Assembly: GCF_000801315.1 (NCBI RefSeq)
Contig: NZ_CP010054.1
Span: forward strand, 1,054,001-1,118,000
Direction: 5' to 3'
Length of the DNA: 64,000 nt
Origin: Hymenobacter sp. DG25B
Lineage (GTDB): Bacteria; Bacteroidota; Bacteroidia; Cytophagales; Hymenobacteraceae
The position numbers and the translations under genes were made by a program. Below are positions 1 to 64,000 of this stretch, piece by piece (positions within the stretch are counted from its first letter, which is position 1; every line of letters begins with the position of its first letter). A model generated the notes under the pieces. The model was given only the letters and a program-made list of their open reading frames with translations. It made no database searches and was not told the DNA's origin.

Positions 1-310
1 GGTAGGAGAAAGGAATCTGTAGGGAGCCGACGGAAATCCAGTCGAACAGCTGCACCGTGTAGGCCTGGTGGGCAGTAGCGCCGGGGGCAATCCACTGGGC
101 CGTGGGGTGCTGAAACTCCCAGAACAGCAGGACTGAAATCAGGAAGGAGCACAGTACGGTGGCGCTGCCGATGAAGCCGGCCACGGTGCCGGAGAGCCGG
201 CGGTTGAGCAGGCCGTTAATCAGGAAGCCCAGGAACGGCAACAGCGGAATGAGCACGTACAGCAAAGCAGAGTACGGGGCGCCGGCAGCGGGTATAACAG
301 TTTCTTGCAT
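1..310 (-). CDS. nuoL: NADH-quinone oxidoreductase subunit L, N-terminal part (cut by window edge)
   Basis: Only the first 103 codons are in the window; the gene runs off at base 1. The reading starts at the ATG at 310 and begins MQETVIPAAGAPYSALLYVL. It is followed by hydrophobic helices (LIPLLPFLGFLINGLL and a second helix before residue 65), as expected for the N terminus of the large antiporter-like proton-pumping subunit of complex I. It lies 88 bases downstream of nuoK on the same strand, the usual K-L order. Assignment rests on the helix pattern, the LPFLGFLING-type start and the neighbour; the catalytic core is outside the window. Confidence 0.85.
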   Translation of the reverse strand, partial: MQETVIPAAGAPYSALLYVLIPLLPFLGFLINGLLNRRLSGTVAGFIGSATVLCSFLISVLLFWEFQHPTAQWIAPGATAHQAYTVQLFDWISVGSLQIPFSY

Positions 311-398
311 AAGAGAGATGCAGAATTGTTTCAGTCCTGCAGAGCAGCGTAGGAAGCCTTAGGAGAGCTTCCGGCTGCTCAGCAAAGCAGAAGCGAAA

Positions 399-731
399 TC
401 AGAACTTCAGGCGGTTAAGCAGATTAACGTCAGTATTCTGCAGGTTCCGGTAAATCATTACAATAATAGCCAAGCCCACCGCCACTTCGGCCGCGGCCAC
501 GGCCATAATGAAGAACACGAATACCTGTCCGTTGGGGTCGGCGCGGTAGGCGGAGAAGGCCGTCAGCAGCACGTTTACGGCGTTGAGCATCAGCTCCACG
601 CACATAAAGATGATAATGGCATTGCGCCGGGTGAGTACGCCCAGCACGCCAATAGAAAACAGGGCAGTAGCGAAGAAGACGTAGTACTGAAGAGGAACCG
701 TTTGGATGACCTGCGGTATGTTCTGGTCCAT
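399..731 (-). CDS. nuoK: NADH-quinone oxidoreductase subunit K
   Basis: Small three-helix membrane subunit of respiratory complex I (MrpC-like), part of the proton-translocating arm. The 110-residue product starts MDQNIPQVIQ. It shows the family core GVLTRRNAIIIFMCVELMLN, with the conserved membrane Glu in VELMLN (near residue 46) and a second Glu in AAAEVAVGLAI. A longer reading from 875 is open but adds 48 non-membrane residues unlike the family, so the ATG at 731 was chosen. A TAnnTTTG-type element (796-803) lies about 65 bases upstream. This and the terminator after nuoJ suggest nuoK-nuoL form a separate transcript from nuoA-J, which is unusual. Confidence 0.95.
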   Translation of the reverse strand: MDQNIPQVIQTVPLQYYVFFATALFSIGVLGVLTRRNAIIIFMCVELMLNAVNVLLTAFSAYRADPNGQVFVFFIMAVAAAEVAVGLAIIVMIYRNLQNTDVNLLNRLKF

Positions 732-1180
732 GCGGGAAGGCTGACGGCGGAACGAAAGTCCCGCACTACCTGGGCAGGGCGGGGCAATTAGCTGGCAAAG
801 GTATCCTGAAAATCGGGAAATCCATACCGCCGCACTAGGGCTTTTGCCTTTGTAGCACATTAGCGGGATAAACAAATCCAGTAGCCTTTATATTCCTGCC
901 GCTGGCTTGAACTTTACTAACATACACCTGGTTAGCATTTCCATTTTGCTATTGAATAGCTCGTAATTATACACCCGATAGAAAGGCCGCATATTACGGC
1001 GGGGCTATAAATTATACTTGTATTATATCAATGTAAGGAATGATTAAAATTATAAAAAAATGATAAAATTATAATTTCCTTACCCAGCACTATACCAAGT
1101 CATACGTTATCCAAAGTAAAGTCGCCAAATTGCACTCTGAATCTGATTTTGACTTTTCTAATTCCACTTACCTATTGCTT
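732..1180. other. Divergent intergenic region with AT-rich inverted repeat
   Basis: This 449-base gap between divergently read nuoK and the giant surface-protein gene holds no convincing gene. The nuoK side carries the -7 element at 796-803. The other side (about 900-1130) is markedly AT-rich. It contains an inverted repeat, GTAAGGAA at 1033-1040 and TTCCTTAC at 1076-1083, flanking two near-identical direct repeats of the form TGATnAAAATTATA. This could be an operator or leader structure for the surface-protein gene; its role is not shown by the sequence. Confidence 0.4.
796..803 (-). promoter_or_regulatory. Bacteroidota-type -7 promoter element upstream of nuoK
   Basis: The minus strand reads TACCTTTG, a perfect match to the Bacteroidota TAnnTTTG element, about 65 bases before the nuoK ATG. 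No clear TTG is seen 19 bases further upstream, so only the -7 half is supported. It fits with nuoK starting its own transcript. Confidence 0.5.
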
Positions 1181-4100
1181 ATGAGAAGATTACTTACTCT
1201 GTTACTGCTGATTCTCAGTAGTACATTGGCGCATGCTGCTACCTATTATACCTATATAGGTGGGGGCACGAATGGCCCGTGGAATAACGCGGCTAGCACC
1301 AAAACCTGGACAACAGACCCCACAGGCTCTGTTCTGACGAATTCTGGTGTGCCGGCTAATGGGGACGCGGTAGTAATCCTAAACGGATACACGGTTAAAC
1401 TAACAGCCAGCGTTGCCACAACCGGCTTGAGCATCACTATTCAGAAAGGTGGCGTGCTGGACATGCAGAACTTTGGCTTCAGCAGCACCATTACCAAGCT
1501 GGATGGCCAGGGTCTGTTGCGTCTGGCTAGTGTGAACTTTCCTGGTATCACCACCAACAATTTTGATGATGCGGGCACCGGTACGGTAGAATACTATGAT
1601 CTGGGCACGGAGAATCTGCCTACAATTGCGCAGTATAATAACCTGCTGTTCAGTAATAGCAAGCCAACGGCTATGGAAGCTTCGGTCAGAACCGGTACTA
1701 CGGTGCTGGGTACCCTGACCACTAAGAAGACCGGTGCAGGCGCCCTCACACTGTCTTTAGGCGCAAATGATATAGCCGTTACTGGGGATATGACCCTGGC
1801 AGCTGGTACAATGCTTACGGGAAGTGGAGACATTACCAGCAGCGGGAATATAACCAATAACGGAACTATCAGCAGTACGGGCTCTATTACTTTCACGGGT
1901 GCCGCTAACCGCACCTTTGCAGTTAATGGCGCTACATCGTTAAAGTCCATTATAATTAACAAGGGTAGCAACGCACAGTATATATTATCCGTCACTGCCG
2001 GTGCCGCGAACTTGCTCTCCTTAACGGATACCGGGAATAACAATCCTAAAATCGATATTCAAAACGGTACCATTCAGCTGGGTAGCAATATCACTACGCA
2101 GTTAATGGTTTCAGCCAATGGTAACAATGGCTATGTCATTCCCGCTACAGCAGGCCTTTGGGTGAATGGTGCTGATATATCTGTGCCTGCCGCTGTAAAT
2201 GGTGGTCTGATATCGTTGGGGAGTTTCCGTATCAGTGCAGGTACGTTCACCTCAACCGGTAACGATGGTACCGTAATTGGCGACGTAGGCAGCTATACCA
2301 TAGAAGGGGGAACAGTAAATTCTGAAAAGTTCAGCCCAAAGAAGGTAGGAACGCCTGTCGGCAGCTTTGTGATGACAGGTGGTACCATGAACCTGAAGGG
2401 AACTGGTGCTAATATGAATAACCAGAAGCCCTATGCGCGCTTCTCTGTTCCGTATTCGGGACAGACGTATAGCGTAAGTGGTGGTACCATCAATGTGTAC
2501 AACTCGGAAGACAGCGGCCAGGGTGCACTGTCCGCCGTGGAAATCGGAGTTGGGACCGGTAACTACTCGGTTACGGGCGGCGACTTCAATGTGATTTTGC
2601 CCGGCACCGGTATCTTCAACAATACGCAGAACATGAACATTTCCAGCACGGTGCCGTTCTGGAATTTGTCTATCTCCCGCCCGGTAGCGGGCACTGGTAC
2701 GCCGGTAGCCGCCTTAGCTGCTACGGTAAATAATACCGTTCAACCGCTGGTAGTAGCGAATAATCTGATACTGGTAAGCAGCGCTAACCAACCCACCCTA
2801 CAGACCAACAGCCAGAACGTAACGGTACAGGGTGACTTTGTAATTAACACTGGTACGGTGTACCTACCCGGTGCCAATGCCACCAGCTTTACCGGCAGCA
2901 AAAATCAGTCGCTGCAGATTGACGGCACCATTGGATTAACCGGCGCCTTGGGTCTGAACCAGATGGTGATGGACAAATCGAACGGTACGCTCACGCTGGC
3001 TGGTTCCTCTACTGCTTCCATGCGGGTGCGCAGCACTCTTACCTTGGCAAACGGTGTATTCAACGATGCGGGCAAAGTTCTCACGGTGCTGGGCAACGTG
3101 GTCAACTCGGCTACGCACACCAGCAGCGGCACCACCACCGGCAGCATCACGCTGGCCGGCACAGCTCTGCAAACCGTAGGCGGCGATGGGAGCGGTATCT
3201 TCGGTAACCTGATCCTCAACAACACAACGGGTGCAGCGGGCACTCTGGCCGTGCAGGCTACTGCCGATCAGACCGTAAGCGGTACGCTTACCCTGGCCAA
3301 CGACCGGCTGTTCGACATCAACACGCATCGGTTATATATTACTGCAGTAAGCAAAGACGCCATTGTAGCTACTGGAGGAGCTTTCTCCAGCACGCGCATG
3401 ATCCTGACTGCGGGTAACCAGAGCGACGGTGGTATTCGCAAAACCTATGGCTCGCTGGAGGCCTTTATCTTCCCCGTGGGTACGCAGGTAGGCGCCACTT
3501 ATTACTATACCCCTGCCGCCATCAATCTCACGGCCGTGCCAGGTAAGTATGGGAAAATAAATGTGGCTCCGGTAAAAGTGGTGAACCCTTTCTCCACTGA
3601 TAAGCCCAAAACGCTGCAGTATTACTGGAAGGTATCAGAATATGACTTTGCTGGTCTGGCTGCTAATAAGGTCGTGCACAAGTACACGGCACCCAATGCG
3701 CTGATCAGTGGGGATAAAGCTTTCTATGTAGCCGCCTACTACGACCCGGCTACCGTGACCTGGAAGACGAATAACCAGGCCAGTGATGTAGTGAAAAATG
3801 CGACCACCCTTGATATCAACTTCTCGGGCGTGAACATTAATGGGGAATACACGGCTGGTGACTACCGCACGGCCTTCGGTACCATCAACAAGTTCTACAG
3901 CCGCAAAACCGGTAACTGGAACGATGCCACTACGTGGTCGAGAACCGGCTATGATGGCGTAGCTACTACCGATGTGCCGGGTGCCGGCAACCCTGTATTC
4001 ATTGGCAACAACTATACGGTAACGGTTACGGCTAACGGGGTTGCCTCCGGTAGCCTGCAGATAGATAAAGGGGCTACGCTGGATGTTGGAACTACTACCG

Positions 4101-7100
4101 GCCATAACTTTGGCTCCCTGCCCGAGGAAATTGTGCAGGGCTCCGGTACGCTGCGCATTGCCAGCACGGGTGCTACCGCCGTATTCCCTGGTGGTGACTT
4201 TGCTAACTTCCTGGGAACACAAGGCGGTACGGTAGAGTACTACACGGTTGGAAATACCAACTTTACACTGCCCGCCAACACCGTAGCCAGCTACTACAAT
4301 CTGGTATTGAATGCCGGTGCTGGCCGCACGCTTACCCTGCCCAACCAAAACCTGCGCATTTATAATGATTTGAGCGTGGGTACCCTGGCCGGTTACACCG
4401 GTTTGGCCGCGCTCAGCGCCGGAGTGAATGGTGACCTCACGATTGGTGGCAATATAGATGTACAGAATGGCCGGCTCCAGTATGGTGCCGCCACGCGTAA
4501 CGTTGTGGTAGGTGCTAATGTGCTGGTTGGATCGGGGGCTGCTTTTGGTATTGTAACCGGTACTGCAGCTAATACGCTGCAGATAGGCGGTGGCGTTACG
4601 AATAACGGCACATTTGATCTGGCACCTGCAGGTGGCAAGATTGATGTAACGTTTGTAGGTGACACGGACCAGAAAATAACCGGTACCGGTACCACCACCA
4701 GATTCAATAAGCTCACCGTTGACAAAGGCACTTCCCGCACACCGGTTATAACACTGGATGTAGCGGGTACCTTATCCGTACCAACCACTGATAATTGGCT
4801 GGTGCTGACCAATGGTACATTCAGTTTCGCCAAAACCAATACTACTATTCAGGTAAATGCCGGAGAATATACTATTGGCAACACGGCTGGACTGGCAGTA
4901 AATGGCACCGGAGCCGTTATTAATCTTGCCACGGGGGCTAACCTGCAATTGGATGGCCGCCTGAGTGCATTGGCTGGCACCATAAACGTAGGGCGCAGCA
5001 TAGAATATTCCGGCGCTAGCCAGCCGGAAATTCTGGTAACCACCGGTACGCTAAACGTGGATGGCCGTATTCGTCGGCCTTTCACTACTACCCAGGGCGC
5101 TCTAACCTACACCCAGACCGGCGGAGCCGTGCTGGTACGGGGCAACAATGCTACTACTAACCTGACCCGGGCCCAGTTTGAGGTGCTGAACGCTGGCAGC
5201 TCCTTCAACATGTCAGGGGGTACGCTCACCGTGCTCAAAACATTAAGTAGTGGTACTACCGCCGATGTATACCTGCACCCGGCTGCCAGCACCGTAACGG
5301 GTGGCGAAATCATCCTGGGTACCAGTGGTGCCACGGTTGCTTCTACTCTGACGCTGGATACTTCAGTGCCCTTGTATAGCCTGAAGGTGGAGAATGGTGC
5401 CAATACCGCACAGCTGCTGCAAAATCCCCTCACGCTGAAAGGTAACCTGACTATTGGCAACGCCAATTCTATTTTTGATACCAATGGCTTCGATGTAGCG
5501 GTAGGCGGCAATTTCAGCAACGGTAACACCACCACCACTACCGGTTTGGCAGTGGGTGGTTACCGCGTGCAGACTGCTACGCAAACCACTACTTTGAACG
5601 GCTCATCCAACAACCAGCTGCTGACCGGTGCGCCCGGTAACCTGACCAACTTCGGCAACCTGGTAGTGAACAACACAAATTCCAGTGGCAAAGTAACCCT
5701 GGCTGCCAGCACCGCGCTGCGCGTGCAGGGACAGCTAACGCTTACGAAAGGCGAACTGGCGGATGGTGGCAACACTATTTCGGTGTTGGGCAATGTAGTA
5801 AACTCTGCCAGGCACAGTGGTACGGGCAAAATTGCCCTGATTGGTACGGCTGCTCAAACCATTGGTGGTAATGGCACGGGTATCTTTGGTAACCTGGAAG
5901 TGAACAATAGTAATGGCGCAACTACTCTGGTTGCCCAGCAGGTTGATGGCGTGCTTACGCTCACCAACGGCAACCTGACCATTGGCTCCAACCTCCTGAA
6001 ACTGACCAATACCAGCAGTGCAGCTATTGTTGGCACAACGAATACCAAGTACATTATCACTAATGGCAACGTGGCGGATGAAGGCGTGCAAAAGGCCTTC
6101 CCGGCTTCTGCAGCTGCCCGTTTCATCTTCCCCATTGGTGTAGCTGGCAAGTATACTCCGGCTTCCTATGATGTGAATACTAATGCGGTAGCGGGTACCA
6201 TCACAGTAGCGCCGGTAAACTCGGCACATCCCTCCACTACTGACAACACCAAATCAGAGCTGAAGTACTACTGGCGCGTGAATAGTACCGGATTCAGTAC
6301 GGGCAGCGCATTAGCTATTCGTCACGTGTACCAGTATGTGGCTGCGGATGCTCCTGAAGAAAGCTCCTACGTAGCCGGTCGGTTCCTGATTAATGGCTGG
6401 ATCCCTACTGGTGGTATCAGCTCTACTATATTGACGGCACAGCATGTTATTGCTCTCGCCAATATCACAGCAAATACGACGGTTAGCTATATTAATGGTG
6501 ACTACACGGCTGGTGCATCATCGGAATTCCAGGCGGTGAAAGTGTACTACAGCCGCAACTTGGCTCCCAACATTACTACTACCGGTGCTGACTGGGCTAC
6601 GGCCAGTTCCTGGACATTCCAGGCTGATGGCTCGGATGCAGCCGTGATGCCGACTGCAGGCCCTGTGGCTGGTACGCCGGTGGTAATTTTGCCAACCCAC
6701 GTTATTAAAACGGCAGCCGCTGGCCAGAATGCTTCGTCACTGACGCTGAACGGAACACTGGACATCAGCAACTACACCTCCAACAACTTTGGTGTGGTAA
6801 CAGGCACGGGTCGTCTGAAAATCAACTCCTCTACCTTCCCGGCCGGTAATTATGCTGACTTCACGAGCGGCACCGGTGGAACGGTAGAATATACCGGCTC
6901 CATTGTAACGCTGCCACCCCGCTCTGTCTACAATAATCTGGTGTTCTCCGGCACGGGGGCTACCAAGTCCTTGGGCAACGTGGCCTTGCAGCTGAATGGT
7001 TATATGACGATTGAGGCCGGCAACACGGTGAATAACAATGATAACATTGATGTTACGCTGCTGAATGCCGCTCAGAACTTTATCAACAGTGGTACAGTGA

Positions 7101-8884
7101 ACCTGGGGAATGGCGCCCTTACCGTAGCGGGCTCCCTGACGAATAACGTTGCGGCCAGCCTGACGCTAGGTGGTAAAGCCACGGTAGGAGCCACGCTAAC
7201 CAACACTGGCACGCTAACTTCCGCTGATGGCGAAGTAGTAGCTGCTACCCTGGTAAACTCCGGTACTTATAACACGGGGGCTGGTGCACTACGCGTAACG
7301 GCTGATCTGACCAACTCCGGTACCCTGAACGCGGAGAACCAAAGCGGCGCTATTACGGTAGGTGGTAACCTGACAACCTCCGGCATCTTCCGGGCTGGCA
7401 ACGGCAACTTGACGGTAGCCGGCAACGTGTCAAACTCGGGGGCTTACTTTGCCAACGCAAACCCGCTCACCATTGGCGGCGACTTTGCTAACCTGGGCAC
7501 TGGTAGCTTCAACGCGGGCACCGGCACTATTGATCTGCAAGGAAACTGGACCAACTCGGCTACTTTCATTCCCAACATGGGCACGGTACGTTTCCTGAGT
7601 AATGTGGCCCGTACGCTGGGAGGCACACAGCCTACGGCATTCTACACGGTTTACAAGCAGGGCAGCGGTTCGCTGACTATGTCGCAGAACATAACGATTG
7701 GAAACGTGCTCAACCTCAACAATGGTAACATTGTGACGGGTGCCAACACACTGGCTCTCACCAATGCTGCTACGCAGCCGGTAATTGGCCAGAGCCTGAG
7801 TGCTTACATTCTGGGTAAACTGGCCATTACGTTCCCTACCACTTCGTTTGCTGCACGTACGTTCCCGGTGGGTAACTTCAAGCCGGGTGATACCTCCACC
7901 AACTTCTATCGTCCGGTAACTATTGTGGCCCAGGGCGGTAGCACTGCAGGTACAGTAGTACAGGTAGAAATGGTGCAGACTTCGGCAACCGGTCAGGTAG
8001 CAGCAGGCTCCGGCATCTCTAACCTGTCGCGGGTGCGCTACTACAGCATTACGGCACTTAGTGGAGCAATTAGCAGCCCAACGGTACAGCTAAGCTTTAA
8101 TACCAACATCAACGATGAGGAAATTAAAGTGCCCAGCAACCTGCGCGTAGCGCGGGCCACAGCGGCCGGCGGTACCTGGACAAATGAAGGCGGCGCGGGG
8201 GTATTCTCCCCGGCGGCTCCTGCCGGCTATGTTACCTCCGGGATAACCAGCATTACCAACAATTCGCTGTTTGCCCTGGCATCTACCAACCTGGTAGATA
8301 ACCCCCTGAACAATTCCTACACCCCGCTGCCTGTGGAACTGGTTACCTTCACGGCGAAAGCAGTGGGTACTACAGTGCGCGTGGCCTGGGCTACTTCTAT
8401 GGAGCGCAACAGCTCGTACTTTGTAGTAGAACGCTCCCTGAACGGTAAGGACTTTGAAGCGGTAGCGCAAGTTGCCGCTCAGGGCACCAGCACTACCCGC
8501 TTTGAGTATGCTGCCACTGATGCTCGTCCGTTCCAAGGCCAGTCGTACTACCGCCTGCGCCAGGTGGATAACGATGGCCGCACAGCGTACAGCGCCGTGG
8601 TAGTGGTGAAGATGGCCGGCCTTGCCAAAGCGGCGCTGCAGGCGTATCCTAACCCCGCTAAAGGCACGCAGTTCAATGTACTGGTACAGGGCCTGAAAGG
8701 CACGGCCGGCACCTTGCGCATCACCGACGGCTTTGGCCGCGAGGTGTACCGCATGGCGGTTAACCTGACGCTGGATCAGCAGGATATGCTGGTGAAGCCC
8801 GCTGCCAAGCTGGCAGCCGGCATGTACATCGTCTCGCTGCAAACGGCCGATGGCCGCTTCACGCAGAAGCTGGTAGTAGAGTAA
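1181..8884 (+). CDS. Giant three-module surface/secreted protein with T9SS type A sorting domain
   Basis: A 2567-residue protein, predicted to be exported by Sec and then by the type IX secretion system to the cell surface. The ATG at 1181 gives a clean signal peptide (MRRLLTLLLLILSSTLAHA); an open extension to a TTG at 1130 adds only 17 polar residues. The body is rich in Thr, Asn, Gly, Ser and Val, with recurring short strands suggestive of a beta-helix or filament. It holds three long related modules beginning near residues 20, 905 and 1788. Modules two and three open with (F/V)YYSR-like sequence and a TW motif; all three carry a GTVEY motif. About 95 residues before the end is an LPVELVTFTA segment with a fibronectin-like domain, then the sorting domain from about residue 2486 (LQAYPNPAKG, GMYIVSLQT). 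Probable adhesin or matrix protein; the ligand is unknown. It sits between nuoK and nuoJ. Confidence 0.9.
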   Translation: MRRLLTLLLLILSSTLAHAATYYTYIGGGTNGPWNNAASTKTWTTDPTGSVLTNSGVPANGDAVVILNGYTVKLTASVATTGLSITIQKGGVLDMQNFGFSSTITKLDGQGLLRLASVNFPGITTNNFDDAGTGTVEYYDLGTENLPTIAQYNNLLFSNSKPTAMEASVRTGTTVLGTLTTKKTGAGALTLSLGANDIAVTGDMTLAAGTMLTGSGDITSSGNITNNGTISSTGSITFTGAANRTFAVNGATSLKSIIINKGSNAQYILSVTAGAANLLSLTDTGNNNPKIDIQNGTIQLGSNITTQLMVSANGNNGYVIPATAGLWVNGADISVPAAVNGGLISLGSFRISAGTFTSTGNDGTVIGDVGSYTIEGGTVNSEKFSPKKVGTPVGSFVMTGGTMNLKGTGANMNNQKPYARFSVPYSGQTYSVSGGTINVYNSEDSGQGALSAVEIGVGTGNYSVTGGDFNVILPGTGIFNNTQNMNISSTVPFWNLSISRPVAGTGTPVAALAATVNNTVQPLVVANNLILVSSANQPTLQTNSQNVTVQGDFVINTGTVYLPGANATSFTGSKNQSLQIDGTIGLTGALGLNQMVMDKSNGTLTLAGSSTASMRVRSTLTLANGVFNDAGKVLTVLGNVVNSATHTSSGTTTGSITLAGTALQTVGGDGSGIFGNLILNNTTGAAGTLAVQATADQTVSGTLTLANDRLFDINTHRLYITAVSKDAIVATGGAFSSTRMILTAGNQSDGGIRKTYGSLEAFIFPVGTQVGATYYYTPAAINLTAVPGKYGKINVAPVKVVNPFSTDKPKTLQYYWKVSEYDFAGLAANKVVHKYTAPNALISGDKAFYVAAYYDPATVTWKTNNQASDVVKNATTLDINFSGVNINGEYTAGDYRTAFGTINKFYSRKTGNWNDATTWSRTGYDGVATTDVPGAGNPVFIGNNYTVTVTANGVASGSLQIDKGATLDVGTTTGHNFGSLPEEIVQGSGTLRIASTGATAVFPGGDFANFLGTQGGTVEYYTVGNTNFTLPANTVASYYNLVLNAGAGRTLTLPNQNLRIYNDLSVGTLAGYTGLAALSAGVNGDLTIGGNIDVQNGRLQYGAATRNVVVGANVLVGSGAAFGIVTGTAANTLQIGGGVTNNGTFDLAPAGGKIDVTFVGDTDQKITGTGTTTRFNKLTVDKGTSRTPVITLDVAGTLSVPTTDNWLVLTNGTFSFAKTNTTIQVNAGEYTIGNTAGLAVNGTGAVINLATGANLQLDGRLSALAGTINVGRSIEYSGASQPEILVTTGTLNVDGRIRRPFTTTQGALTYTQTGGAVLVRGNNATTNLTRAQFEVLNAGSSFNMSGGTLTVLKTLSSGTTADVYLHPAASTVTGGEIILGTSGATVASTLTLDTSVPLYSLKVENGANTAQLLQNPLTLKGNLTIGNANSIFDTNGFDVAVGGNFSNGNTTTTTGLAVGGYRVQTATQTTTLNGSSNNQLLTGAPGNLTNFGNLVVNNTNSSGKVTLAASTALRVQGQLTLTKGELADGGNTISVLGNVVNSARHSGTGKIALIGTAAQTIGGNGTGIFGNLEVNNSNGATTLVAQQVDGVLTLTNGNLTIGSNLLKLTNTSSAAIVGTTNTKYIITNGNVADEGVQKAFPASAAARFIFPIGVAGKYTPASYDVNTNAVAGTITVAPVNSAHPSTTDNTKSELKYYWRVNSTGFSTGSALAIRHVYQYVAADAPEESSYVAGRFLINGWIPTGGISSTILTAQHVIALANITANTTVSYINGDYTAGASSEFQAVKVYYSRNLAPNITTTGADWATASSWTFQADGSDAAVMPTAGPVAGTPVVILPTHVIKTAAAGQNASSLTLNGTLDISNYTSNNFGVVTGTGRLKINSSTFPAGNYADFTSGTGGTVEYTGSIVTLPPRSVYNNLVFSGTGATKSLGNVALQLNGYMTIEAGNTVNNNDNIDVTLLNAAQNFINSGTVNLGNGALTVAGSLTNNVAASLTLGGKATVGATLTNTGTLTSADGEVVAATLVNSGTYNTGAGALRVTADLTNSGTLNAENQSGAITVGGNLTTSGIFRAGNGNLTVAGNVSNSGAYFANANPLTIGGDFANLGTGSFNAGTGTIDLQGNWTNSATFIPNMGTVRFLSNVARTLGGTQPTAFYTVYKQGSGSLTMSQNITIGNVLNLNNGNIVTGANTLALTNAATQPVIGQSLSAYILGKLAITFPTTSFAARTFPVGNFKPGDTSTNFYRPVTIVAQGGSTAGTVVQVEMVQTSATGQVAAGSGISNLSRVRYYSITALSGAISSPTVQLSFNTNINDEEIKVPSNLRVARATAAGGTWTNEGGAGVFSPAAPAGYVTSGITSITNNSLFALASTNLVDNPLNNSYTPLPVELVTFTAKAVGTTVRVAWATSMERNSSYFVVERSLNGKDFEAVAQVAAQGTSTTRFEYAATDARPFQGQSYYRLRQVDNDGRTAYSAVVVVKMAGLAKAALQAYPNPAKGTQFNVLVQGLKGTAGTLRITDGFGREVYRMAVNLTLDQQDMLVKPAAKLAAGMYIVSLQTADGRFTQKLVVE

Positions 8885-8903
8885 TCTACTCCTTCACTAT
8901 TGC

Positions 8904-8938
8904 CTAAAAAGGCGGCTCCTCCTGGGGCCGCCTTTTTT
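8904..8938 (+). terminator. Rho-independent terminator after the giant surface protein
   Basis: An 11-bp perfect stem (8906-8916 with 8927-8937, AAAAAGGCGGC pairing with GCCGCCTTTTT) and a 10-base loop, ending in a T run, lies 20 bases after the stop codon. Confidence 0.85.
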
Positions 8939-9072
8939 ATTTGAGCTGAATACCGGCCGGCCATTCTGGGTTTAGTTCTCGTACCGGATAGAAGGCACCA
9001 GGGGAGCTTCTACCTGAAAAACGTGCGGGAAAGAACCTTACCTTAGGTGCGCCATTCACCACAACCACCACC

Positions 9073-9537
9073 ATGAGTAGCATTACGATTAGCAGCTTAG
9101 CTGAGCTGCAACAGTATGAGGGCCAGGACCTCGGTATCACGCCCTGGCATACCATCACGCAGGAGCAAATCAACCAGTTTGCCGCTGCCACGCTCGATTT
9201 CCAGTGGATTCATACTGACCCGGTGCGTGCCGCCGCTGAGTCGCCTTTCGGGGGCACCATTGCCCACGGCTACCTCACGCTGTCGTTGCTGCCTTACTTC
9301 TGGAACCAGCTGGTGCAGGTAGAAAACCTGAAGATGCAGGTGAACTACGAAATCGAAAGCTTCCGCTTCAACCAGGCTGTGCTGGTGAATACGCCAGTTC
9401 GTTTGCACGCCAAGCTTTTGGCCGTGAAAGATTTGCGCGGTATAGCTAAAGCCAACATCGGTGTAACGATGGAAATCGAAGGCAACAAGAAACCCGCCTA
9501 CACAGGCGTTATTACGTTTCTGTACCACTTCCTGTAA
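9073..9537 (+). CDS. MaoC-family dehydratase (R-specific enoyl-CoA hydratase-like)
   Basis: A 154-residue single hotdog-fold protein. Family members add water to trans-2-enoyl-CoA or act on related thioesters in the cytoplasm. The catalytic signature is visible: D42 and H47 in LDFQWIHTDP, then SPFGGTIAHGYLTLSLL, the conserved loop and start of the hotdog helix. The length is normal for a stand-alone MaoC protein. The start is the ATG after CACCACAACCACCACC; no Shine-Dalgarno is apparent, which is normal for the phylum. It stands alone between the giant-protein terminator and a palindrome. The physiological substrate cannot be read from the context. Confidence 0.88.
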   Translation: MSSITISSLAELQQYEGQDLGITPWHTITQEQINQFAAATLDFQWIHTDPVRAAAESPFGGTIAHGYLTLSLLPYFWNQLVQVENLKMQVNYEIESFRFNQAVLVNTPVRLHAKLLAVKDLRGIAKANIGVTMEIEGNKKPAYTGVITFLYHFL

Positions 9538-9563
9538 GCGGTTATCTCCCGTTTAGAACCTGC

Positions 9564-9639
9564 CATTCCGAGCGGGGCGAGGAATCCGGATAAACCTACG
9601 CAACGGTTTATATCCGGATTCCTCGCCCCGTTCGGAATG
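9564..9639. repeat. Intergenic palindrome (variant of the dispersed palindrome group)
   Basis: Arms 9564-9592 and 9611-9639 are 29 bases each and pair with one mismatch. Pairing continues inward to a short loop. The core (GGGGCGAGGAATCCGGATA) differs from the other palindromes, but the layout, an outer CATTCCGAG-type end and a long stem, is similar. It lies between the hydratase and the sigma-factor gene. Confidence 0.8.
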
Positions 9640-9713
9640 ACCGCTTATATCTGCCCAGAAATTTTCTGCTACCAGTAAAGTATCTTCTGGCTCTGCCCGT
9701 CTGTATCAGCAGA

Positions 9714-10322
9714 ATGGCAACACTACCTCTCAACATCGACGACGCCTCTTTCATGACGGCCGGGCACCAGGATCAGCAGATACAGGAGGCCGTGCGCGCG
9801 CAGCGCGGCCGGCTGCTGTCGTTCATCCGCCGGCGCATTCCCGATGAGGCCGATGCCGAAGACGTTCTGCAGGACGTGTTCTACGAGTTGGTGCAGAGCT
9901 ACCGCATGGTGAAGCCGGTAGAGCAGGTGGCAGCCTGGCTGTTCCGCGTGGCCCGCAACAAAATCATCGACCGGTACCGCCGCCCCAAAACCTCTTCCCT
10001 GGAAGAAGCCGCCGCCTACCACGCCACTCAGGACGCGGAAGAATCCCTGCTGCTGGCCGACGTGCTGCCCGCCGCCGACTCCTCCACCGAAACTGCCCTG
10101 GCCCGCGAGGCCATCATGGAAGCTATTCTGGATGCCCTGGATGAGCTTCCGCCCGCCCAGCGCCAGGTATTTGTGTGGCACGAATTCGAAGGTAAAACCT
10201 TCCGGCAGATGGAAGAAGAAACCGGCGTGCCGCTCAAAACCCTCATTTCGCGCAAGCACTACGCCGTGCAACAACTGCGCACCAAACTACAGGACCTCTA
10301 CACCGACCTGTTCACGGATTAA
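9714..10322 (+). CDS. ECF-type RNA polymerase sigma factor
   Basis: A 202-residue sigma-70 family protein with regions 2 and 4 only. Region 2 is seen in residues about 25-90 (ADAEDVLQDVFYELV, then VAAWLFRVARNKIIDRYRR). Region 4 is in residues about 140-195 (LDELPPAQRQVFVWHEFEGKTFRQM, then a helix-turn-helix with LKTLISRKHYAVQQLR). A poorly conserved linker with SLEEAAAYHATQDAEESLL joins them. It would direct RNA polymerase to a small regulon. No FecR-type anti-sigma gene is adjacent. Instead a small membrane protein follows after 59 bases and may be its regulator or first target (inference). Confidence 0.93.
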   Translation: MATLPLNIDDASFMTAGHQDQQIQEAVRAQRGRLLSFIRRRIPDEADAEDVLQDVFYELVQSYRMVKPVEQVAAWLFRVARNKIIDRYRRPKTSSLEEAAAYHATQDAEESLLLADVLPAADSSTETALAREAIMEAILDALDELPPAQRQVFVWHEFEGKTFRQMEEETGVPLKTLISRKHYAVQQLRTKLQDLYTDLFTD

Positions 10323-10381
10323 CTAAGCCGACGATTTTTCGGCCGTACTACTCCCTTCTCGCACCCCTCATCAAACGATAT

Positions 10382-10765
10382 ATGAACCGCTCCTTCTGGC
10401 TGCTTCGCGGCCTAAAATTTATCCTCTTTGCCGCGCTATTTGTGGCGCTGGCTGGCTTTGTGGTGATGAGCCTCTGGAACTGGCTGATGCCGGCCATCTT
10501 TGGTCTGCCACTTCTTTCCTTCGCGCAGGCCTTGGGTCTGCTGATTCTGAGCCGCATCCTGTTCGGCGGTTTTCACAAAGGTGGTGGAGGCGCCACTTGG
10601 AAAGCCCGCGCCCAGGAACACTGGCGCAACAAAATGGAAAACCGCATGCAGGGCATGACGGAAGAAGAACGGGAGAAATTCCGCCAGAAGATGCGCACCA
10701 GCTGCGGCCCGCCGTGGATGCGCATGCCGGCAGAGCAACCTAAGTCTGCTTCCCAGGCCCAGTAA
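10382..10765 (+). CDS. Small membrane protein downstream of ECF sigma factor
   Basis: A 127-residue protein I do not recognise by name. Two hydrophobic helices fill residues about 8-32 and 35-60 (FILFAALFVALAGFVVMSLW; LPLLSFAQALGLLILSRILF). A glycine-rich turn and a charged cytoplasmic-type tail with EEEREKFRQKMRTSCGP follow, an amphipathic segment that resembles tails found on small proteins encoded after ECF sigma genes in this phylum. It probably shares a transcript with the sigma gene, 59 bases upstream. It might act as a membrane-tethered sigma regulator or a stress-induced envelope protein; neither is proven. Confidence 0.75.
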   Translation: MNRSFWLLRGLKFILFAALFVALAGFVVMSLWNWLMPAIFGLPLLSFAQALGLLILSRILFGGFHKGGGGATWKARAQEHWRNKMENRMQGMTEEEREKFRQKMRTSCGPPWMRMPAEQPKSASQAQ

Positions 10766-10767
10766 AC

Positions 10768-10805
10768 TAAAAAGCGGCGACTAAGGAATCAGTTGGCGCT
10801 TTTCA
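10768..10805. terminator. Weak bidirectional hairpin between converging genes
   Basis: An imperfect stem (AAAAGCG...ACT with AGT...CGCTTTT) lies between the membrane-protein stop at 10765 and the DUF4262 stop at 10807. A-rich and T-rich ends on either side make it usable in both directions. Three bases in the middle of the stem do not pair. Confidence 0.4.
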
Positions 10806-10806
10806 T

Positions 10807-11577
10807 TTACTCTGCTTCGTCGTTATTGTTCATAGATTCGCGAATCCATTGGTCGCCTACAAACTGTCTAGTAGCATATTGACCTGTTGGCATGTTGAAC
10901 AGCTCGTTTATTGTTAAATCATGCTTTACGACTTCTTCTAGTGCAACTATCATACAGTCATCAGTTGTAACAGAGTCGCCAGTTAAAAATTGCCAGCTGC
11001 CATCATCGTCATCGTGACAAACATATAATATAGGTCTGCCCTCAGAAAAGATCTGACGAGCAACAAACGTTGCCACATTTCTGGGTTCAAAAAACTTGAA
11101 ATCAAGTTTCCTATCAAGTACTGGTTGGTCAAACTCGTACCTCTCATCGAAGCCCTCATTCCATGGAAATCGAGCTTGGTTATCAGGCCATACTAGCTGT
11201 ACTGCTGGAAAATCTCCGTACTCATAAAACCAGCGTGCATAACCAAAGTAGTCAGGGATATTGCTGGATTCTACAGGCCTAAACTGAACAGGGCCCTCAC
11301 TCAGAATATTGTAGTTGTCAGCATTAACCGTAATTGGATTTTCCTTTTGGATAAGCTCGGCAGCATCATTTAACATCCAGTGCATAGTGTCTGTGGGCAA
11401 ACCAAAAACAATGATTTCTGGGTGGTTAAAATTCTTCCATAGTCCAATTGTATAAGCAAAAGCGGGAGTCGCGGTATCAGCTTCAAATAAGGCAACGTAC
11501 CAACCATGTTCTTTGATTATTCGCTTGATTGAATCTTCTGCTTCCTGATTGTGTAGTTCGTGCTCGTCTGTAGACAT
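10807..11577 (-). CDS. DUF4262 domain-containing protein
   Basis: A 256-residue soluble protein. The N-terminal half matches DUF4262: IIKEHGWYVALFEADTATPAFAYTIGLW, then HPEIIVFGL and HWMLNDAAE, all typical of that family. The second half (from about residue 135) has an acidic stretch (YVCHDDDDGSWQFLTGD) resembling proteins that sense or mimic substrates in cell-cell competition immunity families, but its function is unknown. An open extension to 11628 adds 17 residues that overlap the terminator, so the ATG at 11577 was preferred. It has lower GC than its neighbours and stands alone. Confidence 0.8.
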   Translation of the reverse strand: MSTDEHELHNQEAEDSIKRIIKEHGWYVALFEADTATPAFAYTIGLWKNFNHPEIIVFGLPTDTMHWMLNDAAELIQKENPITVNADNYNILSEGPVQFRPVESSNIPDYFGYARWFYEYGDFPAVQLVWPDNQARFPWNEGFDERYEFDQPVLDRKLDFKFFEPRNVATFVARQIFSEGRPILYVCHDDDDGSWQFLTGDSVTTDDCMIVALEEVVKHDLTINELFNMPTGQYATRQFVGDQWIRESMNNNDEAE

Positions 11578-11605
11578 TTGGGTTAAAACTGTATTGGTTA
11601 AATAT

Positions 11606-11645
11606 AGAAAAAGCGGCGCCTGATACATCAGACGCCGCTTTCTAT
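11606..11645 (-). terminator. Rho-independent terminator downstream of nuoJ
   Basis: Read on the minus strand, 20 bases after the nuoJ stop, a stem AAAGCGGCG(T)CTGA pairs with TCAG(G)CGCCGCTTT around a short loop and is followed by a T run. It would end the nuoA-J transcript before nuoK, which is about 10.9 kb away. It also sits just upstream of the DUF4262 start. Confidence 0.75.
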
Positions 11646-11663
11646 TTAATGTGAACCTCCTAA

Positions 11664-12173
11664 TTAAAAATTCCGCTCGCCCAGTTCGCGCTTGCCCAGC
11701 ATTACAGCGCCAACCATAGCCACAAGGAACAGCACCGAGGCCAACTCAAACGGCAGCAGGTATTGGGTATAGAGTACCATGCCCAGCTTATCTACCATGC
11801 CAATCTGGGAGTTGAAGGTAGCGGCATCATAACCCGCAGGCTGCACGTCTTTCATGGCTGCTACCATGATGAGCAGCAGCGAGCCACCGGCTACGGCAGC
11901 GGCAATTTTCGCCAGCGCCGGCTTGTGCGGCTCCGTGTCCACGTTCAGATTCAGGAACATAATCACGAACAGGAACAGCACCATAATAGCGCCGGCGTAC
12001 ACAATGATGTTCACGGCCGCCAGAAACTGCGCGTTCAGCAGCAGGTAGTGCCCCGACAGCGCAAAGAACGTCAGAATCAGAAACAGCACGCTGTGCACCG
12101 GGTTCTTGGCAAACACCACGCCCAGCGCGCTCAGCAGCGCCACAAAAGCCAGGAAGAGAAAAAGTGGAGACAT
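11664..12173 (-). CDS. nuoJ: NADH-quinone oxidoreductase subunit J
   Basis: A 169-residue membrane subunit of complex I with five predicted helices. The family core is clear: VVFAKNPVHSVLFLILTFFALSG, then FLAAVNIIVYAGAIMVLFLFVIM, containing the pi-bulge helix region. It works with NuoH, K and A in the quinone-side membrane arm. It is the last gene before a terminator on this strand. The expected next gene, nuoK, is not adjacent but lies near the left edge of the window. A palindrome (12184-12270) fills the 100-base gap to nuoI. Confidence 0.95.
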   Translation of the reverse strand: MSPLFLFLAFVALLSALGVVFAKNPVHSVLFLILTFFALSGHYLLLNAQFLAAVNIIVYAGAIMVLFLFVIMFLNLNVDTEPHKPALAKIAAAVAGGSLLLIMVAAMKDVQPAGYDAATFNSQIGMVDKLGMVLYTQYLLPFELASVLFLVAMVGAVMLGKRELGERNF

Positions 12174-12183
12174 TTCGAAAGAA

Positions 12184-12270
12184 GTAGCGCGAAGCTCCAG
12201 CTTCGCGTATCGTTGAACGATAATCGTTGAATCGGCGCGACTGCCACGCGAAGCTGGAGCTTCGCGCTAC
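12184..12270. repeat. Palindrome of a second family between nuoJ and nuoI
   Basis: Perfect 24-base arms at 12184-12207 and 12247-12270 (GTAGCGCGAAGCTCCAGCTT begins the left arm). Each arm is itself nearly self-complementary (CGCGAAGCT-CC-AGCTTCGCG), so alternative foldings are possible. The sequence is unrelated to the CATCTCGC-type palindromes elsewhere in the window. Confidence 0.85.
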
Positions 12271-12273
12271 ACT

Positions 12274-12837
12274 CTACACCAGCTTGGCGCGAAGCGCCTC
12301 GGCCTGCTCCGGCGTCAGCTGAATGCCGCGGATAGAGCGGGCATCTGGCGACACAGGCTCAACCAGCCGGTCTTTGCCGTAGATGAACTCGTCGCGCTCA
12401 TAGCGGGGCGGGGCCATCTTATCGGGCTGGAGATACACGGCGGCTTTCGGGCAGGCTTCTTCGCAGAGGCCGCAGAAAATGCACCGCAGCATGTTGATTT
12501 CGTAGCTGATGGCGTACTTCTCCTCGCGGTAGAGGCCTTCCTCGCCTTTTTTCCGCTCGCCGGCTACCATGGTAATGGCTTCGGCGGGACAGGCTACGGC
12601 GCAGAGGCCGCAGGCGGTGCACCGTTCCCGGCCCTGCTCATCGCGCTTGAGCACGTGCAGGCCGCGGAAGATGGGGGAGAAGGGGCGCGTTTCTTCGGGG
12701 TAGCGGATGGTGGCCTTCTTCATGAAAAAGTGCCGCATCGTAATGCTCAGCCCCTGAAAAATAGCCGGCAGGTAGGCCCGCTCGGCCAGCGTCATCGGCT
12801 TTTTCTCCAGTATCTTGGCTCGGTTGGTGAGTTGCAT
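12274..12837 (-). CDS. nuoI: NADH-quinone oxidoreductase subunit I
   Basis: A 187-residue ferredoxin-like subunit carrying clusters N6a and N6b, which pass electrons from NuoG to NuoB. Two complete 4Fe-4S motifs are visible: CTACGLCAVACPAEA and CIFCGLCEEACPKAA, both CxxCxxCxxxCP. The N terminus has a short amphipathic segment before ETRPFSPIFRGLHVLKRDE. The length is normal. It is followed by nuoJ after a palindrome-containing gap and preceded by nuoH after another one. Confidence 0.97.
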   Translation of the reverse strand: MQLTNRAKILEKKPMTLAERAYLPAIFQGLSITMRHFFMKKATIRYPEETRPFSPIFRGLHVLKRDEQGRERCTACGLCAVACPAEAITMVAGERKKGEEGLYREEKYAISYEINMLRCIFCGLCEEACPKAAVYLQPDKMAPPRYERDEFIYGKDRLVEPVSPDARSIRGIQLTPEQAEALRAKLV

Positions 12838-12870
12838 ATAATCAGTTGCGAAAACTGTCAGAATATTTGG

Positions 12871-12962
12871 CTGTCATGCAGAGCGCAGCGAAGCATCTCG
12901 CTAGTGTGGTATACTTCTGCAACGTCAGCACGCGAGATGCTTCGCTGCGCTCTGCATGACAG
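12871..12962. repeat. Dispersed CATCTCGC-type palindrome between nuoI and nuoH
   Basis: Perfect 31-base arms at 12871-12901 and 12932-12962, with outer ends CTGTCATGCAGAGC and inner ends GCATCTCGC. The loop holds the family motif TAGTGTGGTA and CAACGTCAGCAC. It sits in the 144-base nuoI-nuoH gap. Confidence 0.92.
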
Positions 12963-12981
12963 ACGCGGGTACTTGAAGGTA

Positions 12982-14061
12982 CTAAATCACGCCGAACAGG
13001 ATGAGCCCGCCGGTGATGAGGATGTTTATCACGGCCAGTGGGATGAGCATAGTCCAGCCCAGGCGCATCAGTTGGTCGTAGCGGAAGCGCGGGAGGGTCC
13101 AGCGAATCCACATGAAGAAGAAGATGAAGGCGAAGATCTTCAGGAACAGACCCGCTGTGCCCAGGAAGGTAATCAGGTTCTGAGCCGAAGCCAGCGTCCA
13201 GTCGTGGTTGCTCACCAGCCAGTCGCGCAGCTCGTACTGGAAGGGGAAGTTGAAGCCGCCGAAGTACAGCACGCTCATCACGGCCGACACCACAAAGATG
13301 TTCACGTACTCCGAGAAAAGGTACAGGCCCAGCTTCATGGAAGAATACTCCGTGTGATAGCCGCCTACCAGCTCCGTTTCGCACTCGGGCAAGTCAAAAG
13401 GCGTACGGTTGGTTTCCGCGAAAGCGCACACCAGGAAGATGATAAAGCCCAAAGGCTGCTTTACGATGTTCCAGAAGTGCCACTCGCCGGCAATGGACTG
13501 CTGCAGGGTGATTTCGCGCAACGACAAGGTGCCGGAAATCATCAGCACCGCAATCAGCGACATGCCCATGGCCAGCTCGTAGCTAATGTTCTGCGAGGCC
13601 GCCCGGATAGCGCCTAGCAGCGAGAATTTGTTGTTGGAGGCCCAGCCGCCAATCATCACACCATACACGCCCAGCGAAACCACGCCGAAAATCCACAGCA
13701 TGCCGATGTTCACCTCGATACCCTGCAGGAAGAAAAGGTTGTTGCCGAAGCTCACGTTGTTGCCGAACGGAATAACCGCCGACGACATCAGAGCCGTAGT
13801 CATGGCCAGGCAGGGGCCGAAGATGAACAGGGCCTTATTGGCACCGCCGGGGAAGAATTCTTCCTTCGTGAACATCTTCACGGCATCGGCCAGGGGTTGG
13901 GCCAGGCCATAGGGGCCGGCACGGTCCGGGCCTACGCGGTCCTGCAGAAACGCGGCAATGACCCGCTCAGCATAAGTGCAATACGTAGCAATCAGCAGCG
14001 AAAGCGCGAATACAACGAAGATGACGATGGATTGCCAGCCCAGGGTTGGTATTTCTATCAT
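12982..14061 (-). CDS. nuoH: NADH-quinone oxidoreductase subunit H
   Basis: A 359-residue membrane subunit that forms much of the quinone-binding site. Family signatures are present: TYAERVIAAFLQDRVGPDRAG (the N-terminal ERK/AER loop), GLAQPLADAVKMFTKEEFFP, SYELAMGMSLIAVLM, and AETNRTPFDLPECETELVGG with its conserved acidic loop. About eight or nine helices can be traced. The start MIEIPTLGWQ directly precedes the first helix. It belongs to the nuoA-J transcript, 61 bases after nuoG. Confidence 0.97.
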   Translation of the reverse strand: MIEIPTLGWQSIVIFVVFALSLLIATYCTYAERVIAAFLQDRVGPDRAGPYGLAQPLADAVKMFTKEEFFPGGANKALFIFGPCLAMTTALMSSAVIPFGNNVSFGNNLFFLQGIEVNIGMLWIFGVVSLGVYGVMIGGWASNNKFSLLGAIRAASQNISYELAMGMSLIAVLMISGTLSLREITLQQSIAGEWHFWNIVKQPLGFIIFLVCAFAETNRTPFDLPECETELVGGYHTEYSSMKLGLYLFSEYVNIFVVSAVMSVLYFGGFNFPFQYELRDWLVSNHDWTLASAQNLITFLGTAGLFLKIFAFIFFFMWIRWTLPRFRYDQLMRLGWTMLIPLAVINILITGGLILFGVI

Positions 14062-14122
14062 GGGAGAGTTTCTTGCTTAAAATCACCCTTTGAAGAGGGT
14101 GGCAGAACCGTATATACTCAGC

Positions 14123-15129
14123 TTAGTTACCCAGTTTCATGGGCGGATTCTGCTCCAAATCACGAATAGAGCTTTCGGGCAAATCGGCAATAACCTGCGG
14201 GTTTACCACCGGCAGCTCATAGTGGTTGGCCGAAATTACCGAAGAACGGTCGATGTGAGCCGGGCCTTCGATAGTCCAGTCAGCAGTTTCCTTTTTGTCG
14301 AAGCGACAGGTATTGCAGATCCACTCCTTTACCTCGCCGTACTCGTCCTTGCGGGCCGTTACGCGGAGCACGTCTTTGCCTTTGTACCAGAGTACCACGC
14401 GGCCGCCGCACTTCTCGTTCTCACAGTCGCGGTGCGCATTCACGGGCTTCGTGAACCACACGCGCTGCTTAAAGCGGAAGGTTTTATCGGTCAGGGCGCC
14501 CACCGGGCATACGTCGATGACGTTGCCGGAGAAGTCGTTGTCGATGATGTTCTCGATGTAGGTGCCGATTTCAGCGGCGTCGCCGCGGCCCAGTACGCCG
14601 TGCACGCGCTTGTCGGTTAGCTGGTCGGCAGTGTACACGCAGCGGTAGCACAGGATGCAGCGCGTCATGTGCAGCTGAATCAGCGGGCCAATGTCGATTT
14701 TCTCGAAGGTGCGGCGCTCCTCTACGTAGCGGGTGGTGCTCACGCCATGCTCGTAGGCGAAGTTCTGCAGGTCGCACTCGCCGGCCTGGTCGCACACGGG
14801 GCAGTCCAGCGGGTGGTTGATGAGCAGCATTTCCACAATGCCTTTGCGCACGTCCATCACCTGTTCAGACGTAGTGTTTTCCACTATCATCCCATCCTGC
14901 ACGGGCGTAACGCACGAGGCCACCAGCTTGGGCATGGGGCGCGGGTCCTTGGCCGAGCCAGCGGCTACGCGCACCAGGCAGGCGCGGCACTTGCCGCCCG
15001 AGCCTTTCAGGGGCGTGTAGTAGCACATGGCCGGGGCACAATGCTGCCGCCAATCTGGCGGGCTGCGTTGAGGATGGTGGTTCCGTCCGGAACTTCCACC
15101 TCGATGCCGTCGAAGGTTATTTTAGCCAT
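14123..15129 (-). CDS. nuoG: NADH-quinone oxidoreductase subunit G, short form, with an apparent 1-base frameshift
   Basis: Iron-sulfur subunit linking NuoF/E to NuoI. The N-terminal reading starts at 15129 (MAKITFDGIEVEVPDGTTIL) and leaves frame at a run of four G on the plus strand (15033-15036). Adding one base there restores IVPPAMCYYTPLKGSGGKC and joins it to the 301-residue remainder, for about 335 residues. Visible are the 2Fe-2S ferredoxin domain (CYY...GGKCRACL), the His-Cys cluster segment (HPLDCPVCDQAGECDLQ), and a 4Fe-4S pair (CILCYRC ... CPVGAL). It stops after these, so the molybdopterin-like domain of E. coli NuoG is absent, as I recall for other Bacteroidota. As read, the protein would be broken; a sequencing error in the homopolymer is the likeliest explanation. 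Confidence 0.9.
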
Positions 15130-15158
15130 TGGGGGTATCGCACATTAAAAGTACGCCG

Positions 15159-15251
15159 GTCATGCTGAGCTTGTGGAAGCATCTCGCGTGGTGACGTATG
15201 ATTAGTAAGCTAACGATGCCGGGCGAGTTGCTTCCACAAGCTCAGCATGAC
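15159..15251. repeat. Dispersed CATCTCGC-type palindrome between nuoG and nuoF
   Basis: 29-base arms (15159-15187 and 15223-15251) with one mismatch; outer ends GTCATGCTGAGC, inner ends near GCATCTCGC. It fills most of the 130-base gap between nuoF and nuoG. Confidence 0.9.
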
Positions 15252-15259
15252 GTTCAATT

Positions 15260-16600
15260 TTAAACCAGCACTGCTTTGCCGGGGAAGACCGCGCCGGGCT
15301 GCACGGCTTCTTTGGCGTTGGTCACGTGCCATTCAAACTCGTGGCGGAAGTGGCGCACGGCGGCGGCTACCGGCCAGGCAGCCGCTTCGCCCAGCGGGCA
15401 AATGGTGTTGCCTTCAATTTGCTTGGCTACACTCACCAGCAGGTCGATGTCTTCCATGCGGCCGTGCCCGTACTCCAGGCGGTGGAGTACTTTTTCCAGC
15501 CAGCCCGTACCCTCACGGCAGGGCGAGCATTGCCCGCACGACTCGTGGTGGTAGAAGCGGGAGAAGTTCCAGGTGTTGCGCACAATGCAGGTCGTCTCGT
15601 CCATGGCAATAAAGCCACCGGAGCCCAGCATAGTGCCCGTCACGAAACCACCATCCGAGAGTGACTCGTAGGTCATCAGGCGGTTTTCACCGGCGGCCGT
15701 TTTCAGGATCAGCTCTTTGGGCAGAATCGGTACGGAAGAGCCACCGGCTACTACCGCCTTCAGCTCCCGGCCTTTCCAGATGCCGCCGCAGTACTCATCG
15801 GAATAGATGAATTCTTCAACGGGCAGACCCAGCTCAATTTCGTAGATACCGGGCTTGTTGAGGTGGCCGCAGGCCGAAATCAGCTTGGTACCGGTGCTCC
15901 GGCCAATCCCGATTTTAGCGTACTCCTCACCGCCCTCGTTCACAATCACCGGCACGGCGGCAATGGACTCCACGTTGTTCACCACCGTGGGGCGGGCGTA
16001 CAGGCCCTGCACCGCCGGGAATGGGGGCTTGTTGCGCGGGTTGCCACGCTTGCCTTCCAGGGATTCCAGCAGCGCCGTTTCCTCACCGCAGATGTAGGCG
16101 CCGCCACCGGGGTGCACGTACAGGTCCAGATCGTAGCCTGAGCCGAGGATGTTCTTGCCCAGGTAACCGGCCGCGTAAGCTTCGGCAATGGCTTTTTCCA
16201 GGATACGCAGCACGTACAACAACTCGCCGCGGATGTAGATGTACGAGGTGTTGGCACCCAGCGCGTAGGAGCTCGTAATCATGCCCTCGATGAGCAGGTG
16301 CGGCAGCTTCGACATCAGCTGGCGGTCCTTGAAGGTGCCCGGCTCCGATTCGTCGGCGTTGCAGACCAGGTAGCGCGGCACGCCCTCGGGCTTGGCCAGG
16401 AAGCTCCACTTCATGCCCGTGGGGAAGCCAGCGCCGCCGCGGCCCCGCAGGCCCGACTTCTTCACTTCTTCCACCACCTCCTCAGGCGTCATGGTTTTGA
16501 TGGCCTTCTCCACCGAGCGGTACCCGCCATGCTTGCGGTATACCTCCAGGGTTTCGATGCCTTCAACGTTAATATGTTCGGTCAGCAGTTTGCGTCCCAT
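15260..16600 (-). CDS. nuoF: NADH-quinone oxidoreductase subunit F
   Basis: A 446-residue soluble subunit that binds NADH, FMN and cluster N3 and oxidises NADH. Seen are the glycine-rich NADH/FMN site GLRGRGGAGFPTGMKWSF (near residue 50), GAYICGEETALLESLEG (near 175), and the 4Fe-4S motif ESCGQCSPCREGTGWLEK with a later Cys in NTICPLGEA. The length matches the family. It follows nuoE after 126 bases containing an imperfect inverted repeat, and is separated from nuoG by a palindrome. Confidence 0.97.
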   Translation of the reverse strand: MGRKLLTEHINVEGIETLEVYRKHGGYRSVEKAIKTMTPEEVVEEVKKSGLRGRGGAGFPTGMKWSFLAKPEGVPRYLVCNADESEPGTFKDRQLMSKLPHLLIEGMITSSYALGANTSYIYIRGELLYVLRILEKAIAEAYAAGYLGKNILGSGYDLDLYVHPGGGAYICGEETALLESLEGKRGNPRNKPPFPAVQGLYARPTVVNNVESIAAVPVIVNEGGEEYAKIGIGRSTGTKLISACGHLNKPGIYEIELGLPVEEFIYSDEYCGGIWKGRELKAVVAGGSSVPILPKELILKTAAGENRLMTYESLSDGGFVTGTMLGSGGFIAMDETTCIVRNTWNFSRFYHHESCGQCSPCREGTGWLEKVLHRLEYGHGRMEDIDLLVSVAKQIEGNTICPLGEAAAWPVAAAVRHFRHEFEWHVTNAKEAVQPGAVFPGKAVLV

Positions 16601-16610
16601 TGGTCTTGAA

Positions 16611-16726
16611 GCTGTTAGCTATTGGCTGATGGCTGTTAGCTAGGGTAAGTAGGCTGTCAGAATAAACCTGACGAACAAAGTTACTCAGGCAGAAAGGCTA
16701 TCAGCTAAAAGCTAACAGCCAACAGC
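16611..16726. repeat. Imperfect inverted repeat with GGCTGTTAGCT units between nuoF and nuoE
   Basis: The left part has two units of (G)GCTGTTAGCT separated by ATTGGCTGAT. The right part carries the complementary AGCTAAAAGCTAACAGCC and AACAGCC. The arms pair imperfectly around a roughly 50-base centre. This is a third repeat type in the gaps of the operon. Confidence 0.65.
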
Positions 16727-17302
16727 CTAATTATTGGCCAGCGCGTTCGGGAGGCCAGTTTCTTCCCACGGCAGCGCCGGGCGGTGTACCTGGTTGCGCA
16801 GCTCCGAGAGCATAGCATCCACGGCTTCCTGTGTGTCCAGCTGCTCGTAATATTTCTCGCGCACCTGCACAATGGGAGCAAAGCCGCAGGCGGCTAGGCA
16901 CTCCACTTCTTTTAGGGTAAACAAACCGTCTTCTGACGGGGCGCCACCTACTTTAGCACCGGTGATGCGCTCCAGGTGAGCGGTCAGCTCATCGGAGCCG
17001 CGCAGCATGCAGGGACCCGTGCGGCAAATTTCCAGCACGTGCTTGCCTACCGGCTTCAGGTTGAACATGGTGTAGAACGTCGACACCTCGTATACCTCAA
17101 TCGGAGCCAGGCCCAGTACTTCGGCCACCAGGTCCTGTACTTCGGGGCTTACCCAGCCGCCAAATTCTGCTTGGGCAATGTGCAGCACAGGTAGCAGGGC
17201 CGACTTGCGGCGCTCTTCAGGATATTGCTTGCAGATGCGCGCAATTTCGGCCTTCGCAGCTTCAGAAAATTGCGGCTTAGCGGGCGCAGTAGTCGGTTCC
17301 AT
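16727..17302 (-). CDS. nuoE: NADH-quinone oxidoreductase subunit E
   Basis: A 191-residue thioredoxin-like subunit holding the 2Fe-2S cluster N1a. Ligands are visible as CRTGPC and CLAACG (Cys-x4-Cys, then Cys-x3-Cys), preceded by LAPIEVYEVSTFYTMFN, a strong family motif. The ATG at 17302 (MEPTTAPAKPQ) was preferred to one at 17347, because the longer start would overlap the end of nuoD by 23 bases and adds sequence not seen in the family. The gap from nuoD is 22 bases. Confidence 0.95.
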   Translation of the reverse strand: MEPTTAPAKPQFSEAAKAEIARICKQYPEERRKSALLPVLHIAQAEFGGWVSPEVQDLVAEVLGLAPIEVYEVSTFYTMFNLKPVGKHVLEICRTGPCMLRGSDELTAHLERITGAKVGGAPSEDGLFTLKEVECLAACGFAPIVQVREKYYEQLDTQEAVDAMLSELRNQVHRPALPWEETGLPNALANN

Positions 17303-17324
17303 ATCAGTCAAATTCAGCAAAAAA

Positions 17325-18593
17325 CTACGCGTCCAGCTCTCCGGCAATAACGTTCATCGAGGACAGGGTCACGATGGCGTCGGAGAGGGTTGAGCCCACC
17401 ACCATTTCGGGGTAAGCCTGGTAGTAGATAAAGCAAGGGCGGCGGAAATGCAGGCGGTAGGGCGTGCGGCCCCCGTCGGAAACGAGGTAGAAGCCCAGCT
17501 CGCCGTTACCGCCTTCCACGGAGTGGTACACTTCACCCACCGGCGCTTCAATCTCACCCATAATGATTTTGAAGTGGTAGATGAGGGCCTCCATATTCTG
17601 GTACACGGCCTGCTTGGGCGGCAGGTAGTAATGCGGGGCATCGGCGTGGAAGGGGCCTTCGGGCAGGTTTTCCAGGGCCTGATTAATAATTCGCAGGCTC
17701 TGCCAGATTTCCTCGTTGCGCACCAGGAAACGGTCGTAGGTGTCGCCATTGGTGCCCACCGGAATTTCAAAGTCGAAATCCTGATAAGAGGAGTAGGGGT
17801 TCATCACCCGCACGTCGTAGTCGACGCCGGCGGCGCGCAGGTTGGGGCCCGTGAAGCCGTAATTCAGCGCCTTTTCCGCCGTGATACCGCCCACGTTCTG
17901 AGTGCGGTCCATGAAGATGCGGTTGCGGTTGAACATCTTCTCAAACTCGCGCATTACGGCCGGGAAGGTCTTCAGCCAGTCGCGCAGCTTTTGCAGGGCA
18001 ACCGGCGTAAAGTCACGCTCCATGCCGCCCACGCGGCCCATATTGGTAGTGAGGCGGGCGCCGCAGATTTCCTCGTAAATCTCATACACCTTCTCGCGCT
18101 CCTGAAACACATACAGGAAGCCCGTGAAAGCGCCGGTATCCACGCCCAGAATGGAGTTACAAATTAGGTGGTCGGTGATACGCGCCAGCTCCATCACAAT
18201 TACGCGCATGTACTGGGCGCGGGTGGGCACCGTAACGCCCAACAGCTTCTCTACAGTCATGTGCCAGCCCATGTTGTTGATGGGCGACGAACAGTAGTTC
18301 ATGCGGTCCGTCAGGGGCGTAATCTGGTAGAAGGGCCGGCGCTCGGCAATCTTTTCGAAGGCGCGGTGGATGTAGCCGATGGTGGGCACGCCCGAAATAA
18401 TACGCTCCCCGTCCATCTGCAGAATATTCTGGAAGATGCCGTGGGTAGCGGGGTGCGTGGGGCCCAGGTTCAGCGTGGTCAGCTCCTGGTTGAAGTCGTT
18501 GACGGCCGGGTGCATCGGGTTGATGCGGTGGTCCTGCTCCTTCGCCGACTCTACAATTTTATGGGTGCCTTCCAGCGTGTCGTTTACTGCCAT
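17325..18593 (-). CDS. nuoD: NADH-quinone oxidoreductase subunit D
   Basis: The 49-kDa subunit, 422 residues, homologous to the large subunit of NiFe hydrogenases and forming the quinone pocket with NuoB and NuoH. The markers LNLGPTHPATHGIFQ, GYIHRAFEKIAE and NYCSSPINNMGWHM lie in the first 120 residues. ARLTTNMGRVGGMERDF follows, and the C terminus ends with SSMNVIAGELDA. It is stand-alone, not fused to NuoC; nuoC is 18 bases upstream. Confidence 0.97.
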   Translation of the reverse strand: MAVNDTLEGTHKIVESAKEQDHRINPMHPAVNDFNQELTTLNLGPTHPATHGIFQNILQMDGERIISGVPTIGYIHRAFEKIAERRPFYQITPLTDRMNYCSSPINNMGWHMTVEKLLGVTVPTRAQYMRVIVMELARITDHLICNSILGVDTGAFTGFLYVFQEREKVYEIYEEICGARLTTNMGRVGGMERDFTPVALQKLRDWLKTFPAVMREFEKMFNRNRIFMDRTQNVGGITAEKALNYGFTGPNLRAAGVDYDVRVMNPYSSYQDFDFEIPVGTNGDTYDRFLVRNEEIWQSLRIINQALENLPEGPFHADAPHYYLPPKQAVYQNMEALIYHFKIIMGEIEAPVGEVYHSVEGGNGELGFYLVSDGGRTPYRLHFRRPCFIYYQAYPEMVVGSTLSDAIVTLSSMNVIAGELDA

Positions 18594-18611
18594 GATAAAG
18601 GTATCAGGGGC

Positions 18612-19178
18612 CTAGCGGCCGAAGAAAAGGTCAGTTTTGTCTTCGCGGGTACCATCTTCCAGCGCGTACTCCTTGCGCATGGGGTAGTAGTCCATGTCCT
18701 CCACGTTGAGGATGCGAATGAGGTTAGGATGGCCGGGGAACAGAATGCCGTAGAAGTCATAAGCCTCGCGCTCCATCCAGTTGGCCGTGCCGTAGAGGAC
18801 CGTCATGGTGGGCACCACCGGGTCGGCAATGGGGAAGAAAATCTTCAGACGCAGACGGATGTTGTGTACCAGGCTGTGCAGCATGTACACCATGCCCAGC
18901 TCCTCGCCTTCGCGCTCCGGCCAGTGCATGCCGCACATGGTGGTGAGAAAGTTGAGCTGCAATTCCTGATCCTGCTGCAGACCGGCAATGATGTCGTGAA
19001 TCCGCTCACGCGTGGTGGTCACCGTCAGCATGCCGTAGGGCTCCTCTACATCGGTAAAGGCATCGGCCCCGAACAAGCGGTGCAGCAAAGCCAGCAGCTG
19101 CGCGTTTTTCTGCGCGGCCGGGTCCAGTGCCGCGGCAGTTTCCTGGGCAGCGGGGGATTCTTCGTTCTGTTCAGCCAT
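18612..19178 (-). CDS. nuoC: NADH-quinone oxidoreductase subunit C
   Basis: The 30-kDa peripheral subunit, 188 residues. The family signature is near the C-terminal third: ANWMEREAYDFYGILFPGHP, then LIRILNVEDM, and DYYPMRKEYALED. The first roughly 25 residues are a low-complexity Ala/Gln/Glu stretch. It lies between nuoB and nuoD in the canonical order and is not fused to NuoD. Confidence 0.96.
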   Translation of the reverse strand: MAEQNEESPAAQETAAALDPAAQKNAQLLALLHRLFGADAFTDVEEPYGMLTVTTTRERIHDIIAGLQQDQELQLNFLTTMCGMHWPEREGEELGMVYMLHSLVHNIRLRLKIFFPIADPVVPTMTVLYGTANWMEREAYDFYGILFPGHPNLIRILNVEDMDYYPMRKEYALEDGTREDKTDLFFGR

Positions 19179-19253
19179 TCTGGTGGAAGAAGCTAGAGGA
19201 GAGAAGTGTAACGAGGATCAGGAATGTGCTTCCCGCTCCTCGCAACTGGTTTC

Positions 19254-19808
19254 CTACTTAATATTATAAGACGCCAGCAGGGCCTGATACTCGGGCGAGT
19301 TGCGGCGACGCATTGATTCGTTTTTGGCCAGATCCTGCACACGCATCAGGCCATCCAGCACCTGCTCGGGGCGGGGTGGGCAGCCGGGCACGTACACGTC
19401 CACCGGAATAATCCGGTCGATGCCCTGCAGCACGGAGTAGCTATCGAAAATGCCACCCGAGGAGGCGCAGGCACCCATAGCCAGCACCCAGCGGGGCTCG
19501 GCCATTTGCTCATATACCTGCTTTACAATGGGAGCCATCTTCTTGGCAATGGTGCCCATCACCATCAGCAGGTCGGCCTGCCGGGGCGAGAACGAAGGAC
19601 GCTCCGAGCCGAAGCGGGAAATATCGTAGTGTGAGCCCATGGTAGCCATGAACTCGATACCGCAACACGAGGTGGCAAAGGGCAGAGGCCAGAGCGAGTT
19701 GGCGCGGGCAATACCCACTACTTTCTCCAGCGAGGTAGCAAAGAAGCCGGCACCTTCAACGCCCTCAGGGGCCTCTACGGTTTTGATTTCAGGAACTCTA
19801 TTATCCAT
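19254..19808 (-). CDS. nuoB: NADH-quinone oxidoreductase subunit B
   Basis: A 184-residue subunit carrying cluster N2, the final electron donor to quinone. The tandem-cysteine motif is present (FATSCCGIEFMAT), with further ligands in MGACASSGGIFDSY and YVPGCPPRPEQVLDGLM. DISRFGSERPSFSPRQADLL is also typical. The length is normal. The 69-base gap to nuoA and 75-base gap to nuoC hold no clear extra signals. Confidence 0.97.
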   Translation of the reverse strand: MDNRVPEIKTVEAPEGVEGAGFFATSLEKVVGIARANSLWPLPFATSCCGIEFMATMGSHYDISRFGSERPSFSPRQADLLMVMGTIAKKMAPIVKQVYEQMAEPRWVLAMGACASSGGIFDSYSVLQGIDRIIPVDVYVPGCPPRPEQVLDGLMRVQDLAKNESMRRRNSPEYQALLASYNIK

Positions 19809-19877
19809 GAGGAAAGGTCAGTTTAGAAAGCGGGAAACCCCGCATAGCCAACACTGCAGGCGGGCTAAAGGTTGCTA

Positions 19878-20270
19878 CTAACGGGCTTCGTTCCAGCGCA
19901 GGACGCCTTTTTTGATAACGTAGGCAAAGCCCGCCATCAGCAAAGCCAGGAATACAATCATTTCGTAGAAGCCGGTTTTGCCCAGCTCCCGGAAGTTCAC
20001 GGCCCAGGGGTACATGAAGATGACTTCCACATCAAACAGCACAAACAGAATGGCTGTGAGAAAGTACTTCACCGAAATAGGCGTGCGCGCATTGCCCACC
20101 GATTCGATACCGCACTCAAAGGCTTCATCCTTCACGCGACTCTTGCGGCGCGGACCGATGAGGTGAGAGGCAATCATGGAAAAAGCCACGAAGGCTATGG
20201 CCAACACAAACTGCACGATAATCGGCAGAAAGTCAGAGGGCTGGTAATTGGAGGTTACAGCAAGAAGCAT
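19878..20270 (-). CDS. nuoA: NADH-quinone oxidoreductase subunit A
   Basis: First gene of the NDH-1 operon: a three-helix membrane subunit at the quinone end. Markers are KDEAFECGIESVGNAR and ISVKYFLTAILFVLFDVEVIFMYP, with conserved acidic residues. The ATG at 20270 gives 130 residues starting MLLAVTSNYQPSDFLP. An in-frame ATG at 20306 would add 12 residues, but the promoter at 20314-20343 would place the transcript start almost on it, and those bases form a hairpin. 20270 is therefore preferred, though a leaderless longer form cannot be excluded. Confidence 0.93.
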   Translation of the reverse strand: MLLAVTSNYQPSDFLPIIVQFVLAIAFVAFSMIASHLIGPRRKSRVKDEAFECGIESVGNARTPISVKYFLTAILFVLFDVEVIFMYPWAVNFRELGKTGFYEMIVFLALLMAGFAYVIKKGVLRWNEAR

Positions 20271-20313
20271 AAGCAGCAACGGGAAAAGGCCGTTCGGGAA
20301 CGGCATTGGAGGG

Positions 20314-20343
20314 CAAAGGTAGGGCTTGGAGGGTTGGGAACAA
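20314..20343 (-). promoter_or_regulatory. Promoter of the nuoA-J operon
   Basis: The minus strand reads TTG, 19 bases, then TACCTTTG, an exact Bacteroidota TTG-N19-TAnnTTTG promoter. It points to nuoA, with a predicted start near 20308. Between it and the ATG at 20270 the leader holds a small hairpin, GCCGTT-CCCG-AACGGC followed by TTTT (20285-20304), which could influence operon expression. Confidence 0.75.
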
Positions 20344-20373
20344 AGGTTATGGCAGGCAGGGTAGGGAATGGCG

Positions 20374-20381
20374 TATATTTG
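20374..20381 (+). promoter_or_regulatory. -7 promoter element of the Uma2 gene
   Basis: TATATTTG matches TAnnTTTG and lies 20 bases before the ATG at 20402. No matching TTG was found 19-21 bases further upstream. Confidence 0.5.
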
Positions 20382-20401
20382 GGCAAATCAGCAGTTGTAA
20401 T

Positions 20402-21016
20402 ATGGCACATCTTCAATCCCCACCACGGCGCTATACCGTAGAAGAGTACCAGGCGCTGGAAGAAGTTTCAGAGCAGCGGCACGAGTTTTATGAGGGGGAG
20501 GTGTATGCTATATCGGGGGCTTCGGCCACGCACCATACTATCCGGCAGAACTGCGTCATTAGCCTGCGTGCTGCCTTGCGGGGGCGAGGCTGCAAAGTCT
20601 ATGACGAAGGAATGCAGCTTGCGGTACAGGATGGCCGCTACTACACGTACCCTGATGTACTGGTAACCTGCCACCCGGAGGACGTGAACGAGCAGCGTAC
20701 CATGCGCCATCCGGTACTCATCATTGAAATCCTCTCGCCCTCCACCGCCGACCACGACCGGAGCTGGAAATTCAATCAGTACAAACAACTCCCTTCTTTG
20801 CAGCACTACCTGCTGGTTTCCCAGCACACCTGCCTGGTAGAGTGGTTTCGGCGCGAGGAAAGTGGTGTGTGGTCCTTCACCCCGCTAGGGGAGCTGACGG
20901 ACACGCTGGAAATCTCGGAGCTGGCCAGCACGCTGCGGGTGCAGGATATTTATGATGAAATAGACATTACGCCGATGCGGGCGCAGCCACCGGCTGAGAA
21001 TCAATCCAATAAATAG
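20402..21016 (+). CDS. Uma2-family (DUF820) restriction-endonuclease-fold protein
   Basis: A 204-residue protein of the PD-(D/E)xK fold family Uma2, abundant in cyanobacteria and Bacteroidota and of uncertain role. Features: RYTVEEYQALEEVSEQRHEFYEGEVYAISG at the N terminus, YTYPDVLVTC with the active-site Asp, and HPVLIIEILSPST with the Glu-x-Leu catalytic strand, followed by DRSWKFNQYKQLPSLQHYLL. The ATG at 20402 fits the -7 element; an open extension to 20306 would cover the divergent nuo promoter. It is a single gene, read away from nuoA. Confidence 0.9.
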   Translation: MAHLQSPPRRYTVEEYQALEEVSEQRHEFYEGEVYAISGASATHHTIRQNCVISLRAALRGRGCKVYDEGMQLAVQDGRYYTYPDVLVTCHPEDVNEQRTMRHPVLIIEILSPSTADHDRSWKFNQYKQLPSLQHYLLVSQHTCLVEWFRREESGVWSFTPLGELTDTLEISELASTLRVQDIYDEIDITPMRAQPPAENQSNK

Positions 21017-21034
21017 AAAAATACAGAAACAACT

Positions 21035-21466
21035 CTACTCCTGTAAGAATTTTAGGAAAGAAGATATTGCACTTAGATACTCGACTTGAGTTTGCTCTGA
21101 TAAAGAATTAGATCTTATGAAATTATTGTAGTCCGTTAAAATTGTGACAGTAGAGGTGTTACGTAGAAAAGTTGTTTTGCCTTTTCTATAAATGAAAAGC
21201 CTGCCTTGATCATGCACACTACAGCTGTAGTAGTAAATGCCGTCCGTGAATTCACGCTGCTTAGGGTGTAATACATTGAATACAGGCAGATACGTGAATC
21301 GGTCAGGAACGACACCCCAATTCTCCTTCACTTGGGCTTGATACTTTAATTGTAGATATACTGAATGTGGGACTTTTACAGCATAGCTGGCAGGCCAATG
21401 GAATGCCTGACCATAACATAGTGACGTGAGAAATAGCAGACTTGCAACCAAAAAGCAGCGTAACAT
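21035..21466 (-). CDS. Secreted protein of unknown function
   Basis: A 143-residue protein not recognised. It begins with a signal peptide (MLRCFLVASLLFLTSLCYGQ, cleavage probably after YG). The mature part is soluble and rich in Tyr, Thr and Ser, with no clear motif. Two cysteines are near each end of a central segment (YYYSCSVHDQ). It is AT-richer than its neighbours. It stands alone, converging with the Uma2 gene after 18 bases and separated from pruA by a hairpin. Confidence 0.7.
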   Translation of the reverse strand: MLRCFLVASLLFLTSLCYGQAFHWPASYAVKVPHSVYLQLKYQAQVKENWGVVPDRFTYLPVFNVLHPKQREFTDGIYYYSCSVHDQGRLFIYRKGKTTFLRNTSTVTILTDYNNFIRSNSLSEQTQVEYLSAISSFLKFLQE

Positions 21467-21494
21467 AAAGCAAGTTAAAAGGATAGGTGAACAA

Positions 21495-21530
21495 GAAAGC
21501 CGCCCCAGTAACCCAGAGCGGCTTTTTCTA
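21495..21530. terminator. Hairpin terminator downstream of pruA
   Basis: Stem AAAGCCGC (21496-21503) pairs with GCGGCTTT (21518-21525). A run of five T follows on the plus strand and a shorter T stretch on the minus strand. It lies 18 bases past the pruA stop. Confidence 0.6.
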
Positions 21531-21547
21531 TAAGAAAAGCAAACAGC

Positions 21548-23215
21548 TTAAAAGCCGCCTTTCGCTACGTTCAGGTCCTCGTGGTTGTCCACGCCCAGGA
21601 AGGGGTAGCGGTAATCTACCGGCGGCACGAAGGTTTCCTTGATGGCGCGCGGCGATACCCAGCGGAGCAGGTTCAGCATGGAGCCGGCCTTGTCGTTGGT
21701 GCCGGAGGCGCGGGCACCGCCGAAGGGCTGCTGGCCTACCACGGCACCGGTGGGCTTGTCGTTGATGTAGAAGTTGCCAGCGGCGTGCACCAGGCGCTTC
21801 GAGGCCAGATCAATGGCGTAGCGGTCCTGGGAGAAGATGGCGCCGGTGAGGGCGTAGGGCGAGGTGCCGTCTACCAGATCCAGCGTCTTCTCGAATTCCT
21901 GCGAATCATACACGTACAGTGTGAGCACGGGGCCGAACAGCTCCTCGCACATGGTGATATACTGCGGGTTCTTGGTCACGATAATTGTGGGCTCAATGAA
22001 GTAGCCTTTCGACTTGTCGTAGTTGCCGCCTGCAATGATTTCGGCCGAATCATCAGCCTTGGCACCGTCGATGTACTTGGCCAGCTTATCGAACGACTTC
22101 TCGTCGATAACGGCGTTGATGAAGTTGGAGAAATCCTCCACATCGCCCATTTTGAACGACTTCAGATCTTCCTGCAGGTAGCCTTTCACCTCATCCCACA
22201 TGTTGCTGGGGATGTACACACGGGAAGCGGCCGAGCACTTCTGGCCCTGATATTCAAAAGCACCGCGGCTGATGGCCGTAGCTACCTGGCGCGGGTGCGC
22301 CGAGTGATGGGCCAGGATGAAATCCTTGCCGCCGGTTTCGCCCACAATGCGGGGGTAGCTCTTGTAGAGGTGAATATTCTGCCCGATGGTTTTCCAGATG
22401 TTCTGGAATACGCCGGTGGAGCCGGTGAAGTGGATACCAGCAAAATCGGGATGCGAGAAGATAACATCACCAGCGGTGGGGCCATCCACATACACCAGGT
22501 TGATAACGCCATCCGGCACGCCGGCTTCCTTGAACAGCTCCATCAGCACCTGGGCTGAGTAAATCTGGGTGTTGGCGGGCTTCCATACCACCACGTTGCC
22601 CATCATGGCTACCGAAGTAGGCAGGTTGCCGGCAATGGAAGTGAAGTTGAAAGGAGTGAGGGCAAACACGAAGCCTTCCAGCGGGCGGTGCTCCAGGCGG
22701 TTCCACATACCAGGCAGGCTCTCCGGCTGCTGCTGGTAGATCTGCTGCATGAAGTGCACGTTGAAGCGGAAAAAGTCGATCAACTCGCAAGCAGCGTCAA
22801 TTTCAGCCTGGAAAGCGTTTTTGCTTTGACCCAGCATGGTAGCCGCGTTTAGGCGGGCGCGGTAAGGGCCGGCTAGCAAATCGGCGGCTTTCAGGAAGAT
22901 GGCGGCACGGTGCTCCCAGGGCATTTCGGCCCAGTGGGCGCGGGCAGCCAGAGCGGCTTCAATGGCCTGGCCTACGTGGGTTTTGTCGCCCTCATGAAAC
23001 TGGCCCAGCACGTGCTGGTGGTCGTGGGGCGGGGTAATGTTCTTGGTTTTGCCCGTGCGGATTTCCTTGCCACCAATGTGCATGGGAATGTCGCGCTGCT
23101 GCTGCTTCAGCTCTTTCAGAGTCTTGAGCAGCTCCAGGCGCTCCGGCGAGTTGGGCGCGTAGCCTTTTACAGGCTCATTAATCGGGGTGGGAACGTTAAA
23201 AAAGCCGTTGGCCAT
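21548..23215 (-). CDS. pruA: L-glutamate gamma-semialdehyde (1-pyrroline-5-carboxylate) dehydrogenase
   Basis: A 555-residue aldehyde dehydrogenase that oxidises glutamate semialdehyde to glutamate with NAD+, the second step of proline breakdown. It is the stand-alone type, with no proline dehydrogenase domain. The catalytic Cys is C327 in YQGQKCSAASR, and the general base is E293 in RIVGETGGKDF. LTPFNFTSIAGNLPTSVAMM and FTGSTGVFQNIW form the NAD site. The start MANGFFNVPTPIN is typical. A -7 element lies about 50 bases upstream. No putA or proline permease gene is adjacent. Confidence 0.96.
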   Translation of the reverse strand: MANGFFNVPTPINEPVKGYAPNSPERLELLKTLKELKQQQRDIPMHIGGKEIRTGKTKNITPPHDHQHVLGQFHEGDKTHVGQAIEAALAARAHWAEMPWEHRAAIFLKAADLLAGPYRARLNAATMLGQSKNAFQAEIDAACELIDFFRFNVHFMQQIYQQQPESLPGMWNRLEHRPLEGFVFALTPFNFTSIAGNLPTSVAMMGNVVVWKPANTQIYSAQVLMELFKEAGVPDGVINLVYVDGPTAGDVIFSHPDFAGIHFTGSTGVFQNIWKTIGQNIHLYKSYPRIVGETGGKDFILAHHSAHPRQVATAISRGAFEYQGQKCSAASRVYIPSNMWDEVKGYLQEDLKSFKMGDVEDFSNFINAVIDEKSFDKLAKYIDGAKADDSAEIIAGGNYDKSKGYFIEPTIIVTKNPQYITMCEELFGPVLTLYVYDSQEFEKTLDLVDGTSPYALTGAIFSQDRYAIDLASKRLVHAAGNFYINDKPTGAVVGQQPFGGARASGTNDKAGSMLNLLRWVSPRAIKETFVPPVDYRYPFLGVDNHEDLNVAKGGF

Positions 23216-23263
23216 AGCGGTTACTGGTTTTGGGTTGCAGATTTAATGTATGGGTGGGCGGAG

Positions 23264-23271
23264 CAAAGGTA
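23264..23271 (-). promoter_or_regulatory. -7 promoter element of pruA
   Basis: The minus strand reads TACCTTTG, matching TAnnTTTG, about 50 bases upstream of the pruA ATG. The -33 TTG is not evident. Confidence 0.5.
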
Positions 23272-23284
23272 GAAGAATACTATG

Positions 23285-23392
23285 TGTCATCCTGAGGCGG
23301 CAGCCGAAGGACCTTCTCACCAAAGCACGACTCTCGTAACAACGATTCGTTCTAACTTGAGAAGGTCCTTCGGCTGCCGCCTCAGGATGACA
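23285..23392. repeat. Dispersed palindrome, GGACCTTCTCA variant
   Basis: Perfect 35-base arms at 23285-23319 and 23358-23392. The outer end TGTCATCCTGAGG resembles the other palindromes, while the inner end ACCTTCTCA differs. It lies directly after the stop of the downstream minus-strand kinase gene (23398), so it may also end that transcript. Confidence 0.9.
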
Positions 23393-23397
23393 GTTTT

Positions 23398-23946
23398 TTA
23401 CAATTTTTTAAGCAAGGCCCGCACCTGCTGCTCTAACTCCTGGCGGGAGGCGGTGTTGTGCAGCACCGCCGTAAACTGGTCATACGTATCCATCACCGTT
23501 TCGCTGGGGTGCGAGTCGTCGCGGGTGCCGTCGCCTTGCTGGTGGAGTGGGTCGCCTTCCACGCGCAGCATAATGCCGCCCCGGTCCAGAATGGGCTGGG
23601 CTTCGTTGGGGAAGCGCACATCAGGAATGATGACAAACTGGTCTTTAGGCAGGCGGGCGAAAAAGGCCTTTACCCAGATTTCATAGTCCCAGGCGCGCAG
23701 GGCGGCGCCCACCTGCTGCAGCATCTCGCCGCGGGTGCGGCCAAAGGCCGGCAGCAGCTCAGTTTTGCCGGTTTGGGTATAGTAGGGCGCGGTGCTTTCG
23801 CCGGCCAGCGTGGCGCACACGGCCTTAATAGCATCACCGAAGGACATAATTTGCCAGTTGCGCTCGGGCTGCAGTAGTTGAATGAGGTGCGCCACGGTGT
23901 CTTTGCCGCTGCCACGCTTCCCCGAGAGGCCAATGAGGTGTACCAT
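23398..23946 (-). CDS. Deoxynucleoside-monophosphate kinase-like P-loop protein
   Basis: A 182-residue P-loop kinase. The Walker A is at the N terminus (GLSGKRGSGKDTVAHL). The later VIIPDVRFPNEAQPILD is a strong marker of the phage-type dNMP kinase family, where this segment follows the base-binding region. It would phosphorylate nucleoside monophosphates in the cytoplasm; the exact substrate is not clear. The ATG at 23946 (MVHLIGLSG) places the P-loop at the usual position. An ATG at 23976 adds ten residues and is less likely. No phage genes are nearby. Confidence 0.75.
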   Translation of the reverse strand: MVHLIGLSGKRGSGKDTVAHLIQLLQPERNWQIMSFGDAIKAVCATLAGESTAPYYTQTGKTELLPAFGRTRGEMLQQVGAALRAWDYEIWVKAFFARLPKDQFVIIPDVRFPNEAQPILDRGGIMLRVEGDPLHQQGDGTRDDSHPSETVMDTYDQFTAVLHNTASRQELEQQVRALLKKL

Positions 23947-24004
23947 AGCGGGCAAAGGTCGGGAGGAACGGGGCAATAGTTAGCCCTTGCCGGGAAAAGC
24001 GTGG

Positions 24005-24703
24005 TTACAGGATTGTGCGCAGCTCGCTCAGGCAGCTGATTTCGTAGGTTACCTGGTTGAAGTGCCGGCGCTTTTCAGGGTTAAAATACACTTGGTCGAT
24101 GCCGGCATTGTAGGCGCCCAGCATGTCGCACTCCAGGTTGTCGCCAATCATGATACTCTCAGCAGTAGTGGCGCCGGTGCGCTCCAGGGCGTGCTGGAAG
24201 ATGCGTGTGTCGGGCTTGAGGTGGCCGCAGCACTCCGAGGTGACTATTTCCTGGAAATAGTCCGTCAGGCGGGAGGCATTCAGCTTGATGTACTGAATAT
24301 CCTTGAAGCCGTTGGTAATCAGGTGTAGCTCGTAGCCTTTGTCGCGCAGGTAGTCCAGCACCTCGTAGGTGTAGGGAAACACCGCCGACTTCTTGGGCAG
24401 GATATCCGTGAACTGCTCAGAGATACCGGCCGGGGAGTCCGCCTCCGTGAGGCCCAGCTTCACGAAGGTGCGCGGGAAGCGGGTGGCGCGCAGCTGCTGC
24501 TGCGTGATTTTGTTGTTCTGGTACAGGCGCCACAAGCCGTGGTTGATATCGGAATACACCTGAATGAATTGGTCTACTGAAAACGTGCCGTAGCGCGCCA
24601 GATCATGATGGTCATACAGATGGCGCAGCGTTTCGTCGGCGTTGGTTTCGAAGTCCCAGAGCGTATGGTCGAGGTCGAAGAAGAGGTGGCGGTAGGATTT
24701 CAA
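24005..24703 (-). CDS. YjjG-family HAD pyrimidine nucleotidase
   Basis: A 232-residue haloacid-dehalogenase phosphatase. The four HAD motifs are visible: FFDLDHTLWD (nucleophile D10), HLITNGF (motif II), CGHLKPD (motif III Lys), and MIGDNLECDMLGA (motif IV). The helical cap between motifs I and II, with DINHGLWRLYQNNKIT, matches the YjjG group, which removes phosphate from non-canonical pyrimidine nucleotides. It is read in the same direction as the dNMP kinase-like gene 58 bases downstream; together they may be part of nucleotide housekeeping (inference). Confidence 0.85.
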   Translation of the reverse strand: MKSYRHLFFDLDHTLWDFETNADETLRHLYDHHDLARYGTFSVDQFIQVYSDINHGLWRLYQNNKITQQQLRATRFPRTFVKLGLTEADSPAGISEQFTDILPKKSAVFPYTYEVLDYLRDKGYELHLITNGFKDIQYIKLNASRLTDYFQEIVTSECCGHLKPDTRIFQHALERTGATTAESIMIGDNLECDMLGAYNAGIDQVYFNPEKRRHFNQVTYEISCLSELRTIL

Positions 24704-24748
24704 AGCGGATGATGAGGTAATGATGTAACGAAGAAATGAGGCAAAAAG

Positions 24749-24846
24749 CCCGTCATGTCGAGCGAAGGCGAGACATCTCGCTAGTGTGGTAATTAGTTTG
24801 GCAACGTCAGCACGCGAGATGTCTCGCCTTCGCTCGACATGACGGG
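24749..24846. repeat. Dispersed CATCTCGC-type palindrome
   Basis: Perfect 33-base arms (24749-24781 and 24814-24846), with outer CCCGTCATGTCGAGC and inner GACATCTCGC. The loop repeats the family motif TAGTGTGGTA and CAACGTCAGCAC seen at 12871-12962. It lies between the HAD and ferredoxin genes. Confidence 0.92.
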
Positions 24847-24849
24847 CAA

Positions 24850-25167
24850 TCAGTCAATTAATAACCGTTTGATAACCTGGCCTTCGCCTAAGTGTTTCTG
24901 CACGATTTCGGCGGCGTCTTTGGGCTTTACGTCGCCGTAGAAGGTGCCCTCCGGATAAATAACCAGGGCGGCGCCGGGGCCTTTTTTGCAATGCTTGCAC
25001 TGGTCCAGGCAGTTGCAGGTCTGCACGCGGTTCCGGCGCTTTTCCCCACCCGCCAGCAGGTTTTTCAGACCTTGCTTTTTCAGCTCGGTTTTCAGCGCTT
25101 TGGCCACGTCCCGGCCAATTTCATTTTTCTGGTTGGTACAGACGAATACGTGATGATCGAGCAGCAT
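24850..25167 (-). CDS. Thioredoxin-like [2Fe-2S] ferredoxin
   Basis: A 105-residue protein of the thioredoxin-fold ferredoxin family. The start HVFVCTNQK carries the first Cys, and the second group lies at CNCLDQCKHCKKGPG, with the typical YPEGTFYGDVKP downstream. Such proteins carry one 2Fe-2S cluster and act in electron transfer of unknown route. Five cysteines in the middle segment give more than the usual set, so the ligand assignment is not certain. It is 43 bases downstream of an ArsR-type regulator on the same strand and is likely co-transcribed with it. Confidence 0.88.
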   Translation of the reverse strand: MLLDHHVFVCTNQKNEIGRDVAKALKTELKKQGLKNLLAGGEKRRNRVQTCNCLDQCKHCKKGPGAALVIYPEGTFYGDVKPKDAAEIVQKHLGEGQVIKRLLID

Positions 25168-25210
25168 GGCAGGAAAGGGGAGAGCCAGAGGAAGCCGCGC
25201 GCCGGCCAGT

Positions 25211-25606
25211 TTATGCAGGCGGAGCGCCCGTCCAGCGGCGGTTTTGCAGCTTATACGCGGCCAGCTCCCGGTTAGACCACAGCGTTTGGTACACCTGCTG
25301 GTCGTGGAGCAGCTGGGCGTCGCGCTCCAGGTAGCCCAGCAGTTGCTGCATCAGCTCCAGCACCTCGTCCTTGAGGTAGTAAAACACCCAGTTATCGAGG
25401 CGTCGGAAGCTGACGAGCCCCGCATTTTTTAAAAACAATAATTGACGGGATGTCTTAGTTTGAGTGAAGTCCAACACCTGTTCCAGGTCGGAAATGCACA
25501 TTTCCTGGTTGCGCCAGAGCAAATGCAGGATGCGGACGCGGCTTTCGTCGCCCAGGGCTTTAAATATTGGGAGGCCAAATGCAACGGTAAAGTGTTTTAG
25601 GCGCAT
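25211..25606 (-). CDS. ArsR-family winged-helix transcriptional regulator
   Basis: A 131-residue regulator. The winged helix occupies residues about 10-85 (IFKALGDESRVRILHLLWRN, then CISDLEQVLDFTQTKTSRQLLFLKNAGLVSFRRL, then WVFYYL). The metal-binding CVC of classical ArsR is absent; only one Cys is at that place (EMCISDL), so the signal may be something else. The ATG at 25606 was preferred to 25651, since the -7 element overlaps the latter. It is likely the first gene of an operon with the ferredoxin. The C-terminal tail is long and charged. Confidence 0.88.
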   Translation of the reverse strand: MRLKHFTVAFGLPIFKALGDESRVRILHLLWRNQEMCISDLEQVLDFTQTKTSRQLLFLKNAGLVSFRRLDNWVFYYLKDEVLELMQQLLGYLERDAQLLHDQQVYQTLWSNRELAAYKLQNRRWTGAPPA

Positions 25607-25650
25607 CTTTTGTAAAAGCAGCAGGGAAGAACCAGTGGCCGGGGGCGCCA

Positions 25651-25658
25651 CAAATTTA
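25651..25658 (-). promoter_or_regulatory. -7 promoter element of the ArsR-ferredoxin operon
   Basis: The minus strand reads TAAATTTG, a TAnnTTTG match, about 45 bases before the ATG at 25606. Confidence 0.45.
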
Positions 25659-25708
25659 CGCTAAACCGGCCGGCTCCCCCCAAATCCACCGTATACTTGT
25701 AGTCTGTA

Positions 25709-26398
25709 ATGCCTTGTATGTCTGTTGTAGTTCGATATAAATTCCTTTTCACGGCGCTGGTGCTGCTGGTGTGGGCCACTTGCTCATCAACCGTGCAGGC
25801 CCAGGGCCAGCGGCGCGTGGTGCAGTTTACGGGTATTGTAGCCACCGGCGACTCCCTGCTGGGCGTGCCCGGCGCTACTGTGATGGTGCCCCAGGCCGGG
25901 CGCGGCACCGCCACCAATGCCTACGGCTACTTCTCCCTGCCCGTGCTGGCCGGTGATAGTATCGTGATTCGCTCCCTGGGCTACCGCAACCAGTGGGTGG
26001 TTATTCCGCCCGACTACCCGCGCCAGAGCTACTCCGTTATTGTGCAGCTGAAGGAAGATGCCACCATGCTGCCGGAGGTGCGCATTTTCCCCTACGTGAC
26101 GGAGCGGGACTTTAAAAAGGCTTTCCTGGCCCTGCGCCTGCCTACCGAGCGGGGCTCCCGCACTGCTGAAAACCTCAACGAGGAAATCATGAAGCGCATT
26201 TTCAACAATGCCCCCGTTACCAGCATGGGCAACTATCGCCAAACCATGCAGCAGCAGCAGTTTGAGCGCGACCGGCGCATGGGTATCGGCCCCTCGGTGC
26301 AGGCCAACAACCCGCTCCTCAATCCCTTCAGCTGGCTGCAGCTCATTAAACAGGTGAAAGATGGTGAGTTCAAGAAGAAAGAAGGCGTCGATTATTAA
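25709..26398 (+). CDS. Secreted protein with a carboxypeptidase regulatory-like domain
   Basis: A 229-residue exported protein. The hydrophobic signal segment is at residues about 10-31 (FLFTALVLLVWATCSS...VQAQ). Next is a carboxypeptidase D regulatory-like beta domain (FTGIVATGDSLLGVPGATVMV, then GTATNAYGYFSLPVLAGDSIVIRSLGYRN), as on the N terminus of SusC proteins and in stand-alone envelope proteins. The C-terminal third is charged with a Gln run. A start at 25718 (MSVVV) is equally possible. Its function is unknown; it is probably periplasmic or at the outer membrane. Confidence 0.8.
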   Translation: MPCMSVVVRYKFLFTALVLLVWATCSSTVQAQGQRRVVQFTGIVATGDSLLGVPGATVMVPQAGRGTATNAYGYFSLPVLAGDSIVIRSLGYRNQWVVIPPDYPRQSYSVIVQLKEDATMLPEVRIFPYVTERDFKKAFLALRLPTERGSRTAENLNEEIMKRIFNNAPVTSMGNYRQTMQQQQFERDRRMGIGPSVQANNPLLNPFSWLQLIKQVKDGEFKKKEGVDY

Positions 26399-26430
26399 GC
26401 GGCGGGCCTGATAGGAGCCTGATAAATATA

Positions 26431-26534
26431 GAACGTCATGCTGAGCGTAGTCGAAGCATCTCGCGTGCTGAGGTTGTGGTGCTAACCATTTACCACACTA
26501 GCGAGATGCTTCGACTACGCTCAGCATGACGTTC
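26431..26534. repeat. Dispersed CATCTCGC-type palindrome
   Basis: Perfect 34-base arms (26431-26464 and 26501-26534), outer end GAACGTCATGCTGAGC, inner end GCATCTCGC. The loop carries the family loop motif in the opposite orientation (GTGCTGAGGTTG and TACCACACTA). Confidence 0.92.
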
Positions 26535-26609
26535 TTGATTTGATACCAGGCAACCCCCGAAGCGTTTTCCCGGTAAAGCCAGTGTTTGTTCTAACTGTAT
26601 TTGTGCTTT

Positions 26610-27986
26610 ATGGATACCAACCTTCCGGTTTCTAAAAATCCGCGGGTAGTGATTGTGGGTTGTGGCTTTGCCGGCCTGCGCCTGGCCAAAGAATTGCGCC
26701 ATGCTCCCGTGCAGGTGGTGGTTATCGATCGTAATAACTATCATAATTTCCAGCCCCTGCTCTATCAGGTAGCAACTGGTGCTCTGGAGGCTGATAGCAT
26801 TGCCTATCCCATCCGGAAAATATTTGCGGGTCAGGAGAATTTCTTCTACCGCATGGCCGATGTGCAGCGCGTAGAGCCCGAGCGCAATACGGTGGTGACC
26901 CACATCGGCGACATTCGCTACGACTACCTGGTGCTGGCCACCGGCTCGCTCACCAATTTCTTTGGTATTGAGAGCCTGGAGCGCAATGCCATGCAAATCA
27001 AGAGCATTCCCAATGCCCTGAATCTGCGCAGCTTTATCTTCCAGAATTTTGAAAAAGCCTTGCTCACGGAAAACCCCGAGGAGCGCCAGGCCCTGATGAA
27101 TATTGTGGTGGTGGGCGGCGGCCCTACGGGCGTGGAAATCAGCGGGTCTCTGGCCGAGATGCGCAAGCACGTGCTGCCCAAAGACTACCCCGAGCTGGAT
27201 TTGCGCCAGATGCAGATTATTCTGGTAGAAGCCGGTGCCGAACTACTGGGACCCATGTCTAAAAAGTCGCAGGAGGATGCCTTGCGCTACATGCAGGACC
27301 TGGGCGTGCAGGTGCGGCTGAACACGGCTATTAAGCGCTACGAAAACTGCCGCGCTTATTATTCGGATACTGAGTTTATTCCTACCGAAAACCTGATTTG
27401 GGCGGCCGGGGTGAACGGCGCCGCCATACCCGGCCTGCCGCCCGAAATTGTGGCCCGCAACAAGCGCATCAATGTGAACCAGTGGAACCGCGTGGAGGGC
27501 TTCGAGAATGTCTTTGCTATTGGCGACGTGGCCAATATGGTGACGGAGGAAATGCCCCGCGGCCTGCCCATGCTGGCGCCTGTGGCCCAGCAGCAGGCCG
27601 AATTGCTGGCTAAAAACCTGGTGCGCATTCTGCAGGGACAAACGCCCGAGAACTTTAAATACCTGAACAAAGGCGTAATGGCCATTGTAAGCCGCAATAA
27701 AGCCGTGGTAGACCTGCCCAAGGACGTGCACTTCAATGGCTTCTTTGGCTGGCTTACCTGGCTATTTGTGCACCTGATGACCTTGGTGGGCTTCCGTAAT
27801 AAAATCGTAGCCTTTATTGACTGGGCCTTCAGCTACTTCAACTCCGACCAGGCTCTGCGCCTCATTATCCGGCCCTTCAGCCGCCGCGACGTGAAAGACG
27901 ACCGGGGCAAAAAAGCCGCAGAGCACCAGACCGCCACCGCGGAGTATATTCCCACCCCGCCCGCCATCCAAACCCCGGCGGGGTAG
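26610..27986 (+). CDS. ndh: Type II NADH dehydrogenase (NDH-2)
   Basis: A 458-residue flavoprotein that oxidises NADH and reduces quinone without proton pumping, attached to the inner membrane. Two dinucleotide sites are visible: VVIVGCGFAGLRLAKEL at the N terminus (FAD) and NIVVVGGGPTGVEISGSLAEM around residue 165 (NADH). LIWAAGVNGAAIPGL and VFAIGDVANM form the FAD-end motif, and the APVAQQQAELLAKNL helix follows. A C-terminal amphipathic segment with WLTWLFVHLMTLVGFRNK is the likely membrane anchor. The genome thus has both NDH-1 and NDH-2 within 7 kb. The ATG at 26610 is chosen over an upstream TTG. Confidence 0.95.
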   Translation: MDTNLPVSKNPRVVIVGCGFAGLRLAKELRHAPVQVVVIDRNNYHNFQPLLYQVATGALEADSIAYPIRKIFAGQENFFYRMADVQRVEPERNTVVTHIGDIRYDYLVLATGSLTNFFGIESLERNAMQIKSIPNALNLRSFIFQNFEKALLTENPEERQALMNIVVVGGGPTGVEISGSLAEMRKHVLPKDYPELDLRQMQIILVEAGAELLGPMSKKSQEDALRYMQDLGVQVRLNTAIKRYENCRAYYSDTEFIPTENLIWAAGVNGAAIPGLPPEIVARNKRINVNQWNRVEGFENVFAIGDVANMVTEEMPRGLPMLAPVAQQQAELLAKNLVRILQGQTPENFKYLNKGVMAIVSRNKAVVDLPKDVHFNGFFGWLTWLFVHLMTLVGFRNKIVAFIDWAFSYFNSDQALRLIIRPFSRRDVKDDRGKKAAEHQTATAEYIPTPPAIQTPAG

Positions 27987-28024
27987 ATAGCATGGTTATA
28001 ACGCCAGGCTTGCCCAATAAATAA

Positions 28025-28241
28025 GGCCGTCCTGTCGAGCAAAGCCGAGACATCTCGCGTGCTGATGTTGCCATGGTAACTGTCATGCTGAGCTTGTCGA
28101 AGCATCTCTACCGCTTCGTAAGAGTTTACTACACTACCAAGATGCTTCGACTCCGCTCAGCATGACGTTCTTTGTTTTATTCGTTCGTTTCCTAACAACA
28201 TCAGCACGCGAGATGTCTCGGCTTTGCTCGACAGGACGGCC
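28025..28241. repeat. Nested palindromes: one copy inserted in the loop of another
   Basis: The outer arms 28025-28070 and 28196-28241 are 46 bases and pair perfectly. Within the outer loop is a second palindrome (about 28082-28166). Its arms begin GTCATGCTGAGC and end GCTCAGCATGAC, pairing with a few mismatches and a loop containing TACTACACTACC. Both belong to the CATCTCGC-type family. The nested layout suggests insertion of one copy into another. Confidence 0.9.
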
Positions 28242-28254
28242 TGTTTTTGTGCAG

Positions 28255-28905
28255 CTAAGTTGCAGAAATCAGGACCTGCATTAAGGTGGCTACCTGCGCC
28301 GTAAGAGCCACCGGGCTATCCGTGAGGAGCAGGCGGGTGTCGATGCCGACGCAGGTGGCGCCGGCTTCCCGCCATTCTGTGAGTACCGGCACGGTAGGCT
28401 GAATGCCGCCCGTAGCCATGATAGGCATTATGGGCATAGAGCCGCGCAGGGCTTTCAGGTATGCCGGGGTAAGCAGGGCCGCCGGAAACAGTTTCACCAG
28501 GGCCGCGCCCAGCTGTTGTGCCTGGTAAACCTCGTTCAGCGTCATGGCGCCGGGCAGCCAGGCCAGGTCGTGGCGCTGGCACACGGCTGCTACTTCCGCG
28601 TTGATGATGGGTTGGATGATGAAATCGGCCCCGGCCTGAATGAACCGCTCGGCTTCTTCGGCCGTGAAAATGGTACCGGCCCCCAGGAGCAGATCGGGGT
28701 ATTCGGCTTCAACAAAGCGCTGTAGATCCGCGAAGATGGCAAAGGCGTTGGGCCCGCGGTTGGTAAACTCAAACAGCCGGACACCGCCCTCGTAGCAGGC
28801 CTGCAATACCTGGCGGGCATACCCGGCTTCGGCGTGGTAGAAAACGGGAATCAGCGGGGTGCTTTGCGCTTGCGCGATGGTAAAGGAGCGGGTAAATCGG
28901 GCCAT
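28255..28905 (-). CDS. eda: KHG/KDPG aldolase (2-keto-3-deoxy-6-phosphogluconate aldolase type)
   Basis: A 216-residue class I aldolase with the TIM-barrel motifs: RLFEFTNRGPNAF (catalytic Glu), LLLGAGTIFTAEEAERFIQAGADFII, LPGAMTLNEVYQA, and the Schiff-base Lys in AALVKLFPA. MPIMATGGIQPT forms the phosphate site. It would split KDPG to pyruvate and glyceraldehyde 3-phosphate, or act on 4-hydroxy-2-oxoglutarate. No edd, kdgK or uronate genes are nearby, so the pathway is open. The ATG at 28905 (MARFTRSF) was chosen; an ATG at 28923 adds MLLHLL. Confidence 0.88.
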   Translation of the reverse strand: MARFTRSFTIAQAQSTPLIPVFYHAEAGYARQVLQACYEGGVRLFEFTNRGPNAFAIFADLQRFVEAEYPDLLLGAGTIFTAEEAERFIQAGADFIIQPIINAEVAAVCQRHDLAWLPGAMTLNEVYQAQQLGAALVKLFPAALLTPAYLKALRGSMPIMPIMATGGIQPTVPVLTEWREAGATCVGIDTRLLLTDSPVALTAQVATLMQVLISAT

Positions 28906-28982
28906 AAGTAAATGCAATAACAAGTCAGGCCCGCTTCCTTATTCGCTAAGCAGCAGGGCCCGGTAACCAGCCCTGCGTACGG

Positions 28983-29357
28983 CTATTTCTGACATTTGGC
29001 AGGCCCCACGGTGAGTTGGGGAACATCGTAACTCTGATAAATAGCCTGACACGGACGAGCCGCCGCATCTGCATCGGTAGCTGATTGCAGACTGAAAACG
29101 AAGGTGTCACCGGCCTTCAGAGTATCAGCAAGCGGGGAGTAAGTGCCGAATACGTTGGTATATACCGTGTCCTGATACGTAATGCTCTGGCCTACCGTGG
29201 TTTCCTCCAGCAGCTGAATGAGCAGGCCATTACAACTCCGGCCAATTACCCGGCCGCGGGCACAATCCAGCTGCAGATTAACGTTTTCTTCCTTGCAGCT
29301 ACTGATCAGGCTCAGCGCCAATAAGCTGGCTACCGTGGCCAGAAATAACCTATGCAT
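28983..29357 (-). CDS. Putative lipoprotein
   Basis: A 124-residue protein with a signal peptide ending in the lipobox LISSC (Cys21), so it is probably lipid-anchored in the envelope. The mature part has a Cys-rich spread (DCARG, SCNG, PCQAI, AKCQK), possibly disulphide bonded, and an immunoglobulin-like strand pattern (GDTFVFSLQSA). No family was recognised. It is flanked by genes on the same strand but separated by 68-77 bases. Confidence 0.75.
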   Translation of the reverse strand: MHRLFLATVASLLALSLISSCKEENVNLQLDCARGRVIGRSCNGLLIQLLEETTVGQSITYQDTVYTNVFGTYSPLADTLKAGDTFVFSLQSATDADAAARPCQAIYQSYDVPQLTVGPAKCQK

Positions 29358-29425
29358 AAAACGGGGAGGCTAGGGGATATGCTGCAAGGAGCCCGGACCC
29401 GCTAAAATGGTTGCAGGCATACGAG

Positions 29426-29800
29426 CTACAACGCATACTCGCTCAGGGCCCGGTACACGTCATGGATGCTTTTATCGTCGCGGAAGGTTTTGAGAATGGG
29501 CTCCGTCTGCCCGCGCACCCAGATTTTCAGCTCCGATTCAATATCAAAGTGCCCGGTAGTTTCCATGCTGAACTGGGTGATGCTGCGGTAGGGGATGCTT
29601 AGCAGCTCCGCTTTCTTGCCCGTTATGCCCTGCTTGTCTACCATAATCAGGCGCTTGTTGGTAAATACAAGTTGGTCCCGGATAAGCACGTAGGCCCGCT
29701 CCACCCGCTCGGTAGAGGCCAGCACCTTTGTCAGTTCATTCTGTAGTTCCTGCGCATCTTTCTCCGATGCATTTCCGAGTAAGCCGTCGAGTAGTCCCAT
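29426..29800 (-). CDS. PH domain-containing protein (bPH_1/DUF1696 type)
   Basis: A 124-residue cytoplasmic protein of the bacterial pleckstrin-homology family. MGLLDGLLGNASEKD is the usual short start. The PH core follows (VLIRDQLVFTNKRLIMVDKQGITGKKAELLSIPYRSI is spread over residues 42-75), ending with the typical C-terminal helix (DDKSIHDVYRALSEYAL). Its molecular role is unknown. It is 31 bases downstream of the Yip1-family membrane-protein gene and probably in the same transcript. Confidence 0.9.
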   Translation of the reverse strand: MGLLDGLLGNASEKDAQELQNELTKVLASTERVERAYVLIRDQLVFTNKRLIMVDKQGITGKKAELLSIPYRSITQFSMETTGHFDIESELKIWVRGQTEPILKTFRDDKSIHDVYRALSEYAL

Positions 29801-29831
29801 GTGAAACGGGTGTTAATAGGTAAGTGAAATA

Positions 29832-30455
29832 CTAAAATGCCCTGAAGAGTACGGCCAGCAACACAAAAGGTGCTAAAATCACAAGGGCAGGAAGAACCAG
29901 ATTCAGAATTGATCTTCCCATTGTAAATCCTTGAACCAGGGATATCCCCTGAACCAAAATAACCAAGGTCCAGATACCCAAAACGACTTCGCATAGGCCA
30001 TAGAAAACCCACATGATTTGGTAGGAAATGGATTGATGTACCAGTTGGCTTTTAAATACATCATCCCCAAATATTGCCAGTGCCGGTACTACCAGCACAA
30101 GCGAAAAAATAGCGGGAAGGAGTGACCACGCAAGTACTGTTTTAAGCACAGACAAAGTGGCCTGGCCATTGAGCCATTTCCCGGTAACGCTCAACAGCCA
30201 TGCATAGAGATAATAGGAAAGCCAGCCAAACAAACCCCCAGCCAGAATAGCTGAAAACAGTACTGATGGGGTCGACATTTTATCGCCCATATCTTTCAGC
30301 GAAGCCCGATCAATAGCTCTGTCAATACCCCCAAGGCATAATAAAACAGGAACATATTTCTCCGGAGAATATTGCAGGATGTACTGTAGCGTGTGCTTTG
30401 GTTTAAACCAAATCTGTGTTAGTGGATTGATTTTCCGGACTTCTATAGATTCCAT
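29832..30455 (-). CDS. Yip1-family integral membrane protein
   Basis: A 207-residue protein with about five membrane helices. It starts MESIEVRKINPLTQIWFKPKHTLQYIL, the entry motif of the bacterial Yip1 group (INP...IWxxPRxT-like). Helices follow at about 65-90, 105-130, 150-175 and 180-205. Its function in bacteria is unknown. It is followed by the PH-domain gene. AT content is somewhat higher than that of the flanking genes. Confidence 0.8.
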   Translation of the reverse strand: MESIEVRKINPLTQIWFKPKHTLQYILQYSPEKYVPVLLCLGGIDRAIDRASLKDMGDKMSTPSVLFSAILAGGLFGWLSYYLYAWLLSVTGKWLNGQATLSVLKTVLAWSLLPAIFSLVLVVPALAIFGDDVFKSQLVHQSISYQIMWVFYGLCEVVLGIWTLVILVQGISLVQGFTMGRSILNLVLPALVILAPFVLLAVLFRAF

Positions 30456-30560
30456 GAGTGCTATATGCTTTTAGAAGAGTAGCTGCTGTAAATCTAGTAC
30501 AAATAAAGTAGCGTAGGACCTGAATTCAGCCCAATATGAAAGGCCTTTTAAGTCCTGAAA

Positions 30561-30614
30561 ATCAGCAAACAAAAAAGCCAGCCGCAATAGCGGCTGGCTT
30601 TTTTGTTTGCTGAT
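30561..30614. terminator. Strong bidirectional terminator hairpin
   Basis: A perfect 25-base stem (30561-30585 with 30590-30614) closes on a four-base loop, with GCCAGCCGC at the tip and flanking A and T runs of six on each side. It lies downstream of the M1 peptidase gene. Confidence 0.9.
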
Positions 30615-30625
30615 CATTGCAGCTA

Positions 30626-32977
30626 CTAATTGCTGCCTCCGGTGCTGCTGCCGGTTGATTTCTTCTCCGTCTGCTGCATAGCGTTCTGCATGGGGTTCGG
30701 CTGCGTACGCTGCTGCTGATCAAACAGCTCAAAGCGCGACGGTGCGTTCCGGTGCGGGAAGGCATTGTTGGAAAGGTCCGTATCGGCGGTTTCCAGGAAG
30801 GGGTCCAGCACGAAGCTTACTACGGGCTTCTCGGTGATGAACACCTTGGTTACCTGGGCGTTGTTCTTGCGCCAGATTTCGGCCGGAATATTCACTACTT
30901 CCTGCTTGCCGTCCTCGTAGGTCATCTGCACGATAACCGGCATGGTGAGGCCACCCAGGTTTTTCAGGCTTACCTCGTAGAAGTGCAGGCCACCGGCCAA
31001 GCGTTTCTGCTGCTCGGGCGTGAGCTTGGCCACGTAGTCCTGGTAGCGCTTCTTGTCGGCCTCGGTGGTAGCCAGCGGGTCATACTGGTTGTAGAAGTCC
31101 TTCAGCTCGGGCTTCTCATCCACCAGGGTGCGCTTGATGTCCTGCAGGTTGCGCTGCTCCGACAGGGTTTTGGGCGAGGCGTTCAGCTGCTCGCGCTTGC
31201 GGGCGTTTTCAATTTCCGGGTTTTTGGAGTCTACGGTGTACCACTTCACGCCCTCAATGCTGAGGTCAGTGTAGTCGGTGGTGTAGAACCAGCCGCGCCA
31301 GAACCAGTCCAGGTCGGTGCCGGAGGCGTCTTCCATGGTGCGGAAGAAATCGGCGGGTTCGGGGTGCTTGTAGGCCCAGCGGCGGGCGTATTCCTTAAAG
31401 GCGTAGTCGAAAAGCTGACGGCCCAGAATAGTCTCGCGCAGAATGTTCAGGCCGGTAGCGGGCTTGGCGTAGGCGTTCGGCCCAAACTGCAGTACCGATT
31501 CCGAGTTGGTCATAATCGGGGTCTGCACGTTTTTGCCGGTGCGCATGTAGTCCACAATCAGCTTGGGCTCGCCGCGGCGCGAGGGGTAGTCACGCTCCCA
31601 TTCCTGCTCCGTGAGGTACTGCACAAAGGTGTTCAGGCCTTCGTCCATCCACGTCCACTGGCGCTCATCGGAGTTGATGATCATGGGGAAGAAGTTGTGA
31701 CCCACTTCGTGGATAATCACCGAAATCATTCCGTATTTCCGCTCGGCAGAGTAAGTGCCGTCTTTCTCGGGGCGGCCGCCGTTGAAGCACAGCATGGGGT
31801 ATTCCATGCCGCCCACCGGACCGTGTACCGAAATAGCTACCGGGTACTCGTAGTCGATGGTGTACTTGGAGTAGGTTTTGATGGTGTGGGCCACCACTTC
31901 CGTAGAGTATTTGCCCCACAGCGGGTTGCCCTCTTTGGGGTAGTAGCTCATGCACATCACGGGCTTGCCGGCCTGCTTAATCTGCATGGCATCCCAGATG
32001 AATTTGCGGGACGAAGCCCAGGCAAAGTCACGAACGTTTTTGGCGGCGTAGGTCCAGGTTTTGGTGCCTTTGGCGCGCTTCTGCTCTGCCTGCTCCGCTT
32101 CCTGCTGGCTCACGATGAGCACGGGCGTTTTGGCGTTTTTAGCCTTCTCCAGGCGCTGGCGCTGGGTGGCCGTCAGGACTTCGCCGGGGTTTTGCAGCAC
32201 GCCGGTGGCGCCCACCACGTGGTCGGCGGGGGCCGTAATGCTCACGCGGTAGTCACCGAAGGGCAGGGCAAACTCACCATTGCCTAGAAACTGCTTGTGC
32301 TGCCAGCCCTGAAAGTCGGAGTACACCGCCATGCGGGGGTAGAACTGGGCAATTTCGTAGAGGTAGTTCTTGTCCTCGGGGAAAAACTCGTAGCCGGAGC
32401 GCTGATTGATTTTCAGCTGGTCGTTGATGTTATAGCTCCACTTGATGCTGAACGTCACGTTCTGCTTGGGCCGCAGGGGCGTGGGCAGGTCAATGCGCAT
32501 CATGGTATGGTTGATGACGTGGGGCAGGGCTTTGCCGCCTTTCAGCTTCACTTCTGAAATCTTGAAGCCGCCTTCAAAATCAGAGTTCATCAGGTACTCC
32601 AGCCCGCGGAACGACATTTTATCCGACAGCTGGCCTACCTCCGTAGACTGCGTGATGGAGTTTTTGTCCAGGATGTTCTGGTCCAGCTGCACCCACAGGT
32701 AGGTGAGAACATCGGGCGAGAGGTTGGTGTAGGTGATATCCTCGGAGCCCGTGATGGACTGCTTCTCATCATCCAGCTTCACCTGAATGTTGTAGTCGGC
32801 GCGCTGCTGCCAGTACTGGCTGCCGGGGGCACCGGAGGCCGTGCGGTACATATTGGGAGTGGGCAGCTCCGTGCCCAGCTGGGCAAATTTATCGGTGCCG
32901 GAGTTGGTGGACTGGGCAGCCAAAGGGCCAGCTACCAGCACCGCCACACCAGCCGTAAGGAAGAAATGTTTCAGCAT
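30626..32977 (-). CDS. M1-family zinc metallopeptidase
   Basis: A 783-residue exported gluzincin. The signal peptide is MLKHFFLTAGVAVLVAGPLA. The zinc site is HEVGHN (H423, E424, H427) with the third ligand E446 in WTWMDEGLNTF, exactly 18 residues on. VGGMEYPML upstream corresponds to the exopeptidase GxMEN motif, though it reads GGMEY here, so amino-terminal recognition may differ. The C-terminal tail is Gln/Ser/Gly rich. It probably trims peptides in the periplasm. The ATG at 32977 fits the signal peptide and the -7 element; an open 24-codon extension was rejected. Confidence 0.92.
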   Translation of the reverse strand: MLKHFFLTAGVAVLVAGPLAAQSTNSGTDKFAQLGTELPTPNMYRTASGAPGSQYWQQRADYNIQVKLDDEKQSITGSEDITYTNLSPDVLTYLWVQLDQNILDKNSITQSTEVGQLSDKMSFRGLEYLMNSDFEGGFKISEVKLKGGKALPHVINHTMMRIDLPTPLRPKQNVTFSIKWSYNINDQLKINQRSGYEFFPEDKNYLYEIAQFYPRMAVYSDFQGWQHKQFLGNGEFALPFGDYRVSITAPADHVVGATGVLQNPGEVLTATQRQRLEKAKNAKTPVLIVSQQEAEQAEQKRAKGTKTWTYAAKNVRDFAWASSRKFIWDAMQIKQAGKPVMCMSYYPKEGNPLWGKYSTEVVAHTIKTYSKYTIDYEYPVAISVHGPVGGMEYPMLCFNGGRPEKDGTYSAERKYGMISVIIHEVGHNFFPMIINSDERQWTWMDEGLNTFVQYLTEQEWERDYPSRRGEPKLIVDYMRTGKNVQTPIMTNSESVLQFGPNAYAKPATGLNILRETILGRQLFDYAFKEYARRWAYKHPEPADFFRTMEDASGTDLDWFWRGWFYTTDYTDLSIEGVKWYTVDSKNPEIENARKREQLNASPKTLSEQRNLQDIKRTLVDEKPELKDFYNQYDPLATTEADKKRYQDYVAKLTPEQQKRLAGGLHFYEVSLKNLGGLTMPVIVQMTYEDGKQEVVNIPAEIWRKNNAQVTKVFITEKPVVSFVLDPFLETADTDLSNNAFPHRNAPSRFELFDQQQRTQPNPMQNAMQQTEKKSTGSSTGGSN

Positions 32978-33015
32978 GAAAACAGGGGTGAAACGAAAAG
33001 CAAAAGACAGAAAAC

Positions 33016-33023
33016 CAAAGCTA
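33016..33023 (-). promoter_or_regulatory. -7 promoter element of the M1 peptidase gene
   Basis: TAGCTTTG on the minus strand, a TAnnTTTG match about 40 bases before the ATG. Confidence 0.45.
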
Positions 33024-33111
33024 CGAAATGACAATGCGAAATAAGACACTTTTGGGCCGATAACGTTGCATCATAATAGGAGCCCTTATAAAGGTTGCAC
33101 TTTAACCCGCC

Positions 33112-33702
33112 TTACACGTGCTGCAGCAATAAAACAGCGGCAATGCCGGCGGCGGCCCCGCTTACAACCAGCAGCCAGTCGCGGCGCGCCACGCGCAGAG
33201 CCCGCAGTACTATAAAGCCCAGTATCAGAATGAAAGACACAATCAGCAGCTGCCCAAGTTCCACGCCCACATTGAAAGCCAGCAGCTCCAGCACCGGCCG
33301 GCTCTGGTGGCCCAGCAGCTCGCGCAGGTAGCTGGAAAACCCCAGGCCATGAATCAGTCCGAAGCTGGCGGCCAGGGCGTTAGCCAGTGTGAGGACGATG
33401 GGTGCCCGCGGGTTTAGGCGCTGCCCGGCCTGCCGCAGATTTACCAGGCAGGTGAGGATAATGGTAATGGGAATCAGAATTTCAATCAGGGCCGGGCTGT
33501 ACTGCACAAACCCCAGCGTGGCCAGCGCCAGCGTAAGGGAGTGGCCCAGCGTGAAGCTGGTGACCAGCGCCACCACGCGCCGCCAGTCCTGCAACACATA
33601 GGGCGCGCACAGCGCCAGCAGGAACACCAGGTGGTCGTAGGCCTGCAGATTGAAGATGTGGAAGAAGCCGAGCTGGAGGTAGGTCTGAAAAACGGACGAC
33701 AT
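33112..33702 (-). CDS. HupE/UreJ-family membrane protein
   Basis: A 196-residue protein with about six helices. HIFNLQAYDHLVFLLALCAPY at the N terminus, SFTLGHSLTLALATLG, and FGLIHGLGFSSYLRE match the HupE/UreJ group, with conserved His residues in GHS and HGLGF that may bind a metal. Members are linked to nickel or cobalt handling in some species. Here no metalloenzyme genes are adjacent, so the function stays open. A -7 element lies directly upstream and would give an almost leaderless transcript. Confidence 0.82.
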   Translation of the reverse strand: MSSVFQTYLQLGFFHIFNLQAYDHLVFLLALCAPYVLQDWRRVVALVTSFTLGHSLTLALATLGFVQYSPALIEILIPITIILTCLVNLRQAGQRLNPRAPIVLTLANALAASFGLIHGLGFSSYLRELLGHQSRPVLELLAFNVGVELGQLLIVSFILILGFIVLRALRVARRDWLLVVSGAAAGIAAVLLLQHV

Positions 33703-33706
33703 GCGG

Positions 33707-33714
33707 CAAAGCTA
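33707..33714 (-). promoter_or_regulatory. -7 promoter element just upstream of the HupE-family start
   Basis: TAGCTTTG on the minus strand ends five bases from the ATG at 33702. If used, the transcript would have almost no leader. Confidence 0.4.
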
Positions 33715-33774
33715 GGGAGGGGAGTCGGAACTGCTATATTACTGCCGCAAGTGTATGTATCCTATTTCCCCGTT

Positions 33775-34223
33775 ATGCTCAGACTATTGCTTATTTTCGG
33801 ATTGCTTACCGGTATAGCTCATCCCTCCTGGTCGCAAACTTCTGACGATTCTCTCCTCCACAATGCCCGGCCGGCAGCTGCCGCCGCAAACTATACCCAC
33901 GCTGATACCCTGCGCGCCATTCAGGCTATTTATCGGAAACACCGCCGCAGCGCGAGAATAATGCTGGGTTTAACTCCTGTGCTTGCCGCTGGAGCATCTA
34001 TTCTGGGTCGCGAGTTTGGGTAGCTGATGATGACACACTACCTGTTATAGGAATCTTTGTGGGAGCACTAGGCACTGGTGCCCTTACTTATGCCGCTCTA
34101 AACACTTACGCCAGAAACTCGCGGGGTAGCGAGCGGGACATAGTGTTGCTCTACGAGCAGAAACATCAGTTGCCCCGGCGTATTCAACGTCAGTTATCCG
34201 GGCAGCTGGCTAAACGGCCCTAA
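33775..34223 (+). pseudogene. Small secreted/membrane protein, frameshifted (first of three tandem paralogs)
   Basis: The reading from the ATG at 33775 begins with a signal peptide (MLRLLLIFGLLTGIAHPSWSQ) and stops at 34021 after ILGREFG. The next frame stays open from there to a stop at 34221 and reads VADDDTLPVIGIFVGALGTG, then VLLYEQKHQLPRRIQRQLSG. Adding one G to the GGG at 34018-34020 joins the two parts into about 149 residues. The combined layout (signal peptide, one internal helix, then a Y..(G/K).xLPxxxRxxL tail) matches the two genes downstream. It could be a real broken gene or a sequencing error. Confidence 0.75.
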
Positions 34224-34406
34224 GTTCTGCGATAAACAACTCGCCCAAAGCCAGCAGGTGGTAAGTAGAAGAGAAGTCGAATGGGAAGCAGGTCGGAAAT
34301 ACCGACATAAAAACAAAGCCATAAATCCGGCGCAGTAATGCTGCTACTCCTGTGCGAAGGCAGTATTTTGCGAGGAAATTCACTTCTCAATTATCGTTTC
34401 GCTTTT

Positions 34407-34901
34407 ATGATTAAACCCTTACTCGTAAGTGGCTTTATTTGCTTGTGTGCCATGAGTGCCCGGGCGCAGGCGCCGGTCACCAATCTGGAGTCCGAAACCT
34501 TTAAGCAGCATCTGCGCAGTCAATATCTGCAAAACGATACGGCGCAGGCCGTAATTAACCTCTACAGCAAGAGGCAGGCCGGCGGCGCCAGCTGGATTTT
34601 AGGCTCGGCCCTGACGGCCCTGCGCATTGTTACCGCCAGCGGACGTCAGACAGATGTTGGGGGCGGCTACGTCATGCAGGAAGAGGCACCCAGTCCGGCG
34701 GCGGCCTTAATGGTAATGCCGTTTGTGGCCTACGGGGTAGGTAAGCTGCTGCACTACAGCAATGGCAACCTGGAAAAGATTGTTACGGCATACGGCGCCG
34801 GGCAACCACTGCCGCGCAATGTGCGCCGCAAGCTAAAGCCCCGGTTCTTCGACCAGCCTATTATCCAGTACAAGCCCGTCGAAGTTAAGCCGGCCAACTA
34901 A
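34407..34901 (+). CDS. Small secreted protein, second of three tandem paralogs
   Basis: A 164-residue protein of unknown function. The signal peptide is MIKPLLVSGFICLCAMSARAQ, and the ATG at 34407 was chosen for it. The middle has SWILGSALTAL and a second hydrophobic stretch (ALMVMPFVAYGVGKLL). The tail YGAGQPLPRNVRRKLKPRFF parallels YAAGKPIPAKYRSRLNANHF of the next gene. Gene two ends two bases before gene three starts, so they are translationally close. Similar sets may be lineage specific. A role with the downstream TonB-dependent receptor is possible but unproven. Confidence 0.75.
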   Translation: MIKPLLVSGFICLCAMSARAQAPVTNLESETFKQHLRSQYLQNDTAQAVINLYSKRQAGGASWILGSALTALRIVTASGRQTDVGGGYVMQEEAPSPAAALMVMPFVAYGVGKLLHYSNGNLEKIVTAYGAGQPLPRNVRRKLKPRFFDQPIIQYKPVEVKPAN

Positions 34902-34903
34902 GT

Positions 34904-35494
34904 ATGAAGCAACTAGCCTTTCTCGTGGCCTTCCTGCTAACCGGCCTGGCGGTGCAGGCCCAAACGCCTCCGCTGCCATCAGAAGCGGCAACTACTACCA
35001 AACCCGTTATTCCCGTTGACTCCGGAGCGGTGCTGCTATTTAACGATTGGTACTTGCCCAGCTACCACCCCAAAGGCACCGAGGCCGATACCACCGGCGC
35101 CCTGCTGAGTATGTTCCGCAAAAAGCGCTACGCGGGCTGGGTTTACGTGCTGCCCTTCATGGCCGGCACCATGCTGGCCCTGCCCGTAGAGCACACCGAT
35201 GAGTACGGCAACCGCAGCGTAGCCGATGAAGCGGTTTCGCCCCCGCTGGGGGCTGCGGTGCTGGCCGGTACCGTAGCGGGCTTTATCGTGCATGCCACTA
35301 TGTTCAATAAAGCGCATCTGAAGGCAGTAGACGATGCGTATGCAGCCGGTAAGCCTATTCCGGCTAAATACCGCAGCCGGCTTAATGCCAATCACTTTGC
35401 CGAAGCCGCCTACCTGCGCGAGGCAATTCGCCAGCAGCAGGAGCGGGAACAAATGCAGCGCCTCACCCAAAAAACGAACAACGGCTCAGAATAA
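34904..35494 (+). CDS. Small secreted protein, third of three tandem paralogs
   Basis: A 196-residue protein of unknown function. The signal peptide is MKQLAFLVAFLLTGLAVQAQ. A hydrophobic pair (VYVLPFMAGTMLALPV and LGAAVLAGTVAGFIVHATMF) follows, then the shared tail YAAGKPIPAKYRSRLNANHF and a Gln-rich end. It begins two bases after the stop of the preceding paralog. The paralogs differ strongly in sequence but keep the order of elements. Envelope location is likely. Confidence 0.75.
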   Translation: MKQLAFLVAFLLTGLAVQAQTPPLPSEAATTTKPVIPVDSGAVLLFNDWYLPSYHPKGTEADTTGALLSMFRKKRYAGWVYVLPFMAGTMLALPVEHTDEYGNRSVADEAVSPPLGAAVLAGTVAGFIVHATMFNKAHLKAVDDAYAAGKPIPAKYRSRLNANHFAEAAYLREAIRQQQEREQMQRLTQKTNNGSE

Positions 35495-35518
35495 GTCAGC
35501 CATAAACTGGCTTCCCGG

Positions 35519-35552
35519 AAGCCCTCATTGGTTTTATCTCCGATGGGGGCTT
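35519..35552 (+). terminator. Weak hairpin after the small paralogs
   Basis: AAGCCCTCAT (35519-35528) pairs with ATGGGGGCTT (35543-35552), with one G-T wobble. No good T run follows, so its strength is doubtful. Confidence 0.35.
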
Positions 35553-35646
35553 GCTTGTTGTAGGATAATGATTCCGACTGGCGGCCGCCCCGGTCAACCC
35601 GCCGTGGGGCTTCCGCGTTGGGAGAAACCCGCTTTTCCTGTCTCTG

Positions 35647-37773
35647 ATGTTACGATTTTTCCTGTTGACTGCAGGTCTGCTGCTGGGCAGCGTCCCGCTA
35701 CTGGCGCAAACCCTGCCCGCACCGGATACCACCCGCACCGTGCTGCTCCCGGAAACCACCGTAACCGGCTACGGGCAGGAGCTGCCGCTGCGCCGCACCG
35801 CCGCCGGTATTGGGATAGTAGATGCCCGCGTTATCAACCAGTTTAACCAGGCTTCTCTTACGGCGGCCGTGAATACGCTGCCTGGCGTGCGACTGGAGGA
35901 GCGGGCCACCGCCAGCTACCGCCTCAGCGTGCGGGGCAGCACGCTCCGCTCGCCGTTTGGGGTGCGCAATGTGAAGGTTTACTACAACGATATTCCCTTC
36001 ACCGAGGCCAGCGGCAGCACCCCGCTCAACCTGCTGGACCCTGCTATCATTGGGCGCATTGAAGTGCTGAAAGGCCCGGCGGGCAGTGCCTATGGTGCCG
36101 GCACCGGCGGGGCCGTACTGTTCAGCAGCCCGCGGCCGGCCGCGGGCACCACCCGCCTGCAAACCGGCTTCACGGCGGGCAGCTTTGGGCTGCGGCGCTA
36201 TAATGTAGCCGCCGAAAGCGCCACGGAAAAAGCCAGTTGGCGCGCCCAATACGTGCGCCAGACCCTGGATGGCTACCGCCAGCAGAGCGCCCAGCGCCGG
36301 GATGTGGTGGCCCTGGATGGGGAGCTGCGGCCTTCTGATGAGCGCACTGTGGCGCTGCATCTGCTCTATACCGATCTGGATTATCAGCTGCCCGGTGGCC
36401 TCACGCTGGCGCAGTTTCAGCAGAACCCCCGGCAGGCTCGCCCCGATAGTCCGGCCGGGCCGGGCACTGTGGCGCAAAAGGCGGCCTACCGTTCCCGCAC
36501 TGCCCTGGTGGGCGGTTCGCACCAGTACCAATTCTCGCCCCGCCTCAGCAATAAAACCGTGTTGTATGGCTCCGGCTCGGTTATTCGCACCCCATTCTTG
36601 GTAGACTATGAGCGGAACACGCTGCTGGGGCTGGGCGGGCGCACCGCCTTCCGTTACCAGACTACCCTGGCCGGACATACGCTCCGTTTGCTGGCGGGGG
36701 CAGAGGTGCAAAGCAGCTTCGAGAATTCCCGCAACTACCGCAACCAGGGTGGCACGCCCGGGGCGCTGCGCTACGATGATGAAATCCGGACGGCCACGGG
36801 CTTCGGCTTTACCCAGGCCGACTGGGAGTTGCCCGCCGGCTGGCTCCTGACGCTGGGGGCCAGCTACAACCGCCTGGCCTACCGCATTGCCCGGGTTTCG
36901 GATGCGGCTGCGCAACCGGATACCTATCAGTTTAAGCGAAGCTTCCGCCCGGAGGTTTCCCCGCGGGTGGCTCTGCTGAAGGAGCTCAGCCCCAAAATTT
37001 CGGCCTACGCCAGCGTGAGCACCGGCTTCTCGCCGCCCACCGAAGAAGAAATTCGCCCTTCCGATGGCAGCCTGAACGCCGACCTGCAGGCCGAGCGCGG
37101 CACCAGCTACGAAATCGGAACCAGGGGGCAGCTATTGGCCGACCGGCTCACGTTTGATGTTTCGGTGTTTGATTTTGAGCTCCGCCAAACCATTGTAACC
37201 CGCAGCAATGCGCAGGGCACCGCCTTGTTTTCCAACTCCGGGGCCACCCGCCAGCTGGGGGCGGAGGTAGCGGCCAGCGGCTGGCTGTGGAAGCCTGCAT
37301 CGGTGGAAGGGGGGACCTCCAATGTGCCTACCCCCGAAGCTGGTCTGCGGGCGTGGGCCAGCTATGCCTACAACCACTTCCGGTTTCAGACTTACCAGCA
37401 AGGCAGTAATGACTACACCGGCAACCGCCTGACGGGCACTGCGCCGCACACCCTCAGCGCGGGCCTGAATGCCAGCCTCCGGCAAGGGTTTTACCTCACG
37501 CCCAGCCTCAGCCACCAGGCCCGCCTGCCCCTCAACGATGCCAACACCGTGTTTGCCCCCGGCTACTGGACTTTCGCCGCCCGGGGTGGCTGGCGGCAGG
37601 TGATACAGGAACACCTGGAGCTGGATGTTTTTGCGGGTATTGAAAACGCGACCGATAGAAAATACAGCCTAGGCAACGACCTGAATGCCTTCGGTAACCG
37701 CTTCTACCAGCCGGCGCCGGGCCGCAACTACTACGGGGGTGCTACGGTAGGCTGGCGCTGGCAGAGCTATTAA
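35647..37773 (+). CDS. TonB-dependent outer-membrane receptor
   Basis: A 708-residue receptor for an unknown ligand. The signal peptide is MLRFFLLTAGLLLGSVPLLA. The plug domain (about residues 35-150) shows a TonB-box-like VLLPETTVTGYG, LTAAVNTLPGVRLEER, and RIEVLKGPAGSAYGAGTGGAV. The rest is a beta barrel ending GGATVGWRWQSY with a terminal aromatic residue. No carboxypeptidase-like N-terminal extension is present, so it is of the FecA/siderophore-receptor rather than the SusC type. No uptake ATPase genes are near. Confidence 0.93.
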   Translation: MLRFFLLTAGLLLGSVPLLAQTLPAPDTTRTVLLPETTVTGYGQELPLRRTAAGIGIVDARVINQFNQASLTAAVNTLPGVRLEERATASYRLSVRGSTLRSPFGVRNVKVYYNDIPFTEASGSTPLNLLDPAIIGRIEVLKGPAGSAYGAGTGGAVLFSSPRPAAGTTRLQTGFTAGSFGLRRYNVAAESATEKASWRAQYVRQTLDGYRQQSAQRRDVVALDGELRPSDERTVALHLLYTDLDYQLPGGLTLAQFQQNPRQARPDSPAGPGTVAQKAAYRSRTALVGGSHQYQFSPRLSNKTVLYGSGSVIRTPFLVDYERNTLLGLGGRTAFRYQTTLAGHTLRLLAGAEVQSSFENSRNYRNQGGTPGALRYDDEIRTATGFGFTQADWELPAGWLLTLGASYNRLAYRIARVSDAAAQPDTYQFKRSFRPEVSPRVALLKELSPKISAYASVSTGFSPPTEEEIRPSDGSLNADLQAERGTSYEIGTRGQLLADRLTFDVSVFDFELRQTIVTRSNAQGTALFSNSGATRQLGAEVAASGWLWKPASVEGGTSNVPTPEAGLRAWASYAYNHFRFQTYQQGSNDYTGNRLTGTAPHTLSAGLNASLRQGFYLTPSLSHQARLPLNDANTVFAPGYWTFAARGGWRQVIQEHLELDVFAGIENATDRKYSLGNDLNAFGNRFYQPAPGRNYYGGATVGWRWQSY

Positions 37774-37783
37774 TCTGAAAGAT

Positions 37784-37818
37784 AAAAGCCCCGCCAGCAT
37801 ATTGCCAGCGGGGCTTTA
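37784..37818. terminator. Bidirectional terminator between the TonB receptor and clpB
   Basis: AAAGCCCCGC (37785-37794) pairs perfectly with GCGGGGCTTT (37808-37817) around a 13-base loop, with A and T flanks. It serves two converging genes. Confidence 0.85.
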
Positions 37819-37831
37819 ACGTTTTCAAGGA

Positions 37832-40447
37832 TTACCCAACGGCCGGAATTTCCACGTTGTTGAAGCGGATCTGGTGGCCATCTTCCAGTACGGCTTCCAC
37901 CACGGCATCCTTGCTCACGCGGCCGGAGAGAATGTCCTTCGACAGCTCATTCAGCACCAGGCGCTGAATCACGCGCTTCAGCGGCCGGGCCCCAAACTGC
38001 GGGTCAAAGCCCTGTTCGCCGAGGTAGTCCAGCACCTCGTCGGTGGCTTCCAGCCGGATGCCGGCTTCTTCCAGGCGGTGCTGAATCTGCTTGAACTGGA
38101 TGTCCACAATTTTGCGGATTTCCTTGCGCTTGAGGGGCTGGAACATCACAATCTCGTCGATGCGGTTCAGGAACTCGGGGCGCATGTGCTGCTTCAGGCG
38201 CTCTACTACTTCCTCGCGGGTGCGGTCCACCACTTCGTCGTGGTTGTATTCATTCAGCTCTTTGAAGTTCTTCTGAATGATATCCGCCCCCGTGTTGGAG
38301 GTCATGATGATGATGGTATTCTTGAAGTTCGCCACCCGGCCTTTGTTGTCGGTGAGGCGGCCATCATCCAGCACCTGCAGCAGAATGTTGAACACATCGG
38401 GGTGGGCCTTCTCAATTTCGTCGAGCAAAATCACGGAGTACGGCTTGCGGCGCACGGCCTCCGTCAGCTGGCCGCCCTCATCGTAGCCCACGTAGCCGGG
38501 AGGCGCCCCAATCAGGCGCGATACGGCATGGCGCTCCTGGTACTCGCTCATATCAATGCGCACCATGTTGTTCTCATCGTTGAACAGGTACTCGGCCAGG
38601 GCCTTGGCCAGCTCGGTTTTACCCACGCCGGTAGTGCCCAGGAAAATGAACGAGCCAATGGGCCGCTTGGGGTCCTGCAGGCCGGCGCGGGAGCGGCGCA
38701 CGGCATCGGAAATGGCCGCAATGGCTTCGCTCTGGCCGGCCACACGCTTGCCCAGCTCTTCTTCCAGGTGCAGCAGCTTCTCGCGGTCCGACTGCAGCAT
38801 TTTACTCACCGGAATGCCCGTCCATTTGGCTACCACCTCGGCAATGTCCTCCTGAGTTACCACTTCCTGCAGCATGGAGCCGCCTTCTTTGCTGGCGTTG
38901 GCAATGTCCTGGGCCTCTTTCAGCTTGGCTTCGGCTTCCTGAATCTTGCCGTAGCGCAGCTCGGCCACGCGGCCGTAGTCGCCCTGGCGCTCGGCCTGGT
39001 CGGCTTCCAGCTTGTAGCGCTCAATGGCTTCTTTCTGCTCCTGAATGTTGGTGAGCACCGATTTCTCGTTTTCCCACTGGGCTTTCAGGTCGTCGCGCTT
39101 CTCGCTCAGCTCGCTTAGCTCCTTGCTCAGCACGGCCTCCCGGTCCTTGTTGTTTTCGCGACGGATGGCTTCGCGCTCAATTTCCAGCTGCATAATGCGG
39201 CGCTGTACCTCGTCCAGCTCAGCGGGCATGGAGTTCAGCTCAATGCGCAGCTTGGCGGCCGCCTCGTCCATCAGGTCAATAGCCTTGTCGGGCAGGAAAC
39301 GGTCGGTGATGTAGCGGCTACTCAGCTCCACGGCGGCAATTACGGCGTCGTCGGTGATGCGTACGCCGTGGTGCAGCTCGTACTTCTCCTTGATACCGCG
39401 CAGAATGCTGATGGCGTCTTCCTGCGAAGGCTCGTCCACCATTACGGCCTGGAAGCGGCGCTCCAGGGCCTTGTCCTTCTCAATGTACTTCTGGTATTCC
39501 TTGAGCGTGGTAGCGCCAATGGAGTGCAGCTCGCCGCGGGCCAGGGCAGGCTTCAGCAGGTTGGCGGCATCCATGGCACCCTCGCCACCGCCACCGGCCC
39601 CAATGAGGGTGTGCATCTCATCAATGAACAGAATAATCTGCCCTTCGGAGTCGGTTACTTCCTTGATAACGGACTTGAGGCGCTCCTCAAACTCGCCCTT
39701 GTACTTGGCGCCGGCCACCAGCAAGCCCATATCCAGGCTCATGATGATTTTGTCCTTGAGGTTTTCGGGCACGTCGCCGGCTACAATGCGCTGGGCCAGG
39801 CCCTCCACAATGGCGGTTTTACCCACGCCGGGCTCGCCCAGCAGCACGGGGTTGTTCTTGGTGCGGCGGGAGAGAATCTGCAGCACGCGGCGAATTTCCT
39901 CGTCGCGGCCAATCACGGGGTCCATTTTGCCGGAGCGCACCTGCTCGTTCAGGTTGCGCGAGTAGCGGTTCAGGCTCTGGTACTGGTCCTCGGCGGTTTG
40001 GCTGGTTACTGTGCGGCCCCCGCGCAGCTCCTTAATGCCGGCTTTCAGGTCTTTTTCGTTGAATCCCGCGTCCTTCATCAGCGTGGCTACGCTGTCTTTG
40101 CCGCCCAGCAAACCCAGCAGCAGGTGCTCCACGGATACGTACTCATCCCCAAACTCCTTGAGGAAGCCCGAGGCGCGCTGCAGCGCCGAGTTGGCATCGT
40201 TGGACAGGTACGGCGAGCCGCCGCTCACCTTGGGGTAGGCAGCTACAATGGCGTCCAGGCGCGGGGTAAGAATATTGAGGTTGACGCCCAGTTTCTTGGC
40301 CAGAAACGACAGCACATTCTCGTCGCTCTGGAAAAGGCCCTTCAGCAAATGGCCAGTTTCAATGGCCTGCTGCTGGTTGGCGCCGGCAATTTCAGTGGCC
40401 TTCTGCACGGCCTCCTGTGCCTTAATGGTATAGTTGTTAAAGTTCAT
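37832..40447 (-). CDS. clpB: ATP-dependent disaggregase ClpB
   Basis: An 871-residue Hsp100 chaperone that pulls proteins out of aggregates with DnaK. The order is the N-terminal Clp repeat domain (residues 1-145), AAA1 with [17 protein letters not shown] near 205 and [14 protein letters not shown] near 275, a long coiled-coil middle domain (about 400-525) that marks ClpB rather than ClpA/C, AAA2 with [16 protein letters not shown] near 610 and [14 protein letters not shown], and the C-terminal domain. The length is typical. It has no HrcA/CIRCE box that I can see upstream. The 142 bases before it lead into the AT-rich island. Confidence 0.97.
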
Positions 40448-40589
40448 GGCTACTAGGGCTTAAGTAGATGCTTCGGTTAAGAAGTTCTACGAGTGCCCTA
40501 GCAAACCGGGTGCAGAAGAGTTTTTGCTGACTTTTTGGCTGGTTTTGAATTCTGTTTTATTAATTTTTGTGAAGTAATGTCATGATAAA

Positions 40590-41282
40590 TTATGCCGGCC
40601 AGAACTGGCTGCCTGAAGATATAGATAAGTTGCTATAAGCAATTGAATCTATTTTCCTTGATAATGTGCGAATATTCCGCAGATGGCGCGTAGCATCTGC
40701 ATAAGTGACATTAGGGGGAAATTCATGCGCTAAAGATTCTCGTACGCCTAGAAATGATTCAAGATATAATGTATAATTTTTTTTGTATTTTATATTTATT
40801 GATTTAAAAATATCTTCTATTTCGAGTGTAGAAAACATTTTTTTTATGTTGTCAATAGAGGGGTACTTCTTATTTCCATAAATATGTACACCTCTTATAA
40901 AAGAAGGCAATGTAGAGTTGTTATTAGATATCATAAATGAAAAATCGGTAAAGTTAACCTTTAATGAAGCTGCGTGCTCATTCCCATTGAAAGTAAAGTT
41001 TTTAAATAGGCTACTTTGATGACGAATATATATTATTTTTCTAGTTTTTTGTGGTAATTTATCCATTGTTGCATGTTGTAATCTGAGTTTAGATATCCAG
41101 TCATCTATTAATGATTTAAGATAATTTTCCAAGGATGAGCAAGTTAATAGTATAGAGCCTTGAAAAGCTAATGTTTTTGATTTGTAACTTAAACTGCTGG
41201 CTCTGAATTCATTGCATCTTATTAATAAATCTTCAATAGTTGATTCAAATTGAATGAGGGCAATGCTTTTGGAATATGCCAT
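40590..41282 (-). CDS. HEPN-domain RNase-like protein (MAE_28990/MAE_18760 type)
   Basis: A 230-residue all-alpha protein. The catalytic HEPN motif R-x4-H is seen as RESLAH (R181-H186) near the C terminus, preceded by a Tyr/Leu helix. The N-terminal half (SILLTCSSLENYLKSLIDDW) resembles the MAE_28990-type HEPN nucleases found with DUF262 proteins. It would cut RNA when activated. Its ATG directly abuts the stop of the DUF262 gene (no bases between), so the two are translated together. The base composition is visibly AT-rich, with codon use unlike the GC-rich neighbours, indicating recent transfer. Confidence 0.78.
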   Translation of the reverse strand: MAYSKSIALIQFESTIEDLLIRCNEFRASSLSYKSKTLAFQGSILLTCSSLENYLKSLIDDWISKLRLQHATMDKLPQKTRKIIYIRHQSSLFKNFTFNGNEHAASLKVNFTDFSFMISNNNSTLPSFIRGVHIYGNKKYPSIDNIKKMFSTLEIEDIFKSINIKYKKNYTLYLESFLGVRESLAHEFPPNVTYADATRHLRNIRTLSRKIDSIAYSNLSISSGSQFWPA

Positions 41283-42386
41283 TTATTTTAATAAAGATTT
41301 TATAGTGTCAGAAAATCTATTAATTCTATATTTTACAAATCCCTCATCACTTGTATGGGCAATAACGCTAGAAATAAATTTTTCGTCAGATAAAAGTTTA
41401 GTGGTTGCGGTAATAACTTGCTCTTTTTTAGTGACTAAAGCTAGTCGCTCTTTATTTGTCAATCGAGCAAATGAAACCATTTGTGCATCAAAGAGAGCGG
41501 CATTAAAGGTTTTTTTAGCTTTTATATCAGCATCATATACTTTGAAAGCAATGTCTCCGTAGATTTTATTAATAGAATCTATGCTTTGCTCAAATACTCC
41601 CTTCCAATTGGATAATTGCTCTTTGCTTGTATTGCGGTGGGTTTCACAAAATTGATTTAAGTATGTTACAAACGGTTTCTTGTACTCTTGAAAATTTTCA
41701 TACAGAGCGAAAAACCTCAAGATAAGTTCTTCGCTTCTCATGCGTTTGTCTTTATGCATTGATGTTAGGTCAATCCAAACTCTGTCTTGAGCTAATTTTT
41801 CAATTGCTTCTATTAGTGGGCCATAGTAAATGCCGTGTCTTAATTCTTGAGGATTTAACTTTACTGACCCCGTGTTTAGTCGTTCAAATACATCAAATTT
41901 AATTTGAGGATGCGTAGTTTTTAATATAACAATACATCTTAATGTTCTGTTTAATATATGTTTTTGAAATCTAGAATCTAAATCACTGAACTTATTTCCT
42001 TCAAGTTCGGGATATGCAGTTAGCCCTTGTAGGGCAAACTCATCTTCTAAATAAAGCTTTATACTAGTTAAGCGTTGGTTTCCATCTATAACACTTAGTG
42101 TTTCATCGGATCCTTGGCTTAGGTATATTACAGGAATGGGGCATTGTATAATCAGGGATTCAATAAGTCTTGAAGCTTGTGCTCTGTTCCATACAAAAGC
42201 CCTTTGGAACTCAGGTATCACCATGCTTTTGTTTTTTAAATAATTATGAATAGTTGATATTGTAAAATCATAAGTTTCGGTATTTAATCGACGTTGCTCA
42301 GGCTTTATATCAAGGATTTCTGAGCTTATATCATCATCTTCAACTGGGAACAGACGGTCTGCAAGAGATTTTGTGGGTTTGCTCAT
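41283..42386 (-). CDS. DUF262 domain-containing protein (GmrS-like, ParB/Srx-type fold)
   Basis: A 367-residue protein with the DUF262 core: SMVIPEFQRAFVWNRAQASR (residues about 55-74, the FQRxFVW motif), PIPVIYL, then VIDGNQRLTSIKLYL with the DGNQR nucleotide-binding motif (101-105), and VFERLNTGSVKLNPQELR. DUF262 proteins bind or hydrolyse nucleotides. They are part of type IV restriction (GmrSD) and other anti-phage systems. Here the GmrD-type nuclease domain is missing; a HEPN RNase-like gene follows instead with no gap. AT-rich composition sets the pair apart. A sensor-effector role is inferred. Confidence 0.85.
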   Translation of the reverse strand: MSKPTKSLADRLFPVEDDDISSEILDIKPEQRRLNTETYDFTISTIHNYLKNKSMVIPEFQRAFVWNRAQASRLIESLIIQCPIPVIYLSQGSDETLSVIDGNQRLTSIKLYLEDEFALQGLTAYPELEGNKFSDLDSRFQKHILNRTLRCIVILKTTHPQIKFDVFERLNTGSVKLNPQELRHGIYYGPLIEAIEKLAQDRVWIDLTSMHKDKRMRSEELILRFFALYENFQEYKKPFVTYLNQFCETHRNTSKEQLSNWKGVFEQSIDSINKIYGDIAFKVYDADIKAKKTFNAALFDAQMVSFARLTNKERLALVTKKEQVITATTKLLSDEKFISSVIAHTSDEGFVKYRINRFSDTIKSLLK

Positions 42387-42686
42387 TATAATTTTAGAGA
42401 AAGTGACAAAACAAGTTTATTGGCTCCATTTTAAGTGGGCTAGTTTTGGCAAGTTAATAAGAAATAGTTGGCCCGTTTTAAGCTCAAAGTGGTGCGAGCT
42501 TATAGCTCGTGACCAGCCATATGGTGGAGGTTGTACCTGCACTGGAGTAAAGCGACAAACTACGTCGGGGCAGCCAGGCAAGAGAAGAGACAATGGAAGG
42601 TGTAGCCTCACGAACGGTACGCTAAACTAGCGCCAGCACTGCAGGATTGGATAAACAGGGCATAAAAGCCGGAAAAACCGCGCAGC
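42387..42686. other. Intergenic region upstream of the DUF262-HEPN pair
   Basis: 300 bases without a convincing gene. The first half is AT-rich like the island; base composition returns to the local GC-rich level by about 42480-42600, so the island edge lies here. No direct repeats marking integration, no tRNA and no clear promoter of the TAnnTTTG form were found. Confidence 0.5.
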
Positions 42687-43610
42687 TTATTCTCCCTTCC
42701 GAAATACCTTCTTCCCCAGCAGCACTATTTTCTCAACCACGAAACCAATCAGTAAGCCGCCAATAGCACAGGACAGCGCTTTGGCCAGCCAGGCCACCGC
42801 CGGTAGGTGGGCTAAAGCCACTTCCAGCTCGTGCAGTAAATGAGCGGTAAAGGGAATGCCGTGGGCTATGATTTCGGCGCCCACCCAGAGCATGGCGGCC
42901 GTACCCACATAGCTTAAGATGTTCAGGAAGTGCGGCATGAATTTTACGATGCCGCGCCCCAGTTTTTGCGTAGCGGGGTGGTATTTATCCTGGGCCATGT
43001 GTACCCCCACATCGTCGGCTTTCACAATCAGGCCCACAAAGCCATACACGGCCACGGTAATAAAAACGGCCACGGCCGCCATAACCACAATCTGGTTTAC
43101 TATCGGCTGCTCAGTTACCTGGCTGTAAGCAATGGCCATAATTTCGGCCGACAGGATAATATCGGTGCGCACGGCCCCCGCCACCCGTTCCTTTTCCAGC
43201 TCCTCCGGCGTAATTCTCTCTACCTGCTCGCTTTCCACGTCCACCTCGTGGTGCTTGCTGAACATGGAGTGCACCTTTTCATACCCTTCGAAGCATAAAT
43301 AAGCCCCGCCCAGCATTAGAATGGGCGTAATGGCCCAGGGAGCAAAATACCCCAGTACCAAAGCCGCCGGGCTCAGAATCAATAACTTATTGATCAGGGA
43401 CTTTTTGGCTATCTGATAAATAATAGAAAGCTCCCGGGAGGGGTCGAGGCCCACCACATATTTGGGCGTAACCGCCGTATCATCGATGACGATGCCCGAA
43501 ACTTTGCCGGTGGTTTTGGCTACCTGGGCGGGCACGTCATCCAGACTGGCTGCACTCACTTTTACCAACGCGGAAATATCATCCAGTAGCGCAAAAAAGC
43601 CTGAAGCCAT
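42687..43610 (-). CDS. DUF808 (YedI-like) inner-membrane protein
   Basis: A 307-residue protein of the YedI family. The start MASGFFALLDDISALVKVSAASLDDV is the family hallmark, and YVVGLDPSRELSIIYQIAKKSL follows. About six helices are seen, with a charged loop near residues 112-150 (EGYEKVHSMFSKHHEVDVESE). It ends with the conserved GGLLIGFVVEKIVLLGKKVF helix. Function unknown. It stands alone, upstream of the island on the right side. Confidence 0.92.
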   Translation of the reverse strand: MASGFFALLDDISALVKVSAASLDDVPAQVAKTTGKVSGIVIDDTAVTPKYVVGLDPSRELSIIYQIAKKSLINKLLILSPAALVLGYFAPWAITPILMLGGAYLCFEGYEKVHSMFSKHHEVDVESEQVERITPEELEKERVAGAVRTDIILSAEIMAIAYSQVTEQPIVNQIVVMAAVAVFITVAVYGFVGLIVKADDVGVHMAQDKYHPATQKLGRGIVKFMPHFLNILSYVGTAAMLWVGAEIIAHGIPFTAHLLHELEVALAHLPAVAWLAKALSCAIGGLLIGFVVEKIVLLGKKVFRKGE

Positions 43611-43797
43611 ACGGTATGTGCCTGTTCCTTAATTCTATTTTTCAGGCACTCATGCATTTCGCATAGCCCAGCTCGGCGGAAAGATATCGTGATTTTCTCA
43701 CTCGCACGAACTGGTAGCGTGCGGCTGGGCATACAATAGGGCTATATTTTCTGGTGCGGGGCGGCAAACTACATGAAAGCCAACCCGGCGGCCAGCG

Positions 43798-44358
43798 TCA
43801 CGCGTTAGCCTGCGTTAAACCCGCCTCAGCAGCCCCAGCCCGCCGAAACAGCCACCCCGAAGCCACCCACAGCCCCGCAAACACGGAATTCAGTACCACG
43901 ACCCACAATACACCCATGTTTAGTTCCGGCCGCCAGATCAGCATGGCCACAAACGGAACGGCAAACTGCGTAAGCGCCGTGGCAAACAGGGCAGTAGCCA
44001 TGCCGCGCGGCCGGAGCTGCGCCACTATGGCCCCAATAAAGCCAACAGCCAGCACCCCGCCATACAGCAGGTTGGCCGGGTTGTCCTCGCTGCCGATGAA
44101 GCCCACGGCCAGGTTGCCCCACACGAGCAGCAGCGTCGCTGCCACCGCTATACCCACCGCCCATTTATAGGCGCTGTTGCGGCCCCGGCTGGCTACCAGC
44201 AAATAAAGGAGCCCCGTGCCCAGGAGCAGAACACCGGCCAGCACGAAATCGGAGATACTCCAGGCCATTTCCCGGGTGAACTGCATAGCTACAAAAGGAA
44301 TAAGCAGCAGAAAGGCTACCACCAGCGTGAGACGAAGAATGCTTTTGTTAAGCGTCAT
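43798..44358 (-). CDS. Six-helix membrane protein (paralog of next gene)
   Basis: A 186-residue protein with six predicted helices and short loops. The third and fourth helices flank the shared motif VGFIGSEDNPANLLYGGVL. It is the downstream member of a tandem pair, about 50 bases after its paralog, with the same start pattern (LRLTLVVAFLLLIPFVAMQFTRE). No known family is recognised; the small polar loop between helices three and four is the most conserved part and may hold the function. Confidence 0.75.
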   Translation of the reverse strand: MTLNKSILRLTLVVAFLLLIPFVAMQFTREMAWSISDFVLAGVLLLGTGLLYLLVASRGRNSAYKWAVGIAVAATLLLVWGNLAVGFIGSEDNPANLLYGGVLAVGFIGAIVAQLRPRGMATALFATALTQFAVPFVAMLIWRPELNMGVLWVVVLNSVFAGLWVASGWLFRRAGAAEAGLTQANA

Positions 44359-44407
44359 GATAGGAAAGGTAGAGGGCCAGCTTAATGAAGTTTAGTGCGC
44401 GACTTTA

Positions 44408-44986
44408 CTATGCCAGCCGCCGGCCCGGCTGGGAGCCGGTAGCGTGGGCGGCGCGGCGAAACAGCCACCCGGAAACAGCCCACAGCCCCGCGAAAAGGGC
44501 ATTGGCCACCACCACATTCACCAGGTACACGGAGGGTTCGGCCACGTCAGCGGCGGGCTTCCAGATAAACAGTGCAATAATGGTCACCACCACGTAAGTG
44601 AGCGAGGCGGCGAACATGGCATTGGAGGTGCCCATGGGCCGGAAGCGCGCCACCAGGGCTCCTGCCAGCGCCACTAGCAGCACACCGCCAAACAGGAGAT
44701 TGGCCGGGTTGTCCTCGCTCCCCACCAGGCCTACGGCGGCATTGGCCCACACCAGCAGCAGCCCGGCCAGCACGCCCACTCCGGCCGCCAGCCGGTAGGT
44801 AGAGGTGTTGCCCATGCGGGCTATCAGCAGGAACGTGAGGCCCGCCCCAAACAGCAAGACGCCGGCGAATACAAAATCAGAAAACGTCCAGTTTACTTCC
44901 CGGGTGAACTGCATAGCCACCAGCGGGATAAGCAGCAGAAACGCCGTAACCAGCGCAAGACGAAGAAGGCTTTTGGGGAAAGGCAT
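44408..44986 (-). CDS. Six-helix membrane protein (paralog of previous gene)
   Basis: A 192-residue protein with six helices and the same signature loop (VGLVGSEDNPANLLFGGVL). The ATG at 44986 (MPFPKSLLRLALV) aligns with the start of its paralog; an extension to 45121 is proline- and arginine-rich and was rejected. The two genes probably arose by duplication and form a two-gene transcript. Function unknown. Confidence 0.75.
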   Translation of the reverse strand: MPFPKSLLRLALVTAFLLLIPLVAMQFTREVNWTFSDFVFAGVLLFGAGLTFLLIARMGNTSTYRLAAGVGVLAGLLLVWANAAVGLVGSEDNPANLLFGGVLLVALAGALVARFRPMGTSNAMFAASLTYVVVTIIALFIWKPAADVAEPSVYLVNVVVANALFAGLWAVSGWLFRRAAHATGSQPGRRLA

Positions 44987-45219
44987 GGCCGTGAGGTTTG
45001 TTGGGTTCAATGATGAAAGATGACGGATCAAAAAAGGGGAGAGTAGGGGCCGGTACCAGGGGCGGTGCGGGGCCCGGGCAGGCGGGCGCCGACCGGGATA
45101 AGTATGATGAAAGCAAAGCAAATAAAAGAACTTTGTATTTCAAAGTAAGTGTAGGCAAATTAATTTTTGCGGGAGGTAAAATATTAATGGAAAGTGCTTT
45201 AGATGGCCGGGGTGAGGTG

Positions 45220-46809
45220 CTAATCCAATAGGATGGTGCGTTCCACGTGCAGCTGCTCCAGGAAAATTTCGTCGTGCGATACTACCAGCAGGGTGCCGTG
45301 GTAGTCCTGGAGGGCGGCCGTGAGGATTTCCAGGTTCTGCAGGTCGAGGTTGTTGGTGGGCTCATCCAGAATAATGAGGTCCGGGGCCTGGTGGCTGATC
45401 ATGAGGCAGCACAGGAGCAGCCGCATTTTCTCGCCGCCGCTGAGGGTACTGCAAGGTTTATCCCAATGCTCCTTGGTAAACAGGAAGCGGTTCAGCCGAA
45501 TCTTTACTTCGTGTTCCTGCAGTGCCGTGGCATTGAATTGTTGGGCTTGCTCATACACGCTAAGCTGGCCCTTGATTAAGGAGTAATCCTGGTCAATAAA
45601 AACGGCTTTATCCCCGGCGCGCACCATTGCCCCAAGCGTAGGCTGCAAGTGGCCGAGTAGTAATTTAATTAACGTGGTTTTACCGGACCCGTTCAGCCCT
45701 TTCAGGGCTACCCGTTCGCCACTCCGGATCTGGAAACTCAAGGCCTGCTGCCAAAGTAAGCGCTGGCTGTAGCCATAGTTAACGCCTTGGGCGTGAAGTA
45801 ATATTCTGCCTTTATGAAGGGTGGAATTATCAAAGCCAAACTTCATTCTGTCGATGTCGGGTAGCTCCTTGCGCAGCTCGCTCAGCTCCTGGGAAATGGC
45901 GCCCACTCTCTCCGCATGAATGCCTTTGAGGCGGGAGGAGCTATTCTCCGCGTTATTGCGCATCATGCCCAGCACAATGGTGGGCAGGCCGGCCTTCTCC
46001 TGCTTCTTCTTGCCCCGGGCATCCAGCTTTTGCTTTCTTTCCAGAGACTCCCGTTCGGTTTCTTTGGCTTTGCGCAGGGCTTTCTCCTGGCTCTTCACAT
46101 CCTGGTGCAGCGCCTGGCTTGCTACCTGCTTCTGCTCGACATAAAATTCATAGTTTCCGCCATACAGCGTTAGGCCCCGCTTGCTTAGCTCGCAAACAGT
46201 AGGTAGCAGGTTCAGCAGCTTCCGGTCGTGGCTCACCACCAGCAGGGTACACGGGCTGGTTTTAATGAAGGCATACAGCATCTGCCGGCCGGCGGTGTCC
46301 AGGTGGTTGCTGGGCTCATCCAGCAAGACTATTTCGGGGTGATGAATGGCAATACCCGCCAGGAATACCTTGGTTTTCTGGCCGCCGCTCAGGCCGGCCA
46401 GTCGTTGGGCCAGGCTTACCTCGGGCAGGCCCCAGTGAAGCAAGGCTTCCTGGCTGCGCTCCTCAATGGTCCAGTCGTCGTCCAGCGTGGCCAGATTGGC
46501 GTCCGTCACATTGCCGGCAAGGATTTCCTGCAAGGCAGCTAGTTTACCGGCAACGCCGAGCGCCTGGGCAACGGTCAGGTCACCAAACTGCCCGAAATGC
46601 TGCGGTATATAGTACGGCTTGGTGCTGGCATTTACGAGCCCATTGGCAGGGGGCAAAACCCCGGCAATAATTTGCAGCAGAGTAGATTTTCCTACCCCGT
46701 TATGGCCGATTAGCGCAATCTTCTGGTGGTTATTAACCGCCAGATGCAGGCCGTTGAACAACACGTCTTTATTGGGGTGGGTATACCCCAGGTTTTGTAG
46801 AACCAGCAT
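45220..46809 (-). CDS. ABC-F family ATPase
   Basis: A 529-residue protein with two ATP-binding cassettes and no membrane domain. Cassette one has GHNGVGKSTLLQIIAG, LSGGQKTKVFLAG and IVLLDEPSNHLD. Cassette two has LNGSGKTTLIKLLLG, LSGGEKMRLLLCC and LIILDEPTNNLD. The Lys/Glu-rich interdomain linker (about residues 220-300) is the part that reaches into the ribosome. Family members act on translation or protect ribosomes from antibiotics. The sequence does not decide between housekeeping and resistance types. Confidence 0.92.
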   Translation of the reverse strand: MLVLQNLGYTHPNKDVLFNGLHLAVNNHQKIALIGHNGVGKSTLLQIIAGVLPPANGLVNASTKPYYIPQHFGQFGDLTVAQALGVAGKLAALQEILAGNVTDANLATLDDDWTIEERSQEALLHWGLPEVSLAQRLAGLSGGQKTKVFLAGIAIHHPEIVLLDEPSNHLDTAGRQMLYAFIKTSPCTLLVVSHDRKLLNLLPTVCELSKRGLTLYGGNYEFYVEQKQVASQALHQDVKSQEKALRKAKETERESLERKQKLDARGKKKQEKAGLPTIVLGMMRNNAENSSSRLKGIHAERVGAISQELSELRKELPDIDRMKFGFDNSTLHKGRILLHAQGVNYGYSQRLLWQQALSFQIRSGERVALKGLNGSGKTTLIKLLLGHLQPTLGAMVRAGDKAVFIDQDYSLIKGQLSVYEQAQQFNATALQEHEVKIRLNRFLFTKEHWDKPCSTLSGGEKMRLLLCCLMISHQAPDLIILDEPTNNLDLQNLEILTAALQDYHGTLLVVSHDEIFLEQLHVERTILLD

Positions 46810-47156
46810 AATTTCTTTCTCAAAAAAGCGAATGGCTATAGCTACCCACGCTGGGGTGACTACTCGTGTTTTGAAAGAAATCAGCTATTACATAAACCAG
46901 TATTTACTGCTTGAGGAAGCTAAATTAAGCATTCTGACTTAAGGCCGCCTCTGCTGCCCGGCGCCTTAGCTCCGCTCAACCAGGAACACATATAGTACGG
47001 CAGTATAATGCCTATATACCACCAGCAGAAAGTATAAGGCGCAGGAACAACATAAAGTTGTGATTTTTTAGGACAATTTATATTTAAGTATTGACTATTT
47101 TTATATTGTTAAAGAAGTGGTTTTCGTGCTGTTATATCCTTAATCTAACCTCAACT
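46810..47156. other. Divergent intergenic region between the ABC-F and curlin-type genes
   Basis: 347 bases, AT-rich in the part nearer the curlin-type gene. No gene was found. A possible promoter for the curlin-type gene is listed separately; no operator is recognisable. Confidence 0.4.
47058..47086 (+). promoter_or_regulatory. Possible promoter of the curlin-type gene
   Basis: TTG (47058-47060), 18 bases, then TATATTTA (47079-47086), one mismatch from TAnnTTTG. It lies about 70 bases before the ATG at 47157. Confidence 0.35.
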
Positions 47157-48152
47157 ATGAAAAAGTCCCATTTGTTAATTGCCTTTGCACTCCTGGCAAG
47201 CAGGGTATCGGCTCAGTCTAATAGCAGCACCGTGGTGCAGGCTGGCCATAATAATGAGGCCTATGTAGAGCAAGTAGGCGAACAGAATACCGCGTCGCAA
47301 AACCAAAAGGGCAACCTTAACCAGGCCTCTATTTTGGAATCTGGCATGTCTAACACTGCCCGGCAGCAGCAACAAGGTGTGAGTAATACTGCCAGTATTG
47401 TAATGGACTTATCAAATGGGGCTACGGCGCTCCAAACCCAGAAAGGAAACAACAATCTGGCTACTGCGGATCATGATATGACCATTGGTATTTCGGAGCA
47501 GCGGCAGACCGGTAATTCCAATATGGCAACGGTACATCAGCAATATGGGCTGGCTACAGCCTATCAGGAGCAGATAGGCAACCACAATACTGCTTCTTCC
47601 GATCAGGCTGTTCTTCCTGGTAATGAGCAAATCTCGAAACAGTATCAATACGGTGACTACAATGAGGCTTCCATAACGCAGGGGAGGTTTGATCAGTATG
47701 CGCTGCAACTCCAGAATGGGAACCACAATAAGGCCAGCGTGAATCAGTATTATGACAATAATGTATCCGAGCAGTACCAATACGGAAATTACAATGAGGC
47801 TACCGTAACGCAGTTGTATAGCGGTGTTAACAAAGCCCTGCAGGTACAGCAGGGAAACTATAATGTGGCCACAATAGACCAGGACGCCGCATTCAACAAC
47901 ACAGCCACCCAACGACAGCGCGGCAACCGAAACCAGGCAGAGATAACGCAGGGCTATGATAATGAGGCCACCCAGACCCAGGAGGGCAACAACAACGAAG
48001 CCCGCATTGGGCAGGGTAATGATAATGAAGCCTGGCAGCGGCAAATAGGTAACGATAATACCGCCGTAACGCAGCAGGCCAGCCACAATAGCAGCACTAT
48101 CACGCAGGTGGGCAATGGCAATTCAGCCACCGTCATTCAGGCTATACCGTAG
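47157..48152 (+). CDS. Curlin-repeat amyloid protein (CsgA/CsgB-like)
   Basis: A 331-residue exported protein. The signal peptide is MKKSHLLIAFALLASRVSAQ. The rest is a tandem array of about 13 curlin-type repeats following G-(N/D/H)-x-N-x-A-x-(I/V)-x-Q, for example GNYNEATVTQ, GNHNKASVNQ and GNRNQAEITQ, spaced about 20-25 residues. Such repeats form extracellular functional amyloid fibres. Classic csgG, csgE and csgF export genes are not in this window. The ATG at 47157 gives the signal peptide; an open extension to 47091 is unlikely. It is followed by a strong terminator. Confidence 0.88.
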   Translation: MKKSHLLIAFALLASRVSAQSNSSTVVQAGHNNEAYVEQVGEQNTASQNQKGNLNQASILESGMSNTARQQQQGVSNTASIVMDLSNGATALQTQKGNNNLATADHDMTIGISEQRQTGNSNMATVHQQYGLATAYQEQIGNHNTASSDQAVLPGNEQISKQYQYGDYNEASITQGRFDQYALQLQNGNHNKASVNQYYDNNVSEQYQYGNYNEATVTQLYSGVNKALQVQQGNYNVATIDQDAAFNNTATQRQRGNRNQAEITQGYDNEATQTQEGNNNEARIGQGNDNEAWQRQIGNDNTAVTQQASHNSSTITQVGNGNSATVIQAIP

Positions 48153-48189
48153 CCTCCCGCTGGTGCCGTTTCCGGGTCTGCGGTCTAAC

Positions 48190-48232
48190 TAAGGCCGTTA
48201 TGCTGCGCGGTGCGCGGCATAACGGCCTTTTT
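48190..48232 (+). terminator. Terminator after the curlin-type gene
   Basis: A perfect 13-base stem (AAGGCCGTTATGC, 48191-48203, with 48217-48229) and a 13-base loop, followed by a T run, 38 bases after the stop. Confidence 0.88.
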
Positions 48233-48408
48233 ATTGCTTCTCCCAACGGCCGGGTGCTGCTGCCAGAAAAGCGTACCGGTTTTGTGCTGCTCTACCGCAG
48301 CGCATTACCTTGCCCAACAGGCAGGCGGCGGAAAGCATACTTTTCGACGGCGGCCGGGTTGTCACCAAGGAGGCGCAACTGGCGTTTCCGGCTCATCGTC
48401 TTACTCCC

Positions 48409-49323
48409 ATGCTCGACCTTGTTATTGATGCCCGTCCGGCAGCCATCAGCGCCGGTTTTAACGTGCGCCGGATTCTGCCCTACCGGCTGCGGCGCATGTT
48501 GGGCCCGTTTATTTTTATGGACCACGCCGGGCCCGTGCACGTAGCGCCGCAGACCATGCACAACCTGGATGTGCTGCCCCACCCGCACATCGGCCTCAGC
48601 ACCGTGAGCTACCTGTTTGGCGGCCAGGTCACGCACCGCGACAGTCTGGGCGTGGAGCAAATCATCCGGCCCGGCGAAGTAAACTGGATGACGGCCGGCC
48701 ACGGTATTGCCCACTCTGAGCGGTTTGAGGACCCCGCCGCGCTGGCCGGTGGCGCCCTGGAAATGGTGCAGACCTGGGTGGCCCTGCCCGAAGCCGCCGA
48801 AGAATCGGCCCCCGCCTTCACCAACTACCAGCCGCACGAACTGCCCGTCTTCACCGAGCCTGGCGTGTGGATGCGCCTGATTGCCGGTGATGCTTTCGGC
48901 CTGCACAACGACGTAAAAACCCACTCTCCGCTATTTTATCTGCATGTGGTGCTGCAACCCGGTGCCCGCTTCGGCCTGCCGCGCGGCTACCCCGAGCGGG
49001 GCGCCTACGTGGCCAAAGGCAGCGTGGAAGTGAACGGCCAGCGCTACACCGCCGGCCAGCTGCTGGTATTTACCCGTGGCATAGACCCGGTGCTGGTGGC
49101 CCACGAGGCCAGCACGCTCATGCTGCTGGGCGGTGAGCCGCTGGGGGAGCGGTTTATCTGGTGGAATTTCGTTTCCTCAAGCCGGGAACGGATAGAGCAG
49201 GCCAAAGCCGACTGGAAAGCCGGCCGCATAGCCCTGCCGCCCAATGATAATGAGGAGTTTGTGCCGCTGCCGGAGGATAAATCCCGCCCGGCCGGCTCGC
49301 CACCGCCTCAACCCCTGTCATAA
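48409..49323 (+). CDS. Pirin-family protein (first of three in the window)
   Basis: A 304-residue bicupin. The metal-site motif HPHIGLSTVSYLFGG matches pirin (two His), and GEVNWMTAGHGIAHSERF carries the third His and the Glu in the second strand set. The C-terminal half holds the second cupin. Some pirins act as quercetinases, others bind regulators; the role here is unknown. The ATG at 48409 (MLDLVIDARP) was preferred to an upstream TTG at 48310. The tail is Pro-rich. It is separated from the sugar-kinase gene by 27 bases and converges with it. Confidence 0.9.
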   Translation: MLDLVIDARPAAISAGFNVRRILPYRLRRMLGPFIFMDHAGPVHVAPQTMHNLDVLPHPHIGLSTVSYLFGGQVTHRDSLGVEQIIRPGEVNWMTAGHGIAHSERFEDPAALAGGALEMVQTWVALPEAAEESAPAFTNYQPHELPVFTEPGVWMRLIAGDAFGLHNDVKTHSPLFYLHVVLQPGARFGLPRGYPERGAYVAKGSVEVNGQRYTAGQLLVFTRGIDPVLVAHEASTLMLLGGEPLGERFIWWNFVSSSRERIEQAKADWKAGRIALPPNDNEEFVPLPEDKSRPAGSPPPQPLS

Positions 49324-49350
49324 GGGAGAAGTTAAGTCTGCTGGTACTGC

Positions 49351-50313
49351 TTACGCTGCGCCCGTACCCGGAGCGGCGGGCAGGGTGTGCAGCAGCCATT
49401 GATACAGCCGGTCTACATCCGGTTTGTGGAATAGCTCGGTGCCGGGGTTCATGGTGGCGGCAGTTCCACAGGCCACGCCCAGGCGCACGGTTTCCTGCAG
49501 GGAGAGGCCGGTAGCCAGCCCATATACCAGCCCTGCTACCATACTGTCGCCGGCCCCTACGGTGCTGCGCTTCTTCACGGCGGGGGCCGGCACATAATCC
49601 ACCGTATCCCGGGTCACGAGGCAGGCGCCCTGGGGGCCGAGGGAGATGACGACTATCTGGCAGCGGCCGTCTCGCACCAGGGTTTGGGCGGCTTCGGCCG
49701 CGGTATGGCTGTCCAGCTCGGGCACGCCCGCCAGCTTGCTCAGCTCGCCCAGGTTGGGTTTGGCCAGGTATACGCCTTCGGCCAGCGCCGCGTGCAGGGC
49801 CGGGCCGGAGGTATCCAATAGCACCTTGCTGCCGCGCTGCCTGGCCGCTCGCACTACCTGGGCCAGCAGCTCCGGCTCTACGCCCGGCGGCAGGCTCCCG
49901 CTGATGACGAGAAACTCGGGCGGCTCGGGCAGCTGCTGCAGGGTATTCAGCACCTGTTGCTGTTCCTGGGGCAGCAGCGGGGTGCCGGGCATCCCAAATC
50001 GGTACTGCTGGCCATTGGAGGCATCTACCACAATAAAATTTTCGCGGGTGCGGCCCGCAATGCTTACCGGCTGTTGCAGGATCTGCTCTTGGGTAAGCAG
50101 CTCCTGCAGGAGCGTGCCCGTAGGCCCGCCGGCCGGGAAAATAGCCAACGAATCGGTTGCCAGACGCTTTAGGGCCCGGGATACGTTGATGCCTCCTCCA
50201 CCCGGCTCAAACCGGGGCGGGGCGCATTGTAGCTTCTGGTCGGGAATAATCTGGTCGGCCGTGGTGCTTTTATCCACGGCGGGGTTTAGCGTGAGCGTAA
50301 CGATACGGGCCAT
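49351..50313 (-). CDS. PfkB-family hexose kinase (1-phosphofructokinase type)
   Basis: A 320-residue ribokinase-fold sugar kinase. NPAVDKSTTADQIIP and RFEPGGGGINVSRALKRL match the N-terminal PfkB signature. The C-terminal signature has STVGAGDSMVAGLVYGL with the catalytic Asp. It phosphorylates a sugar phosphate such as fructose-1-phosphate or tagatose-6-phosphate. No fructose PTS genes are present, so it may act as a stand-alone phosphofructokinase. An SDR gene follows upstream on the same strand. Confidence 0.9.
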   Translation of the reverse strand: MARIVTLTLNPAVDKSTTADQIIPDQKLQCAPPRFEPGGGGINVSRALKRLATDSLAIFPAGGPTGTLLQELLTQEQILQQPVSIAGRTRENFIVVDASNGQQYRFGMPGTPLLPQEQQQVLNTLQQLPEPPEFLVISGSLPPGVEPELLAQVVRAARQRGSKVLLDTSGPALHAALAEGVYLAKPNLGELSKLAGVPELDSHTAAEAAQTLVRDGRCQIVVISLGPQGACLVTRDTVDYVPAPAVKKRSTVGAGDSMVAGLVYGLATGLSLQETVRLGVACGTAATMNPGTELFHKPDVDRLYQWLLHTLPAAPGTGAA

Positions 50314-50413
50314 AAGTGCGGGCAGGGCAATAGCGCCAGGGCGCCAGGTTTATAGCGTGTACTGTCCCGGTGCGCAAGTGTTGGACCGCGGTAGAATTTC
50401 GATCTGAAACTCT

Positions 50414-50466
50414 TACCAAAAAACCGCTTGCGCCCTCCAGATAGGGCTATCCGGAGGGCGTAGGCG
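50414..50466 (-). terminator. Terminator after the SDR gene
   Basis: On the minus strand, CGCCCTCC and GGAGGGCG (50431-50438 and 50453-50460) form the core stem, with extra pairing outside and a T run of six further down (50418-50423). It lies about 25 bases past the stop at 50483. Confidence 0.6.
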
Positions 50467-50482
50467 CACGGTAAAAGCAGGT

Positions 50483-51277
50483 TTACCGATGATGCTCTTC
50501 GTGCAGCTGGCTGTTCATGATAGTGGCCAGCATAGAATCTGGCAGAACCAGGCTGGAGAAGAAATTGACTTTGGCCCCGAGCGTGGGCAGCGAGCGGGAC
50601 TCACCCTCCATCAGGGCATCGTAGCCATCCTCGGCCACCCGGCGGGCGTCGGCGGTGTGGTGGGCGGCGCGGGTATGCTCGGCGTGGGCCGTGCGGAAGA
50701 AGTTGGTATCCGTAGGGGGTGGGCAGAGAATGGTCATCGTTACGGCCGATTTCTGCTGCTTCAGCTCATGCTGCACGGCTTCCGAGAAGCTTAGTACAAA
50801 GGCTTTGGTGGCGGCATACACGGCCTGGCAGGGGCTGGGGGAGAAGGATGCCACCGAGCCCACCTGCAGAATGCGGCCTTCGTTGCGGGCCACCATCTCG
50901 CGCAGGTAAAGCTTGGTGAGGTGCACCAGGGAGGCCGCGTTTACCTGAATAATGTTGAGCTCGGTCTGCAGGTCGGTAACCGTGAAATAGCCGGTTTCGC
51001 CAAATCCGGCATCATTCACCAGGGCGTCAATGCGCAGGCCGCGCCGGGTGGTTTCGGTATAAATCTGCTCTGAGCTTTCGGGTAGGCTCAGGTCGTAGGG
51101 CAGCAGCACAATATCTACGCCCCCAAATTCCTGGTGCAGCAGGCGGGCTGCTTCCTGGAGCTCATCGAGGTGACGGGCCACCAGCACAACGCGGTAATCG
51201 TCGCGCGCAAAGCAGCGGGCCAGCTCAAAACCAATGCCACTGGAGGCACCGGTTATTAAGGCGGTTTGGTCGTTCAT
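50483..51277 (-). CDS. Short-chain dehydrogenase/reductase
   Basis: A 264-residue classical SDR. TALITGASSGIGFELARCFA is the NAD(P)-binding TGxxxGxG motif. VNDAGFGETGYF corresponds to NNAG, with Asp replacing the middle Asn. The catalytic Tyr and Lys are in VYAATKAFVLSF (YxxxK), and Ser is in QVGSVASFSPS. The arginine in VARHLDEL suggests NADPH preference. The C-terminal part is longer than in minimal SDRs and resembles the DltE/YqjQ-like group. Substrate unknown. Confidence 0.9.
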   Translation of the reverse strand: MNDQTALITGASSGIGFELARCFARDDYRVVLVARHLDELQEAARLLHQEFGGVDIVLLPYDLSLPESSEQIYTETTRRGLRIDALVNDAGFGETGYFTVTDLQTELNIIQVNAASLVHLTKLYLREMVARNEGRILQVGSVASFSPSPCQAVYAATKAFVLSFSEAVQHELKQQKSAVTMTILCPPPTDTNFFRTAHAEHTRAAHHTADARRVAEDGYDALMEGESRSLPTLGAKVNFFSSLVLPDSMLATIMNSQLHEEHHR

Positions 51278-51546
51278 GGCGGTAAAGGTTAAGGTGAATA
51301 CTTTCCTCTATTAAGTTACTGATATATAGACAAATTAATTCCGGGAAGGTGGCATGGGGTCGAGAGCAAAGTGCAGCAGCTCAACAGTATAGTCGCAGAG
51401 ACAGCTGCCATGCGAAACTGATTTACCGGATACAACCCCACACGCTGCTGACAGCGCCAAAACAGGGCGCAGCCTTAACCCGACGGCGCCTGGGGCGTAG
51501 GTAAAGGGGCAGTTAGTGCTTTTTTCTACCTGATTACCCTCCTGCC

Positions 51547-52365
51547 ATGGCTTCTAATTTCCAGCAAAAGCGCGCTTCCTTTCACGAAAACAAACAGCTG
51601 CGGCAGGACCGCTACGAGTTGCTCCAGCAGCTTACGGATTGGCTGGAGACACCCATGGTGGTGCTGGGGTTTGGCTGGCTGGTGCTGCTGGGCGTGGAGC
51701 TGGTCTGGGGCTTATCGGCAGAGCTGGAGCTGCTGAGCACAGGTATCTGGATAATCTTTATCCTGGATTTTCTGGTGAAGCTGCTGCTGGCGCCCGCCAA
51801 GCTTCCCTTCCTGAAAGCCAACATCATAACCATGATTTCTCTGCTGGTGCCCGCTGTGCGGGTGCTGCGGCTGGCCCGCATTCTGCGCCTGGCGCGGGCC
51901 GCCCGCGGACTGCGGCTGGTGAAGGTGGTCGGCTCCCTGAACCGGGGCATGAAGTCGCTGGCGGCCAGCTTTGGGCGGCGGGGCCTGGGCTATGTGCTGG
52001 GCCTCACGGGCGTAGTGCTGCTGGTAGGCGCGGCCGGTATGTTTGCGTTTGAAAACCGGGAGCCGGGCGGCCTGCAAAGCTACCCGCAGGCGCTCTGGTG
52101 GACGGCCATGCTGCTCACCAGCATGGGCAGCGACTATTGGCCCCGCACCGCCGAGGGCCAAACCCTGTGCCTGCTGCTGGCGCTTTATGGGTTTGCCGTT
52201 TTCGGCTACTTTACGGCCACACTGGCTACCTTTTTTATGGGGCAGGAAGCTGAGAGTGAGGAAAGTGAAGTGGCGGGTGCGGCCCAGGTGGCTGCCCTGC
52301 ACGAAGAACTTCGGCAGCTCCGGCACGAGCTTCGCGCCCGACAGCAGCAGGGCCTAAACCCATAA
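51547..52365 (+). CDS. Voltage-sensor ion channel with atypical selectivity filter
   Basis: A 272-residue six-helix ion-transporter family protein. S4 is clear at residues 105-126 with Arg at every third position (RVLRLARILRLAR, then AARGLRLVK). S5 starts near 148. The pore loop at 184-199 reads WWTAMLLTSMGSDYWP. The filter is thus TSMGSDYWP rather than the TVGYGD of K+ channels. Homologues in this phylum that I recall also carry GSDYWP, but ion selectivity cannot be assumed. A charged C-terminal coiled coil (EEL..L..EL, residues 248-265) probably drives tetramers. No neighbours hint at function. Confidence 0.88.
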   Translation: MASNFQQKRASFHENKQLRQDRYELLQQLTDWLETPMVVLGFGWLVLLGVELVWGLSAELELLSTGIWIIFILDFLVKLLLAPAKLPFLKANIITMISLLVPAVRVLRLARILRLARAARGLRLVKVVGSLNRGMKSLAASFGRRGLGYVLGLTGVVLLVGAAGMFAFENREPGGLQSYPQALWWTAMLLTSMGSDYWPRTAEGQTLCLLLALYGFAVFGYFTATLATFFMGQEAESEESEVAGAAQVAALHEELRQLRHELRARQQQGLNP

Positions 52366-52406
52366 TAGAAGGCGCCGAGCCGGGCTGCAGATAGCGGGAA
52401 AGGGGG

Positions 52407-52973
52407 TTAGAGTGTAGCGGAAGGCGAAAGCTGCCGCAGCAGGGTATACAGCAGGTGGTATACTTCGCGCAGCTGCTCGGGCTCTACCAGGGCGGTTTCT
52501 TTGAAAAACGTCAGGTTCGCTTCGGCGTCAGCGTCGTGGGAGGCAGGAGCCAGCGTGAGGCGCAATTCCTGGTAGCGCAGCAGCGTCTGGCGCACGGCGG
52601 GGTCCGTAAGCAGCAGGCGGCGCAGAGCGTCAGCGTCGTTGGTGGTGATGATGAAAGCCGCATCCAGCTCCGGGTCACCCAGTTCTACATCCGTCAGGCC
52701 CAGAAGTTTGCCTATCTCATGCACCCAGTCCTGCTCGTGCAGGGCAAAGCGCAGAGGCGTATGGTTGGGCACCTGGGCCGTAAGGGTGGTACTTTCATAG
52801 CCCCCCTCAAAGCCGCCGCCCAGGTCAATATCCACGTCCAGCTGCATATGATAGCCGTTCTGAATCAGCTCCGCATTGTATGCCAGCAAGCCTTCTTCCT
52901 GCCGGATATCAGCGGCCACCTGTTGCCACAGGGTTTCTTCGGTTTCGGCGGAAAAGGTATGGACGTTGTTCAT
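52407..52973 (-). CDS. Conserved hypothetical cytosolic protein
   Basis: A 188-residue acidic protein with no signal peptide or membrane helix. The middle has VELGDPELDAAFIITTNDADALRRLLL, a pattern seen in uncharacterised proteins where VxLGDPxLDxxFxV precedes a short leucine-rich helix, and a Gly-rich loop (DIDLGGGFEGGYE). No assigned family. It stands alone, converging with the ion-channel gene after 41 bases. Confidence 0.7.
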   Translation of the reverse strand: MNNVHTFSAETEETLWQQVAADIRQEEGLLAYNAELIQNGYHMQLDVDIDLGGGFEGGYESTTLTAQVPNHTPLRFALHEQDWVHEIGKLLGLTDVELGDPELDAAFIITTNDADALRRLLLTDPAVRQTLLRYQELRLTLAPASHDADAEANLTFFKETALVEPEQLREVYHLLYTLLRQLSPSATL

Positions 52974-53159
52974 GGCGTTGGGAGGCGTAAGGAGGAGGAG
53001 AATAGGGGGTATGCCTAATACTGCCTTGCGCGCTCCGGGGTTTCTTCCATACAGACGGCGTTAATCGACCAGCTCCTGCCGCTCCCGCAGCCAGTCAAAA
53101 ATCAGCTGATCTACGGCCGATACCAGCGGCCGGTGCTGATAGGTGAGCCACACCACTTC

Positions 53160-53462
53160 TTAAATCTCGGCGGCGGGCTGCAGCTCGCCGCTGTAGTCGG
53201 CGCTGTAGCAGGTCATCTGTACCCGAATGCCGCTGGGGTGGCCGTGGGCGGGCGCTTCAAAAGTGCCTTGGTAGCGAATACTGGGCGGGTACAGGTGCAC
53301 GGTAAGCTCCTCCCGGATTTCGCGCAGCAGGGTTTGCTCGTCGGTTTCGCCGGCTTCGCGCTTGCCGCCGGGAATATAGTAGCGGTCTTTGCCGCGGCTG
53401 CGGGTGCTCAGCAGCCGGCCTTCGTGCAAATGCAGCCAGGCAATTTTGTCAATCAGCGTCAT
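53160..53462 (-). CDS. Nudix hydrolase truncated by an in-frame stop
   Basis: Reading from the ATG at 53462 (MTLIDKIAWLHLHEGRLLST) gives 100 residues with a full Nudix box (GGKREAGETDEQTLLREIREEL), so the active site is intact. Such enzymes cleave nucleoside diphosphates linked to another group. The TAA at 53160-53162 ends the protein at ...PAAEI, yet the same frame continues open to 53061 and reads EVVWLTYQHRPLVSAVDQLI, then FDWLRERQELVD, a normal Nudix C terminus. A single GAA to TAA change would explain this. The remainder starts no new gene. An ATG at 53513 gives an unlikely extension. Confidence 0.85.
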   Translation of the reverse strand: MTLIDKIAWLHLHEGRLLSTRSRGKDRYYIPGGKREAGETDEQTLLREIREELTVHLYPPSIRYQGTFEAPAHGHPSGIRVQMTCYSADYSGELQPAAEI

Positions 53463-53621
53463 GCAGGGGTGTTTAAATAGCGGCAGCGGGCGCGCCATTG
53501 CGCTTATACGCATCAGCCAAGAGAAAAAGCCTGCGGTTTGCTGCCGTCTTTATCCGTAGAGAAGGCCACAACTCCGGCCCAAAACCGCGTAGAAGGATGC
53601 TCCTACCAATTATCCCCTCTC

Positions 53622-54350
53622 ATGCCCACGTACCACATTGGCTGCTCCGGGTTTTCTTACCGCGACTGGAAAGGCGTTTTCTACCCACCGGAAGTGCCCC
53701 CGCGCAAGTGGTTTGAATACTACTGCACCCAGTTTAATACCGTAGAGCTGAATGTGACGTTTTATAAAATGCCGGAGCTGGGCTTCCTGGAAAAGCTCTA
53801 TGCGCAAAGCCCGAAGGGGTTTCAGTTCTCGGTGAAAGCCCCGCGCCTGGTTACGCACTACAAAAAGTTTAACGCCGAGGCCGAGCCGGTGCTGCAGGAT
53901 TTCTACGGCACCATTCAGGAAGGCCTGCGCGATAAGCTGGGCCCCGTGCTGTTCCAGCTGCCACCCAAAGCGGCGTATACCGAGGAGCTGATGGCGCGCC
54001 TGCTGCATTGCCTGGACCCTGCCTTTACCAACGTAGTAGAGTTCCGCCACCTGAGCTGGTGGGAAGGGGAGGTGTACCGCGAGCTGGCCCGCCACCGCAT
54101 TGCCTTTGTGGGCCAGAGCCACCCCATGCCCCTGCCCGATGATGTAGTAGCCAATACCGACGTGCTGTACTACCGCTTCCACGGCGTGCCCGAGCTGTAT
54201 AAAACGCCCTATGACGAGGCTTTTCTGCAGCGTATTGCCCGGGAAGTGCAAGCCGCCAAACAGCTAAAGCAGGTGTATCTATATTTCAACAACGGCATGG
54301 GTGGCGCGGCCGTGGCCAATGCCCGCCAGATGCAGCTGCTGCTGGGTTAG
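53622..54350 (+). CDS. DUF72 (YecE-family) protein
   Basis: A 242-residue TIM-barrel-like protein. HIGCSGFSYRDWKGVFYPPEVPPRKWFEYY and FNTVELNVTFYKMP match the N-terminal DUF72 signature. FQFSVKAPRLVTHYKK, LGPVLFQLPP and VVEFRHLSWW follow. Near the end is LKQVYLYFNNGMGGAAVANA, a strong family motif (YxYFNN). The molecular function is not known. The ATG at 53622 was chosen. It lies 121 bases before the GH13 gene. Confidence 0.93.
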   Translation: MPTYHIGCSGFSYRDWKGVFYPPEVPPRKWFEYYCTQFNTVELNVTFYKMPELGFLEKLYAQSPKGFQFSVKAPRLVTHYKKFNAEAEPVLQDFYGTIQEGLRDKLGPVLFQLPPKAAYTEELMARLLHCLDPAFTNVVEFRHLSWWEGEVYRELARHRIAFVGQSHPMPLPDDVVANTDVLYYRFHGVPELYKTPYDEAFLQRIAREVQAAKQLKQVYLYFNNGMGGAAVANARQMQLLLG

Positions 54351-54471
54351 CGCCGGTACGGTATCTTGGTTTTCGATTTCCCGGCGGGACGGAAAACGGG
54401 TGGCAATAAGCGCTACTTTTCCACCTGCTACGGTTGCTCGGTTTTATACTTCATTTTCTCCCTTACACTAC

Positions 54472-56361
54472 ATGAGAAAAGCTCTTCTACACCTGTTGCT
54501 GATGCTCCTGCTAATTCCGGAGCTGGCTCTGGCTCAGGCCCCGGCTATTCAAAAGATAAACCCCACTAACTGGTGGGTAGGCATGAAGCGGCCCAATCTG
54601 CAGCTGTTGGTGTACGGCCCCGGAGCCGGCACGCTCACCTATACTATTGCGTACCCGGGCGTGAAGCTGCTGAAAACCAACACCGTGGAAAACCCCAACT
54701 ACGCCTTTCTGGACCTGACCATTGCCGCCTCCGCTAAGCCCGGTACTGTGCGGATTGTGGGCAAAAAAGGCAGCCAGACAGTCACCAAGAACTGGGAGTT
54801 GAAAGCGCGGGACAACGCCCCCAAAGGCCAAGGCGTTACCCAGGCCGATTTTATCTACCTGGCCATGCCCGACCGGTTTGCCAACGGCGACCCCAGCAAT
54901 GATAAATTCTCGGACCTGCGCGACCCCAACCTCGACCGCAACAACCCCTTCTTCCGCCACGGCGGCGACCTGCAGGGTGCCGCCCAGCGCATTCCCTACC
55001 TGAAAGACCTGGGCGTAACGGCCATCTGGTTCACGCCCGTTATCGAGAACAACCAGCCCCTCACCAATGAGGGCGGCACCATGCGCGCCTCCTACCACGG
55101 CTACGGCTTCACCGACCAATACAACATAGACCGGCGCCTGGGCGGCAATGAGGCCTATAAAGCCTTCGTGCAAAAGGCCCACGCCGCCGGCCTGAAAGTG
55201 GTGCAGGATGCCGTGTACAACCACGTGGGCAACACCCACTGGATTCTGCAGGACCTGCCCATGAAAAGCTGGCTGCACCAGTGGCCCACCTACACCAACA
55301 CCTCCTACCGCCAGCAGCCCATTACCGACCCGCACGCCGCCCAGGTTGATAAAAAAGTAACCCTGAACGGCTGGTTTGTTCCCTTCCTGCCCGATCTGAA
55401 CCAGGAGAATCCCTACGTGGCCAACTACCTGATTCAGCACGCGGTGTGGTCGGTGGAGAACTTTGGGGTGGATGCCTGGCGCATTGATACCTACATGTAC
55501 AACGACCAGCCCTTTATGAACCGCTGCAACGCGGCCCTGCTCACGGAATATCCGCGCATCCACATCTTCGGCGAGTCGTCGGTGAATAACGTGGTGGATC
55601 AGGCGTACTACGTGAAGAACAACATCAACTTCCCCTTCAAATCCAACCAGCCCGGCGGGCTTGATTTTGTGCTGGAAGGTGCCATGGTGGGTGGGTTGAA
55701 GGAAGTAGGCACGCCGGCAGCCACCGGCTGGGACAATGGCGCCCAGCGCGTGTACCAGGCCCTGGCCCAGGATGCCGTATATCAGGACCCTACCAAGCTG
55801 GTCACGTTCCTGGATAACCACGACCACAACCGCTACCTCTCCGAAATAGGGGAGGATTTCGATAGATATAAGATGGGCCTCACGTGGCTGCTCACTACCC
55901 GCGGTATTCCCTCTATGTACTACGGCACCGAGATTCTGATGAAGAACTTCAAGGACCCCACCGATGCCGAGGTGCGTAAGGATTTCCCCGGCGGCTGGCC
56001 TGGTGATAAGGAAGATAAATTCACAGCCGCCGGCCGCACAGCCAAGGAAAACGAAGCCTTCAATTTTGTGCGTACCCTGGCCACCTACCGCAAAACCCAC
56101 CCCGCGCTTAGCTCGGGCAAGCTGATGCAGTACCTGCCCGAAAACGGTGTGTACGTTTACTTCCGCTACGATGCTACCGGCACCGTTATGGTGGCCTCCA
56201 ACACCACGGATAAACTGGCAGCGCTGCCCACTGCCCGCTTTACCGAGCGCACCAAAGGCTTCACCAAAGCCCGCAACGTGCTGACCAACGAAACCATTAA
56301 TAATATTTCTACCCTGCAGCTGCCCGCCAAAACCGCGCTGGTGCTGGAGCTGCTGAAGTAG
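54472..56361 (+). CDS. SusA-like neopullulanase/cyclomaltodextrinase, GH13
   Basis: A 629-residue periplasmic alpha-glucan hydrolase. The signal peptide is MRKALLHLLLMLLLIPELALA. An N-terminal cyclomaltodextrinase-type beta domain (about 25-115) precedes the TIM barrel. GH13 motifs: DAVYNH (D246), RIDTYMYND with nucleophile D339, IFGESSVNN with acid/base E368, and FLDNHDHNRY (D448). A C-terminal beta domain follows. The trehalase gene begins 20 bases after its stop, and the two likely share a transcript. No SusC/D genes are near. The ATG at 54472 is set by the signal peptide. Confidence 0.93.
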   Translation: MRKALLHLLLMLLLIPELALAQAPAIQKINPTNWWVGMKRPNLQLLVYGPGAGTLTYTIAYPGVKLLKTNTVENPNYAFLDLTIAASAKPGTVRIVGKKGSQTVTKNWELKARDNAPKGQGVTQADFIYLAMPDRFANGDPSNDKFSDLRDPNLDRNNPFFRHGGDLQGAAQRIPYLKDLGVTAIWFTPVIENNQPLTNEGGTMRASYHGYGFTDQYNIDRRLGGNEAYKAFVQKAHAAGLKVVQDAVYNHVGNTHWILQDLPMKSWLHQWPTYTNTSYRQQPITDPHAAQVDKKVTLNGWFVPFLPDLNQENPYVANYLIQHAVWSVENFGVDAWRIDTYMYNDQPFMNRCNAALLTEYPRIHIFGESSVNNVVDQAYYVKNNINFPFKSNQPGGLDFVLEGAMVGGLKEVGTPAATGWDNGAQRVYQALAQDAVYQDPTKLVTFLDNHDHNRYLSEIGEDFDRYKMGLTWLLTTRGIPSMYYGTEILMKNFKDPTDAEVRKDFPGGWPGDKEDKFTAAGRTAKENEAFNFVRTLATYRKTHPALSSGKLMQYLPENGVYVYFRYDATGTVMVASNTTDKLAALPTARFTERTKGFTKARNVLTNETINNISTLQLPAKTALVLELLK

Positions 56362-56381
56362 GTATCCTCAAAGGCTAACGC

Positions 56382-57992
56382 ATGCGCAGAAACCGCTGCC
56401 TTCCGTATTCCATTAACCGGCTGCTGCTGCTGGGCTGCCTGCTGCTCAGCCTAAGCGGGCTGGCCCAGCCGGCTTCGCCCCGGCAGCTATACCCCGGGCT
56501 GTTTGAAGCCGTGCAGCTGGGCCATGTGTTTCCCGACAATAAAACCTTTGTAGATGCCGTGGCCCGGGAGCAGCCGGAAGCCGTACTGCGCGCCTATCAG
56601 CAGCAGAAAGACCAGCCCGGCTTTAATCTAAAGGCGTTTGTAGCGGCCCATTTCATAGCCCCGGCCGAGGCGGGCGGGCACTACCAGAGCCAGATAGCAG
56701 CCGGCATCCGCCACCACATCGATACGCTCTGGACGGTGCTGCAGCGGCAGCCGGATGCGGCGGCTAGCAGCGGCTCCTCTTTGCTGCCTTTGCCGCGCCC
56801 TTACATTGTGCCGGGCGGGCGCTTCCGGGAGGTGTATTACTGGGATTCGTATTTCACCATGCTGGGTCTGCAGCAAAGCCACCGCACGCCGGTTATCCGG
56901 GATATGGTGGACAACTTTGCTTACCTGATTGACCACTACGGCTTCATTCCCAACGGCAACCGCACCTACTACCTCACCCGCTCGCAGCCCCCGTTTTTTG
57001 CCTTGATGGTGAACCTGCTGGCCGAGGAAGAGAGCCCGGCCATGCTGGTGCGCTATCAACCCCAGCTGCTGCGGGAATATGCTTTCTGGATGGGTGGCGC
57101 CGACTCCCTGCAGCAGCCCGGCAGCACCCACCGCATGGCGGTGAAAATGCCTGGCGGCGAGGTGCTCAACCGCTACTGGGACAGCAGCCAGCAGCCCCGG
57201 GAAGAATCCTACGCCGAGGACGTGGCTGCGGCCAAGCTCAGTCCTCAACCCCCGGCCATATTCTACCAGAATGTACGGGCGGCGGCCGCTTCCGGCTGGG
57301 ACTTCAGCACCCGCTGGTTTGGCCCCGATGGGCAGCTGGGCTCCATCCAGACCCTGGACATGGTGCCCGTAGATTTAAATTGCCTGCTGTATTACCTGGA
57401 AACCACGCTGGCCCGCACTTATGAGCTGCAGAAAAATGCCGCGCAGGCCCGGGCTTTTACCACCAAAGCCCGGCACCGCAAAAAGGCACTGCTGGCTTAT
57501 TGCTGGGATAAAAAAGCGGGTTGGTTTCAGGACTATAATCTTCGCCTGAAGCAGCGCGCTACAGTGCCCACGCTGGCGGGTGTTTATCCGCTGGCATTTG
57601 GTCTGGCCTCCTCCAGCCAGGCAAAAAAAGTAGCTGCCATGCTAAAGGAGCAGTTTCTGAAAGATGGCGGCCTGGTGACCACGCTCAACCAAAGCGGCCA
57701 GCAGTGGGATGCGCCCAACGCCTGGGCCCCGCTGCAGTGGCTGGCCATTGATGGCCTGGAGCGCTACCACCACTCAGCGCTGGCCCGCACCATAGCCACC
57801 CGCTGGGTGCATTTAAACGTGAGCGTATTTCAGCAAACCGGCAAGCTGATGGAGAAATACAACGTGCTGGATACCCAGCTCAAAGCCGGTGGCGGCGAAT
57901 ACCCCCTGCAGGACGGCTTTGGCTGGACCAACGGCGTGCTGCTGAAACTCATGAACCGCTATAAGCTGGAAGGCCCTGAAACCGGGAAATAA
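56382..57992 (+). CDS. treA: Periplasmic trehalase, GH37
   Basis: A 536-residue enzyme that splits trehalose into two glucoses. Both GH37 signatures are complete: PGGRFREVYYWDSY (residues 144-157) and QWDAPNAWAP (441-450). EYPLQDGFGWTNGV near residue 505 provides the catalytic Glu region. A signal peptide lies in residues about 12-29 (NRLLLLGCLLLSLSGLAQ). It follows the GH13 gene after 20 bases, so trehalose and alpha-glucan use appear linked. A strong terminator follows. Confidence 0.95.
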   Translation: MRRNRCLPYSINRLLLLGCLLLSLSGLAQPASPRQLYPGLFEAVQLGHVFPDNKTFVDAVAREQPEAVLRAYQQQKDQPGFNLKAFVAAHFIAPAEAGGHYQSQIAAGIRHHIDTLWTVLQRQPDAAASSGSSLLPLPRPYIVPGGRFREVYYWDSYFTMLGLQQSHRTPVIRDMVDNFAYLIDHYGFIPNGNRTYYLTRSQPPFFALMVNLLAEEESPAMLVRYQPQLLREYAFWMGGADSLQQPGSTHRMAVKMPGGEVLNRYWDSSQQPREESYAEDVAAAKLSPQPPAIFYQNVRAAAASGWDFSTRWFGPDGQLGSIQTLDMVPVDLNCLLYYLETTLARTYELQKNAAQARAFTTKARHRKKALLAYCWDKKAGWFQDYNLRLKQRATVPTLAGVYPLAFGLASSSQAKKVAAMLKEQFLKDGGLVTTLNQSGQQWDAPNAWAPLQWLAIDGLERYHHSALARTIATRWVHLNVSVFQQTGKLMEKYNVLDTQLKAGGGEYPLQDGFGWTNGVLLKLMNRYKLEGPETGK

Positions 57993-58018
57993 CATCCCCC
58001 ACGGCTATATCAGAAAGT

Positions 58019-58068
58019 AAAAACCCACGGGGTGCCGCACAAGTCAGTGCGGCACCCCGTGGGTTTTT
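58019..58068. terminator. Strong terminator after trehalase
   Basis: A perfect 21-base stem (AAAACCCACGGGGTGCCGCA at the left arm) closes on a short loop. T runs on both sides let it serve the trehalase gene and the convergent DUF2383 gene. Confidence 0.9.
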
Positions 58069-58087
58069 GGCTGCGTGGAAAAGCTGT

Positions 58088-58867
58088 TTACTTTTTGCCT
58101 TCCATGCGCTTCAGCTCCTGATACGTTTTCTGCGACTGAGCATACTGACGCTCTACTGCCTGACGCACGCTGCCGGAAAGGGAGCCGCTGTTCAGGGCAT
58201 CTTTGTAGGCTTTAATAGCCCACTCTTCGCCATAGATGTTGGAGCCCAGAATAGACTCCTCGTCGAAGCCGGTGAGGGCCGCTTTGGTGTCCATCCAGCC
58301 CCGATAAAGCTTGCCTTTTATGGTAGTACCGGTTTCCCGGTCGTCGCCCTGGCGGCGCAGGTAGTCGTTCAGCTCGTTGGCAAACCGCTGGCTCTGGCTT
58401 ACCAGCTGCTTGTAGTAGCCGGTGCGCTGCGTGTCTTTGCTTTCCGAGGCAGCCCGCTGGTAGCCTTCTATCCGGTCGTTTACAAACAGCAGCAGCTCGT
58501 GCAGCGTGTCAGAAGTGTCCGTAGAGGCGTGGCCATGGTAGTCGCCCTGGGCACCGTTACCCGTTTTAGAGCTGCTGCGGGCCAAGTAGCCCACGCCCAG
58601 CGCCAGCAGCGCGCCGCCTACCAGTTTTTGGGTGGTAGTAAGCTGGTTGAAGCGGCCCACGGCCTTGTTGCCCAGGCCCTGCACCGACTCCGGCAGGCGC
58701 CCGATTAAATCCGATACATTGCCCTGGCCCAGCCACTGGCTGGCCTGGTTAAGCAGCGTGTTATCATTGGCACCGTTGCTGCCACTGGTAGAGGTACGGC
58801 TGCCGGTATTTGAAGAAGAAGCAGAGCCGGCGGAGCCTGGCTGGTTAGGTTGCTGTGGTTGATTCAT
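58088..58867 (-). CDS. DUF2383 (PA2169-family) four-helix protein with glycine/serine-rich N terminus
   Basis: A 259-residue protein. The first roughly 45 residues are a Ser/Gly/Asn-rich low-complexity linker, followed by a hydrophobic segment (QKLVGGALLALGVGYLA, residues about 80-96). The C-terminal half matches the DUF2383/PA2169 helical domain: LHELLLFVNDRIEGYQRAASES, RFANELNDYL, and YGEEWAIKAYKDALNSG. These are ferritin-like four-helix bundles of unknown role, often stress induced. The single hydrophobic stretch may anchor it to the membrane. Confidence 0.85.
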   Translation of the reverse strand: MNQPQQPNQPGSAGSASSSNTGSRTSTSGSNGANDNTLLNQASQWLGQGNVSDLIGRLPESVQGLGNKAVGRFNQLTTTQKLVGGALLALGVGYLARSSSKTGNGAQGDYHGHASTDTSDTLHELLLFVNDRIEGYQRAASESKDTQRTGYYKQLVSQSQRFANELNDYLRRQGDDRETGTTIKGKLYRGWMDTKAALTGFDEESILGSNIYGEEWAIKAYKDALNSGSLSGSVRQAVERQYAQSQKTYQELKRMEGKK

Positions 58868-59151
58868 GACTAGAATGTGATAAATGGGTAAAAAACAGTA
58901 ACAAAAATGTGCTAGGGCTTACGGGTTTTTTATCATCTGGTTGAATAGAATTATTGGCAAACGGCTTTCAGGCCAACCGCGGCCCCTGCCATATCCACTT
59001 GATAAACTGCCAACCGGCCCGCATTTCTCCGGCTCCGGGAGTGACTGATACCACGCTTAAAAGCGGCATGAGAAAATAGAAATATGAATAGATAGAATGT
59101 GCTATAACTTGTTTATCTTGAATTAACAACACAGTAACGTTGGGCATTGCT

Positions 59152-59289
59152 ATGGCTATTACAAGAAGAAGAATTGGCCTGCGGGAGCGGATCAGCCACA
59201 TTCCATGGTGGGTGTACATGCTGCTGATTCCCGGCGTTTACCTGCTTGGCTGGGTGCTCCACTTTATGGGAGTTATTTCGGGCCAATAG
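59152..59289 (+). CDS. Small membrane protein (45 residues)
   Basis: An open reading of 45 residues starts MAITRRRIGLRERISHIPWW and continues VYMLLIPGVYLLGWVLHFMG, a basic head followed by one hydrophobic helix, ending VISGQ. The pattern is that of a real single-helix membrane protein. It has its own ATG and a TAG stop. It lies in a 550-base gap between divergently read genes. Function unknown. Sequence composition matches the neighbours. Confidence 0.6.
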   Translation: MAITRRRIGLRERISHIPWWVYMLLIPGVYLLGWVLHFMGVISGQ

Positions 59290-59418
59290 GGGAGTAGTGG
59301 CTTTTCCGGTATTTAAGCTAGGATTGGGTGTAGCTGTAGCGCTGTACCAGGGCTTTATATGGCCTGGTGCCGGCTGGTGGGTGGTAACCCGGGCCCGGGG
59401 CCTGCGTTAGCACGCAGC

Positions 59419-59943
59419 ATGAGCCGTGCATTTACCAAAGAAGATGATTCGCTGGAGGCGCCCATTATTCCGCCCCGGCCGGCGCTGCCCGCCGGCACGC
59501 CCAATTACGTAACGCCGCAGGGTTTGGAGCAGCTTCGCCAGGAGCTGCAAACCCTGGAGACGGAGCGCACCCAGGCCGAAGCCAACCGCGAAAATGAGGC
59601 CGACCGCACCCGCCTTCTCACCGTCCTCAATGGCCGTTTAGGCGCCCTGCAGGAGCGTATGGCCAGCGCCAAAGTGGTAGACCCCCGCACCCAGCCCGCC
59701 AAAGAAGTACGCTTTGGCGCTACCGTAACGCTGCGCACCCGCAGTGGCGGCAAGCCCGGTACCGAGCGCCGTTTTACCATTGTGGGCGTAGACGAAGCCT
59801 CCATTGCGGAAGGCAAAGTAGCTTTTGTAGCGCCCATTGCCCGGGCCATAGTAGGCACCCGGCTTGGGCAGGCCGTAACATTACGCCTGGGGCCCAGGGA
59901 AGAAGTAGTGGAGGTAGCTGCTATCAGCTATGATGTGGCATAA
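59419..59943 (+). CDS. GreA/GreB-family transcription elongation factor
   Basis: A 174-residue factor of the Gre group that rescues backtracked RNA polymerase. MSRAFTKEDDSLEAP is a typical start in this phylum, followed by a Pro-rich stretch. The N-terminal coiled coil (about residues 34-80: LEQLRQELQTLETERTQ onward) ends near VVDPRTQPAKEVRFGATVTL, where the C-terminal FKBP-like domain starts (FTIVGVDEASIAEGKVAFVA, then GTRLGQAVTLRL). The acidic tip residues are not of the standard D-x-x-E order, so activity may differ. The ATG at 59419 is the family start. Confidence 0.88.
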   Translation: MSRAFTKEDDSLEAPIIPPRPALPAGTPNYVTPQGLEQLRQELQTLETERTQAEANRENEADRTRLLTVLNGRLGALQERMASAKVVDPRTQPAKEVRFGATVTLRTRSGGKPGTERRFTIVGVDEASIAEGKVAFVAPIARAIVGTRLGQAVTLRLGPREEVVEVAAISYDVA

Positions 59944-59970
59944 GCCAGTTCCGGAGGCTAACCATTCGCT

Positions 59971-60828
59971 TTAAAGCGCATAGCTTACCTGAAAAGGCTC
60001 CGTGGTGAGGATGCGTACATCTTTGAGCATAGCAAAGCGGTTGTCCGGGTTATCTTCCAGCAGCCACTCGTGGTGCATCTCGGCCATTATCGGTTCCCCC
60101 TCAACGGAGATGCCATGCCAGTCCAGCATAAATGAGGCCGAGAACGTGCCATCGGCATTGGGCTGCACCGTCAGGTGGCGGGGGTGTTGGGTGCTATACT
60201 GAAACCGCAGAGGCAGGGAGCCAATCCATGCCTCCACCTGCTCCCAGCTGGAAAGGTGGCCGGCAGTAACCGCGTACAGCTCAAACTGGGGCGCAAACAG
60301 CTCCCGCAGCTTAGAGGCGTCTCCCTTGTGTGTTTCCATGCAATACAGCCAGTAGTGCATAAGGGAAGCTACCCGATTATAGGGATAAGCATCCTCAAAC
60401 TCTTGTGGCCCTACATTGCCGGTGGGGGTAAGCTTTAAGTCAGTAAATACCGGCAATTCATCCGGCACCAGGGCCAAGTGGGCATCGTACTGCACATTAT
60501 AGCTGTGCTGACTGCCATCGGGCCGAATGCTCTGGAACAGCACATGGCCTACCAGCTCCAGCGTACCGCCGTTAACGGGCTTAACAGCGGCAAACTGTAC
60601 GTGGTGCGCCGTTTTCCAGCCATCATACAACGCCAGCCGTTCCTGAAAAGCGGTGTGTCCTTTAAAAGAGCCGTTCTCGGATTGTACCTCTACATCAGGC
60701 GCTAGTAGGGTCAGAATATGGCGTCGGCGCTCCTCCGTGAGCGGCCGCTCATATAACTGGTACCAGCGGTAGTATTGCGCCAGCGCCAGATGCTTTTGTT
60801 CAGATTCTAAAAATGAAGTAGGCTTCAT
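59971..60828 (-). CDS. SnoaL/NTF2-like protein with two tandem domains
   Basis: A 285-residue protein with two SnoaL-like halves. The first (residues about 10-130) has YYRWYQLYERPLTEERRRHIL and FKGHTAFQERLA. The second (about 145-275) has ALMHYWLYCMETHK-type helices read as SLMHYWLYCMETHKGDASKL, then the FSASFMLDWHGISVEG strand. Such alpha+beta barrels are small-molecule isomerases or binding proteins; the active residue cannot be assigned. The ATG at 60828 (MKPTSFLESEQ) is preferred; an upstream extension to 61053 is basic and Cys-rich, not family-like. Confidence 0.8.
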   Translation of the reverse strand: MKPTSFLESEQKHLALAQYYRWYQLYERPLTEERRRHILTLLAPDVEVQSENGSFKGHTAFQERLALYDGWKTAHHVQFAAVKPVNGGTLELVGHVLFQSIRPDGSQHSYNVQYDAHLALVPDELPVFTDLKLTPTGNVGPQEFEDAYPYNRVASLMHYWLYCMETHKGDASKLRELFAPQFELYAVTAGHLSSWEQVEAWIGSLPLRFQYSTQHPRHLTVQPNADGTFSASFMLDWHGISVEGEPIMAEMHHEWLLEDNPDNRFAMLKDVRILTTEPFQVSYAL

Positions 60829-61003
60829 TAGGTGTAACCAAGGGGTGGGGGCAATCTGGAACTTGCAGCAGGTGGGTGGAAAGCAGCAAATAGGTGCCAG
60901 AAGGTAAGAAATAGTTTTTCTTCTATACAGCGGAAGGCCAATTTTTGCCGGAAGCGGGCCTCGGGCAGCCACCTCCTGTACCCATATCCGGTACTGGTAA
61001 AAA

Positions 61004-61040
61004 CAACGAACACCCCAGCGGGAGCATCTGGAGTGTTCGG
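61004..61040 (-). terminator. Terminator after the glycine-zipper gene
   Basis: CGAACACCCC (61007-61016) pairs with GGAGTGTTCG (61030-61039) with one mismatch; T-rich sequence follows on the minus strand. It lies 17 bases past the stop at 61057. Confidence 0.65.
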
Positions 61041-61056
61041 GTAAATGGTACAATAC

Positions 61057-61344
61057 TTAGTCTTTGCGGGTGTAGTGCTTGTAGCGCACCGGGTCTTTCT
61101 TCCGGTCCTTTTTCTTGCCGATAAGGCCCCCGGCGGCGGCTCCGGCAACGGTACCTACTACCGCACCTTTTTTACCACCCACCACAGCGCCCGTCACGGC
61201 GCCGGCGCCGGCGCCAATAACGGCCCCTTTAGCTTTTTTACTCCAGTGCTTTTTGGGCTTGGTTTGAGCCACGGCACTTGTTACTGTGCTGCCCAGCAGG
61301 AAAAAAGCCAGCAACAGGGTGAAAATGAATTTGAAGGATTTCAT
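61057..61344 (-). CDS. Secreted glycine-zipper (YMGG-like) protein
   Basis: A 95-residue protein with a signal peptide (MKSFKFIFTLLLAFFLLGST, cleavage after VAQ). A glycine-zipper follows (AKGAVIGAGAGAVTGAVVGG, then GAVVGTVAGAAAGGLIGKK), a motif that packs membrane helices in envelope proteins. The tail is highly basic (KKKDRKKDPVRYKHYTRKD). The small GAGAG repeats suggest a short hydrophobic hairpin. Probably periplasmic or outer-membrane associated; function unknown. Confidence 0.85.
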   Translation of the reverse strand: MKSFKFIFTLLLAFFLLGSTVTSAVAQTKPKKHWSKKAKGAVIGAGAGAVTGAVVGGKKGAVVGTVAGAAAGGLIGKKKDRKKDPVRYKHYTRKD

Positions 61345-61454
61345 GGCGGAGTCGCGGTTAGGGAAATAGTATAAACGACTGATCCTGTGTTTGCTAAAAC
61401 GTAAATACGCAGGGGGAGGTTGTGTATGAGGTGTTTGGTAATGCCACGAAAAAC

Positions 61455-61484
61455 CAAAAAGCCTCCTAAAGGGGAGGCTTTTAC
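61455..61484 (-). terminator. Terminator after the second pirin gene
   Basis: AAAAAGCCTCC (61456-61466) pairs with GGAGGCTTTT (61473-61482) around a short loop, with a T run following on the minus strand. It lies 22 bases past the stop at 61507. Confidence 0.8.
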
Positions 61485-61506
61485 GGGCAAGGTATTGCGG
61501 CCGGGA

Positions 61507-62217
61507 TTAATGGTTAATGGGCGCTTCAATGACAATAAACCGGCTTTCAGTAGGGCAGGCTATGGACACCAGATCCGTATCCCACAGCCCGATACTATCC
61601 CGCTTTTCAATGGATTGTCCGTTCACCGTCAGGCGGCCATCCATCACAAACACAAAAACGGCTTTATTCAGCGGCTTTAGGGGGTACTCTATAGTGTGGC
61701 CGGCCTCAAAATAGCCCAAGGAAAGCCGCGCGTTCTGGTTAATCCAGCAATGCGCGGTGCCTTCCTCCTGGCTGACAATAGTTACCAGCTGGTTGCGGCG
61801 CTTTTCCTCCGGAAACTGCCGGCGCTGGTAGCGGGGTGTGATGTTCTGCAGCTTGGGCTCAATCCATATCTGCAGGAAGTTCACCTCCTCGTCGCCCACG
61901 TTATGCTCCTCGTGGCGCAGGCCACTGCCGGCACTCATAATCTGCACGCCGCCCGGCTCAATCACCTCCGTATACCCCAGGGAGTCCTTGTGGTTCATGC
62001 GCCCGCTCAGCAGCACCGATATAATTTCCATGTTACTGTGCGCGTGCAGGCCAAAGCCACCCCCGCGCTGCACAAAGTCATCATTAAACACCCGCAGCAG
62101 GCCAAAGCCGCTGCGTTCGGGGTTGTAGTAGTTGCTGAAGGAGAGCGAGAAGTTGCTCTGCAACCAGCCAATGTCCTTCAGGCCCCGGTCAGCGGCGCGA
62201 ATGATGTGGTAGTTCAT
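61507..62217 (-). CDS. Pirin-family protein, YhaK-like (second)
   Basis: A 236-residue single-copy pirin with two cupin-like halves. GFGLHAHSNMEIISVLLSG holds the His pair and the Glu of the metal site, and IMSAGSGLRHEEHN follows. The motif spacing equals that of the third pirin gene (62972-63685), but residues differ widely, so they are older paralogs. The ATG at 62217 (MNYHIIRAADR) is preferred over an upstream one at 62256. A nitroreductase gene lies between the two pirin genes. Confidence 0.9.
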   Translation of the reverse strand: MNYHIIRAADRGLKDIGWLQSNFSLSFSNYYNPERSGFGLLRVFNDDFVQRGGGFGLHAHSNMEIISVLLSGRMNHKDSLGYTEVIEPGGVQIMSAGSGLRHEEHNVGDEEVNFLQIWIEPKLQNITPRYQRRQFPEEKRRNQLVTIVSQEEGTAHCWINQNARLSLGYFEAGHTIEYPLKPLNKAVFVFVMDGRLTVNGQSIEKRDSIGLWDTDLVSIACPTESRFIVIEAPINH

Positions 62218-62308
62218 AGTAGGCAGTGGTAGAAGTAAAGCAGAGCGCCCTGGCAAACGAAGTCGGCACAGGACGCTTTTTCTTCAGCTGGGCTGAGAGG
62301 GAAGAACC

Positions 62309-62881
62309 TTATAAATGCTCGTGGAAGGCAATTTCATTGACGGCCTTGCGCTGACGGCCGGCCTTTTCGCGGCTCAGGAAGGGTTCGTCCAGCAGTTCGG
62401 CCTCGCCCAGGTAGCCCAGCGCAATAAACACCACCGGCTGCAGCGTAGCAGGCAGGTTGAAAGTCTCCCTGGTTTTGGCGGCATCGAAACCACCCATCAT
62501 ATGGCCGTGCAGGCCCAGGGCAGTGGCTTCCAGCAGCAGGTTGGCATTGGCGGCGCCCAAATCGTGCAGGGCCACGGTGTTGGGGCTGCCGTTTTCATAC
62601 TGCGTCTCGGCCAGAGCCAGAATCAGGACCGGGGCGTTTTTGGCCCAGGGCTGGTTGCCGGGCAGCAGGCAGTCTACCATTTTCTGGAAGGTTGCCTGGT
62701 CGGCGTGGTGGGCGTAGATGTAGCGCCAGGGCTGCGCGTTCATGGCGCTGGCGGCCCAGGAGGCGGCTTCAAACAGCTGGCCCATAGTTTCCGGAGCCAC
62801 GGGGTAGCTGGCAAAGGAGCGGGGGCTCCAGCGCTTGCGAATCAGCTCATGAACCGGATACGTGGTGGTGGCAAGTTTCAT
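62309..62881 (-). CDS. Nitroreductase-family protein
   Basis: A 190-residue FMN-dependent oxidoreductase. RKRWSPRSFASYPVAPETM is the N-terminal FMN-phosphate motif (R-x-S-x-R-x-F). AASAMNAQPWRYIYAH contributes the flavin-contacting Asn-x-x-Pro-W. ALGLHGHMMGGFDAAK and PVVFIALGYLGEAE close the fold. Typically these reduce quinones or nitroaromatics. It sits between two pirin genes on the same strand, spaced by about 90 bases each. Confidence 0.92.
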   Translation of the reverse strand: MKLATTTYPVHELIRKRWSPRSFASYPVAPETMGQLFEAASWAASAMNAQPWRYIYAHHADQATFQKMVDCLLPGNQPWAKNAPVLILALAETQYENGSPNTVALHDLGAANANLLLEATALGLHGHMMGGFDAAKTRETFNLPATLQPVVFIALGYLGEAELLDEPFLSREKAGRQRKAVNEIAFHEHL

Positions 62882-62971
62882 ATCGAGAGGGAAAAATGTC
62901 TCAGGCAGCGGCCCAAAACGGAAAAATGCGGCGGCAGCCCGCCAGGAAGAAAGTAAAGCCGGAAGGTGCTG

Positions 62972-63685
62972 TTAGAAAGCCATGGGTACGTCCATCAACA
63001 ACAGTTGGGTGTTGCTGTCGGCCGTAATCTGCAGCTTGTCGGTTTCCCATATGCCCAGTCCGTCGCGGCGGTGCAGGGGCTGGCCGTTCACGGTAGCGCT
63101 GCCTTCCAGCACAAAAACATACACGCCATTTTCGGGGCGCTTTATAGTGTATTCCGTAGCCTGGCCGGCATCAAAATCACCCAGCTGAAACCAGGCATCC
63201 TGGTGAATCCATACGCCGGCATCGTCTGCCGAGGGCGAAACCACCTGCTGAAACTGGTTGCGGCGGTCTTCGGGGCGGAAGGTCTGCTGATCGTAGCGCG
63301 GCGTTACGTTGCGCTTATTGGGAAATACCCAGATCTGCAGAAACTTTACCTCCTGGCTGGTGCTGTGGTTTTTCTCGCTGTGCGCAATGCCCGTACCGGC
63401 GCTCATCACCTGCACATCCCCGTTCCGGATTACGGCCTGCCGGCCGGTGCTATCCTGGTGCTCCAGGTCGCCGGAAAGAGGAATGCTGATGATTTCCATG
63501 TTATCGTGGGGGTGGCGGCCAAAGCCCATGCCAGCCGCCACGGTATCATCGTTCAGTACGCGCAGGGCCCCAAAATGCACCCGGTCCGGGTTCTGGTAGC
63601 CACCGAAGCTGAAGGTATGGTAAGAGTTAAGCCAGCCGTGGCTGGCGTGGCCGCGGCTGGAAGCCGCGTGGAACACCGTTTTCAT
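62972..63685 (-). CDS. Pirin-family protein, YhaK-like (third)
   Basis: A 237-residue pirin. GFGRHPHDNMEIISIPLSG gives the two His and the Glu of the iron site, and VQVMSAGTGIAHSEKN follows. The start MKTVFHAASSRGHASHGWLNS is the usual YhaK/pirin start, including the HGWLNS helix. A -7 element lies about 25 bases upstream. It is the first gene of a three-gene set pirin, nitroreductase, pirin, all on the minus strand. In some bacteria pirins respond to oxidative stress or flavonoids; the role here is open. Confidence 0.92.
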   Translation of the reverse strand: MKTVFHAASSRGHASHGWLNSYHTFSFGGYQNPDRVHFGALRVLNDDTVAAGMGFGRHPHDNMEIISIPLSGDLEHQDSTGRQAVIRNGDVQVMSAGTGIAHSEKNHSTSQEVKFLQIWVFPNKRNVTPRYDQQTFRPEDRRNQFQQVVSPSADDAGVWIHQDAWFQLGDFDAGQATEYTIKRPENGVYVFVLEGSATVNGQPLHRRDGLGIWETDKLQITADSNTQLLLMDVPMAF

Positions 63686-63709
63686 GATGATGCAGGTTAA
63701 AAATCAGCT

Positions 63710-63717
63710 CAAAGATA
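63710..63717 (-). promoter_or_regulatory. -7 promoter element of the third pirin gene
   Basis: TATCTTTG on the minus strand, a TAnnTTTG match, about 25 bases before the ATG at 63685. Confidence 0.5.
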
Positions 63718-63779
63718 TGCTATATCCGACTGATATATGTACATACATCAATTGGGGTAAAAATGTTTCCACTGACTGG

Positions 63780-63950
63780 GCGAATGTCCTGCTGAGCGCA
63801 GCGTAGCCGAAACGAAGGTCAGCGTAGCTAACCAACTCGCGGGCTGACATTGTTGCGAAACGAACAATTAAAAAAGAACGTCATGTCGAGCATTCTGCAC
63901 ATCAAGCAGAGGATCGAGCCATATCGCGTGGGGTCGTTGCCACGGTAACT
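63780..63950. repeat. Degenerate remains of CATCTCGC-type palindromes
   Basis: CTGCTGAGCGCAGCGTAGCC (starting at 63789) and, from 63880, GTCATGTCGAGC, then ATATCGCGTGGGG and GTTGCCACGGTAAC, match pieces of the outer copy at 28025-28070 but lack partner arms. They look like truncated or decayed copies next to the window end. Confidence 0.5.
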
Positions 63951-63954
63951 GAAG

Positions 63955-63992
63955 CCCCTCTCCTCATGGAGAGGGGTTGGGGGTGAGGTCCT
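63955..63992. repeat. Short palindromic repeat with GGGGTGAGG tail
   Basis: CCCCTCTCC and GGAGAGGGG (63955-63963 and 63968-63976) form a tight hairpin, followed by TTGGGGGTGAGGTC. I remember this string as a common intergenic repeat in Bacteroidota genomes; it is cut close to the window end. Confidence 0.5.
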
Positions 63993-64000
63993 ATGAAGCG

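Follow-up and report, generated by a model that had tools for sequence, protein, structure and literature searches.

Described systems related to the pair

As set out in the available part of a review (PMC10952713), DUF262 has an NTPase role in GmrSD, BrxU and SspE, with a conserved DGQQR-type motif, and the DNA on which GmrSD and BrxU act carries modified cytosine. A table in the same review gives the combination of DUF262 with a PF18735 HEPN domain for the anti-phage system PD-T4-2, and the available text of the original study reports that this system, from E. coli ECOR65, was confirmed against T4 and that its deletion from the native strain raised T4 plaquing (Vassallo et al. 2022; PMC9519451). 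As a rule, HEPN domains are ribonucleases (PMC13092281), and the 2013 survey by Anantharaman et al. lists Ribo L-PSP-HEPN with the remark 'operon with ParB' (PMC3710099). This family name is that of the Pfam model matched in the present study, and the neighbour is of the class that contains DUF262, but the member described here belongs to a separate sequence clade. In addition, a study of Menshen domain polymorphism may already have described HEPN partners, as far as the passage citing it goes (PMC12839542). Judged from open-licence papers, the pairing of the two domains is already known from the 2013 ParB-operon listing and the PD-T4-2 table; we therefore set the present pair, described in an earlier note on this DNA made from the sequence alone, as a new member among the known DUF262-HEPN kind, and the pairing as such is not supported as novel.

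The gene pair and its site in the Hymenobacter genome

The pair lies in the window, by which we mean the whole 64-kb stretch of Hymenobacter sp. DG25B DNA that was analysed (genome positions 1054001-1118000); its features are collected in Table 1. The DUF262 stop codon abuts the HEPN start codon with zero bases between them (...AAA TAA ATG GCA TAT...), just as the earlier note had it. Its wording that the two were fused in translation holds in so far as the genes adjoin and may be translationally coupled, but there is no fusion protein: these are two separate adjoining genes. The AT-rich, foreign-looking composition that had been pointed out was also borne out, with 32.5% G+C for the pair (DUF262 33.5%, HEPN 30.9%) against 55.8% for the whole window; the neighbouring host genes clpB and DUF808 have 59.7% and 53.6%, respectively. 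Specifically, the 1797-nt stretch of lowest G+C in the window (steps of 50) begins at 40551, and the minimum among such stretches starting outside 38.5-44 kb is 46.9%. The pair was probably acquired horizontally.

Table 1. Coordinates of the gene pair, its motifs and its surroundings (positions in the window; A2 and A3 are the DUF262 and HEPN alignments)
Feature	Position	Strand	Basis or remark
DUF262 / GmrSD_N gene, 367 aa, first of pair	41283..42386	-	ORF and Pfam
HEPN_RiboL-PSP gene, 230 aa, second of pair	40590..41282	-	ORF and Pfam
FQRAFVW, residues 60-66 of DUF262 protein	42189..42209	-	F60, Q61, R62, V65 and W66 invariant in A2 (28 sequences)
DGNQR, residues 101-105 of DUF262 protein	42072..42086	-	invariant in A2 (28 sequences)
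FERLNTGSV, residues 167-175, DUF262 core	41862..41888	-	sequence and A2
R181-E-S-L-A-H186, R-x4-H putative RNase motif	40725..40742	-	A3
clpB (presumed name, from sequence resemblance), host gene downstream, outside pair	37832..40447	-	ORF; protein 98.5% identical in relative G302 (L184)
DUF808 gene, host gene upstream, outside pair	42687..43610	-	PF05661, 370 bits
Stretch with no blastn counterpart in relative G302 (L184)	40538..42549		blastn

We found that the junction between clpB and DUF808 (40447-42687) is a variable site, at which four relatives carry different inserts. A search with the DUF808 protein gave matches in 29 of the 61 genomes of the genus at E 1e-40, and 12 regions from 11 genomes were compared. 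Apart from the window itself, G302 gave the best match (96% identical); it has other content between the same two flanking genes, the flanks at 40000-40537 and 42550-42998 being 92% identical. Three further regions with both flanking genes hold other inserts: L185 has a transposase piece, L186 a DUF4238 gene and L189 a PIN_8 gene. The clpB-DUF808 neighbourhood was present in 4 of the 12 regions, and the other eight had no clpB match within the 6.4-8.6 kb fetched. From its composition and from the comparison with these relatives, we infer that the AT-rich pair entered this variable site fairly recently. No tRNA, a sign of an integrating element, was found in the 64-kb window; repeats were short and imperfect, with none present at both edges of the insert, and promoter and terminator matches did not rise above those in shuffled sequences. 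The immediate neighbours of the pair in the window, clpB and DUF808, are not defence genes. Elsewhere in the window, a protein of N/Q-rich repeats (47091-48152) resembles a curli-type subunit, and a 7.7-kb open frame (1130-8881) may encode a large secreted protein.

The two proteins

The DUF262 protein matched Pfam PF03235 (GmrSD_N) with E 1.3e-28 and 100.9 bits (cut-off 33.2), in agreement with its identification in the earlier note from the FQRAFVW and DGNQR motifs, and DGNQR is the probable equivalent of the (I/V)DGQQR nucleotide-binding motif of GmrS. The C-terminal half resembles the helical region of BrxU (residues 245-421), and among solved structures compared by sequence the matches were 7p9k/7p9m (BrxU, E 2e-4) and an 818-aa DUF262 protein (E 7e-4). 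AF2 models the N-terminal core (residues 1-186) too poorly for its fold to be judged. Neither this protein nor the HEPN protein matched DUF1524 in Pfam at E up to 1, which accords with the earlier proposal that a HEPN protein takes the place of the usual GmrD-type nuclease. In PADLOC, the best model was Menshen NsnA, at 292.9 bits over most of the protein length, with PD-T4-2_A below it at 157.3 bits; NsnA was likewise the best model over PD-T4-2_A for six of six members from the order and for five of five plasmid or phage DUF262 proteins scanned beside a HEPN gene.

The 230-aa protein matched PF18735 (HEPN_RiboL-PSP) with E 3.7e-11 and 43.7 bits against a cut-off of 28.4. In an alignment of 41 sequences, counting the rows with a letter at the position, R181 was kept in 39 of 39, H186 in 40 of 40 and E52 in 41 of 41, so the R-x4-H motif recognised in the earlier note (RESLAH) is more than chance. 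PF18735 was matched by 38 of the 41 members in a Pfam scan, which is independent of profiles built from the family itself. The residue two positions after H186 is F188, in a column that varies (the five commonest among the 41 being G in 12, E in 7, F in 4, S in 3 and N in 3). The predicted model had a pLDDT of 93.8; the VIA rows of the structure search were mostly HEPN at the top, and the best structural matches were HEPN toxins. With Foldseek by itself, neither protein model had a match at E 0.001 or better, and no solved structure came near the HEPN family in sequence (best E 0.15). No PADLOC model matched the HEPN protein at E up to 1. In the nearest relatives, DUF262 is the better conserved of the two, with 74-84% identity against 53-66% for HEPN; this would suit a sensor whose effector changes faster, although as evidence it is only suggestive.

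Linkage and co-inheritance

The earlier note had proposed that conserved co-occurrence be looked for, and it was found in several phyla, on plasmids and in phages. The 28-sequence DUF262 alignment was searched against named genomes, and the best 80 of 168 loci were kept. Among these 80, a HEPN gene lay directly downstream in 35 of the 35 loci with a DUF262 protein at least 46% identical (L061-L094 and L100), as against a HEPN match in 6 of the 45 loci at 40% or lower; the HEPN profiles behind these counts, and behind those of the set of 30 order loci and of the viral contigs below, were built from the same families and are partly circular. Gaps between the two genes were mostly -4 to +4 nt in the named-genome loci, and most HEPN-less loci at 40% identity or lower had longer DUF262 proteins, often of about 450 aa. 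Within the 35 loci, L082 and L092 are short, and a copy from a Desulfobacterales genome (L078:517-1720) has its HEPN part reduced to a remnant.

In the 291 genomes of the order, PF18735 was found at E 0.001 in 45 and over the cut-off in 39. The 62 HEPN matches included 41, the window's own among them, with the DUF262 type just upstream on the same strand, a count made up of 28 of 30 loci in which adjacency was read from printed coordinates and 13 of 32 judged by rule (same strand, gap -50 to 700). Both misses in the set of 30 are accounted for by L018, without DUF262, and L027, with a 38-bit piece only. Of the 21 matches lacking an adjacent DUF262 gene, 15 scored below 40 bits and six scored 46-64, above the 43.3 of the window HEPN itself, so HEPN proteins of the PF18735 family also exist without DUF262. 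At one place in the order (L014 and L214, G256:C11), two PF18735 HEPN genes stand about 1.1 kb apart on the same strand, the first of them behind a DUF262 gene. For the nearest metagenome relatives, the longest contig of six of the seven HEPN matches was equal in bases to that of a DUF262 match (3072, 4630, 104040, 10600, 5988 and 2235), suggesting that the pair is probably on one contig; the relative P0002 had no such partner listed. A first contig scan and a viral scan with a narrow HEPN alignment gave nothing, and scans with the DUF262 alignment gave matches.

Trees of the two proteins agree (Mantel r 0.859, n=33, 0 of 5000 shuffles). A first comparison (n=38, r 0.906) included five distant rows, the long branch L120 among them, which were removed for the core of 33; L078, L092, L082, L079 and L081 (remnant, truncated, of unsure start or near-duplicate) had been dropped before the trees were built. 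The tree spans Bacteroidota, Pseudomonadota, Bacillota, Verrucomicrobiota and others, and 14 changes are required among its 10 phylum labels, the minimum being 9 and shuffles averaging 19.5, so that members of a phylum cluster in part, with some crossings; changes of this kind do not prove transfer.

Pfam scans detected the pair in a P2-like phage as well as on Acinetobacter, E. coli, Klebsiella and Bradyrhizobium plasmids, and a Hymenobacter plasmid has it according to the annotation of the record itself. On the Acinetobacter plasmid pAB1 (L148:3873-6714), a RelE/ParE-type toxin gene and an HTH gene lie a few hundred bases away from the pair. In a P2-like coliphage (L150:140-3041), a DUF262 gene is followed by a HEPN gene closest to MAE_28990 (PF18737), near an annotated DNA-cytosine methyltransferase gene. 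Among 32 viral-contig loci with related DUF262 proteins (28-57% identity), of which L235/L236, L244/L245 and L249/L250 are likely near-duplicates, a HEPN match of at least 24 bits was present in 23, a weaker one (<20 bits) in six and none in three. PADLOC at E 1e-15 on 121 flanking proteins (of 125 prepared) gave the restriction-modification families MTase_II and REase_II and a type IIG enzyme, together with KwaB and SpbK, among the matches listed (25 of 62 families, the output counting families and not distinct proteins). As a control, 47 window proteins (of 48 listed, the 7.7-kb ORF being left out) also match eight PADLOC models, so no enrichment figure is given, and the flanking genes lend only modest support to a defence role.

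Comparison with the described systems

By domain labels, the locus resembles PD-T4-2 in having a DUF262 gene and a PF18735 HEPN gene. It differs in that the HEPN protein has no PD-T4-2_B match at E up to 1 and in that NsnA fits the DUF262 protein better than PD-T4-2_A does. PD-T4-2_B was matched by 1 of 41 relatives (E 0.031); in whole genomes, it was positive in none of the 291 from the order and in 1 of 14 controls. Since PD-T4-2_B is unmatched and the HEPN protein has no PADLOC model, the tie to the tested system rests on domain labels, and we do not assign the locus to PD-T4-2. The NsnA score likens the locus to Menshen (NsnA-NsnB-NsnC), but the adjacent partner is HEPN and not NsnB. Seven NsnB matches in the 4.36-Mb genome all lie outside the window, and NsnC had no match in the genome, the control being likewise silent; identity with Menshen was rejected, NsnB being absent from the locus and HEPN being the conserved partner. 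With type IV restriction systems of the GmrSD and BrxU kind the locus shares the GmrSD_N domain and the BrxU-like helical region, but no DUF1524 HNH-type nuclease domain is fused or adjacent, and the second gene is HEPN instead. The HEPN fold and the R-x4-H motif are shared with HEPN-MNT (HepT-MntA) modules, in which the motif is R-x4-H-x-Y and the partner an MNT nucleotidyltransferase; here the conserved tyrosine is missing (F188) and the partner is a PF03235 protein, and identity with these modules was rejected on both motif and partner.

Proposed mechanism and alternatives

We consider it roughly 65% probable that the two genes make up a mobile immune cassette, in which a GmrS-type sensor controls a HEPN RNase that is released on infection. 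The DUF262 protein would be the sensor or regulator, with a ParB/Srx-fold NTP-binding core and a helical domain but without the DUF1524 DNase, and HEPN would be an effector RNase kept silent by it. Phage DNA or another infection cue might change the NTP state of DUF262, and the changed protein would free or activate the RNase; RNA would then be cut and phage production would stop, probably at the expense of the cell, as in abortive infection. The analysis shows intact genes with their domains, conserved residues of catalytic type, linkage, co-inheritance and carriage on plasmids and phages; that NTP is used and a complex formed, as well as the cue, the RNase activity, its target and the fate of the cell, we infer. 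The broader proposal, of a two-gene immune system that spans phyla and differs in sequence from PD-T4-2, we put forward tentatively, at somewhat short of even odds: a nucleotide-gated sensor of the GmrS type, familiar from type IV restriction by DNA cleavage, would have been re-wired to switch on an RNase. Sensor and effector would then be exchangeable in the GmrSD family (HNH DNase, OLD/TOPRIM-type or HEPN RNase).

The touching genes of the operon, its carriage on plasmids, the HEPN toxins among the best structural matches and the presence of the partner at 28 of the 30 HEPN loci fetched would also suit plain toxin-antitoxin addiction, with HEPN as toxin and DUF262 as antitoxin, kept by post-segregational killing and having no specific role against phages. 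We regard this as unlikely. Usual antitoxins are small, unlike the first protein here, which is GmrS-like, has 367 aa with an invariant motif of the NTP-binding type, and is both larger and more conserved than its HEPN partner. The conserved R-x4-H-x-Y and the MNT partner of the best-known HEPN module are lacking, and anti-phage activity is reported for PD-T4-2, which has the same domain labels.

The likeness of the DUF262 protein to GmrS and BrxU, and the HEPN gene in the position of GmrD, could instead indicate a variant of type IV restriction, in which DUF262 recognises modified phage DNA and HEPN is a nuclease subunit acting on the invading nucleic acid, sparing the cell. The modified-cytosine targets of GmrSD and BrxU reported in PMC10952713 would agree with this, but the typical ribonuclease nature of HEPN domains (PMC13092281) argues against it, and we rate it improbable, below toxin-antitoxin addiction. 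That the locus is an incomplete Menshen, an NsnA-type DUF262 protein without NsnB and NsnC standing beside HEPN by chance, draws on NsnA being the best PADLOC model; NsnA is also the best model for the other HEPN-adjacent DUF262 proteins scanned, the window has no NsnB match, and the pairing is conserved and co-inherited, so this reading is already contradicted and seems to us scarcely credible.

Implications

If the immune-cassette reading is true, DUF262 would be a general sensing chassis able to drive either a DNase or an RNase, and the clade would provide a small two-protein test system. In the proteins scanned, PADLOC labels the DUF262 protein as NsnA and leaves HEPN unrecognised or weakly matched, so the cassette is easily mis-filed, which points to a gap in defence annotation for this cassette on plasmids, phages and chromosomes.
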